IMG/VR virus record: IMGVR_UViG_3300031840_000246
Span: 1-30,755 of that record
DNA length: 30,755 nt
Origin: a virus
Direction: 5' to 3' (one strand)
Shown: piece by piece, positions 1 through 30,755 of the stretch
Numbering within the stretch: the stretch's first letter is position 1
Layout of the letters: every line of letters starts with the position of its first letter
Position numbers and translations under genes: made by a program
Notes under the pieces: model-generated
Databases searched by the model: none
Told to the model about the DNA's origin: nothing
The model's input: the letters and a program-made list of their open reading frames with translations, nothing else

Positions 1-91
1 GCTGGATTAGTTTCATAAGTAGCTGATTGTTCTACTAAACTTGCATTAAATGTTCTAACTTTTTTACCTTGTATCTTTGCTTGTACTTTTG
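1..91. repeat. Left copy of 91-bp terminal direct repeat
   Basis: Bases 1-91 are identical to bases 30665-30755. The repeat lies inside a coding frame that continues from base 1 into base 30664, so it looks like an assembly overlap of a circular or circularly permuted molecule rather than a functional repeat. The unique genome length is then 30,664 bp. Confidence 0.97.
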
Positions 92-677
92 GAATACCTG
101 TAAATGCGTCTTGATTCCATTTAAACCTTATTGCTAAATAACATAAACCAGATAATTTATGATTAGTTCCCCAACTATCTAATGTAGATAATAATGTTGA
201 TGCTGATTGACCATCAGTTCCATAATGAGGCTCAACTCTAATTAAACTTTCTCCGTCTTTATAAAAATTACTATCTCCACTATCTACTTCAACTGCTGTA
301 CCATCTGAAAAGCTAGATGCAAATGTAACTACTTTATCATCTACTCTTATTTCTTCTATATCGTTTATTTCTCCCTCTGACATAACGATTGCCATATATA
401 AATAGGTATTATCTGTTCCTGAAGTTTCCATGAACACTCTAGTTCCACCTGTTAATCTTTCTCCATAAATTACAGGAATATTAGAGTCGTTAGATTGTTT
501 GTTAATTAATAATCCTCTTTCAAAGTCATCAAATTGGTTAGTTCCAAAATCTTGTATTTCAGGAACTTTTGGTCTTAATGCCCAAGATATAAATAAAGTT
601 ATACCTAAAGACACTAAAGGATTCATGTTTTTAAAAAATTTTGAAACTGAAGTTACTGCTTTTACAAATCCACCCAT
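1..677 (-). CDS. gpJ-like tail tip / host-specificity protein, N-terminal part (gene crosses the junction)
   Basis: This is the first 225 codons of a large tail-tip protein whose remainder lies at 28480-30664. The start at 677 is ATG overlapping the upstream stop as TAATG. The reading frame is open to base 1 and continues in phase at 30664, giving 953 residues in all. A short hydrophobic stretch (about residues 18-32) near the N-terminus is followed by an IPVIYGERL motif, typical of the start of lambda J-like proteins. Such proteins form the tail tip, contact the receptor and guide DNA ejection. It is the last of the tail-assembly series, after tape measure, distal tail and hub-type genes. 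The split is purely a result of where the circle was opened. Confidence 0.88.
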   Translation of the reverse strand, partial: MGGFVKAVTSVSKFFKNMNPLVSLGITLFISWALRPKVPEIQDFGTNQFDDFERGLLINKQSNDSNIPVIYGERLTGGTRVFMETSGTDNTYLYMAIVMSEGEINDIEEIRVDDKVVTFASSFSDGTAVEVDSGDSNFYKDGESLIRVEPHYGTDGQSASTLLSTLDSWGTNHKLSGLCYLAIRFKWNQDAFTGIPKVQAKIQGKKVRTFNASLVEQSATYETNP

Positions 678-1078
678 TATAACCAAGCCTCTTTAGTTGT
701 TCTTGTTACAGTTCTAATAATCTTATTATCTTTAATTCTTATCCAGTTAATCTCTTTACCTATTCCGAATTGTTTAGTTAAGAATGATTTAGTCCACTTC
801 ATAATATTTTTAAGATTATATTTACAGATTGTTTCTATATGCCAAAGATTATTACCTGATTTCCAATCTTTATTATCTATCAATCCTGTTTGTTTAAATT
901 TATTATGTGCTTTATCAGATAACAAACCCCAATTAGTAAATCCTATTAATTTGTTATTATCGTAATGTTTCTTAAATTGATTTAAAGATATGCTAGGCAT
1001 AAGATAACTAATTAAATCATTATCTGAACAATCATCATATCTATTATAGTTTCTATAAAGAGAGATAATATCTTTCAT
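677..1078 (-). CDS. HlyC-like (RTX toxin acyltransferase family) protein in the tail module
   Basis: A 133-residue protein. Its central part follows the HlyC/RTX lysine-acyltransferase pattern: GFTNWGLLSD (residues 47-56), then DWKSG (72-76), then LWHIE (79-83), and WIRIKDN near the C-terminus. HlyC transfers an acyl chain from acyl-ACP to lysines of RTX toxins. By-eye alignment puts Glu83 where HlyC has catalytic Asp92, and I find no residue matching catalytic His23, so activity is doubtful. No RTX toxin is present. The gene sits between the DUF2163-like hub gene and the J-like gene, where related phages and gene transfer agents usually have an NlpC/P60 peptidase. It overlaps both neighbours by one base. 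It may act on a tail protein or serve as a non-catalytic assembly factor; the function is inferred only from family pattern and position. Confidence 0.62.
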   Translation of the reverse strand: MKDIISLYRNYNRYDDCSDNDLISYLMPSISLNQFKKHYDNNKLIGFTNWGLLSDKAHNKFKQTGLIDNKDWKSGNNLWHIETICKYNLKNIMKWTKSFLTKQFGIGKEINWIRIKDNKIIRTVTRTTKEAWL

Positions 1079-1644
1079 TATGATCTACCCCATTTAATAT
1101 CTTGTACTGTTTGAGAAGCAAAATCCATACCAACATCTGTACTGAAGAATCTTTGTTGTGATGTATTGTTTGTTTTACGACCATTCTTTTTATTAAAGTC
1201 AGCCCAATGTGATACAATAGATAATGCTACTGTGCTTGATTTTTCTGTTTCTTGTATTTCAAAATTCTCGATATTACCTTTGTAAAGTAAAAAAGGGTCA
1301 GCAACTAAAGTATTATCATCTGCTAATAATCCTCTAAAAATACTAACTTCATCATTAATTACATTTTCATTTAATACTGTTGATATAAATGTTTGATCTG
1401 CACCTGATAAGGTTAAGCTAATACTAGATTTACTTACATCTGTTTGCTCTGAAAAATCTGATATTCCTAATATAAAATCTGATGCGTTATAAGTAACTGA
1501 TGAGCCTGATACTGATGATGTTAGCGAAAAGGAACAATCAGTAAAATTAACAGGAGTGCTGAACCCAATAGTGATAAGATGTACTGGTCTAATATCATTT
1601 GTTGCTAATTGATTTTTGATCGCTGTTGTTAGGCTTCTCGTCAT
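1078..1644 (-). CDS. Minor tail / baseplate hub protein, DUF2163-like
   Basis: A 188-residue protein with a beta-rich pattern: the N-terminus has LTTAIKNQLA followed by PVHLITIGF, and it ends with DMG-like and QDIKWGRS segments. This resembles the tail hub proteins grouped as DUF2163 or lambda L-like proteins, which sit at the tail tip between the distal tail ring and the J-like protein. Gene order supports this: it lies after the tape measure and the 199-residue minor tail protein and before the tip protein. The ATG lies inside the end of the preceding small gene (50-base overlap), so translation is probably coupled. The family assignment is by general pattern and context, not by a diagnostic motif. 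Confidence 0.68.
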   Translation of the reverse strand: MTRSLTTAIKNQLATNDIRPVHLITIGFSTPVNFTDCSFSLTSSVSGSSVTYNASDFILGISDFSEQTDVSKSSISLTLSGADQTFISTVLNENVINDEVSIFRGLLADDNTLVADPFLLYKGNIENFEIQETEKSSTVALSIVSHWADFNKKNGRKTNNTSQQRFFSTDVGMDFASQTVQDIKWGRS

Positions 1645-1825
1645 ATTCTTCGTAATTACTTTGGGTTATGTTTTCAGTACCTTTTACCATAGTAAATTCA
1701 AATTTGCTATTAGGTTTCTTATATTCCTTTAGATCGTTTATTGAAGTATCTATTTCATCTTCATTAACAATCGCTTCAGCAATAAAATCGGCAGTTATTT
1801 TGTGTACTATTTTATATTTTTTCAT
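1595..1825 (-). CDS. Small hypothetical protein of the tail module
   Basis: A 76-residue protein with a short beta-like N-terminus (KKYKIVHKITADFIAEAIV) and a polar, acidic, probably disordered C-terminal half ending NSDQKSISNK. I do not recognise a family. It begins with an ATG overlapping the stop of the upstream minor tail gene and ends 50 bases inside the following hub gene. This tight packing argues that it is translated. A structural or chaperone role is only inferred from its neighbours. Confidence 0.6.
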   Translation of the reverse strand: MKKYKIVHKITADFIAEAIVNEDEIDTSINDLKEYKKPNSKFEFTMVKGTENITQSNYEEYDEKPNNSDQKSISNK

Positions 1826-2424
1826 TAAAGCGATTCTTCTACATCAAATTCAAATTGATATAAAGCATTACCATTTTTATCAGAACCTACAACACCAAAT
1901 TCTTGAATATCGTTAGTTAAATGTACTGTAAATGGAACATTATCAAATTGTATATCTGATGAAGAAACTGCTGTAGTTAAAGGTGGCTCAATAGTTAATG
2001 AACCTGTTGAAATATCTGATTGATCTGCAACGACCATATAAACTTTATCGTGATTAGCAAATTTAATCATATCTCCAGCTTTTAATGTACCTGTACCACT
2101 ACCACCTAATGTAATTGATGTAGCACCAGCAGATGCAGTACCATTAGGAGTTCCAGAAGCTGTACCTCTAGCATCTTCGACTTCTGGTGGAATTATTGTA
2201 AAGTTTTCTTTACCTGATCTTTGTTTAACAATAAATGCCATGAGTTCTCCATAGACATCACTTCTTTTTGCTGTAATTATTCTAGCAGTAAAACCCCATC
2301 TTTGACCATCTATTTGTCTAGCAAGTTTCTTACCTGATACTGATTTAGAGATAATAGTATTTTGAATTGATTTAATTCCTAAAGAATCAATTTTAGCAGT
2401 AGATATTGGAAATGCACCAGCCAT
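1825..2424 (-). CDS. Minor tail protein (distal tail / lambda M- or DUF2460-position protein)
   Basis: A 199-residue protein directly downstream of the tape measure gene, with start and stop overlapping by one base at each end. The N-terminal part is mixed alpha/beta (residues 1-75, including GQRWGFTARIITAKR). It is followed by a Gly/Ser/Thr-rich beta region (about 85-150) with a GTLKAGDMIKFANHDKVYMV segment that looks like a small barrel insertion, and a C-terminal beta part ending YQFEFDVEESL. Position immediately after the tape measure is that of distal tail proteins in siphophages. No residue-level signature was recognised, so the exact role is inferred from synteny. Confidence 0.65.
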   Translation of the reverse strand: MAGAFPISTAKIDSLGIKSIQNTIISKSVSGKKLARQIDGQRWGFTARIITAKRSDVYGELMAFIVKQRSGKENFTIIPPEVEDARGTASGTPNGTASAGATSITLGGSGTGTLKAGDMIKFANHDKVYMVVADQSDISTGSLTIEPPLTTAVSSSDIQFDNVPFTVHLTNDIQEFGVVGSDKNGNALYQFEFDVEESL

Positions 2425-4190
2425 TAGATTAGACTCTCTTTCCCTCTTTCATTAACTGCATTGTTAATTAATTGAGTTATAGTTCCTCTTGATCTAACTA
2501 ATAATTCTTCAAAGCCAGAAGCATCAACTGTATTGATATTAAAATTTACTGTTGTAGTTCCACCACCACCTGTTCCTCTAGCAGATTGAGTTATTTGTCC
2601 TGTTTGGTTTGGAATAAATAATTCAGCACCATTCTCTCCAACAACGATTGGTTGGCCTTTAGATACAGCACCACCTTTTGCAAAACCTAAAAAAGAACTA
2701 GCCATTTTTACTAATGAACTTCCCATATTATCAGAACCACCAGCACTAGCACTTTGTTGTTTTCTTTTTTCTTCTGTAATTAATCTTTCTATTGATAATA
2801 ATGTTGTTGCTTGTCCAATTTTAAAATTACCTAATTTAACTAAGATTTGTTCTCTTACAATTTGTTCAATTAAAACTGCTATAATTCTTGCTAAAACTTG
2901 TTGTGCTAAATTTTTTAATGTATCAGTTAAACTTTTTCCAAATACTATTGTTTGTGCTAATGTTTCTGACATTTTAGTTATTCCATTATTAACACCCTCT
3001 GCAATTATCATTTCTATATTCTGTGTTTTCTTTTTAATATTTTCTAATGCACCACTATTAAGTTCTTTAAATTTCTCTATAGCTTTTTCTGTTGCAGTTG
3101 GAACAGGAACAGATAATTCATGTTCAAAATCATGTATTAATTGTCTTGTATATTCTAATTCTTTATTTAGGTTTTCAACTGGAACAGAAAGTTCATGTTC
3201 AAATTCTTTAATTTTTTGAAAATCTTGTGTAACATCATTAGCAAGTTTTTTAATTCTTCTGTTAATATCGTCTATAATTAAACCAGCACCAACTATTTTT
3301 GCAGTAAATCCACCAAATGCAATAGCAAGAAGTCCTATAATACTTTGTAAATCTCTAAAGTTTTGAGTTAATGTTTTAACTGAATCAGATAATTTAACAA
3401 TAGCAACTGCTAATTTTTCTCCAACTTCTACACCCAATGATTCTATTGCAAATTGATTATCTTCTGTAAATTGTTTTAAGTCTCCTAATTGTTCTTTTAA
3501 TTCAAAAAAGAAACCTCTAGTTATTGAAACTTGAAAAGTAAATAAAGTATCTTTTAAGTTAGATATAGTACCTGATAATGTTTTAGATAGTTCTTCAATT
3601 AAATTTCCAAACTCTCCACCTGTTCCAAATGCTTTTGCTAATCCTTTAATAGATTGATCTACAGATGTTCTGACTCCTTGTTGGAAACCAGCCATAGCAG
3701 TAACACCTCGTTCTCTAAATAGTTCAGCAGATGCAATACCAGCAGAAAATGATCTTTGAATTTGTAAAGATGCTAAAGCAAAATCTCCACCTAATACTGT
3801 GGCTGTATTACCTGTAATTTTTAAAAGTTCTTCAAATGATACTCCAGCAGATTCAGCTTGTTTTCTTACAGTTGCTAAAGCTGTAATACCTTGTTGAATA
3901 TTCTCTAATTCAAATGGAGTTGTCTTTGCAAATTTAGTTACAATATCTAATGCTCTTTGACCCTCTTTTGCAGAACCAAATAATGCTTTTAATTGAACAC
4001 CTAAATTTTCAATTTGAATACCAGTATTTACGATTGATCTGATAACAAGTCCAGCACCTAAACCAATAAAAGCATTTTTAAGATTAAATACAGCACCTTT
4101 TACTTTGGCAATACTTCCTTGAACTCTATTAAAAGCCTGTTTAGATTTATCATTCGCTAATATATCTATCTGTAATTTTTGGTTTGCCAT
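2424..4190 (-). CDS. Tail tape measure protein
   Basis: At 588 residues, among the longest genes of the window, it lies just after the tail tube and G/GT chaperone genes. It sets tail length and lines the tail lumen. Features: a helical N-terminus; an alternating hydrophobic segment at about 281-307 (SIIGLLAIAFGGF); a predicted coiled region at 310-410; and a hydrophobic helix at about 420-450. The C-terminus has GGAVSKGQPIVVGENGAELFIPN (in part at 506-528), the common ending of phage tape measures. Residues 330-363 contain a near-exact duplication of FEHELSVPV at a 25-residue spacing. At about 1.5 angstrom per residue, 588 residues would predict a tail near 90 nm (inference from the general tape-measure rule). 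The ATG overlaps the GT stop as TAATG. Confidence 0.93.
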   Translation of the reverse strand: MANQKLQIDILANDKSKQAFNRVQGSIAKVKGAVFNLKNAFIGLGAGLVIRSIVNTGIQIENLGVQLKALFGSAKEGQRALDIVTKFAKTTPFELENIQQGITALATVRKQAESAGVSFEELLKITGNTATVLGGDFALASLQIQRSFSAGIASAELFRERGVTAMAGFQQGVRTSVDQSIKGLAKAFGTGGEFGNLIEELSKTLSGTISNLKDTLFTFQVSITRGFFFELKEQLGDLKQFTEDNQFAIESLGVEVGEKLAVAIVKLSDSVKTLTQNFRDLQSIIGLLAIAFGGFTAKIVGAGLIIDDINRRIKKLANDVTQDFQKIKEFEHELSVPVENLNKELEYTRQLIHDFEHELSVPVPTATEKAIEKFKELNSGALENIKKKTQNIEMIIAEGVNNGITKMSETLAQTIVFGKSLTDTLKNLAQQVLARIIAVLIEQIVREQILVKLGNFKIGQATTLLSIERLITEEKRKQQSASAGGSDNMGSSLVKMASSFLGFAKGGAVSKGQPIVVGENGAELFIPNQTGQITQSARGTGGGGTTTVNFNINTVDASGFEELLVRSRGTITQLINNAVNERGKESLI

Positions 4191-4719
4191 TATTTATATT
4201 TCCTTGCTTCTGCTAGTGATTGACTTGTTTTATATTGTTCTTGCTCTTTTTTCAAGTAGGCTAACCAAAGATTATAATGGCTAACAGGCATATCAAGAAC
4301 TTGTTGTATTGTGAGATGTAATCGTTCTGCTATAACTAACAGCGACCTAACATCAGGGTCGCTATCTACTTTTTTTCGGCTTCCTCGTAATTAGTATCTG
4401 CAAGAATTTGATTAGCAATATTTGAAATTACATTTGAATCTGCTTTTTTTCTTAAAGCAAATTTATCTTCTGGGCTAAAGGCTTTAATCATATCGCCTTT
4501 ATCATTTTTGACTAACAATTTCATTATAAGTAAATCAACAAGAACAGTTAAGTCTTGGAAGTTACTAGACTTCTTAAAAATAATATTTTTTTCTTCAAGT
4601 GTTAGAGGCTCTGAATAAAAGACACTAGGATTACCATTTTCATCTTTCCACTCCTCAACTTCAATAGTGATAGTTTTAAGAGTTTCAAAATGAGATTTAA
4701 CTCTATCAATAACTGACAT
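4190..4719 (-). CDS. Tail assembly chaperone GT (frameshift product)
   Basis: A -1 ribosomal frameshift at bases 4375-4369 would extend the 117-residue G-type protein by 59 residues to a 176-residue GT-type fusion. The extension begins VDSDPDVRSLL, contains MPVSHYNLWLAYLKKEQEQ, and ends at a TAA overlapping the tape measure ATG. The extension frame has no credible start of its own, is open from the slip site to 4190, and its Trp/Tyr-rich motif is like the T part of other siphophage chaperones. In lambda, G and GT hold the tape measure and recruit tail tube subunits. Coordinates include the shared 5' part. Confidence 0.88.
4341..4375 (-). promoter_or_regulatory. Programmed -1 frameshift signal
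   Basis: On the minus strand the 0 frame reads GAA AAA AAG TAG, containing the slippery heptamer A AAA AAG (4375-4369), the same heptamer as Escherichia coli dnaX. After a 5-base spacer (4368-4364) comes a perfect 7-bp stem AGCGACC/GGTCGCT (4363-4357 with 4347-4341) around a 9-base loop. The 0-frame stop lies immediately after the heptamer. Heptamer, spacer and stem match the standard tail-chaperone frameshift design. Confidence 0.92.
4366..4719 (-). CDS. Tail assembly chaperone G (0-frame product)
   Basis: A 117-residue protein between the tail tube and tape measure genes, the position of lambda gpG. It is mainly helical with a charged N-terminal beta part (TITIEVEEWKDENG) and a Leu/Ile-rich middle (VLVDLLIMKLLV), and it ends in EEAEKK at the slip site. 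It terminates at TAG directly after the slippery heptamer; most ribosomes would make this form and a minority the GT fusion. The G:GT ratio is important for tail assembly in lambda. No enzymatic motif is expected or seen. Confidence 0.86.
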   Translation of the reverse strand: MSVIDRVKSHFETLKTITIEVEEWKDENGNPSVFYSEPLTLEEKNIIFKKSSNFQDLTVLVDLLIMKLLVKNDKGDMIKAFSPEDKFALRKKADSNVISNIANQILADTNYEEAEKK

Positions 4720-4727
4720 AAATTAGA

Positions 4728-5114
4728 TTATACAGTTCCTACAGTTAAAGCACCAGTTCCTTGAAATGTTACTGTTCTTGAAACAATAGCATCCATAGCA
4801 TTGTTGATACTCATACCAGTAATAATACCTGTTCCTGTGTAACTTGCATCTCCTGAAGCATTACCCTCTGGTAATAAAACAAAAGAGATAGAAGCACCAG
4901 CTAACAAAGTTTCTTGCTGTGCATCAGTTTCGTCAAAGTGCATTTCGATTGTTCCCGAGAATGAAGTTCTACCAGCTAAAAATGATTTAGTTGAATCAGT
5001 TAAAGCAGTATCTTCTACAACATCTCCAGTAGTTTCTAAAGTGAAAGAAGTAACTTCTCCCATTTCAGTTCCACCAACTGTTACAACTCCTTCTTTTCCG
5101 TGATGTGTTGCCAT
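4728..5114 (-). CDS. Major tail (tube) protein
   Basis: A 128-residue, beta-rich protein beginning MATHHGKEGVVTVGGTEMGEV, with VTSFTLETTGDVVEDTAL and the conserved-looking SFSGTIEMHFD segment. This is the pattern of short major tail tube proteins that stack as hexamers to make the siphovirus tail. It directly precedes the G/GT chaperones and the tape measure, as in lambda-like tails. The length is at the short end of the family, which commonly has 130-250 residues, so no extra surface domain is expected. The start has an upstream purine-rich AAAAAGGAAAAAAAG and overlaps the end of a small upstream gene. Confidence 0.87.
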   Translation of the reverse strand: MATHHGKEGVVTVGGTEMGEVTSFTLETTGDVVEDTALTDSTKSFLAGRTSFSGTIEMHFDETDAQQETLLAGASISFVLLPEGNASGDASYTGTGIITGMSINNAMDAIVSRTVTFQGTGALTVGTV

Positions 5115-5248
5115 GTCTTTTTTTCCTTTTTAATTTTTGGTTTGATTTCTTGTTGTTGCTTATATCCTAGTCTAAGATAATGTTCAAGATTTGTTTCGTT
5201 AATAATTATCTCTGAATTATTTTTATATAGTTTAATATCTTTAGCCAT
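5081..5248 (-). CDS. Small hypothetical protein upstream of the tail tube gene
   Basis: A 55-residue frame starting MAKDIKLYKNNSEIIINET and ending QHITEKKEL. It fills the gap between the acidic protein and the tail tube gene and overlaps the tube gene by 34 bases. The protein is lysine-rich with a YLRLGYK segment. The upstream Shine-Dalgarno sequence is weak, but the coding fit in the gap, the MAKDIKLYKN start typical of small phage proteins, and no better candidate make it plausible. The function is unknown. Confidence 0.6.
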   Translation of the reverse strand: MAKDIKLYKNNSEIIINETNLEHYLRLGYKQQQEIKPKIKKEKKTWQHITEKKEL

Positions 5249-5259
5249 ATTGTCTTTTA

Positions 5260-5484
5260 CTATTTATCTTCTTCTTCGTCAATAAAGTCTTCATCTTCCT
5301 CATCTTCTTCAAACTCCTCATCATCTAAGTCTTCTTCTTCCCAAGTTTGATTATCTTCTAATGAGTTTTCTTTAATTTCTTCGATTAAGTCTTTTACTTC
5401 TTCACACAATATAGATTCTTTATCGTGCATTTTTTCTATCTGATCTACTTTTTTAAGTATTTTATTTAATAGTTTTTCATTCAT
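5260..5484 (-). CDS. Acidic hypothetical protein
   Basis: A 74-residue protein with a helical N-terminus (LLNKILKKVDQIEKM) and an extremely acidic C-terminal third: from about residue 45 nearly every residue is Asp or Glu. It lies between the tail terminator candidate and the tail tube region. Acidic tails can mimic DNA or act as chaperone tails for basic partners, but nothing here shows which. A Lys-rich upstream region precedes the ATG. Its composition is distinct from neighbours. I do not recognise a family. Confidence 0.68.
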   Translation of the reverse strand: MNEKLLNKILKKVDQIEKMHDKESILCEEVKDLIEEIKENSLEDNQTWEEEDLDDEEFEEDEEDEDFIDEEEDK

Positions 5485-5494
5485 GGTTTAATCC

Positions 5495-5932
5495 TTATGG
5501 TGTTCCAGCTTGATATTCGTACATACACCTAATCGTCATTCTAATACCACCAACAGGAAATAAACTACCCTCGTCAGTTTCTACTTGTATTACTTCCGAA
5601 TCAAGTGCGTTACCATTACGAGTAATATCATTTTCTATTGCAGTTTCAATAGCTGTAATTAATTCATTTCTTTTAGTGTCTATATTGCTTTCTGCACCTT
5701 TTACAAAGCCTAATATAACAAAATCAATAGTACCTGTTCTAGTTCTAGCACCAGAACCTAATTCAGCATCATCTCTATTTTCTTCAGATGTTTGAATAAT
5801 AACTGCTGGATATTGTTGTTCAGATAATTCATCTAAAATAAAAGGTTGTCTTGTTGCCTTTTTAATTGCTGGGCTACTAATAGCTGAAATAGTAGATAAT
5901 AATTCAGATGCTATATTTTCTCTTACACTCAT
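5495..5932 (-). CDS. Tail terminator / minor tail U-like protein
   Basis: A 145-residue alpha/beta protein between the gpG-like virion morphogenesis protein and the tail tube genes. It has an N-terminal helix (VRENIASELLSTI), an FILDELSEQQYPAVIIQ segment, and a repeated strand pattern (GTIDFVILGFVKG, GIRMTIRCMYEY). Alternating helix and strands with 'YPAVII' and 'KRNELITAIETAIEND' resemble the tail terminator fold (lambda U) that caps the tail tube and joins it to the head. The start overlaps the upstream stop by four bases (ATGA). The assignment rests on pattern plus position. Confidence 0.68.
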   Translation of the reverse strand: MSVRENIASELLSTISAISSPAIKKATRQPFILDELSEQQYPAVIIQTSEENRDDAELGSGARTRTGTIDFVILGFVKGAESNIDTKRNELITAIETAIENDITRNGNALDSEVIQVETDEGSLFPVGGIRMTIRCMYEYQAGTP

Positions 5933-6411
5933 ATTCTTGCTTTCCTAAATTCTTTTGCAACAAATCTGTTAAATTGTTTTCTTACTATATTAGCAGTTTT
6001 ATCATTAAAACCAAAAAATTCTCTTTTATTTTTTCCTAATACTTGATTAAATACTGCTCTTTGTAACATTTGTGAATTACTAAAATTTATACTTATTTTA
6101 TTAGTGCCTGTTTTTCTAATTGTTCTACCAGATGGTGTTAATGCACCTAACATTCTACCAGTATAAAATAAATCTACTCTAGTTGCTTTACCCTCTCTTT
6201 GTAATTTTTTAAGATAACCCTCTGAATATGGTAAAAATGGTCTTCCTTTAAAATCAATACCTTTTTGTGTTTTAGTTCTGATTATATCTAATAATTGAAA
6301 TCCAGCTTGAAGAATACCTTTTTGAATTATGCTTGTAAATTTTCTTTGTATTCTTTTGTATCTCTTTTGAATAAAATCAGCATTAGTTTTGATTTTTAAT
6401 TCTAAAGCCAT
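5929..6411 (-). CDS. Virion morphogenesis / tail completion protein (gpG- or HK97 gp10-like)
   Basis: A 160-residue very basic protein. The N-terminal helix (ADFIQKRYKRIQRKF) is followed by an amphipathic helix (IIQKGILQAGFQLLDIIRTKT), then GRPFLPYSEGYLKKLQREGK and LFYTGRMLGAL, which recall phage virion morphogenesis and HK97 gp10-like proteins with their 'F..LS..Y...K...G....L..TG.L..S' layout. Such proteins complete the head-tail joint. It lies after the head-tail connector gene and before the terminator, and starts with a one-base overlap with the connector stop. Confidence 0.75.
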   Translation of the reverse strand: MALELKIKTNADFIQKRYKRIQRKFTSIIQKGILQAGFQLLDIIRTKTQKGIDFKGRPFLPYSEGYLKKLQREGKATRVDLFYTGRMLGALTPSGRTIRKTGTNKISINFSNSQMLQRAVFNQVLGKNKREFFGFNDKTANIVRKQFNRFVAKEFRKARI

Positions 6412-6896
6412 TATCTCTGCAATCTATTATAGCCGTGTAAGTTTTCTCGTTCAGCAACAGAAATAGATTGGTTATCATCAGAGTCATATTCTACACCATC
6501 TTCTAATATCTTTTGAAACTCAACATTGTATTGGCTATTATAATGTTCTGCCATTCTTTCAAATCTATCTTTTTCTGTCTCTGGTCTAAATTTTGCTAAT
6601 GCTGGACATAGGAATTTACCTAAGAATAAATATACACCAGCCCTTTTAAATTGATCTAAATTAACTTTGTCGTTTTCTAATTCTACTGTGTTTAATATTG
6701 TTATATCTGTAAATACATTTTGCTTATAGGTTTGCCACCATCTAATTCTTAAATCTCTTAAAATATCGTTTGTTGTTTGTGCTAAAAAGAAAGTTGTTTG
6801 TGCGTCTCCTGATGCAATACCAAAGTCAAATGCGTCAGGTTGATAATTCGTTACATCAGTTGTTGTGATTACATCTGCACCAGTAAAGTTTGTCAT
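6411..6896 (-). CDS. Head-tail connector / adaptor protein
   Basis: A 161-residue protein immediately downstream of the major capsid gene and its hairpin. I choose the ATG at 6896 (MTNFTGADV) rather than the upstream in-frame ATG at 6938, because AGGAGA lies about eight bases before it, whereas the longer frame would run through the strong hairpin at 6916-6941. Helical content is high in the middle (LAQTTNDILRDLRIRWWQTY), as in gp6-like adaptors that bind below the portal. The C-terminus is acidic then basic. It is followed by the virion morphogenesis gene in the usual connector order. Confidence 0.68.
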   Translation of the reverse strand: MTNFTGADVITTTDVTNYQPDAFDFGIASGDAQTTFFLAQTTNDILRDLRIRWWQTYKQNVFTDITILNTVELENDKVNLDQFKRAGVYLFLGKFLCPALAKFRPETEKDRFERMAEHYNSQYNVEFQKILEDGVEYDSDDNQSISVAERENLHGYNRLQR

Positions 6897-6915
6897 AATA
6901 AAATCTCCTAATTGA

Positions 6916-6941
6916 TAGATGGGGGATTTCTCCCCCACCTA
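6916..6941 (-). promoter_or_regulatory. Strong intercistronic hairpin after the major capsid gene
   Basis: On the minus strand TAGGTGGGGGA and TCCCCCATCTA pair as an 11-bp stem (one G-U) closed by a GAAA tetraloop. It lies 14 bases after the capsid stop and about 20 bases before the connector ATG. No U-tract follows, so it is unlikely to be a full intrinsic terminator. It more likely protects the capsid mRNA 3' end, is a processing site, or attenuates downstream expression. Confidence 0.85.
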
Positions 6942-6954
6942 GTAACTCTAATTA

Positions 6955-7806
6955 TTAAAGAGCTGCGTCAGTTGTAACTTGGCAACCATAATCATCTTTG
7001 ATGATTCCAGTTCCGTAAGTCATAGTACCAACGATTTCAGTTGCTCTTAAAGAAGCATCTCTTTGTGTCTCGATTGAGAAGTCAGCTTTCATAGCAAGAC
7101 CTAATGATTGAGGGTGGAATACACCACCAACAGCATCATCATATTGGTCAGCCGCTATGTTTGCGTTCTCAAATAAATCGATTCCAAATACTGTACCAGC
7201 ATAGCCATTTCTTAATGTTTCATTTGCAACATCACTCATAGCATTTGCACCAGTTGAATAACCAGCATTTGTTAAAGATTTTTTCAAGTTGAACATAGCT
7301 TTTGGAGAGAACACACCATAGTAAGGTCTAGGTACATTCAATGCTCTTAAAGTTGATTCAGCTTTTAAAAGTAAATCAGCAGTTAATTCAGTTCCAGCCG
7401 CACCTAAGTCATTACCAGTTGCGAATGAAGCGAATAAAGCCGCTAAATCTGAGTCTACTTTTTTAGCTAATGCTTCTCCAAACAATTTACCAATGTCAGC
7501 CGCAACATCTCTTGATGCAGAGTCTCTACCTAAGTCAGTTAGAGTTGTCATTACACCAACTTCAGATGCTGTAATTGTAGCTTCTGTTGGGTTGATTGCT
7601 GTGTTTGATAAGTCAGTTGCTTCAGCTACTGCATCAGCCGCTACTACTGGATATACAGGAACAGAGATTTGCTTACCTTGTCCAGTTATATTGTAAGTAG
7701 TAACAAGTGGTCTCATTACAGAAGTTTCTTGAAAAGTGAAAATCGCTTCTTGAATAATTTCTGTATATAGTTCTGAGACTGTTGAACTAGTTGTTTCGTT
7801 TGCCAT
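6955..7806 (-). CDS. Major capsid protein (HK97-fold type)
   Basis: A 283-residue protein directly after a coiled-coil scaffold gene. It has an N-terminal helical region (VSELYTEIIQEAIFTFQET), a GKQISVPVYP strand, EATDLSNTAI, then strands with VGVMTTLTDLGRD. A long helical spine follows (ADIGKLFGEALAKKVDSDLAALFASF), then an axial-domain-like part with RPYYGVFSPKAMFNLKKS, and a C-terminal ATEIVGTMTYGTGIIKDDYG. This arrangement is usual for unprocessed HK97-fold coat proteins. No maturation protease gene is visible, so assembly probably relies on the separate scaffold. GC and alanine content look higher than in the neighbouring genes, as expected for a highly expressed gene. Confidence 0.9.
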   Translation of the reverse strand: MANETTSSTVSELYTEIIQEAIFTFQETSVMRPLVTTYNITGQGKQISVPVYPVVAADAVAEATDLSNTAINPTEATITASEVGVMTTLTDLGRDSASRDVAADIGKLFGEALAKKVDSDLAALFASFATGNDLGAAGTELTADLLLKAESTLRALNVPRPYYGVFSPKAMFNLKKSLTNAGYSTGANAMSDVANETLRNGYAGTVFGIDLFENANIAADQYDDAVGGVFHPQSLGLAMKADFSIETQRDASLRATEIVGTMTYGTGIIKDDYGCQVTTDAAL

Positions 7807-7823
7807 TTTATTATCCTATTTGT

Positions 7824-8522
7824 TTAATTGTTAATTGTTAATTTAGGATTTAGTTTAAACCCACCTTTAGCTTTACGCATTTCTGCATAAACTTTTCTAT
7901 CAGAGGGATTATTTAAATCCAAGTCGCCTATTGTTCTGGGTTTTTGGCTATTACCACCGATAGCATTCTGGCTTCCTGTACCTGACTTAGACCCTTGACG
8001 GAAATGTGGGTTGCTATCTAAAAACTCTTTAACTCTTTCTTCAATCGTTAAAGGTTGTCCTTTTGCGTTATATCTTATGTTGCCGTTATTATCAACTATT
8101 TCTGTTCTACCATCATCAGCTAAATTTATTTCTGATTTTAGTAAAGATACAACTTGTTCAGGATTGATTGCTTTGTTTTGACTAGCAACAGAAAGAATAG
8201 AATTATCAACTTTTTCTTTTTTGATTTCAGTTCTAAATCTTTCTAATTCCTTATCTTTTTCTGCTAATCTTTCTTGCATAATCTTTTCAAGTTCTTGTTT
8301 AGATTTAGCTTCTTCTAATTGCTTTTGTTTAAGTAATTCAGATTTTTGCTGTTCTTCTTCCTGAATTTTCTTTTCATACTTTCTTCGTTCAGCCATTATT
8401 CTTGACTCAATAATGTTGTTTAGCTGATCTTGTGTGAAAGTTTTATTATCAGTTTTTTGTTCTGATTCTGTATTTTCTACAGTTTCAGTATTCTCGGTTT
8501 GTTTTACTTGTTCTTCGGACAT
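7824..8522 (-). CDS. Capsid scaffolding protein
   Basis: A 232-residue protein immediately upstream of the capsid gene. It has a polar acidic N-terminus (residues 1-28), FTQDQLNNIIESRIMAERRK at 29-48, and then a long Glu/Lys/Gln-rich coiled coil to about residue 105. A globular part follows (INPEQVVSLLKSEINL), with a Gly/Ser/Gln-rich linker and a C-terminal helix (PSDRKVYAEMRKAKGGFKL) that would be the coat-binding part. Position, composition and the basic C-terminal helix fit phage scaffolds, which are expelled or degraded during maturation. A GGAG lies about eight bases upstream of the ATG. Confidence 0.87.
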   Translation of the reverse strand: MSEEQVKQTENTETVENTESEQKTDNKTFTQDQLNNIIESRIMAERRKYEKKIQEEEQQKSELLKQKQLEEAKSKQELEKIMQERLAEKDKELERFRTEIKKEKVDNSILSVASQNKAINPEQVVSLLKSEINLADDGRTEIVDNNGNIRYNAKGQPLTIEERVKEFLDSNPHFRQGSKSGTGSQNAIGGNSQKPRTIGDLDLNNPSDRKVYAEMRKAKGGFKLNPKLTINN

Positions 8523-8537
8523 TGTTTTCTCCTATAG

Positions 8538-9533
8538 TTATATTATTAGTTCGCCTTTGTTGTCATACCAATCAGGATTGACATAAGACCATTGATGCCG
8601 ACAATTATATCCACCTCGAACTATTAAAGGGTCGCCAGATTTTTTACCTGACCAACTTCTACTAGCCCAGATTTGTTTGACTTCATCAATTGTGAAAAGT
8701 CCACTTTCCCTTTTGTTATATACTCCATTTATCATGTTTCTGCAAATCTCTCTTGTTGTAGGTATTACATCTCCATAATATTTTACATAAGTTAAACCAG
8801 CATCATTTGCTTTGTTAAAGTTTAATGTTGCGTCAAAGTCTCTTAATGAGTCGTTTAATATCTGACCAGCATATCTTTTCATATTCTCTCCAGCACGATC
8901 TGTTGCAAACTTAGATTGTAATGTTTGGATAGCTTTATTTACTTGGTCTTTTTTAGATGCTTTGAACTTATTATCATTTACAAAATCAATTAGTTTTTGT
9001 GCTTCTCTATCATCTGAACTTGCATAAATACCATTGATTGATTGTCTTAGTTCTTTTTCAAGATCAGCAAATGTATTCCCAACTAAGGTATTTTGATAGA
9101 CCTTTTCAGATAGTTCTCTTGTAAATCTATTTGATACATCTTTGAATTGAGTAAAATATTGTTGTTTTAAATTCTGTACTAATGCTAAATCGCCTTTAGT
9201 TAGTTCTTGGAACTCTACAGGAATATTACCAATTCTTTTAAATGCTCGTTCAATTCGTTTAGCTTGTTTATTAAATCCCTCTCTAACCACTTGATCTGCA
9301 AAGGGTAAATAGTTTTGATCTAATATAGATTTAATCTTTGGTCTTATTGCAATAGCTGATTGTAATTGAATTAATTTACCATCAGTAGTTCTTGGTAAAT
9401 CTGTATCTGCAATATTAACGATTTCTCGTTCTATTCTATCAAGTGTTTGGGTAAGATTTTTATAGTATTCTATCTCGGCTTGTTCTATGCCTTTGATTCG
9501 GTATAAAGTTAATTCTTCTATCTTATCAGCCAT
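8538..9533 (-). CDS. Phage head morphogenesis (minor capsid, SPP1 gp7 / Mu gpF-like) protein
   Basis: A 331-residue mostly helical protein between portal and scaffold genes. The C-terminal part has TTREICRNMINGVYNKRESG and then GGYNCRHQWSYVN. This follows the conserved pattern of Mu gpF / SPP1 gp7 head morphogenesis proteins, in which Arg, Cys, Gly-G and N-C-R-H residues recur near the end. Such proteins bind the portal and are present in a few copies per capsid, possibly helping DNA ejection. The preceding + strand gene interrupts its spacing from the portal gene. The Shine-Dalgarno sequence is weak, so its expression may depend on a long read-through mRNA. Confidence 0.85.
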   Translation of the reverse strand: MADKIEELTLYRIKGIEQAEIEYYKNLTQTLDRIEREIVNIADTDLPRTTDGKLIQLQSAIAIRPKIKSILDQNYLPFADQVVREGFNKQAKRIERAFKRIGNIPVEFQELTKGDLALVQNLKQQYFTQFKDVSNRFTRELSEKVYQNTLVGNTFADLEKELRQSINGIYASSDDREAQKLIDFVNDNKFKASKKDQVNKAIQTLQSKFATDRAGENMKRYAGQILNDSLRDFDATLNFNKANDAGLTYVKYYGDVIPTTREICRNMINGVYNKRESGLFTIDEVKQIWASRSWSGKKSGDPLIVRGGYNCRHQWSYVNPDWYDNKGELII

Positions 9534-9586
9534 TTGTTCTAATTTTGTTCTACCAAAAACATAGTAATTGCTAGGTTTTAATTTAT

Positions 9587-9615
9587 TTGACCTTTATATC
9601 AATTTTTACTAAGAT
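9587..9615 (+). promoter_or_regulatory. Sigma70-type promoter of the + strand insert gene
   Basis: TTGACC (9587-9592, five of six to consensus) is separated by exactly 17 bases from TAAGAT (9610-9615, four of six). Transcription would begin about 25 bases before the ATG, giving a short leader with AAAAAAAAGGAGAGAG. No - strand gene occupies this gap, which supports an independent promoter. Confidence 0.7.
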
Positions 9616-9640
9616 TTATATATAAAAAAAAGGAGAGAGC

Positions 9641-9979
9641 ATGAAACTAATACAAGACACAAATTATCAAAAACCACTTCTTCAAATTGAAGATGAAATG
9701 AGTATTCACTACGATACAAATATAGAAAATCAAATTCTTAATGCTGTATCTGAATGTGTTATTTGTGGTAAAGGCATTAAAGCTACATCTAAAAATTATT
9801 CTATAGTTGCTGGTTTAGGAAATTATCATCAATTTATTCACAAAGACGAATGGGATTATGCTGAGTCAAAAGAAAATACTGATGGTGGTTTTATGGGTAC
9901 TTGGGATATTGGTAGTGAATGTTATAAAAAATTAAAAGATTTTCCAAACATTAAAGATTACATTAAAAAAAATTTCTAA
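9641..9979 (+). CDS. Moron gene: putative zinc-binding small protein of unknown function
   Basis: A 112-residue protein encoded opposite to all flanking head genes. It has its own promoter, a strong Shine-Dalgarno sequence (AGGAGAGAG) and an intrinsic terminator, the typical layout of a moron. Residues 44-49 have CVICGK and a third Cys lies in GSECYKKL (about residue 94). With a His this could make a zinc-ribbon-like site, reminiscent of the small 'CxxCGR...G..C..KL' phage zinc-ribbon proteins. It begins like a soluble cytosolic protein, with no signal peptide or membrane segment. Function is unknown; host takeover, anti-defence or exclusion are possible for morons but not shown here. Confidence 0.82.
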   Translation: MKLIQDTNYQKPLLQIEDEMSIHYDTNIENQILNAVSECVICGKGIKATSKNYSIVAGLGNYHQFIHKDEWDYAESKENTDGGFMGTWDIGSECYKKLKDFPNIKDYIKKNF

Positions 9980-10000
9980 ATATTAATTAACCAACTAATG

Positions 10001-10030
10001 AAAGAGGCGATCTATATGGTCGCCTTTTTT
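10001..10030 (+). terminator. Intrinsic terminator of the + strand moron
   Basis: AGGCGA (10005-10010) pairs with TCGCCT (10020-10025), extendable to 10 bp by A-T and one G-U pair, with a 9-base loop and a run of six T at 10025-10030. On the minus strand there is no T run, so leftward transcription from portal to head genes should pass. The terminator overlaps the portal stop codon at 10029-10031. Confidence 0.88.
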
Positions 10031-11450
10031 ATATCTGTTCTTCCTCTACTTCTTCTTCTATTTGAGATGCTTGAACTTCCTCTTGTGTGAATTGACCTAG
10101 TTCTGCTTGTTGGTCTATTTCTTCATTTGCTTGTGCAATCTTTTCATCATCTTCAATAACTGATTTAATAATTTCTTTATCAACTTCTTTATTGAAAGTT
10201 GGAGATTGGATATTCATAGCTTTAGCCATTTGATAGAATTGTAAGTCAGATGCGTAATCTCTAATGTTGAAACTATCAGGATAATTAATAACACCATCAA
10301 ATACAGTATCTTGAAACTCTGCGTATAGTTTAAATAATTGTTCTTCAGCTAATTCTAAGTTGTCAGCTTTCTCACTTAGTCTAGCATTAAGTAATTCAAA
10401 TTCAGTTTGTAGTGCAATACCAGATGAGATTTGTTTCTGTGTAGTTCTTATTGCATCTGTGTGTGCTATTCTGTTTATAGCTTGAACTTTGTTATTAATT
10501 GAATCCATAATAGATTGTAAGTTCTGACCAGATGGTTGTAATAAATATGGTTTTAAGTTTGGCTCAATTTCTTCTGGCATTTCAATAATAGCACCAGCAC
10601 CAGCACTTGCATTTACACTTGGAGTTTTAACTAATGATGGGTGGTTAGATAATCTGATTAGTTGTTCCATTTCAGAGTATTCATTGTAAATAGCTTTTTG
10701 TAGATCAGCAATATCTGTTAAGTCCGATAGACCAATTCCTCTTTTGTGAGATTTAGAATTGTATAAAATAACTGCTGGTATTTTGCCTAACGGGTTTTCG
10801 GCAGTATCTATGATTCTTGGATTGTCTCCAAATCTTTCAACATATACTATCTCTATCTTTTCAGGTGTCCAAATTTTAAAATAAGTTCCACCCATTTTAT
10901 CTACTTCTTCTCTAATTTTTAAATAGTCCAAAGCATATTTTCCGTTAGTTTGTCTTGTGTAATTCCAATCAAATACATTTTCAGGGGTTACGATTGATAA
11001 GTATGGTCTTATATCTTGTTCTAATTCTTCTGCTCTAGTTCTAGTTTGAATTGGTGGCTTATCTAAAATTAAAAATACATGACCATAAATTGATGAATAG
11101 TTTTGAGCCTGTTTCATTACAGTATTAAAATTGTTTCCGTCTAAGTCAGCATCTCTTAAAAATCTTTCTAAAGTAGGTTCATTTTCTAGTTCGCCAAAAT
11201 CTCTACTAGCTTTTACTCTGAATAAGTATGATGAATAAATCTCTACAATGTTTTTACAATGGTTATCTAATGGAGTGTTGTTAAGTCTTTGATGAAATTC
11301 GTTATCTAGTTCTAAATTATATCTGTTTAAATATTGACCTACTTGGTAATCATGTCCACCATTAAAAGAACGGATATAGAACTCCCAATGAGCATAGTTT
11401 TGTTCGTAATCTTTATGAGTGTCTAAAATTTCGTCTCGTGAATATGCCAT
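10029..11450 (-). CDS. Portal protein (SPP1 gp6-like type)
   Basis: A 473-residue protein right after the large terminase gene, as in most tailed phages. The N-terminus has the portal pattern YIRSFNGGHDYQVGQYLNRY followed by LDNHCKNIVEIYSSYLF. A stem/crown-like helical region follows later (IMDSINNKVQAINRIAHTDAI, then ISSGIALQTEFELLNARLSEKADNL in segments at about 320-370). Twelve copies would make the ring for DNA entry and exit and tail joining. The C-terminal 50 residues are highly acidic and Gln-rich (EEEVEEEQI at the end). It is separated by one base from the terminase stop. The moron terminator overlaps its stop. Confidence 0.88.
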   Translation of the reverse strand: MAYSRDEILDTHKDYEQNYAHWEFYIRSFNGGHDYQVGQYLNRYNLELDNEFHQRLNNTPLDNHCKNIVEIYSSYLFRVKASRDFGELENEPTLERFLRDADLDGNNFNTVMKQAQNYSSIYGHVFLILDKPPIQTRTRAEELEQDIRPYLSIVTPENVFDWNYTRQTNGKYALDYLKIREEVDKMGGTYFKIWTPEKIEIVYVERFGDNPRIIDTAENPLGKIPAVILYNSKSHKRGIGLSDLTDIADLQKAIYNEYSEMEQLIRLSNHPSLVKTPSVNASAGAGAIIEMPEEIEPNLKPYLLQPSGQNLQSIMDSINNKVQAINRIAHTDAIRTTQKQISSGIALQTEFELLNARLSEKADNLELAEEQLFKLYAEFQDTVFDGVINYPDSFNIRDYASDLQFYQMAKAMNIQSPTFNKEVDKEIIKSVIEDDEKIAQANEEIDQQAELGQFTQEEVQASQIEEEVEEEQI

Positions 11451-11451
11451 A

Positions 11452-12687
11452 TTATTTCATTGTCCATCTTATAGGGTTAGAACTTGGCATTTGAGTGACT
11501 AATGGTTTTATGTAATCAATCATATAACCCAAAGCATCATTCATATGGTCAAATCCGTCTTCCTTATTCGGAATATTAGTATCTTCCTTATAAGTTTGCC
11601 TAGTAAGTCCTTTTATAACAATTTTACACGAATTGGAAACAAAAATATATCTTTTGCCATTAGAGTCTTTTAATTTTGAGTTCACAGCATTGATACGATC
11701 TCTTACTGCTGGGTGTCTATGCTTAACCTTAACTTCAAATCCAGCATTTTGTAAAATAGATAAATCAGTTCTTCCACCAGCAGATGTTTTTCTTTGTCTT
11801 GATGCTGGGTCGGGATAAATAAATATTTTCATTCTAGTTCCATATCTATCTTTGAGTTCTTGGCACATTTCATCAGTATTAGACCCATAAATAACTACTT
11901 CATCTACAATATAAATCTTTTCTTTTTCAATTTGAGCAACACAAGCTGACATTGGCGAGACATTGAAGTCCATCCCAATATGTAAAGGTTTAGTCCAATC
12001 TATTTGTCTTTGAACAACAGATTCTACAGGGTGGAAATTGTAATAAATACTTCCAGCATAGTTTTCAAATGTACCCTCAAATTCTTGTCTAAATGTTCTT
12101 TGGTCTAAGTCTTGCTTAGCTTGTTCAACTTCGCTTTTAGCGACCATACCACCATCAATAGTCGTAAATTGAAATGACTCCCATTCTTTGTCTTGTTTGC
12201 CTTTAAGATACATTTCATAAGACCAGTTACCATATCCTTTAGGAGTTCCACACATAAGAACATGACCTAATCTATCTGCAATAGATGCTCTCAAGACTTC
12301 AAACCATGTTCGCTTATCAATATCTGCAAATTCGTCTAATATTAAAAAATCTAATCCTGTACCTCTAAGTGAATCATAATTATCAGCACCTTTAAGTGAA
12401 ATTGTACTATTGGATTGTCTAATGGTTATTGTCATAGTGGTTTCGTTAATATCTTCTATCCAATTAAACATATTCAACATTTCTTTAAGTGCTGACCAAC
12501 AGATGTCTTTAGCCATTTTAAAAGTTGGTGCTACATACCAAATTCTTTGATTAGGTTTTGAGGCATACTTCATCATCTCAGTAACAGCTAGATAAGTCTT
12601 ACCAAATCTACGACCTGAAATAAGAACTCTGAATCTTGCTTGTGATGAACTAACTTTAAGTTGGGGTTTTGTTAGAGTGATTTTCAT
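11452..12687 (-). CDS. terL: Terminase large subunit
   Basis: A 411-residue packaging motor with ATPase and nuclease domains. The Walker A-type loop is SGRRFGKT (residues 24-31); Walker B with catalytic Glu is LILDEFAD (115-122); the coupling motif is GTPKG (147-151). The RNase H-like nuclease has GMDFN (Asp240), YPDPA (Asp293) and DGFDHMNDALGY (Asp380/Asp384). The protein translocates DNA into the procapsid through the portal encoded next and cuts the concatemer. The start overlaps the preceding small gene by 32 bases and its Shine-Dalgarno sequence is weak, suggesting coupled translation. The apparent circular permutation of the assembly would fit headful cutting. Confidence 0.95.
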   Translation of the reverse strand: MKITLTKPQLKVSSSQARFRVLISGRRFGKTYLAVTEMMKYASKPNQRIWYVAPTFKMAKDICWSALKEMLNMFNWIEDINETTMTITIRQSNSTISLKGADNYDSLRGTGLDFLILDEFADIDKRTWFEVLRASIADRLGHVLMCGTPKGYGNWSYEMYLKGKQDKEWESFQFTTIDGGMVAKSEVEQAKQDLDQRTFRQEFEGTFENYAGSIYYNFHPVESVVQRQIDWTKPLHIGMDFNVSPMSACVAQIEKEKIYIVDEVVIYGSNTDEMCQELKDRYGTRMKIFIYPDPASRQRKTSAGGRTDLSILQNAGFEVKVKHRHPAVRDRINAVNSKLKDSNGKRYIFVSNSCKIVIKGLTRQTYKEDTNIPNKEDGFDHMNDALGYMIDYIKPLVTQMPSSNPIRWTMK

Positions 12688-12877
12688 TACAAAAATAATT
12701 CATATATAATTTTCGTTCTTCTATTGTATCTTTCATATCAACTGAAAAAGATTGTATTAATTTTCCACCAGCACCTACACATTCTGACCATGAATCAAAT
12801 TTAGTAGGGAGTGTCATTGTATTGTTGCAGTAACCAGTAATTGCTGAACAAATGGTAAATGCAAGTATAAATTTCAT
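12656..12877 (-). CDS. Small secreted, cysteine-containing hypothetical protein
   Basis: A 73-residue protein with a probable signal peptide (MKFILAFTICSAITGYC, residues 1-17), then Cys residues at about 33 and 63 that could form a periplasmic disulfide. No lipobox is evident. It overlaps the large terminase start. Similar short secreted proteins sit in this cluster upstream of terL. I do not recognise a function. A role at the cell envelope is inferred only from the signal peptide. Confidence 0.65.
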   Translation of the reverse strand: MKFILAFTICSAITGYCNNTMTLPTKFDSWSECVGAGGKLIQSFSVDMKDTIEERKLYMNYFCNENHSNKTPT

Positions 12878-12978
12878 TTATTCTTTCGTTTAGATTTTTT
12901 TCCTGTAGCCCACCAGATAATTTTATAACAAATCCTAACTAAATAGATATAAAATAAATCATACATTGTTATACTCAT
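12874..12978 (-). CDS. 34-residue membrane-associated hypothetical protein
   Basis: A short frame, MSITMYDLFYIYLVRICYK then IIWWATGKKSKRKNK, that fills the gap between two small secreted-protein genes. It begins three bases after the preceding stop and its TGA overlaps the next ATG (ATGA). It is hydrophobic and aromatic followed by a strongly basic tail, consistent with a small membrane-anchored peptide. The coding call rests on the exact fit and coupling in the operon. Confidence 0.55.
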   Translation of the reverse strand: MSITMYDLFYIYLVRICYKIIWWATGKKSKRKNK

Positions 12979-12981
12979 AAA

Positions 12982-13200
12982 TTACTTATTATTAATTATT
13001 CTCTTAATTGTTTTACTTCCATCAATATTTGTTTCTAATTCAGCTTCTACTTCGCCACACATAAATTGTTTATTATCCATATTTATATTTCTTGTGGCTT
13101 CTCTTTTCATCTTTAGACAAGTTGATAAATTATCTTGTATTCTATGCTCAACTAACTCTCCATTTATAAACAAGCATAATACAAATACAATAGCTGTCAT
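12982..13200 (-). CDS. Small secreted hypothetical protein
   Basis: A 72-residue protein with a hydrophobic N-terminus (MTAIVFVLCLFING) like a signal peptide or short anchor. Two later Cys (STCLKMKRE and FMCGEVEAE) may form a disulfide. I recall similar proteins from marine phage genomes, where they occur in the same cluster as the coiled-coil membrane protein encoded just upstream, but no function is known to me. The start overlaps the upstream stop by one base. Confidence 0.66.
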   Translation of the reverse strand: MTAIVFVLCLFINGELVEHRIQDNLSTCLKMKREATRNINMDNKQFMCGEVEAELETNIDGSKTIKRIINNK

Positions 13201-13574
13201 TAGTGATTACCATTTAGTTTTCCAATATTGGCTCTAACACTATCTTTTAATTTCTCTACATCAATTCTAAGTCTTTCAACATCTTGCTGTAGTCTTTCGA
13301 TATTAACTTTATTGGTCATATTCTGTTCTTGGTTTTGTTCTAGCTTTTCTACTTGTTCAGCAACGTGTTCTAATAACATAAATTGTTCTTGGTCGATTGG
13401 CTTTTGTACTGAAGCCTCTAATAAATCTTGTTCAAATAATTGGTTTTTAGTTTCTAATTGATTAAGTCTTTCAATAACACCAAATGAAAACCATGCACCA
13501 ATAACAATCGCAGTAATTAATCCTAAAAGATTTCTTAGTGGTAATCCGATATTTGTATTCTCGTTAATTTTCAT
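13200..13574 (-). CDS. Membrane-anchored coiled-coil protein
   Basis: A 124-residue protein. One transmembrane helix lies at about residues 14-33 (LRNLLGLITAIVIGAWFSFG), followed by a long periplasmic or cytoplasmic coiled coil to the end, with heptad Leu/Ile/Val (VEKLEQNQEQNMTNKV, IERLQQDVERLRIDVEKL). The architecture resembles i-spanin-like or XhlA-like proteins, but the position upstream of terL and the absence of a paired outer-membrane lipoprotein gene make this uncertain. The start overlaps the preceding stop (ATGA). Confidence 0.7.
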   Translation of the reverse strand: MKINENTNIGLPLRNLLGLITAIVIGAWFSFGVIERLNQLETKNQLFEQDLLEASVQKPIDQEQFMLLEHVAEQVEKLEQNQEQNMTNKVNIERLQQDVERLRIDVEKLKDSVRANIGKLNGNH

Positions 13575-13735
13575 TCTGCTACACGACCCTTATTTATACC
13601 CTTTTTAATTACATATTTTTGAGTACCATTAGCACCTGTTTCAACTTCTTTTTTTAAAGTCTTAAATAAATTCATTTCTTTCAGTTTCTTTACTGCGTTT
13701 TTACTGTATTGCTCTAATGTTTTAGTATCTCTCAT
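13571..13735 (-). CDS. Small basic hypothetical protein
   Basis: A 54-residue frame (MRDTKTLEQYSKNAVKKLKE, ending NKGRVAE), lysine-rich with an amphipathic N-terminal helix and a short GTQKYVIKKG strand. Start and stop overlap the two neighbours as ATGA, so the three genes appear translationally coupled. No family recognised. Confidence 0.6.
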   Translation of the reverse strand: MRDTKTLEQYSKNAVKKLKEMNLFKTLKKEVETGANGTQKYVIKKGINKGRVAE

Positions 13736-13833
13736 TTTTTTTTCTTTTTAGTAGGTTTAACAAATTGCTTATCTACCCAATTAAACCATGAGTCTATCCA
13801 GCCAAAGAATGTATATAGCCATCTATCAATCAT
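13732..13833 (-). CDS. 33-residue Trp-rich small protein
   Basis: A short frame MIDRWLYTFFGWIDSWFNWV followed by DKQFVKPTKKKKK. Four Trp and three Phe fall on an amphipathic helix, then a polylysine tail, consistent with a peripheral or integral membrane peptide. It overlaps both neighbours by four bases (ATGA), filling an otherwise empty gap. Function unknown; small size limits confidence. Confidence 0.58.
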   Translation of the reverse strand: MIDRWLYTFFGWIDSWFNWVDKQFVKPTKKKKK

Positions 13834-14108
13834 ACCTTAAACCCTTTTTTCCATGATTGAACAGCCCAATATGCTGGAGATAAATTCTTCTGACCTTTTA
13901 CTTTTGCAAGAATAGGTTTAAATCTCGCCATGAATGACCTCTGCCTTGCTGGAATATTTTTCTTGATGCTCATACCTTTAGCACCAAATCTAACTACTTG
14001 TACTCTACCAGATTTTTTATTCTTAACATAAACACCAAACTTTTTAGACGCACTCGGAGTTCTAAAAGGTTTATTAAGTGTTACAGTTCTTCCTTTGTAT
14101 TTAGCCAT
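13830..14108 (-). CDS. Conserved basic phage protein (DUF6321-like)
   Basis: A 92-residue very basic protein. MAKYKGRTVTLNKPFRTP, then KKFGVYVKNKKSGRVQVVRFGAKGM, and AYWAVQSWKKGFKV match the pattern I remember for a small family widespread in marine phages (KG-TV-LN-P-RTP, KF-VYVK, V-FG, ARxxSFxARF). The function is unknown. Basic beta-rich proteins of this sort could be virion or nucleic-acid binding. It usually occurs near packaging genes, as here. The family name is from memory and should be checked. Confidence 0.75.
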   Translation of the reverse strand: MAKYKGRTVTLNKPFRTPSASKKFGVYVKNKKSGRVQVVRFGAKGMSIKKNIPARQRSFMARFKPILAKVKGQKNLSPAYWAVQSWKKGFKV

Positions 14109-14147
14109 AATAGGCTTTTATCACAAAAAAGAATTAAATTGTATAAA

Positions 14148-14315
14148 TTATTGAGACTCGATAATTTTTCTAAGTTCTTTAACAGCATCTTCAAGTTTCT
14201 TTTGTTTTCTTAAAGCTATATCTCGTTGGATTTTAACTTGTTCTAACTCAGCTTTCATTTGATCTTTTTGCTGTCTTAGTTTTAAAAATGTGTTCTCTCC
14301 GATTACTTCACTCAT
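14148..14315 (-). CDS. Small coiled-coil hypothetical protein
   Basis: A 55-residue protein starting MSEVIGENTFLKLRQQKDQM; I choose this ATG because AAGGAAA lies about eight bases upstream. The longer in-frame start at 14366 lies inside the preceding gene and lacks such a site. Nearly the whole protein is a Lys/Gln/Glu/Leu coiled coil (QVKIQRDIALRKQKKLEDAV). Function unknown; it may oligomerise. Confidence 0.66.
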   Translation of the reverse strand: MSEVIGENTFLKLRQQKDQMKAELEQVKIQRDIALRKQKKLEDAVKELRKIIESQ

Positions 14316-14316
14316 A

Positions 14317-14454
14317 TTATTTTCCTTGTCCTTTGTATCTAGTTTGTTTGCGTTGTCGTTTTTCATGTTTGTTTAGTCTTTTTTTGTGTTTTCCAGCACC
14401 TCGTTTTGGTGGTTTATCTCTTGGTATGAAGTGCGTGAATTTTTGTTTAGCCAT
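14317..14454 (-). CDS. Small highly basic hypothetical protein
   Basis: A 45-residue frame: MAKQKFTHFIPRDKPPKRGA followed by a run dominated by Lys, Arg, His and Gln, ending YKGQGK. Its start overlaps the small terminase end by eight bases and its stop is one base before the next ATG. I recall very similar tiny proteins beside terminase genes in marine phages. The net charge suggests nucleic-acid binding, but this is inference. Confidence 0.68.
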   Translation of the reverse strand: MAKQKFTHFIPRDKPPKRGAGKHKKRLNKHEKRQRKQTRYKGQGK

Positions 14455-14821
14455 CTACTTCTTCTGCTTGTGCCTGTATTATAAGTGGTAAAGGCTCATT
14501 AATATTTTCATTAACAGTTCTATCTTTCATTCCTAAATAGTTTTTACTCAACCAAACTTGCATAGCTGTATTATCTTTCTTTATAGCCTTATCCCACATT
14601 TTCTTTCTAAGACTTGCTTTACCTTTTTCTCGGTATTGGTCTACTATTTCGGCATAATTTCTTTTTAAAGTTCTAGCAGATATATTTAATACACTTGCTA
14701 TCTCATAATCAGGACATCCAATAGATGCTAGGTTTTTCAATATTTCTAAATCAATAGTTATTTTAGGTCTACCTAATGCTTTAGATGATTGTTTATTTAT
14801 TTCTGCCTTATTTTTGTCCAT
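14447..14821 (-). CDS. Terminase small subunit-like HTH protein
   Basis: A 124-residue protein. After a basic N-terminus (LGRPKITIDLEILKNLASIG) comes a helix-turn-helix, CPDYEIASVLNISARTLKRNY (in part at about 36-56). A helical C-terminal half follows with the small-terminase-like segment KKDNTAMQVWLSKNYLGMKDR, then a short acidic tail. Small terminases recognise the packaging site and regulate the large subunit. Its place upstream of terL, with small genes between, is compatible. A transcriptional regulator with the same HTH remains possible. Confidence 0.7.
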   Translation of the reverse strand: MDKNKAEINKQSSKALGRPKITIDLEILKNLASIGCPDYEIASVLNISARTLKRNYAEIVDQYREKGKASLRKKMWDKAIKKDNTAMQVWLSKNYLGMKDRTVNENINEPLPLIIQAQAEEVDG

Positions 14822-15956
14822 TTTCTAATTCTGCCTTTTTACCAGTAAATTGTTCCCATCTTTTGACTATAACATCACAATATTTAGGGTCTAGTTCCAT
14901 AATTCTAGCTTTACGATTTAATTTTTCACAAGCTATAAGAGTACTACCTGATCCACCAAATAAGTCTAATATGATATTATCAGCTCTACTACTATTTATA
15001 ATAGCTCTGCTTGATAATTCTACAGGTTTTTGCGTTGGATGTTGATATTTACTATCTTTTTTAATTTTCCATAAATCAGATTCATTTTTAATACTTGCAT
15101 CTATAAAACCATCAAAAAGTATAAACTCATGTTGATGTCTATATCCTTTACCTAAACCAAAAACATTTTTAGCCCATACAATACATGCTTTGGGTTTAAG
15201 TTTTTTTTGTAAAATACCATAAAATGCCCAATTACAACAAATGTAATAAGTATTAATATTTAAAAGTTTTAAATTACCAAGTATTGTGTCAATAAAATTA
15301 TTAAATTCTGATTCCTCTAAATTATCATTTTTAATTACATCAAATTTTCCACTTCTACCATTAAATGCTACATTATAAGGTGGATCGGTAAATATCATAT
15401 CTGGTTTTTGTTTTTCTATTAATTTATCAATATTATCGAGCATTGTACTATCTCCACACATAAGCCTATGATTACCAAGTTTCCAAATATCTCCTAATTT
15501 AGTTATAGGTTCTTCGGGTGCTTCAGGTACTTCATCTTCATCAGTTAAACCCTCTTGTTCCTCAAATAAAAAATCATTTAATTGGTCTTCATCAAATCCT
15601 GTTAAATCTAAATTAAAATCAGCTAATTCAAGTTCTTTTATTTCGGTTTTTAATAAATCAATATCCCATTCAGCTTCTTCATTTGTTCTATTATCAGCTA
15701 TTCTATAAGCATTAATTTGTTCTTGGGTTAGATTGTCAGCAACAGTTATAGGTACTTCTTTTAACCCTAATTTTTTAGATGCTCGGTATCTAGTATGTCC
15801 AACAACAATAATTCTATTAGCATCAACTACGATAGGTTGTCTAAATCCAAATTCTTTAATAGATTTAGCAACTTTATCAATCGCACTATCTTTTAATTTT
15901 CTTGGATTGTTTATATATGGTTGAATACTCTCAATATTCACTATTTCTATTTTCAT
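14808..15956 (-). CDS. ParB-like domain / DNA methyltransferase fusion
   Basis: A 382-residue two-part protein. Residues 1-95 are a ParB/sulfiredoxin-like domain (IQPYINNPRKL, GFRQPIVVD, VVGHTRYRASKKLG). Residues 150-382 are a site-specific DNA methyltransferase: LGDIWKLGNHRLMCGDS (154-170), catalytic DPPY (191-194), HPTQKP (306-311) and the S-adenosylmethionine loop LDLFGGSGST (330-339). DPPY before the cofactor loop is beta-class order; DPPY usually goes with N6-adenine or N4-cytosine methylation. Such fusions are common in phages and may protect DNA from host restriction or mark packaging or replication sites. No cognate restriction gene is adjacent. The SD AAAGGATAAG precedes the ATG. Confidence 0.92.
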   Translation of the reverse strand: MKIEIVNIESIQPYINNPRKLKDSAIDKVAKSIKEFGFRQPIVVDANRIIVVGHTRYRASKKLGLKEVPITVADNLTQEQINAYRIADNRTNEEAEWDIDLLKTEIKELELADFNLDLTGFDEDQLNDFLFEEQEGLTDEDEVPEAPEEPITKLGDIWKLGNHRLMCGDSTMLDNIDKLIEKQKPDMIFTDPPYNVAFNGRSGKFDVIKNDNLEESEFNNFIDTILGNLKLLNINTYYICCNWAFYGILQKKLKPKACIVWAKNVFGLGKGYRHQHEFILFDGFIDASIKNESDLWKIKKDSKYQHPTQKPVELSSRAIINSSRADNIILDLFGGSGSTLIACEKLNRKARIMELDPKYCDVIVKRWEQFTGKKAELENGQK

Positions 15957-15959
15957 TTC

Positions 15960-16280
15960 TTATCCTTTTAACAGTTTAGTTAATAATTTCCATAATTTAG
16001 GGTTTTGTTTAAATATCTTGGTATAGCCATCTCCGATCTTGATAGCCATTTGTTCTTCACTCATATTCTTAAATTTTATTTTACTATAGTATGCAATAAC
16101 ATGAAATATCTCGTGAATAATTGTGTTAAATAGTCTTTTACCTTTTATTCGGCTATCCAATACGATTAATTTTTGATTAGTTTCAAAATAACCATCTAAA
16201 CCTTTAAGTGGCTCATAGATAACTTTAATCTTATTTCTGCCAAATAAAATATGTTCAAATTGTGGTTTTTTTAAAGCCAT
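15960..16280 (-). CDS. HExxH zincin-like protein
   Basis: A 106-residue protein with IIHEIFHVIAYYSK; HEIFH (56-60) is the zinc metalloprotease motif. A Glu at 75-76 in MSEEQMA could be the third ligand. The small size resembles phage SprT/ImmA-IrrE-type minimal zincins, which cleave regulators or host proteins, but no fold-level match can be made by eye. It lies three bases upstream of the methyltransferase gene in the early-middle part of the leftward operon, and its ATG immediately follows the previous stop. Confidence 0.7.
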   Translation of the reverse strand: MALKKPQFEHILFGRNKIKVIYEPLKGLDGYFETNQKLIVLDSRIKGKRLFNTIIHEIFHVIAYYSKIKFKNMSEEQMAIKIGDGYTKIFKQNPKLWKLLTKLLKG

Positions 16281-16415
16281 TTAGTGTTTATTGTAATTAT
16301 CAGATTCTATTATAGCACGATAATATTCTAATTGTGTTTTTAATACTTGGTTTTCAATACTAAGTGCTATTATGCGTTTTCTAGCATATTTAAAGATTCG
16401 CAATATAGACTTCAT
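16281..16415 (-). CDS. 44-residue hypothetical protein
   Basis: A short frame (MKSILRIFKYARKRIIALSI, then ENQVLKTQLEYYRAIIE) that is basic at the N-terminus and coiled-coil-like after residue 20. The start overlaps the upstream stop as ATGA and the stop is directly followed by the HExxH gene ATG. Its fit in the operon supports coding. Function unknown. Confidence 0.58.
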   Translation of the reverse strand: MKSILRIFKYARKRIIALSIENQVLKTQLEYYRAIIESDNYNKH

Positions 16416-16540
16416 TTTTTAAAACGATATTTTTTAACAGCTTTTTGAACAGATTTATTTACATTGATTTTTTTCGGTCTTTTTTTACCAATAATTTTCT
16501 TGGTATATAATTCCGAGATCATAGCAGATGTAGTTATCAT
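16412..16540 (-). CDS. 42-residue basic hypothetical protein
   Basis: A short frame MITTSAMISELYTKKIIGKK followed by a Lys/Arg-rich C-terminus ending KKYRFKK. It overlaps both neighbours as ATGA. No family recognised; it may bind nucleic acid because of its charge. Confidence 0.55.
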   Translation of the reverse strand: MITTSAMISELYTKKIIGKKRPKKINVNKSVQKAVKKYRFKK

Positions 16541-17112
16541 ATATTTTCTAAAAGAGGTTTAGTATCGTCAAATGAGTGTTTATAATAAACTTTGCCATTT
16601 TTCAATATCTTCTTGTAATTACCATAACTATCTCCTGTATAGATAATATCTTCCTTGCTAGACTTTTTGATAATACTATTTGTTTCTTGTGTATTGTTAT
16701 AATTAATTAGTACTTCTTGCGATAACTGGGCTGTAACTGGTTGCTCTGAATCTACATACTGGTATTTGTCATAATTAACAAGGCAAATTAGAGTTACTTT
16801 TCTATTTTTGTGGTTGCCACAATGATTCAACTGGGCTGTTCTAGTGGTTATCATTCCTCTACGCACAAGCCTTAGTATGAATGATCTCATTTCGGAATAT
16901 GTCATACCAAATCTTTTAGCAGTTACCCTTAAAGGCATAATCATTTCGCCTCTACGAACAAATATATCATTATCTAAAAATCTTAATGTTCTTTCTTTGT
17001 GTGATGCTGATGATATAAAATAAATCCAACAACTTGCTTGTAATAAGTTTTTAAATACTGGGTTTCTCCAAATATCTCTATAAACTAAAAAATATCCTGA
17101 TCGTTTAGCCAT
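16537..17112 (-). CDS. Winged-helix DNA-binding protein, replication-initiator-like
   Basis: A 191-residue protein. The N-terminal part, FLVYRDIWRNPVFKN then FVRRGEMIMPLRVTAKRFGM followed by MRSFILRLVRRGMITT, is the winged helix seen in phage replisome organisers (lambda O / DnaD-type N-termini). The segment LICLVNYDKYQYVD is also frequent there. The C-terminal half is polar and likely disordered until a short FDDTKPLLENI tail. No primase, helicase or polymerase was seen, so this is the best candidate for directing host replication proteins to the phage origin. Being a transcription factor is the alternative. Confidence 0.66.
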   Translation of the reverse strand: MAKRSGYFLVYRDIWRNPVFKNLLQASCWIYFISSASHKERTLRFLDNDIFVRRGEMIMPLRVTAKRFGMTYSEMRSFILRLVRRGMITTRTAQLNHCGNHKNRKVTLICLVNYDKYQYVDSEQPVTAQLSQEVLINYNNTQETNSIIKKSSKEDIIYTGDSYGNYKKILKNGKVYYKHSFDDTKPLLENI

Positions 17113-17266
17113 TTCTACTCTCCTTTTCTATCATTTGTATTAATTGTTTTTTTGAATATCTATTTAAAAGTGTTCTAATTATGTTTATTGTCTTTTTTTG
17201 TTTCTCATAGGCTCTTGCTCTATTTCTTGAAACTACTTCAAAGTGTTCTTCTCTCATTTCTGCCAT
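17105..17266 (-). CDS. 53-residue charged hypothetical protein
   Basis: A short frame starting MAEMREEHFEVVSRNRARAY with the rest helical and basic (QKKTINIIRTLLNRYSKKQL). A good Shine-Dalgarno sequence, GGAGAAATAAAA, precedes the ATG. It begins two bases after the Ref-like gene stop and ends eight bases inside the next gene. Function unknown. Confidence 0.66.
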   Translation of the reverse strand: MAEMREEHFEVVSRNRARAYEKQKKTINIIRTLLNRYSKKQLIQMIEKESRNG

Positions 17267-17268
17267 TT

Positions 17269-17610
17269 TTATTTCTCCTCTTTTGCGTAAAAGTTAAAAA
17301 GATTATTAGACTCATCTAATTGCTTAATCTCATTTAATGTTCTGTGTAATAGTTCTGCCTCAGTTCCATACATAGCCTCAAATTGTCTTTTGGTATTATG
17401 AATACTAAAACTGCCTACATGGTGGTCAGGACATAATGGAATTGTTTCATAATGCGAACTGCGTTTTCCAAATCCAATGTTTCCTTTACCATCTCCACGA
17501 TTTCTTATGTGATGACAAATTGCTGGTTGCTGACAAATTAAACAGCCTAAAGAAGCTACCTTAGATAAGTGTTCTTGCTCTAATTTACTTGCTAATCTTT
17601 TTTTGCCCAT
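17269..17610 (-). CDS. Ref-like HNH-type nuclease (recombination enhancement family)
   Basis: A 113-residue protein matching the nuclease part of phage P1 Ref. It has HLSKVASLGCLIC (Cys23, Cys26), then ICHHIR (His33-His34), a GxGxK-like loop, YETIPLCPDHH (Cys60, His63, His64), and IHNTKRQFEAMYGTE. P1 Ref is a RecA-filament-dependent HNH nuclease that cuts displaced strands and stimulates recombination; the C23/C26/C60 and His pattern is the structural zinc and HNH set. The long disordered N-terminus of P1 Ref is absent, so this is the compact form. Together with the + strand PD-(D/E)XK nuclease and the SSB-tail protein it suggests recombination-linked replication. Confidence 0.85.
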   Translation of the reverse strand: MGKKRLASKLEQEHLSKVASLGCLICQQPAICHHIRNRGDGKGNIGFGKRSSHYETIPLCPDHHVGSFSIHNTKRQFEAMYGTEAELLHRTLNEIKQLDESNNLFNFYAKEEK

Positions 17611-17888
17611 ACGATTGCATCTTTTCCATATTTAGTTTTTCTTTTTAAACCAGAGTCTATTACTAAATTTAAAATTTGTAATTCTCTCACTCTAGCACAA
17701 ACCGAACTTAAAGGCATTTCTAATTCATCAGCTATTTGATAATTAGTTAATGGATTAAGTTTAATTAAATCATAAACCTGTTCTCTTTTAGTTTTGATTT
17801 TTGGTTTAATTGAGGATAGTGCTTTTTTAGATGTTGATGTGTAATTACAAGACTCGTAATCAGTTTCAAATATATCTAATTGTTTCAT
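17592..17888 (-). CDS. Winged-helix DNA-binding protein
   Basis: A 98-residue protein with an acidic N-terminus (MKQLDIFETDYES), a basic linker, and a wHTH: REQVYDLIKLNPLTNYQIADE, LEMPLSSVCARVRELQILNLV, then a wing ending VWAKKD. Similar small phage proteins often regulate or pair with replication proteins. The start ATG overlaps the upstream stop (ATGA) and the end overlaps the Ref-like gene by 19 bases. Early position in the leftward block. Confidence 0.7.
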   Translation of the reverse strand: MKQLDIFETDYESCNYTSTSKKALSSIKPKIKTKREQVYDLIKLNPLTNYQIADELEMPLSSVCARVRELQILNLVIDSGLKRKTKYGKDAIVWAKKD

Positions 17889-18088
17889 ATTCTCTCCAAT
17901 TCAAGATTTGTAATTTTTATATTTTCATCTCCATTTTTACTAACAAAAATATAATCATTGATTTTTTTTTTAGCTTCATTTTCATCTAAAGCTAAAATAA
18001 GTTTTTCTTTAAAGGATTTAGGAAACCAAGTAGGACTCCAACTCGGTACATCTATTTCTTCATACCATGTGTATCTATATTTTATCAT
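17885..18088 (-). CDS. Hypothetical protein, first gene of the leftward block
   Basis: A 67-residue protein: MIKYRYTWYEEIDVPSWSPT, then FPKSFKEKLILALDENEAKK and NLELERI. Short alpha/beta pattern, no motif known to me. A strong AAAAGGGAGAAAT precedes its ATG, and an inverted repeat (18108-18139) lies in its leader. It is the first gene downstream of the control region, so it would be expressed early in this block. Confidence 0.72.
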   Translation of the reverse strand: MIKYRYTWYEEIDVPSWSPTWFPKSFKEKLILALDENEAKKKINDYIFVSKNGDENIKITNLELERI

Positions 18089-18107
18089 TTTTATTTCTCC
18101 CTTTTAA

Positions 18108-18139
18108 GTGCTGGGTCAGGAGAGAATCTGACCCAACAC
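18108..18139 (-). promoter_or_regulatory. Leader hairpin of the leftward block
   Basis: TGGGTCAG and CTGACCCA form a perfect 8-bp stem, extended by a mismatch and GTG/CAC. The minus-strand loop is ATTCTCTC, complementary to the phage Shine-Dalgarno type GAGAGAAT. The hairpin ends about 20 bases before the first ATG. A second smaller hairpin (18169-18187 region) on the same strand has a GCAA tetraloop. Attenuation, anti-termination or protein binding are possible. Confidence 0.65.
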
Positions 18140-18267
18140 GATTAGTATTATGATATGAAAATAAATACTTCGTTCTTTGCAGAACAACTCTCTCTAACAT
18201 TTTTTTATTTATAATCATATCTTTAATTGATTCGTTTTTTATAACTGATTTGTTTTTAAATCAAGAA

Positions 18268-18296
18268 ATAAAACTCTAATGCGAATAAATATTCAA
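18268..18296 (-). promoter_or_regulatory. Candidate leftward promoter
   Basis: On the minus strand TTGAAT (18296-18291) and TTTTAT (18273-18268) are separated by 17 bases; they match the consensus at about five and four of six positions. The spacer carries the operator-like TATTCGCAT. Transcription would give a leader near 170 bases including both hairpins. Prediction by eye only. Confidence 0.45.
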
Positions 18297-18350
18297 AAAA
18301 GCTAGGTTTTATGCGATAAATAAAGTTATTGCATTACAACCTTATTCGTG
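18279..18350. promoter_or_regulatory. Three related operator-like sites
   Basis: ATGCGAATAAATA (18279-18291) and ATGCGATAAATA (18311-18322) start 32 bases apart, about three helical turns. An inverted relative, CACGAATAAG read on the minus strand, lies at 18341-18350. The first and third sit in the spacers of the two candidate promoters. They would be natural binding sites for the helix-turn-helix protein encoded at 19747-20127. Confidence 0.5.
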
Positions 18351-18357
18351 CTTTATT
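18329..18357 (+). promoter_or_regulatory. Candidate rightward promoter
   Basis: TTGCAT (18329-18334) and TTTATT (18352-18357) are separated by 17 bases. The expected start is about 25 bases before the ATG at 18390. The third operator-like sequence lies between the two elements. Prediction by eye. Confidence 0.5.
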
Positions 18358-18389
18358 GTGGTATGTTTAACAAAAAAAAAGGAGAGAAC

Positions 18390-18635
18390 ATGAGTATGGT
18401 AGGAGTAAAACAAAGACTACAAGAAGAATATGATATTTTGACAACTAAGTTTTCAACATACTATTCTAAAATAAATAATAAATATAAAAGATATAATCCT
18501 AATCTTGGTTTTGACCAATTAGGTATTAAAAAAGCTAAAGATAAATTAGATAATGATAGTTCATTACTTTATTCAATTTATTTTTCTTTAAGAACTTTAG
18601 AATATATTAAACCTGATTTAAAGGATAGAGCATAA
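18390..18635 (+). CDS. Hypothetical protein, first gene of the rightward block
   Basis: An 81-residue protein starting MSMVGVKQRLQEEYDILTTK. I choose the ATG at 18390 because AAAAGGAGAGAAC is directly upstream; the earlier in-frame ATG at 18348 would lie between the candidate -35 and -10. The protein is helical and lysine-rich with many Tyr (YYSKINNKYKRY). It ends as TAATG with the next gene. Function unknown; early position. Confidence 0.72.
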   Translation: MSMVGVKQRLQEEYDILTTKFSTYYSKINNKYKRYNPNLGFDQLGIKKAKDKLDNDSSLLYSIYFSLRTLEYIKPDLKDRA

Positions 18636-18841
18636 TGTATAAATCAGTAAAATATATTAGAACAAAAAATAACACATATAAATTGTTAAAAGATTTTAAC
18701 GATAGTGTTGATGTTTATATTATGAAACAAGAATCTAGAAATCAAAATTGTTGGACAGATAAAGATTATATCTACAATTCTACTTTTAGATCAATGAAAA
18801 TTGCTAAAGAAACAATTTATCAAATAGAGGATAACGCATAA
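18635..18841 (+). CDS. Hypothetical early protein
   Basis: A 68-residue basic protein: MYKSVKYIRTKNNTYKLLKD, a central DVYIMKQESRNQNCWTDKD, and a helical end MKIAKETIYQIEDNA. It has no membrane segment and no recognised motif. Start and stop both overlap the neighbours as TAATG, implying coupled translation. Confidence 0.65.
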   Translation: MYKSVKYIRTKNNTYKLLKDFNDSVDVYIMKQESRNQNCWTDKDYIYNSTFRSMKIAKETIYQIEDNA

Positions 18842-18951
18842 TGAAAAAAATAATAGACACATTGGAATATATTTCATTCGGAATTATAATGTTGTATTTT
18901 TTCGCTGGTGGGTTTAAATTAACCATAGATTATTTACTAGGAGTACAATAA
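18841..18951 (+). CDS. 36-residue single-TM peptide
   Basis: A short frame, MKKIIDTLEYISFGIIMLYF then FAGGFKLTIDYLLGVQ, with one hydrophobic helix at about residues 10-23. It fills the gap between two genes exactly: the ATG overlaps the previous stop and the next ATG follows the TAA directly. This fit supports expression. A small inner-membrane peptide of unknown role. Confidence 0.6.
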   Translation: MKKIIDTLEYISFGIIMLYFFAGGFKLTIDYLLGVQ

Positions 18952-19242
18952 ATGAGAATACCAACTAATTCTACTTTCACTAAAGAAATATCAAAACAAT
19001 TTAAAAGAATATTCCATAAGGATATGACTTTAGGTGGATTACAGGATTTACAGGACGAAGTTAATTTAATTAACCCTGTAGATAGTTACTTGGAAAATCA
19101 AGTGACTCAAATAAGGAAAGCTAATGCAACCAAAACAAATGTTCAAGATGCAAGAGCAGTTAGATCGAAAGAAACAGATGGAAAGAAATTTGTTGAGACG
19201 ACTGTTCAAAGTGAAAGAACAAAAGAAAGATTTGGAGTTTAA
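18952..19242 (+). CDS. Hypothetical early protein
   Basis: A 96-residue polar protein starting MRIPTNSTFTKEISKQFKRI, with GGLQDLQDEVNLINPVDSYL and a Lys/Glu/Thr-rich, probably flexible C-terminus. AGGAGTACAATAA precedes the ATG. No family recognised. The last third overlaps another frame (19124-19279) that could also be a gene. Confidence 0.62.
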   Translation: MRIPTNSTFTKEISKQFKRIFHKDMTLGGLQDLQDEVNLINPVDSYLENQVTQIRKANATKTNVQDARAVRSKETDGKKFVETTVQSERTKERFGV

Positions 19243-19279
19243 ACTTCATCATTTGAAGTATCATCAACCAATTCTTTAA
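19124..19279 (+). CDS. Possible out-of-frame nested small gene
   Basis: A 51-residue frame, MQPKQMFKMQEQLDRKKQME and so on, almost entirely helical and rich in Lys, Arg, Gln and Leu. It starts inside the previous gene with AAGGAAAG at a good distance from its ATG and ends 37 bases beyond it, in the gap before the lipoprotein gene. The Shine-Dalgarno sequence and the way it fills the gap favour coding; biased composition from the overlapping frame is the alternative. Confidence 0.4.
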   Translation: MQPKQMFKMQEQLDRKKQMERNLLRRLFKVKEQKKDLEFKLHHLKYHQPIL

Positions 19280-19297
19280 ACGAGAGAGACAGAAGAT

Positions 19298-19576
19298 ATG
19301 AAAAAAACAATACTTACCCTAGCGATCTCTTGCACTCTATTATCTGCGTGTAGTTATAAACCTATAATAGATACTGCTGGAAGATCAGGAACATTCAATG
19401 AAGATAAAGCTAAAGAAATTACAAACGATATTCAACATTGTAAATACTTGGCTAAAGAAAATACTAATTTTATTTCAAACATTACTTATTGGACACTTAG
19501 TCCAACAATGGACACAAAGTATGAGTCTATTATGAGAAAATGTTTAGACAAGCGAGGTCATAGTGTCCTTAACTAA
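19298..19576 (+). CDS. Predicted lipoprotein
   Basis: A 92-residue protein with a bacterial lipoprotein signal: MKKTILTLAISCTLLSAC, lipobox LSAC, lipidated Cys18 and Ser19 after it, which favours outer-membrane sorting. The mature part is polar with a Cys pair (QHCKYLAKE and MRKCLDKRG). Marine phage genomes often have similar small lipoproteins of unknown role. In the early block it could block a receptor or a secondary infection, as known phage lipoproteins do, but this is inference. The end overlaps the next gene by 14 bases. Confidence 0.78.
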   Translation: MKKTILTLAISCTLLSACSYKPIIDTAGRSGTFNEDKAKEITNDIQHCKYLAKENTNFISNITYWTLSPTMDTKYESIMRKCLDKRGHSVLN

Positions 19577-19763
19577 GAAAAAAATTTTAGCATATAAATG
19601 TGCTAGATGCTTTAGAGAAGATTCTTTAAAACTTGCGTGGTTTGTAGGCTCTAATTCAATGTATAGCGATAGCTTACTTTGTAATCCATGCTTTAAAGAT
19701 CAATTTAATAAACTAACAATAACAGAAAAAAAGGAGTGGTCGTTTTATGAGAATAAAGACTAA
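19563..19763 (+). CDS. Small zinc-ribbon protein
   Basis: A 66-residue protein starting at GTG (MSLTKKKILAYK) with GAGG about seven bases upstream. CARC (residues 13-16) and CNPC (40-43) form a Cx2C...Cx2C zinc-ribbon pair, with a hydrophobic aromatic middle (LAWFVGSNSMYSD). Small zinc-ribbon proteins in phages often bind host RNA polymerase or nucleic acid; no specific partner can be named. It overlaps both neighbours. Confidence 0.68.
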   Translation: MSLTKKKILAYKCARCFREDSLKLAWFVGSNSMYSDSLLCNPCFKDQFNKLTITEKKEWSFYENKD

Positions 19764-20127
19764 TACATCAATAGAAGAAATTAACCAAAGTATATCTAAC
19801 CTAATTGCTCAATGGGGAGTTACACCAGAAGATAACGAGATTATCTTTCATAAGATAGTAGGTTTGCAGATTAAAAAAATAAGGTTTATGCGTGGAAAAA
19901 CTTTGACTAGATTAGGTAATGCACTTGGAGTTACATTTCAACAAATTCAAAAATATGAAGCTGGTAAGAACTCAACTCCACATTTTAAACTAAAAAAAAT
20001 CTGCGAATATCTATCGGTATCAATAGACTACTTTACGAAACCAATAGATGATGCTAACTTAGAATTAACTAAAAGGGGGAAATTAAATAATGTCTATCAC
20101 TTTAACAACCGACATGTCGCTAGATAA
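19747..20127 (+). CDS. Cro/CI-family (XRE) helix-turn-helix regulator
   Basis: A 126-residue protein. Residues 38-97 are an XRE-type HTH: GLQIKKIRFMRGKTLTRLGN, then ALGVTFQQIQKYEAGKNSTP, followed by LKKICEYLSVSIDYF. FQQIQKYEAG is the hallmark recognition helix. The N-terminal 35 residues and polar C-terminus are not a protease-cleavable CI tail, so this resembles a short Cro-type or host-type regulator. AAGGAG lies about 11 bases before the ATG. It likely acts on the operator-like sites in the 18.1-18.4 kb control region. With no integrase visible, it need not imply lysogeny. Confidence 0.85.
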   Translation: MRIKTNTSIEEINQSISNLIAQWGVTPEDNEIIFHKIVGLQIKKIRFMRGKTLTRLGNALGVTFQQIQKYEAGKNSTPHFKLKKICEYLSVSIDYFTKPIDDANLELTKRGKLNNVYHFNNRHVAR

Positions 20128-20254
20128 AAGAATAGCTGAAATAGAAAAAGAAGTTAAAAATAATAAATATGCTTATGAGTATTATATTGATGAATATACT
20201 TCATTAATGGAAGCTAAAAATAAAAAGGAGAGAAATGACAATAATAACTACTGA
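20090..20254 (+). CDS. Small helical hypothetical protein
   Basis: A 54-residue frame: MSITLTTDMSLDKRIAEIEK, then a Lys/Tyr-rich helix and an Asn-rich tail (RNDNNNY). A strong AAAAGGGGGAAA lies about eight bases upstream of the ATG. It starts inside the regulator gene's end and overlaps the next gene's start by 20 bases. Function unknown. Confidence 0.66.
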   Translation: MSITLTTDMSLDKRIAEIEKEVKNNKYAYEYYIDEYTSLMEAKNKKERNDNNNY

Positions 20255-21011
20255 ACACGGACACCAAATAGAGTTTAACGAAGAAAAGCATGTCTATATT
20301 CATAACAACGAATATGTAGTTGGTATGAGTACTTTGCTTGGAAAACTTGCTAGTCCACAATTAGAAAATTGGAAAATTAGCAATATGGTAAATGCTATTA
20401 AAAAAGAAATGGAACGACAAGAAATTCCATTAGATAAAATAGAATCTATTGTTTTAAATGCTAAGACCAATGCAAAGAAACAAGGAGATAATATTTTAAA
20501 TATAGGCTCTATGGTTCATAAATATTGTGAGATGTGGCTTAAAGGAGAAAAATTTACTGACCCAAGCGACCCTGTAGTTAAAGGGTGCTTTGATAAGTTT
20601 AAAAAGTTTTGGACAAAGCATAAACTTAAATTGGTAGAGTCCGAAAAAATTTTATATCACGAAAAAGGTGTATGTGGAACTTTAGACATAGTTGCTGAAG
20701 ATGGAGAAAAAAATCTTTGGCTAATTGATATAAAAACAAGCAAAGGAATTTTCTTAAACATGGTACACCAACTTCACGGGTATCGTTGGCTTTTTGAGTG
20801 CCAAACAGGTAAGAAAATAAATAAGATGTATGTAGTCCGACTGCCTAAAGATGGTGCAGATTTCGAGGCTAGACATATCTTATATAAAAAGGAACACTTA
20901 AAAGCATTTCTTGGATTATTAAGTTGTCATAAATCCGAGTTATTGTTCAATGAGTCAGTACGAAAATACAATCAACTAAAAAAAGGAAAAACAAATGTAT
21001 CAAAAAAATAG
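20235..21011 (+). CDS. PD-(D/E)XK nuclease (RecB/Cas4/exonuclease type)
   Basis: A 258-residue protein. Candidate active-site residues: H95 in IGSMVHKYCEMW, D151 in CGTLDIVAED, D165 and K167 in LWLIDIKTSKG, then Q179 and Y183 in HQLHGYRW. This is the RecB/AddB-like motif order (H, D, D-x-K, Q-Y). Such phage nucleases process double-strand ends for recombination or replication. It lacks the four Cys of Cas4-type iron-sulphur members. The adjacent SSB-tail protein overlaps its end, suggesting the two act together in a Red-like end-processing pair. AAAAAGGAGAGAA precedes the ATG. Confidence 0.88.
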   Translation: MTIITTEHGHQIEFNEEKHVYIHNNEYVVGMSTLLGKLASPQLENWKISNMVNAIKKEMERQEIPLDKIESIVLNAKTNAKKQGDNILNIGSMVHKYCEMWLKGEKFTDPSDPVVKGCFDKFKKFWTKHKLKLVESEKILYHEKGVCGTLDIVAEDGEKNLWLIDIKTSKGIFLNMVHQLHGYRWLFECQTGKKINKMYVVRLPKDGADFEARHILYKKEHLKAFLGLLSCHKSELLFNESVRKYNQLKKGKTNVSKK

Positions 21012-21438
21012 TTACGATTTACCATTCTGTGGTTTATCAATGAGATTATATCCAACAGGTAAGCAATCTCCTAAATATGAATATAGTGGAGAAGCCTCTA
21101 AAGTTAAGTTCACTTGTAGCTTAACTAAAAAGAAATATGGTTTATCTCAAATTAGTGAATGGGTAAGAACACCTGAAGTCGCTAAGTACACTAAAGCTGG
21201 TTATGTTTTAAAATATATGACTAAGGTACAAGAAAATAATAATCCGTCTCAATATGCTAAAAGCAATTTAGAACAGATATTTTGTTTGGTCATGGTTAAA
21301 CCATATAAACCTCAAACTGATAATGTAGATGGATTGAAGCCTATTTCTCAATCCATGCCACCTCATGCTACACAGTTTGCACCAGATAATGCAAAGCCTG
21401 TAGAACAATCTGATATGGATGACGAGATACCATTTTAA
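20995..21438 (+). CDS. SSB-tailed protein (possible ssDNA-binding or annealing protein)
   Basis: A 147-residue protein whose last residues are DMDDEIPF, very like the DDDIPF tip that lets bacterial SSB recruit repair and replication proteins. Before it is a typical flexible Pro/Gln-rich linker (residues about 108-138). The N-terminal 105 residues are a beta-rich basic domain (KFTCSLTKKKYGLSQISEWV, KAGYVLKYMTKV) that I cannot match to the OB fold by motif. It is co-encoded with the nuclease, overlapping by 17 bases, so single-strand binding at resected ends is the likeliest role. Confidence 0.72.
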   Translation: MYQKNSYDLPFCGLSMRLYPTGKQSPKYEYSGEASKVKFTCSLTKKKYGLSQISEWVRTPEVAKYTKAGYVLKYMTKVQENNNPSQYAKSNLEQIFCLVMVKPYKPQTDNVDGLKPISQSMPPHATQFAPDNAKPVEQSDMDDEIPF

Positions 21439-21653
21439 TGACTAAATTATCTGACACACAAGAACAACTTATTAGCGATTTCTATAACTTAAAAAAAGAT
21501 TTCGCTATTAAGTTAGAGGAGATACAAGCATTGTATTTAGAATGTAAAAACCACTCCAATACGATTGAAAGATTGGAAAGAGAAAAAAAAGAATTACAGG
21601 CTAAAATCAAGTTGCTTAAAAAAATGGCTAAAGAAAATTTATTACACCCATGA
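21438..21653 (+). CDS. Coiled-coil hypothetical protein
   Basis: A 71-residue protein that is nearly all helix: LSDTQEQLISDFYNLKKDF, then EIQALYLECKNHSNTIERLE and a Lys-rich leucine heptad end. It starts overlapping the SSB-like stop as TAATG and ends overlapping the next gene as ATGA. It may be a partner of the preceding nuclease and SSB-like protein, but nothing specific shows that. Confidence 0.66.
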   Translation: MTKLSDTQEQLISDFYNLKKDFAIKLEEIQALYLECKNHSNTIERLEREKKELQAKIKLLKKMAKENLLHP

Positions 21654-21817
21654 TAATACTTGGAAAACCAATACATAGAAAATACATAAAAAGATTTGCA
21701 ATTATGTTGTTATTATTTATATCTGTATTTTTAATGTCTTGTAGTAAATTAGATTTTGACCCAACAACAACTGCATTAAAATATATTTTTAAGGAGAGTA
21801 AAAATGTTAAGCAATAA
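21650..21817 (+). CDS. Small predicted lipoprotein
   Basis: A 55-residue frame with a basic start (MIILGKPIHRKYIKRF), a hydrophobic core (AIMLLLFISVFLMSC) and a lipobox-type LMSC followed by Ser. The mature part would be only about 25 residues. It overlaps neighbours as ATGA upstream and by 14 bases downstream, and it carries the next gene's AAGGAGAG. It resembles o-spanin-like or exclusion lipopeptides in size, but no paired i-spanin is adjacent. Confidence 0.62.
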   Translation: MIILGKPIHRKYIKRFAIMLLLFISVFLMSCSKLDFDPTTTALKYIFKESKNVKQ

Positions 21818-22127
21818 GTCTTACGAAGAATTAGAAAAAGCATCAAGAGAATGGTCGGAGTGGCATAAGAAAGTAATTATTTTAGAAGATGGTAAAAAAG
21901 CCATGTTCAGTAAATTGTTTCTTAAATATAAATTAGAAACTAAAACAGTTATAGAGGCAGAACATAAAGCTAGAACAGATAATGAATACAGAGAAATCGT
22001 TAAGCAATATGCAAATGCTGAAGAAGAATTAATTAAAGCTAGGTATCATTATAACAATTTAGATAAGTACATAAGTCTAAAACAATCTGAATTGAAAAGA
22101 GATTTAGCTTTGAATAGTAAAGTTTAA
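21804..22127 (+). CDS. Helical hypothetical protein, last gene of the rightward block
   Basis: A 107-residue, mostly alpha-helical protein (SYEELEKASREWSEWHKKVI, AMFSKLFLKYKLETKTVIEA, then LDKYISLKQSELKRDLA). I recall close relatives in marine siphophages next to recombination genes, but no function. A clean AAGGAGAGTAAAA precedes the ATG. The structured segment at 22136-22335 starts nine bases after its stop. Confidence 0.72.
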   Translation: MLSNKSYEELEKASREWSEWHKKVIILEDGKKAMFSKLFLKYKLETKTVIEAEHKARTDNEYREIVKQYANAEEELIKARYHYNNLDKYISLKQSELKRDLALNSKV

Positions 22128-22135
22128 CAAATTCT

Positions 22136-22335
22136 ATAAATATACTAGTGTATTTATGGACAGAGCCATCAGGGAGACTTGGTGGCTTGTTAAAAAGTTT
22201 TTGGGTGTTTCATGTGGGTTTTTATAAATGTTTCCCACTTTGCTCTTTGCACCCAGAAAGTTAGAGTGGTTACTCTCCCCTTACCACTTTAACATTGAAG
22301 CTGGGGTAGGCAATAACTGGTTCTGCTTACCCTAG
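22136..22335 (+). ncRNA. Candidate structured RNA of five hairpins with a loop-loop interaction
   Basis: In the gap between convergent blocks the + strand folds by eye into: H1, a near-palindrome at 22136-22157; H2, 22163-22171 with 22180-22188; H3, outer 22198-22207 with 22250-22259 and inner 22214-22218 with 22234-22238; H4, 22260-22270 with 22283-22293, 11 bp; H5, 22301-22312 with 22324-22335, 12 bp. Loop GGGAGA of H2 (22172-22177) is complementary to TCTCCC in the loop of H4 (22274-22279), a possible kissing interaction. GC over 22161-22340 is 77 of 180, richer than the flanks. No tRNA form is seen. H5 may double as the convergent terminator. Confidence 0.6.
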
Positions 22336-22568
22336 TTTCTAGTAATCTCTAAATCTTTTAAATTAGTTTTTTCTGTGATTGGAGTTTCTGTGTATTCGTA
22401 ATCTACAACTTCTACATCTTCGTGTCGTTCTAATTCATACAAAGCATTTAAAAGTCTTGGTTTGTTAGGTGCAGTATCTACAAATCTAAAACAAACAAAA
22501 TGATTATACTCTTTCCATCTTGATGATATTTCAAATTCTACATCTACAATAATTGCGTCTATATCCAT
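22332..22568 (-). CDS. Hypothetical protein, last gene of the leftward block
   Basis: A 78-residue protein with an alternating beta/alpha pattern: MDIDAIIVDVEFEISSRWKE, FVCFRFVDTAPNKPRLLNAL, YELERHEDVEVVDYEYTETP. This resembles a small ferredoxin-like or regulatory fold, but I recognise no family. Its stop lies inside the 3' arm of the last hairpin of the convergent structured region. Confidence 0.66.
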   Translation of the reverse strand: MDIDAIIVDVEFEISSRWKEYNHFVCFRFVDTAPNKPRLLNALYELERHEDVEVVDYEYTETPITEKTNLKDLEITRN

Positions 22569-22604
22569 TAGACCATATTACTTATTTTGAGAATTTATGA
22601 AATG

Positions 22605-22964
22605 CTATTTTTTGCCAGTAAATTTCTTGACAGTATTTACACCAAAAGAAGCACCGACTATTGTGAGTATTATTATCCAAAAGTAATCACTAGCATATTC
22701 AAGTATTTCCCAGCCTCTAAGCATAGTGTCTTGGAATTGTGGTATAAAATGAAATACAAATATTAAACTAAATACAACAACTAACCATTCATCTTTAAAA
22801 GAGTTTTCTTGTTGTCTTATTTGTTCTACTGATACTGTTTTAACAGCTTCTATTTCTTTGGCTTTAATAATTTTATCTTTTTCTAATTTATGCTGAATTG
22901 CACCAATAGTTTTATTAGCGATTATTTTTGTTAGTGGATTTGATAATAGTTTAAGCCAGATCAT
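22605..22964 (-). CDS. Holin-like protein (GTA 3-TM holin type)
   Basis: A 119-residue protein. The N-terminal half is amphipathic and helical. Two strong transmembrane helices lie at about 60-75 (LVVVFSLIFVFHFIPQF) and 92-110 (YFWIIILTIVGASFGVNTV), with a basic end VKKFTGKK. The order and the FKDEWLVVVFSLIFVF segment recall the 3-TM holins of gene transfer agents, which release virions by permeabilising the inner membrane. It is near other lysis-type genes: an endolysin further along the block, an XhlA-like protein and an upstream membrane peptide. Confidence 0.75.
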   Translation of the reverse strand: MIWLKLLSNPLTKIIANKTIGAIQHKLEKDKIIKAKEIEAVKTVSVEQIRQQENSFKDEWLVVVFSLIFVFHFIPQFQDTMLRGWEILEYASDYFWIIILTIVGASFGVNTVKKFTGKK

Positions 22965-23044
22965 AAATAAGTATTAGCAGTTAAAATAATTAGTGCTGAC
23001 CAATATAGCACAAGGAAAGAATAAATTAAATATAGGAATTTCAT
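22961..23044 (-). CDS. 27-residue membrane peptide upstream of the holin
   Basis: A short frame, MKFLYLIYSFLVLYWSALII then LTANTYL, almost entirely hydrophobic. An excellent TAGGAGTCA Shine-Dalgarno sequence precedes the ATG, and the TGA overlaps the holin ATG (ATGA). It starts 16 bases after the DUF3310 stop. It could be a holin partner or antiholin, or a short leader peptide coupling holin translation. Confidence 0.65.
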   Translation of the reverse strand: MKFLYLIYSFLVLYWSALIILTANTYL

Positions 23045-23060
23045 TGACTCCTAATATTCT

Positions 23061-23315
23061 TTATTTTTTATTTTTCAATAATTCTTTTGCTAATTCGCAA
23101 TAATGGATAATCTTATTCCACTTCTCGGTAGGGTCTTCTCCAGCTTTATTTCGGAGTGCGTATTTTATTATATTGCCCTGTATAAAATCAAGATTATTTT
23201 TAACTATAAACTCGATAGGCTGTATCTTATAGGCTTTATAATGATTGCCACCTATTTGCTTATCTATGGCTCTCTCTGTGGCTCTACGGGGCTTTAAACG
23301 GCTTTTCTTAGACAA
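23061..23315 (-). CDS. DUF3310 family protein
   Basis: An 84-residue protein. IGGNHYKAYKIQPIEFIVKN (about residues 21-40) followed by LDFIQGNIIKYALRNK (42-57) and a helix KWNKIIHYCELAKELLKNKK matches the DUF3310 pattern HYK-x3-IQPIEFI...F-x2-GNIIKYxxR. The family is common in phages and is sometimes annotated as nucleotide kinase-associated, with no proven reaction. It overlaps the phosphoesterase end by eight bases. Confidence 0.88.
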   Translation of the reverse strand: MSKKSRLKPRRATERAIDKQIGGNHYKAYKIQPIEFIVKNNLDFIQGNIIKYALRNKAGEDPTEKWNKIIHYCELAKELLKNKK

Positions 23316-24012
23316 TTTTCCCTATCCAATCGCCTTTTTTATCTAAAACCATAGGATATAGTCTAGGCTGACCATTTATGATAGCACCTGTACCAATTAC
23401 AAATCTAAGTCTATGATTCTTCGAATATAAGAAATTTAACCTAGACTGTTTAGTGAGACACCCACATTGGAGAGACCAAACCAAATTATCAGGATTAGAA
23501 AAGTATTGTATTTGAAATTTTGAATGAAAGTGAAACTGGCAAACATTCTTTCCATACTGCATAGCTAATTTTAGACCCTCACTTGCCATTCCGTGAACAA
23601 AGTAACATTCTGAACCATCACTTAATTTTAAGTTTAAATCATCTACCCATTTCCATTGATGATCTACTTCTAAAAATTCATTATACGATCTTAAATATGC
23701 TCTTGGCATACCATGTTTTAATGCTCGTCTATAAATTAATGATGAATGATTAGAATGTAATAAAGTCATTTTAGGAAATATCTTTTTAAGTTCCCAAATG
23801 TATTTTTTAGATTGTCTTAATTCATCTCCAGCACTAGGTAAATCAGGGTCAGAGTCGTGCATAGATAATGCGTGTTTATCAAGTTCGTCTCCACCATTTA
23901 CAACTATTTGTGGCTTAACAACTTTTTTTAATTCTTGTAAAAAATCAAATGCTTGAGGGTGGTGTGCTGGTATGTGTAAATCAGAAATCGTTAAAATTCT
24001 AGAGTACTTCAT
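23308..24012 (-). CDS. Calcineurin-like metallophosphoesterase
   Basis: A 234-residue protein with the metal-binding set of the calcineurin-like fold: D11 and H13 in SDLHIP; D42 and D45 in NGGDELDKH; N88-H89 in LLHSNHSS (the normal GNHE has become SNHS); H140 in CYFVHGM; H161 and H163 in FHFHSKF. Two metal ions would hydrolyse a phosphodiester or phosphomonoester. Substrates in phages range from nucleic acid ends to cyclic nucleotides and cannot be decided here. It overlaps the DUF3310 gene downstream. Confidence 0.86.
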   Translation of the reverse strand: MKYSRILTISDLHIPAHHPQAFDFLQELKKVVKPQIVVNGGDELDKHALSMHDSDPDLPSAGDELRQSKKYIWELKKIFPKMTLLHSNHSSLIYRRALKHGMPRAYLRSYNEFLEVDHQWKWVDDLNLKLSDGSECYFVHGMASEGLKLAMQYGKNVCQFHFHSKFQIQYFSNPDNLVWSLQCGCLTKQSRLNFLYSKNHRLRFVIGTGAIINGQPRLYPMVLDKKGDWIGKIV

Positions 24013-24030
24013 GCAAGTATGTGTTGTATA

Positions 24031-24273
24031 TTATTTAGATAAAAAGTAAAGCACTTGTGCTAAAAACAATAATGCCACAGCACCAACTCCGTACATAATC
24101 CAGTTGGTCATGTTGTCGAACTTTTTATCAATTTTATCATCTATCTTTTCAATATCTTCGTGCATATGTTTTAAGTGATTATTCTGAATTGTATGAATAG
24201 ATTTTTTAAGACCTGTTACATGACCATATAAGGCAACAATGTGTTCTCCTGTGGTCTTAGGTCTTTTAGTCAT
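24031..24273 (-). CDS. XhlA-like coiled-coil membrane protein
   Basis: An 80-residue protein with a helical coiled region (VTGLKKSIHTIQNNHLKHMH, EDIEKIDDKIDKKFDNM) and one C-terminal transmembrane helix (WIMYGVGAVALLFLAQVLYFL, part of residues 58-77). This matches haemolysin XhlA-type phage proteins, which help holins or anchor to the membrane. It lies one base overlapping the structural gene upstream and 18 bases before the phosphoesterase. Confidence 0.66.
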   Translation of the reverse strand: MTKRPKTTGEHIVALYGHVTGLKKSIHTIQNNHLKHMHEDIEKIDDKIDKKFDNMTNWIMYGVGAVALLFLAQVLYFLSK

Positions 24274-24998
24274 TAATGATAATCCTCTAAGAATAAAGAT
24301 ATTGAACCAGAAACAGCAGTTGTTGCATCTGCTTTAGCTCTTAATTCTATGTCCGTTTTTTCTTCTATTTTAAAAGGTATTACAAATGTTTCAAATAATG
24401 GAACACCAAAAGTAGATTGGAAAGCTACTGTATTCCAAACATTACCATTTGAAATTTGTTTAGTCATAATCTTAGCCTCTATTTCTTTTTGTTTAGATGA
24501 GCCAATACTAGCTTGAACTATAAAACCTCTTTTATTAGCTGGGATAGTATAAATTGCAGATAATGAAGAACCATATCCAGCGACTACTGTAGCAACTGTT
24601 TGACTATCAACTGTTGCAGTTAATGTTCCTACATTCGCATCTCCAGTATTTGCAGTAATCATTCTAATTGAAAAAACTCTAATAAATGTTTCTGTTGTAG
24701 CACTACCACCTATTGTAGCGACAGCAGTTTGTGGATTATAATTTGCATCTAATCCTGTTACTAAAACTGTTCCTGTATCATCTGAAGCTGTGTTTGAACT
24801 TGTAACTGTGCATCCTGTTGCAGTTGATGGATAAGTTGGAATTCCACCTACTCCCCATACTGTTTCAAATGTTGTACCAACAGCAGTATTATATCCAAAT
24901 TGACCAACAGCAGAAAAATCTTCTACTAATCCTTTTTGGACATTGATACCAAAATCAAATTCTACAAAGGGTTTGCTATTTTGAATATTGAAAGCCAT
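24273..24998 (-). CDS. Putative virion structural or decoration protein
   Basis: A 241-residue beta-rich protein: an N-terminal FGYNTAVGTTFETVWGVGG segment, Ala/Thr/Gly-rich strands (TVLVTGLDANYNPQTAVATI), then GTLTATVDSQTVATVVAG and PANKRGFIVQASIGSSKQKE, ending with an SISLFLEDYH strand. The GTxFETVWxVGG motif occurs in structural proteins of several marine podo- and siphoviruses as far as I recall. The Ala/Thr-rich composition and lack of catalytic motifs fit a virion surface protein; head decoration or fibre are both possible. Confidence 0.66.
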   Translation of the reverse strand: MAFNIQNSKPFVEFDFGINVQKGLVEDFSAVGQFGYNTAVGTTFETVWGVGGIPTYPSTATGCTVTSSNTASDDTGTVLVTGLDANYNPQTAVATIGGSATTETFIRVFSIRMITANTGDANVGTLTATVDSQTVATVVAGYGSSLSAIYTIPANKRGFIVQASIGSSKQKEIEAKIMTKQISNGNVWNTVAFQSTFGVPLFETFVIPFKIEEKTDIELRAKADATTAVSGSISLFLEDYH

Positions 24999-25020
24999 AA
25001 CCTTTAATATCAGATATTAT

Positions 25021-25584
25021 CTAAATTTCAATAAAGTTAAGTTTCCCCTCATCATGCCATCTTTTAATCCAATATTCGTCTTTTTCCATTTCATGTGATG
25101 GATAAGCATAAGTCTTAGATACTTGGTGTATTTCTCTTGTATATTTATTACAAGTTTCAAAGAAATTATAACCTGTAACATGAAGATCGCATTTAATGTT
25201 ATTTAATATCCAATACACAGAAACTAATCCTGTTGTCGGTCTATGATAATCTAATTCTTCTTGCATTTTAGTATATTCTTTTAAGTTCCATAACCATGCG
25301 TGAGGTTTGTATTGGTTAGGTAATCGTTCCATTCTTTTACCACCTTTTTCAGCATTAAGTCTTATGATGTTTTTAAATTCTGGGTAATAACCTAGTTTAT
25401 CAAATAAAAATTGATGTGCTTGATTAACCAAATTATTAAACCAAACATCACAAGGTTTATCTAATACTCCTAAATTCATTCTAGCAATACAATCGTATTC
25501 GGAATAATTAGGTTCAGTTTTTAAATCTGCGTTTCCTATTAGTAGTATTTTTTTATGAGATAGATATTCGAATGGGTCGAACAT
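25021..25584 (-). CDS. Glycosyltransferase, GT29 (sialyltransferase)-like
   Basis: A 187-residue protein with the GT29 motif order. The donor-binding L-type region is KKILLIGNAD (11-20) followed by YDCIARMNLGV (30-40). The S-type motif HRPTTGLVSVYWIL (114-127) corresponds to PSTG-L in sialyltransferases. TGYNFFETC (137-145) and H164-E165 in YPSHEMEKDEYW resemble the final VS motif. The family transfers sialic acid or related sugars from CMP-sugars. Here it may modify host surface glycans or virion proteins. It overlaps the methyltransferase gene by one base. The enzyme is short for the family, so the acceptor domain may be minimal. Confidence 0.82.
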   Translation of the reverse strand: MFDPFEYLSHKKILLIGNADLKTEPNYSEYDCIARMNLGVLDKPCDVWFNNLVNQAHQFLFDKLGYYPEFKNIIRLNAEKGGKRMERLPNQYKPHAWLWNLKEYTKMQEELDYHRPTTGLVSVYWILNNIKCDLHVTGYNFFETCNKYTREIHQVSKTYAYPSHEMEKDEYWIKRWHDEGKLNFIEI

Positions 25585-26054
25585 TATGAATACATTACGG
25601 TATATCTAGTATAATCTTTTAATTTATCGTTCCACCATTCTTCAGGTTTAACAGTTGCGTGTGCGTTCATTCCATTGGGTAATATTTCTCTAGCTTCTCT
25701 TGTGCAAATAGTTAAGAAAACCCATTGGTCAGAATAGTTAAATATATCTTTAATAACTTCATCAACATGATCTTCTGGGATATGCTCTAATACATCTGTT
25801 GAAATCACTAAATCAAATCTATTATCAGGCTTTGTACTAAATTCTGGTACTGCTGGGTCATATTTAGATGCGTTCCATGACTTAGGGTGGTTTTGTGCTT
25901 TACCACAGCCATAGTCTAATATGGTTTTAATTTGTTTAGATTTTATTATCTCGTTAATGATTGGAATGTATTTAACAACAGTTGTGCCTCGCCATTTCTT
26001 ATCGTTTTGATGAATAAGTTTAGCTTGTTCAATGTAGGTATCGTATAGGCTCAT
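25584..26054 (-). CDS. SAM-dependent class I methyltransferase
   Basis: A 156-residue protein. Motif I is LDYGCGKAQ (46-54), the acidic post-motif residue is YDPAVPEF (65-72), and motif IV-like is DLVISTDVLEHIPEDH (81-96); then VFLTICTREA gives the following strand. The substrate is unknown. In this position beside the GT29-like gene it could methylate a surface sugar or small molecule. Phage relatives are known to me only as hypothetical methyltransferases. The start overlaps the upstream stop (ATGA). Confidence 0.86.
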   Translation of the reverse strand: MSLYDTYIEQAKLIHQNDKKWRGTTVVKYIPIINEIIKSKQIKTILDYGCGKAQNHPKSWNASKYDPAVPEFSTKPDNRFDLVISTDVLEHIPEDHVDEVIKDIFNYSDQWVFLTICTREAREILPNGMNAHATVKPEEWWNDKLKDYTRYTVMYS

Positions 26055-26296
26055 TTTTTCTTTTTTCTTCTTAAATCTGTATCGTGTTTTCGTGAGCCTC
26101 TAACAAATGAATTAACTCTAGCCATAGCCCAAGCTGACATAGGAACTTTTGGTCTTGAACCAGAACCTAGCCAAGCACCTTGTCCTCTACGATATACTTT
26201 TGTAAGTTGTCCAAATGTTACACCTTTTTTAGCTTTAGCTTTTCTTCTAAGTGTTGCTCTTATACTAGCTGATAAAGGTTTTCTTCTAACTGCCAT
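26051..26296 (-). CDS. Basic DUF5824-like protein
   Basis: An 81-residue protein, rich in Arg/Lys, with KPLSASIRATLRRKAKAKKG, GQLTKVYRRGQGAWLGSGS and the pattern I recognise from the marine-phage DUF5824 family: PMSAWAMARVNSFVRGSRKH, DTDLRRKKKK. The function is unknown; a DNA- or RNA-binding or virion role is likely from charge. Start and previous stop form TAATG. Confidence 0.8.
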   Translation of the reverse strand: MAVRRKPLSASIRATLRRKAKAKKGVTFGQLTKVYRRGQGAWLGSGSRPKVPMSAWAMARVNSFVRGSRKHDTDLRRKKKK

Positions 26297-26472
26297 TATT
26301 TAACTCTCGATCTAAATAGTGATAAAGGTATTCTTTTACCCTTTTTATATAAGTCAGCCATTTGTTTTAAAAGATTTGCTCTTGATGATCGTTTAGCACC
26401 TTTGAGGCCACTAAGATATTTCTTAGGTACTTTGGTCTTTTTATCTTTTGCGACTTTTCTTCTTTTTGCCAT
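26296..26472 (-). CDS. 58-residue basic protein
   Basis: A frame starting MAKRRKVAKDKKTKVPKKYL, with GLKGAKRSSRANLLKQMAD and ending IPLSLFRSRVK. It is highly basic. Its start overlaps the preceding small gene by 32 bases and its stop overlaps the DUF5824-like ATG as TAATG. Similar VPKKYL-GLKG-KRSSRANL proteins occur in marine phages as I recall. Unknown function. Confidence 0.7.
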   Translation of the reverse strand: MAKRRKVAKDKKTKVPKKYLSGLKGAKRSSRANLLKQMADLYKKGKRIPLSLFRSRVK

Positions 26473-26548
26473 GTGCTGAATCTTTCATTAATTTACCATT
26501 AGGCATATAATGATAACCCTTTGGTGCTTTCTTTCTTTTTTTAGCCAT
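26441..26548 (-). CDS. 35-residue basic peptide
   Basis: A short frame MAKKRKKAPKGYHYMPNGKL then MKDSAHGKKKKSRKR. Its ATG overlaps the previous stop as TAATG. GYHYMPNGKLMKDS is a distinct non-random motif among Lys runs. It probably binds nucleic acid, or is a virion protein; no proof. Confidence 0.65.
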   Translation of the reverse strand: MAKKRKKAPKGYHYMPNGKLMKDSAHGKKKKSRKR

Positions 26549-26616
26549 TACTTTTTCTTTTTAGCTTTTTTCTTTTTCTTTATTTTTGGTTTCATTTTTC
26601 CATAATGTCTTGGCAT
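26548..26616 (-). CDS. 22-residue lysine-rich peptide
   Basis: A short frame MPRHYGKMKPKIKKKKKAKK ending KK. The AATAGGAGACAATC upstream gives a strong Shine-Dalgarno sequence. It begins a series of four overlapping basic genes. Its small size makes it uncertain, but the ribosome site and coupling to the next ATG are good. Confidence 0.58.
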   Translation of the reverse strand: MPRHYGKMKPKIKKKKKAKKKK

Positions 26617-26628
26617 GATTGTCTCCTA

Positions 26629-27108
26629 TTAGTTAGTTATTTTTCCACCTGACCACTTTGCATCAGGTAATCCGTTTGTATATTTCTTGCCATCAAATGT
26701 CAAAACCTGTTTTCTATTACTACCATCTTTGTATGAAACATGAATCCAACCACTATTTTGTTCGCCTGTGTAGTATTCTAAAATTAGTTGGTCAAAGTCC
26801 ACATTGTTTTGAATCCATAAAGCTACTTCAAGGTTAGAAACTCCCATTATCTCTAGGTCACAAGCCTCGCCAAGACAATGCTGTGATGTTGCTTTTGAGC
26901 CTATAGCTTCTGATAATTCTGGGCTACGATAACCAGATGTTATTGTGATTGGCTTTTCAAACTTTGCTCTAACAGGCTCTAATACTTCGTAACATAAATC
27001 GCCAAGATTTTTAATCTCTCCAGCACCAGCTTTATTTTTAATACTTTTTCTTGTAGCTGTTTGGCTTTTTTCAAATTCTTCTAAAGTAAAATGTTTAGAT
27101 AGTTGCAT
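26629..27108 (-). CDS. Endolysin, peptidase M15 family
   Basis: A 159-residue protein with MQLSKHFTLEEFEKSQ at the start and the M15 zinc site: H77 (SQHCLGEACDLE) and D84, with the SGYRSPELSEAIG (58-70) loop before it, and the third ligand H123 in GWIHVSYKDG. The family cleaves peptide bonds in peptidoglycan stem or cross-bridge peptides. Beginning Leu-Ser-Lys-His-Phe is typical. No signal peptide, so it would need the holin encoded downstream. AAGGAG lies about seven bases before the ATG. Confidence 0.92.
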   Translation of the reverse strand: MQLSKHFTLEEFEKSQTATRKSIKNKAGAGEIKNLGDLCYEVLEPVRAKFEKPITITSGYRSPELSEAIGSKATSQHCLGEACDLEIMGVSNLEVALWIQNNVDFDQLILEYYTGEQNSGWIHVSYKDGSNRKQVLTFDGKKYTNGLPDAKWSGGKITN

Positions 27109-27117
27109 CTAAACTCC

Positions 27118-27441
27118 TTATGGTTTAGGATTATCTGCTTTTACTTTAGTAATGGCATTTTCCCAATTAGTAGTACCATTAACTTTATCCCAATATTGCA
27201 TATCTAACTGTTCTTGAATTGATGGATAAGCAGTTGCTCTTGCATTTAAAATAGTTTTCAGATTTTCTTCTGCTTGTGCTTCAGTTTCTAAAGCATCTAA
27301 TTGTGCTTGAGTTGGTTTAGCAATATCTAAATTCCATTCTTTAATGTATGCACCTTGACCATCATCTTGAAGTATTACATCATTTAAGAAATCTACTTCT
27401 GCATTTACATATTTTTTTATTTTAGTTGAAAGTTGTGCCAT
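27118..27441 (-). CDS. Small XkdW-like tail-fibre region protein
   Basis: A 107-residue protein between the fibre gene and the endolysin. The middle has PTQAQLDALETEAQAEENLK and the end YPSIQEQLDMQYWDKVNGTT followed by W-ENAITKVKADNPKP. This YPSI-EQLDMQYWDK pattern recurs in small phage proteins after fibre genes, often annotated as XkdW-like or fibre assembly proteins. It probably aids or completes the fibre. Function inferred from position and pattern. Confidence 0.75.
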   Translation of the reverse strand: MAQLSTKIKKYVNAEVDFLNDVILQDDGQGAYIKEWNLDIAKPTQAQLDALETEAQAEENLKTILNARATAYPSIQEQLDMQYWDKVNGTTNWENAITKVKADNPKP

Positions 27442-27453
27442 AATTTATTTTCT

Positions 27454-28461
27454 TTATTCTATTAATTTATATCCACCAAAATATGTTCCTGTACTACTAG
27501 CCAAAATAGTTTCTGGATCACCTGTTGATTGATAACAATATATCTCTACATAATCACTAGCAGATAAATTTAACAATGCACCCGTAGAGTGAGATTCTCC
27601 AGTTGGTTGATTTGGACTAGCTGTATCTAATAATTCTTTAACTAAACTTCCGTTTTTGTATAAATAAACAACTCTTATGCCTCTATCATCTGAACCCCAT
27701 TTAATTGAAGCATAAAAAAAATATTTTCCACCTTCACCTGATGGAACTGTAAATTTATTTGAAGCAAAAGCACTATCAGAATCAAAAACTTCATTATTAA
27801 AAGTTACTAATGTAGAAGTGGTATTAGCTAAAGTTTGAGAACTATCAGTTTTACTAACTTCAAAATTTGGTGTGTTAGTTCCACCACCAGCTGATGCAAA
27901 AGTATTATCTCCTCTTAAAAATGTAGTTGCGTCTTTTGTACCTGTAGCTGTTAATTTTGCAAGTGAAACAGTATTATCTGCTGGAATAACATTTGAAAAA
28001 GATAAATTACCAGCACCATCTGTAATTAAATTTTGACCAGAAGTTCCATCTGCTGTTGGAAAAGATAAACCATCTATAATAACTTTACCTGTTCCATCAG
28101 GTGTGAATGTAATATTTCCATTTGATACTGAAACTATTGAATTTCCATTAACATCTAAATTTCCACCAAGTTGAGGTGTAGTGTCATCAACAACATCTGA
28201 ACTTGCTGTAACAGAATCTAACCAATTAACTGTGTTAGCTGTGTAGTCTAATTGTGCTAAAGATATATCATCTGTTCCGTCAAAGAATTTTAGAGTTGGA
28301 TTTGTTGCGTTAGTAGTGTCTAACCAAACTGTTCCAGCAACTGCTGAACTTGGTCTTGATGTTCCTGAATTAGAAGTATTGATAGCCTCTAAAGTAGAGT
28401 TTAAATCACTACGAAAAGAGGGAAAAGATTGGTTCTGAATTAAATAATCTCCTTGTGCCAT
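27454..28461 (-). CDS. Tail fibre protein
   Basis: A 335-residue protein with an N-terminal conserved segment MAQGDYLIQNQSFPSFRSDL, followed by VAGTVWLDTTNATNPTLKFF and a repeated, Asn/Asp/Gly/Thr/Ser-rich beta shaft (GGNLDVNGNSIVSVSNGNITF, in part). A Gly-rich hinge (ASAGGGTNT) leads to a distal beta domain ending TYFGGYKLIE. It is likely a trimeric shaft-and-tip fibre for receptor binding. It follows the J-like tip gene and precedes the XkdW-like gene. The distal tip is the part likely to vary between relatives. Confidence 0.84.
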   Translation of the reverse strand: MAQGDYLIQNQSFPSFRSDLNSTLEAINTSNSGTSRPSSAVAGTVWLDTTNATNPTLKFFDGTDDISLAQLDYTANTVNWLDSVTASSDVVDDTTPQLGGNLDVNGNSIVSVSNGNITFTPDGTGKVIIDGLSFPTADGTSGQNLITDGAGNLSFSNVIPADNTVSLAKLTATGTKDATTFLRGDNTFASAGGGTNTPNFEVSKTDSSQTLANTTSTLVTFNNEVFDSDSAFASNKFTVPSGEGGKYFFYASIKWGSDDRGIRVVYLYKNGSLVKELLDTASPNQPTGESHSTGALLNLSASDYVEIYCYQSTGDPETILASSTGTYFGGYKLIE

Positions 28462-28479
28462 GTTGTTCTTATACTCCTT

Positions 28480-30755
28480 TTAAAAGCCTTTTGCAATATA
28501 ATCAAAGGTACGACTTATTGCTGTACCACCTGAATTTTTGAATGTTAGGTCGAAGCCATTTATTGTTTTATTTTCAACCAAGAAGAAATCTCCTGTGGCT
28601 AAATCTTCGCCTGTAATTCCAACAGCATAATTAACAGATTTGAATGGATTTGTAAATGTTACAGTATATGTTCCAGCACCAGAAGTTATATCATTTCCAC
28701 TAAATATTCTATCAGGCATATCTATTGTTACAGATACTTGGCTAACAACAGGTGTAGATGCTAAATCTCTTGATGTTAAAAATACTCTAAATTTAAAATA
28801 TCTTGCAGTATAGTTTCCTATTACAAAATTTTGGAAAGCTGTATAAGTTACATTATCATCTGAAGTTGCTATTTCTAAATGAGCATCACAGTTTGCTGGT
28901 GTATCTCCGTCAAAGTTAGATGTTGCAGAATCAAATAATCCTGTTCTATTGTCAAATAAATCGTCTGGGTTATCTGAACTTTGCGTTAATGATGCTGTAA
29001 TTCTAGCAGTATGTTTAGCACCAATGTCAATAACATCTGCAAATTCATAATTACCATTTGCAAAGAAGTCAGCATTACTTGTACCAGAATCAAAAAATCT
29101 ATCAGTATCGTCATCAAAGTCTCCACTAGCTGAATCAAATAATTCTGATGAATCTAATTGTATTGAATCATCTACTAAAATTGTGTTTGTAAATGTACCA
29201 TTAAAATCAGGGTGTTCTGATTGTGTGGCTACTGCATTATGATTAACAACATCAGTTACATTTGAAATAATCGCAGTTGCGTTAGAACTAAAGTTTCCTA
29301 ATTTATCTACAGCTTTGATAAGATAAGTTCCAGCCCTAGCTGGTACTGAAATTGATGTTGCTGGTCTTGATACTTTAGAAACTAAATTAACTGAGTTTTG
29401 CCAATCTGCTGTTCCATCTGTTTCTTCACTAAATCTTAATTGATAGTATGCTAAATCTAAGTCAGGTATTTGATTCCAGCTTAAATGTGCTTCTTGTCCT
29501 ACAATATTACATGAAAAATCTTCTACATCACTTGGTGGTGCAATAGCACCTATTATAGTTCTTTGTGCTGTTACATAACTTGATGAAACACCTAAAGTAT
29601 TTACAGCCTTAACTCTTACATCATAGGTTTCTTGGTCAATTACATTTAAAACTCTATGAGTTAATCCACTACCTTGTGCATAGATAATATAATCTGAATC
29701 TGTACTCCTTTTGTACTCTACTTGGTAATAATCGACAAAGCTATCAGTAGATGCACCTATAGTTACATCTAATGCAACGATTACAGTTCCATCATTGTAT
29801 TCAATAAGTTGGTCATCTAAAGTAACACTTGCTGGTGGCTGAATATTAAATGGATTAGGAAGATTAGTTGTAGGTACTGTTGCAACTTGTCCTTTTTCCG
29901 ACCATTGATAATGATTGTCTTGGTGTTCTACTAAAGATAATCCTATTGTAAAATCTTGATTAAATGTAATTCCAATAACTCTAAAAGGTTTAGCACTAAA
30001 GCCCATAGAACTATGTGTGATATTTACAATATCTCCTATTGCTAAATCATAAGCATTAAAATTAATGTTAAGACCTAAAGATAAAGCATCTCTTGATCTT
30101 CTTAAAATAACTTCTGCCATTTCTTCAGCTTGATATTTACTTGTTATTGTTGTGAAATTAAATCTACCCTCTAATAAGAATCCACCATCTTGTGCTTTCA
30201 TTGTTGCGTGTTGATCTGCACTTGGAAGTCCTGAATCATCTATTGGTGGAAATTGAGTTTCATTAACTTGATAGTTTCTATCAGGGTCTACAAATCCAAC
30301 TATAACTCTATTATATCTTTCATTCTTAGGTGGTGTTGATAATGAATAACCACCTATAATATCATCTTCAGTTAATGTAATAGTTGCTGTGCCTGTTGTT
30401 TCTATAACAAGATTATATTTACCAGCATTATAAGGCAGATAACCTCTACAACCTTTTAATAACTCTCTAACATTTTCTATTATGTTTTTAGAAGTATCTA
30501 ATGCTGTGTTTATATCAAAAATATTAATATCACTTCCACCTGAATATGGTGTTACTTGTGTTTCGCAAATTACAGAAGCATCATAAAAACTTTGTAAATC
30601 TATTTCTGAATCTTGTAAGCCTTTTCCATATCTTGTATCTGTTAAATAATCTAATAAACACCATGCTGGATTAGTTTCATAAGTAGCTGATTGTTCTACT
30701 AAACTTGCATTAAATGTTCTAACTTTTTTACCTTGTATCTTTGCTTGTACTTTTG
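28480..30755 (-). CDS. gpJ-like tail tip / host-specificity protein, main part
   Basis: This is the C-terminal 728 residues of the protein that begins at 677. The frame is open from 30664 to 28480 (to 30755 including the duplicated 91 bases), and TAA ends it at 28480. The part just after the junction has CLLDYLTDTRYGKGL and CRGYLPYNAGKYNLVIE, typical J-like central segments. Later residues carry at least two fibronectin type III-like modules (YYQVEYKRSTDSDYII, YDVRVKAVNTLGVSS; then AHLSWNQIPDLDLAYYQLRF) and a beta-rich receptor-side tail. Fewer FN3 modules than lambda J fit its 953-residue total. An ATG at 30201 lies inside this frame and is not the start. Confidence 0.88.
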   Translation of the reverse strand, partial: KVQAKIQGKKVRTFNASLVEQSATYETNPAWCLLDYLTDTRYGKGLQDSEIDLQSFYDASVICETQVTPYSGGSDINIFDINTALDTSKNIIENVRELLKGCRGYLPYNAGKYNLVIETTGTATITLTEDDIIGGYSLSTPPKNERYNRVIVGFVDPDRNYQVNETQFPPIDDSGLPSADQHATMKAQDGGFLLEGRFNFTTITSKYQAEEMAEVILRRSRDALSLGLNINFNAYDLAIGDIVNITHSSMGFSAKPFRVIGITFNQDFTIGLSLVEHQDNHYQWSEKGQVATVPTTNLPNPFNIQPPASVTLDDQLIEYNDGTVIVALDVTIGASTDSFVDYYQVEYKRSTDSDYIIYAQGSGLTHRVLNVIDQETYDVRVKAVNTLGVSSSYVTAQRTIIGAIAPPSDVEDFSCNIVGQEAHLSWNQIPDLDLAYYQLRFSEETDGTADWQNSVNLVSKVSRPATSISVPARAGTYLIKAVDKLGNFSSNATAIISNVTDVVNHNAVATQSEHPDFNGTFTNTILVDDSIQLDSSELFDSASGDFDDDTDRFFDSGTSNADFFANGNYEFADVIDIGAKHTARITASLTQSSDNPDDLFDNRTGLFDSATSNFDGDTPANCDAHLEIATSDDNVTYTAFQNFVIGNYTARYFKFRVFLTSRDLASTPVVSQVSVTIDMPDRIFSGNDITSGAGTYTVTFTNPFKSVNYAVGITGEDLATGDFFLVENKTINGFDLTFKNSGGTAISRTFDYIAKGF
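30665..30755. repeat. Right copy of 91-bp terminal direct repeat
   Basis: Identical to bases 1-91. It should be counted once when the genome is closed. It lies within the J-like gene. Confidence 0.97.

Follow-up and report, generated by a model that had tools for sequence, protein, structure and literature searches.

The gene of 112 codons that lies antisense between the portal and head-morphogenesis genes of a Pelagibacter phage is probably what an exchangeable expression cassette carries as its payload at present, at a fixed portal/head-gene docking site of this phage group. When related sequences are compared, the borders of the site prove to be shared, some sites are empty, unlike payloads occur between flanks that are nearly identical, and payloads have kin among the genes with which the early operon begins. 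The window, i.e. the whole stretch of DNA analysed here (30,755 nt, IMG/VR record IMGVR_UViG_3300031840_000246), comes from a member of the HTVC026P/111P/112P/202P group of Pelagibacter phages, and its portal is 74% identical to the portals of HTVC026P, HTVC111P, HTVC202P and HTVC112P. Profile searches recognised portal, terminase, capsid, scaffold, tail and exonuclease genes. The structural genes are located on the - strand, while the + strand carries, at ~18.4-22.1 kb, a block with an HTH regulator and the exonuclease; the labels "late" and "early" are inferred from this gene content. The slot holding the payload gene measures 495 nt, and it and its neighbours contain the following features:

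8538-9533, - strand: head-morphogenesis (gpF-like) gene, a homologue of HTVC112P gp30 that follows the slot on the late strand
9534-9586, + strand: head-gene-side border and upstream leader, with the late-strand sequence AGAACAAAATTAGAACAA at its head-gene end
9571-9580, + strand: CTAGGTTTTA element, 5' of the slot promoter
9587-9615, + strand: promoter A, with -35 TTGACC (9587-9592), a 17-nt spacer and -10 TAAGAT (9610-9615)
9631-9639, + strand: ribosome site AGGAGAGAG, 5' of the payload ATG
9641-9979, + strand: payload gene (open reading frame), 112 aa, ATG start, antisense to the late genes
9998-10032, + strand: intrinsic terminator, whose T-tract overlaps the portal stop codon (10029-10031)
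10029-11450, - strand: portal (phrog_145, E 5.7e-61), upstream neighbour of the slot on the late strand

The name "gpF-like" was given to the head gene from its position by a preceding sequence-only reading, and the profile search returned no confident match for it. This reading had also proposed a comparison of the portal/gpF junction in related phages, which indeed shows that the gene is not universal. Among 104 distinct complete junctions, assembled from portal-, promoter-, terminator- and payload-anchored loci plus isolates and biased towards occupied sites, 42 are empty, and antisense genes belonging to 28 families fill the other 62. They derive from 144 loci with both flanks, from which 40 duplicates were dropped (3 further partial loci were set aside), and the occupied ones include the window itself (L091) and L001, identical to it except at 7 of 1096 bases. 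In a sample not chosen for occupancy, obtained by a portal search of IMG/VR (best 80 of 310 relatives, whole junction in 71 of the 80), 40 of the 60 distinct junctions are empty and 20 are occupied. Empty junctions are tight, with 3 nt (38/42) or 4 nt (4/42) between the portal stop and the head-gene ATG. Isolates display both states: HTVC111P (gp32) and HTVC202P (gp29) have a different antisense gene at the junction, while it is empty in HTVC026P and HTVC112P. The closest empty relative among the best 80 of 310 portal loci, L012, matches the window at 99% in the portal and 98% in the head protein and has a gap of 3 nt, so that the gene is absent from a close relative at an otherwise tight junction, as in a moron.

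In HTVC026P (L215, 11402-13228) the head gene has a C-terminal extension with an HEFGHH metalloprotease-like motif, which we take to resemble exchangeable MuF-type tails. In L019, L047, L048, L055, L056 and L069, ~1.1-1.4 kb separate the end of head-gene similarity from the scaffold gene, a stretch that may be another variable region.

BLASTP (E 1e-3, at least 40 aligned residues) grouped the 62 payloads into the 28 families mentioned above. The slot thus carries at least 28 apparently interchangeable accessory gene families, mostly behind a shared promoter and before a shared terminator. The longest slot ORF is antisense to the late genes in 61 of the 62 occupied junctions; in the exception, L145, a late-strand ORF of 97 aa exceeds the two antisense ORFs (84 and 64 aa), but the payload was read as antisense since the antisense ORF is longest in the family mates L151 and L152. 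Two-gene payloads were seen in L077 and L145. When one payload per family was scanned (28 in total), Pfam gave one clear match, DUF7694 (DWNN at E 0.0055 was left uncounted), all PHROGs matches were to families without function, and PADLOC returned 0 matches.

The sigma70 promoter with a 17-base spacer claimed by the sequence-only reading is present as placed. As a single sequence its match is not above chance, with 7 promoter-like sites per 1.8 kb compared with 10.4 ± 2.8 in shuffled sequences. Nevertheless, it is rescued by a core common to 18 families, as the block TTTATTTGA..TTTATATCAA..TTT..TA...T is invariant or nearly so in 18 leaders taken one per unrelated payload family. In the loci searched, all 47 distinct occurrences of the promoter-A pattern are at this slot (43 placed at the head gene by tblastn, 4 by eye into a head-gene start at the contig end). 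The 62 occupied slots show two main leader types, A (43 slots, 18 families) and B (13 slots, 8 families), which have no payload family in common, and 6 other leaders; accordingly, promoter A is absent from 19 slots, 13 of them with leader type B. The type B pattern is also confined to this slot (15/15 distinct occurrences).

The ribosome site was likewise found at the position given for it. The AGGAGAGA leader also precedes the first early gene at 18380. Among window ORFs of at least 60 aa, GGAGAG lies within 20 nt of the start at the payload and at 16537 (-), 17592 (-), 20235 (+) and 21804 (+), and at no recognised structural gene. The early region contains two further features:

18302-18311, + strand: other copy of the CTAGGTTTTA element, in the early-operon promoter region
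18952-21011, + strand: early operon core with the landmark genes, HTH regulator (19747-20127) and exonuclease (20235-21011)

The CTAGGTTTTA element is present twice in the window, at 9571 by the slot promoter and at 18302 in the early promoter region, and exonuclease loci contain 12 distinct occurrences of it, 9 of which fall within the early promoter region. Since it is exact in just 5 of the 18 type-A leaders (counted by eye), it is suggestive only. The divergent early region of the window also contains a hairpin (18108-18139) with 12-nt arms of 92% complementarity (GTGCTGGGTCAG / CTGACCCAACAC). At the other edge of the leader, the border end AGAACAAAATTAGAACAA resembles, as judged by eye, a second copy of the portal 3' end. 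In L145, L151, L152, L175 and L181, a copy of the portal 3' end (GAACAGATATA) stands before the head gene, as if duplicated on insertion.

The terminator folds with -20.5 kcal/mol (z -7.4) on the + strand, where the T-tract follows, and with -8.4 kcal/mol on the - strand. This agrees with the strand asymmetry and the overlap with the portal stop codon noted before, and the terminator is predicted to act mainly on the + (cargo) strand and weakly on the late strand. A GGCGA-type hairpin occurs in 50 of the 62 occupied slots and is missing in 12, among them L185 with another hairpin. In 48 of the 50, at least 7 of the 8 bases that follow the hairpin on the cargo strand are T, compared with 3-7 on the late strand; the hairpins of L002 and L199 look bidirectional. 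Because the terminator pattern is not slot-specific, lying away from the slot in 26 of 77 distinct contexts, it was never used as the sole slot marker. The off-slot cases (L139, L141-L144, L150 and others) are mostly one repeated context on other contigs, away from the portal. On comparative evidence, then, the gene appears to have its own promoter and terminator. With its own ribosome site and the strand-asymmetric terminator, it fits the self-contained accessory insert opposite the late genes that had been proposed.

A search with the 62 payloads against 2.64 Mb, which also took in portal loci and four whole genomes, located relatives outside the slot at 22 distinct places (8 families). An early-operon landmark lies within 3 kb at 17 of the 22, although early positions are over-represented here because two source scans were anchored on early genes. 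At 15 of these 17 places (7 families) the relative is directly upstream of the landmark on the same strand, and at two (L209, L361) it is on the opposite strand, 1.3-1.9 kb away; the remaining 5 of the 22 have no landmark within 3 kb. In L207/L208, counting ORFs of at least 60 aa, the early operon opens with a relative of the window's own payload, and HTVC026P gp07 is 82% identical to the L119 payload. Since relatives of several payloads stand at the early-operon start, the slot has the look of a place where early genes acting on the host are docked. For the payload, the best reading is that of an early gene maintained in antisense orientation amid the late genes.

This kinship bears on the alternative of a classical lysogeny moron, i.e. 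a gene expressed from the prophage to the benefit of the lysogen through superinfection exclusion or host fitness. Such a gene would also bring its own promoter and terminator and be absent from near relatives. However, the payload kin sit in the early operon beside an exonuclease, and a search for tyrosine integrases that was positive in 14/14 control genomes found none in the record of 30,755 bases, which may be incomplete. We consider a lysogeny moron unlikely.

The state of the slot changes often. A portal tree was built for 93 junctions, with 11 of the 104 left out for short portal sequence. It shows 24 occupancy changes (mean of ~31 for shuffled labels), at least 18 of them forced by well supported branches, and 47 payload-state changes. 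Near-identical flanks can enclose different contents. The empty L066 and the family 8 carrier L076 agree at 1380 of 1390 portal positions; L003, whose portal is split in two pieces in the contig, was removed from what had been a trio. L038 and L050 (portal 1377/1390, leader 94/108) have unrelated payloads, as do L107 and L147 (portal 980/1001, leader 118/126, 3' end 89/93). Metagenome contigs may be chimeric; isolates nonetheless show both occupied and empty states. In L107/L147 and L038/L050, the pattern fits payload exchange through the shared borders. Between the window and L012, portal and head gene agree at 92-100% per 50-nt step, with one exception at the head-gene start (74% over its first 50 nt); the last two portal codons also differ. 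This divergence reaches into the first ~14 head-gene codons, which is what homologous exchange would leave.

The same stretch counts against a self-mobile element, such as a homing endonuclease or an integron-type site-specific cassette, which would account for the scattered presence at a conserved site and for the part of the right border that resembles a repeat of the portal end. Moreover, Pfam found no endonuclease, transposase or recombinase at E 0.01 in the 28 payloads (one per family), and the tyrosine integrase search of the record was negative. This explanation is very unlikely.

The CxxC plus Cys pattern pointed out by the sequence-only reading is upheld, since C39, C42 and C94 are invariant in 13/13 relatives in the family alignment (A2). 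H67 is present in 12/13, with Asn in L211. The C39/C42/H67/C94 set is zinc-site-like, suggesting a zinc site in the 112-aa protein. The payload dN/dS is 0.20 against L003 and 0.24 against L004, at dS of 0.46 and 0.45, which points to purifying selection in the near clade. Two other comparisons were discarded: L031 and L093 as saturated, and L002 (0.46 at dS 0.06) for too few changes. Among annotated phages there were weak matches alone (best E 0.2; none with L205 as query), and 53 pattern matches to the payload in species genomes gave 0 confirmed, i.e. no relative of the protein was found in these two collections outside such phage contigs. Neither Pfam nor PHROGs assigned the protein or any of its relatives to a family with significance (best E 0.017), and solved structures gave no match, or E 0.44 and worse. 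Two AlphaFold2 models were poor (pLDDT 44.5 and 53.8) and the Foldseek search gave no match (best E 2.2), so that neither was relied on; HNH names in the Foldseek output are no evidence.

The coding constraint weighs against the idea that the RNA itself is functional, as an antisense RNA against the portal-head junction with an incidental ORF. A transcript is indeed predicted opposite the late mRNA, and the sequence-only reading had seen antisense potential in it. Inferred from the -10 element and the terminator, this transcript (~9622-10030) reaches about the last portal codon and none of the head gene, and being inside the slot, it would pair with an untranslated slot segment of the late mRNA. 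The antisense potential is therefore weak. With 28 unrelated sequences serving at the same place and hardly any contact with the flanking coding regions, a functional RNA is highly improbable. An old core gene with lineage losses would explain why the borders are conserved across the group, but with 28 non-homologous families at one place and an empty slot at 40 of the 60 distinct junctions from the portal search (best 80 of 310 portal loci, unselected for occupancy), its likelihood is close to negligible.

We propose that the cassette consists of a shared leader of two main types, with a host-type sigma70 promoter and the AGGAGAGA ribosome site, a variable gene, and usually a shared terminator, which would stop cargo-strand transcription at the portal stop codon. 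Host RNA polymerase would transcribe the cassette at or soon after DNA entry. The antisense placement may keep the payload out of the late polycistron, so that its production would come early, before late transcription runs over it. Payloads would be swapped through homologous recombination within the borders they share and within the neighbouring genes, possibly aided by the phage exonuclease. With less certainty, the products, including the zinc-site-like protein, may act on the host in takeover or counter-defence, which would explain the fast payload turnover. Early kinship, small size and fast turnover suggest such a role for the window's payload. Tentatively, and with the balance tipped slightly against it, the slot might be a standard socket in the late operon for early weapons against host defences, with a common early promoter, exchange faster than the flanks diverge, and the early-operon start as gene pool. 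Possibly, the cassette frame is old and the payload changes within it. To our knowledge, the defences of this host clade are hardly characterised; should the payloads turn out to work in counter-defence, the slot would amount to an inventory of such genes for this clade. With the borders shared, genes of this kind can be harvested from viromes using just the promoter and terminator, while the kinship with early genes yields a testable prediction of when the payloads act.

Regarding known systems, we found no published description of the slot at title level in the largely open-access pelagiphage, hotspot and moron literature, and the accessible portions of the literature on these isolates contain nothing about it. 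According to the available part of one report, P2-like phages and P4-like satellites possess variable-gene hotspots holding antiviral systems (PMC9122126). The slot shares with these hotspots the variable gene content in related phages, but its 28 payloads (one per family) include 0 PADLOC matches.

The moron reading holds in so far as the gene is a self-contained accessory insert; rather than a one-off insertion, we find a standing slot with shared borders and an exchangeable, early-related payload. Lambdoid morons, as reportedly described by Hendrix and colleagues, are extra genes with their own promoter and terminator between genes that adjoin in relatives. The gene studied here has the same arrangement, but differs in its standing slot, the 28 interchangeable families, the early-operon kinship and the lack of any lysogeny sign in the tyrosine integrase search of the record.

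In T4-type phages, a composite promoter and stem-loop motif (PeSL) occurs many times in one genome, and shuffling through it is said to have been reported by Arbiol in 2010 and Comeau in 2014. According to two other papers, promoter-early stem-loop borders accompany accessory genes shuffled between related phages (PMC4503421, PMC3950731) and the motif reaches a high density per genome (PMC4503421). The slot likewise has a putative early host-type promoter and a stem-loop as shared borders of accessory genes. In contrast to the many PeSL copies, the window has one promoter and one terminator copy (at most 3 mismatches), and these bracket the gene at one fixed site, antisense inside a structural operon of small Pelagibacter phages that are not T4-like. 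The slot is thus a new variant of the moron/PeSL kind, and the kinship of its payloads with early-operon genes is new here.

Follow-up and report, generated by a model that had tools for sequence, protein, structure and literature searches.

A modular structured RNA at the 3' end of early-side genes in two groups of SAR11 phages

Few viruses on Earth outnumber the phages of SAR11, a group of ocean bacteria. In marine phages and cyanophages, RNAs such as manA, wcaG and PhotoRC-II are thought to regulate adjacent genes, and in phage lambda the nut site places boxA and then boxB at the start of an antiterminated operon, together with an N-type protein. Structured 3' UTRs are described as "highly unusual" in bacteria in a study that lists 104 candidate RNAs, and a phage precedent exists in which a structured 3' UTR regulates upstream genes (PMC2864571). 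The consensus for cleavage by RNase E is RN|WUU (PMC5222698). A full-text search of the open-access literature retrieved no paper on non-coding RNA in SAR11 phages (pelagiphages), and an earlier description is possible. Here, we describe a previously uncatalogued RNA structure that lies at the end of phage early genes and is present in at least two otherwise different groups of SAR11 viruses.

The window, i.e. the whole stretch of 30,755 bases that was analysed, belongs to a tailed phage with portal, terminase, capsid, tape measure and J-like tail fibre genes, and its closest named relatives are the Pelagibacter phages HTVC202P, HTVC111P and HTVC026P. Leftward genes make up most of this genome; one of them (14808-15956, minus strand) is fusion-like and combines a ParB-like nuclease domain with a DNA methyltransferase domain. 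The rightward block of about 3.8 kb (18348-22127) includes an exonuclease. A sequence-only reading had placed the element in a 200-base gap between convergent genes; this setting is correct, and the gap comprises 204 bases (22128-22331), with the 3' arm of the last hairpin overlapping the stop codon of the convergent gene. No PHROGs match was found for the product of the last rightward gene, and no tRNA or tmRNA was found in the window. The features of the locus are as follows.

21804 to 22127, plus strand: 107-aa gene that closes the rightward (early-side) operon, homologous to gp01 of HTVC111P, HTVC202P and HTVC026P
22130 to 22135, plus strand: 5' boundary AAUUCU at the base of H1, a possible RNase E-type site (RN|WUU); AUUCU is invariant in a 28-row alignment, and AAUUCU occurs in both lineages
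22133 to 22160, plus strand: hairpin H1, 12 bp, loop CUAG (palindrome ACUAGU), with covarying stem pairs
22163 to 22188, plus strand: core hairpin H2, 11 bp, GAGA tetraloop at 22174-22177, closing pair G22173-C22178, invariant G-U as second pair
22198 to 22258, plus strand: H3, an optional hairpin module, absent in the L021, L024 and L078 types
22260 to 22293, plus strand: hairpin H4, CU-rich loop UACUCUCCCCUU, CUCUCUC in most relatives, with stem covariation
22300 to 22335, plus strand: H5, an optional 3' hairpin, loop with a AACUGGUU-like motif; HTVC112P has a similar hairpin in the H4 position
22332 to 22568, minus strand: convergent 78-aa gene with which the leftward block ends

RNAfold predicts five hairpins on the plus strand of 22133-22335, with a minimum free energy of -74.2 kcal/mol versus -50.0 +/- 4.7 for shuffled sequences (z -5.15; 0 of 200 shuffles equally stable). 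The minus strand of the same segment folds ordinarily (z -0.75), and a sliding scan of both strands found the lowest free energy of the entire window at this element. Its GC content of 81/200 (40%), against 54/200 and 57/200 (27-28%) in the flanks, is matched or exceeded in 0.85% of 200-nt windows. Both the five hairpins and the GC-rich composition between AT-rich flanks were thus described correctly in the sequence-only reading. Comparable z values, all between -5 and -6, were obtained for HTVC202P (-5.7), HTVC111P (-5.7), HTVC112P (-5.2) and an element of the second phage lineage described below. Inside coding sequence, at 21241-21510, an unusually stable fold is predicted for both strands (z about -4.7).

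A kissing contact between the loops of H2 and H4 had also been proposed. GGGAGA (22172-22177) and TCTCCC (22274-22279) are indeed exact complements, but GGGAGA is not a loop, as it comprises the G-U pair, the closing G-C pair and the GAGA tetraloop, which is of the GNRA type. At this composition, about 4% of shuffles show such a 6-nt match for a single pair of loops, and five hairpins offer many pairs. Moreover, elements that lack H4 (the HTVC026P type and lineage 2) still have GAGA, and the closing pair of H2 flips from G-C to C-G while the H4 loop is still UCUCUC. Covarying loop-loop pairing between H2 and H4 was not found, and a kissing-loop or pseudoknotted RNA of this kind is rejected.

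Relatives were collected by a protein-seeded scan, which fetched 80 loci, and many more were added through DNA patterns. The structure is kept in HTVC111P, HTVC202P, HTVC112P, HTVC026P and well over 100 viral contigs, and H2 has 11 bp and GAGA in every one of these relatives. Among 19 distinct forms of H2, 98.6% of the cells pair and 48 cells are changed on both sides, compared with 14 in shuffles (0 of 500 as high); this compensatory signal is lost once the partner is slid by one base. One alignment, whose L120 and L155 rows were mis-cut, does not enter these counts. Parsimony on trees of the neighbouring gene gives about 35 double compensatory changes in H2 (33 in lineage 1, two in lineage 2) and a single change to a non-pair, and the loop-closing pair flips between G-C and C-G about nine times. 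Covariation is also seen in the stems of H1 and H4. The compensatory changes that had been called for in homologues therefore exceed both shuffled and slid controls, as expected of an RNA with conserved secondary structure, and they bear out the earlier suggestion of a phage non-coding or 3'-UTR RNA that is more than a terminator.

Within H2, G-U pairs fill 107 of 517 cells and A-C none, which shows that selection acts on the plus-strand RNA. The element is thus under strand-specific selection at the RNA level and is not a product of chance. This strand specificity, together with the ordinary fold of the minus strand, makes a DNA-level element, such as an origin, an operator or the packaging or replication site considered before, extremely unlikely. 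The records of HTVC111P, HTVC202P, HTVC112P and HTVC026P do all open beside the element, as such a site could explain, but they start exactly at the stop codon, which looks like an annotator's choice. No match to the element was found in the pelagiphages HTVC010P, EXVC029P and HTVC106P, nor in HTVC023P, 027P, 103P, 104P and 115P, of which the first 50 kb were searched. A host origin of the hairpin was rejected, as the 27 hits in bacterial genomes are scattered over unrelated taxa at chance level and none lies in SAR11.

Comparison of the relatives reveals that H1 and H2 form the conserved core, to which zero to three hairpins are added, so that the five hairpins of the window are a local variant. 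The minimal form, H1 and H2, is represented by the HTVC026P type; H1, H2 and H4 occur in the L021 and L078 types, H1 to H4 in HTVC111P and HTVC202P, and H1 to H5 in the window. In HTVC112P, H2 contains tandem G-A mismatches and is accompanied by H1 and by a hairpin resembling H5. H3, H4 and H5 are thus exchangeable modules. H1 itself is longer in most relatives and carries the loop GCUCC(C), unlike the CUAG of the window.

The exact 22-mer core CCCATCAGSGAGASTTGGTGGG is present in 78 viral contigs, versus an estimated 0.03 or so expected. Many of these contigs end the operon with another gene (DSEVLRIEKRIRGLNRV...), face another convergent gene (phrog_25889 type) and constitute a second lineage, in which the same core reads AAUUCU-H1-AGAUA-H2-G(C/U)UAA and the added modules differ from those of lineage 1. 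In two lineage 2 contigs there are short stretches in common with HTVC010P/EXVC029P or a podovirus-like portal, and the element is common to phages of different virion type. In both lineages it lies directly 3' of the last rightward gene and ahead of the convergent gene. Because the RNA is kept although the neighbouring genes are unrelated, the RNA itself is what is conserved, and its presence in at least two lineages makes a stable RNA with a regulatory or protective role probable. One lineage 2 contig (L269) contains two copies of H2 in one convergent gap (5080-5113 and 5509-5542), each followed by a similar array, reflecting a tandem duplication of the RNA region; near 5240-5268, a 3' module of the same contig, GUCUGAGGUGGGCAGACGUUCAUCCCACC, is likely to form an H-type pseudoknot.

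At the same place in lineage 2, the H1 loops contain differing palindromes, GAGAUCUC, GGUAUACC, GGUACC and GGAUCC, which are swapped in near-identical contexts (L258 vs L285, L250 vs L260). Together with ACUAGU in the window and AGUACU in L007, they are what would be expected if two RNA copies dimerised through H1 in a kissing loop like the DIS of HIV. The mean longest palindrome in lineage 2 is 7.1 versus 5.5 in shuffles; however, the individual palindromes are not significant, and the GCUCC(C) loops of most HTVC111P- and HTVC026P-type elements are non-palindromic (mean 5.85 versus 5.57). The palindromes are suggestive in lineage 2 and absent from most of lineage 1, and homodimerisation as an explanation of the element is very improbable.

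As anticipated, the element belongs to no known class: in Rfam 15, no family exceeded its gathering threshold in the window, none was meaningful at lax thresholds and none was found in the relatives. A promoter-like match immediately upstream of the element was not found either. Intrinsic terminators, i.e. a GC-rich hairpin followed by a U-rich tract, gave 0 sites on either strand of 21700-22700. The homologues keep the H1 and H2 core rather than a last hairpin with a U-tract, and on the plus strand of the relatives no U-run directly follows H2, H4 or H5. A rival reading, somewhat less likely than the regulatory one given below, is that the hairpin array does no more than end the early transcript, by Rho or another non-canonical route, and shield its 3' end, or that it tunes the upstream gene like the lambda sib retroregulator without a partner in trans. 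The invariable position, between the last gene and a convergent one, is consistent with such a role, as are the phage precedent of a structured 3' UTR regulating upstream genes (PMC2864571) and the interchangeable modules, which are expected where only stability matters. What speaks against it, besides the lack of a U-tract on both strands, is that unrelated phages keep the sequences of the GAGA loop, the G-U pair and the AUA linker, beyond the needs of a mere block.

We favour a phage-encoded, 3'-UTR-derived regulatory RNA that is released from the early mRNA by cleavage or stays at its 3' end, and tentatively give this reading a probability of about 45%. For its processing, its role in stability, its partner and its target, we infer the following scheme. 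The RNA would be encoded at the 3' end of the rightward, early-side transcript, with a core in which a short linker, AUA or ACA, joins AAUUCU and H1 to the GAGA-tetraloop hairpin H2, followed here by H3, H4 and H5. Cleavage or trimming at the conserved AAUUCU, which fits the RNase E consensus RN|WUU (PMC5222698), would free it, or it would be retained at the mRNA end, in either case as a stable 3'-UTR RNA whose stacked stems block 3'-5' exonucleases. Its conserved unpaired loops (GAGA, CUCC of H1 in most relatives and the CU repeats of H4) may then bind a partner common to SAR11 cells or base-pair with phage mRNAs, the prime candidate for co-regulation being the leader of the leftward operon, in which a GAGAGAG site accompanies a CU-loop hairpin of the same type.

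18089 to 18205, minus strand: 5' leader of the leftward operon, a conserved RNA that contains GAGAGAG, two hairpins, the Shine-Dalgarno (SD) sequence GGGAGA and, at 18108-18139, a CU-loop hairpin

In this leader, a GAGAGA stretch is followed by two hairpins, by GUGUUGGGU...CUCUCUC...ACCCAGCAC and then by the SD. It is present also in HTVC111P, HTVC202P and HTVC026P. In the window, HTVC111P and HTVC202P, hairpins of at least 8 bp with a CTCTC-type loop occur only twice, as H4 and in the leader, which suggests a shared partner. Starting from this common hairpin and the complementary GAGAGA sites in both RNAs, one could envisage a circuit in which the 3' RNA of the early operon and the 5' leader of the opposite operon act on each other and time early and late expression, a reading that we consider doubtful. 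The contact, direct or via a shared protein, and a spread of the GAGA-hairpin core between unrelated SAR11 phages are parts of this joint reading and are equally speculative. If true, it would represent a new class of phage RNA circuit. Direct pairing of H4 with the leader is a candidate contact; covariation between H4 and the SD of the leader is seen in three genomes but fails in L106 and L120, and loop-SD duplexes of H4 are not more stable than those formed by shuffled loops. Autoregulation by pairing of H4 with the SD of the upstream gene was dismissed, as relatives do not keep the 9-nt complementarity seen in the window.

The shared hairpin type could also mean that H2, with its GNRA-fold loop and conserved G-U pair, and the CU-loop hairpins of H4 and the leader bind host or phage proteins, in which case the 3' RNA may be a decoy that frees the leader. 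The sequence constraint on the H2 loop above a freely covarying lower stem would agree with protein binding, as would the occurrence of CU-loop hairpins at just these two sites per genome and the common SAR11 host of the carrier phages. On the other hand, HTVC026P has the leader without H4, and there the leader fronts the operon that ends in the element; HTVC112P has neither CU-loop hairpin, and lineage 2 has no CU loop at the H4 position. This explanation appears improbable. Under our preferred reading of a regulatory 3'-UTR RNA, the lack of H4 in the HTVC026P type and in lineage 2 implies that the CU loop is not its universal function.

Neither bacteria nor their phages commonly have a modular structured 3' UTR, and cultured phage-host pairs carry this element (HTVC111P on HTCC7211, HTVC026P on HTCC1062), so that its function is directly testable. 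Among known systems, the lambda nut site shares a short stem, a loop of GNRA-type fold and a nearby CU-rich stretch. It differs in its position at the operon start, its pentaloop and its N protein, whereas the element has a tetraloop on an 11-bp stem and follows the last gene, and assignment to nut/boxB was rejected for this position. CsrB/RsmZ-type sponge RNAs also consist of hairpin arrays, with a conserved loop motif common to an mRNA leader; their motif is ANGGA, while the element has GAGA and CUCUCUC in few copies, and any link to CsrA would be putative. The manA, wcaG and PhotoRC-II motifs are likewise structured RNAs of marine phages, but they are represented in Rfam and the element has no match there. 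The lambda sib retroregulator and the L17 downstream element, grouped here as structured bacterial 3' UTRs, are conserved structures directly downstream of a gene, with a sequence and architecture unlike the multi-hairpin array and GAGA core described here, whose neighbouring genes are unrelated between carriers. The 3'-UTR-derived sRNAs released by RNase E differ in that the element is phage-encoded, without a canonical terminator and U-tract and with no Hfq-type tail seen; they resemble it in being structured and in lying at an mRNA 3' end, and both this position and the RN|WUU-like AAUUCU at its conserved 5' border would be compatible with such an sRNA.
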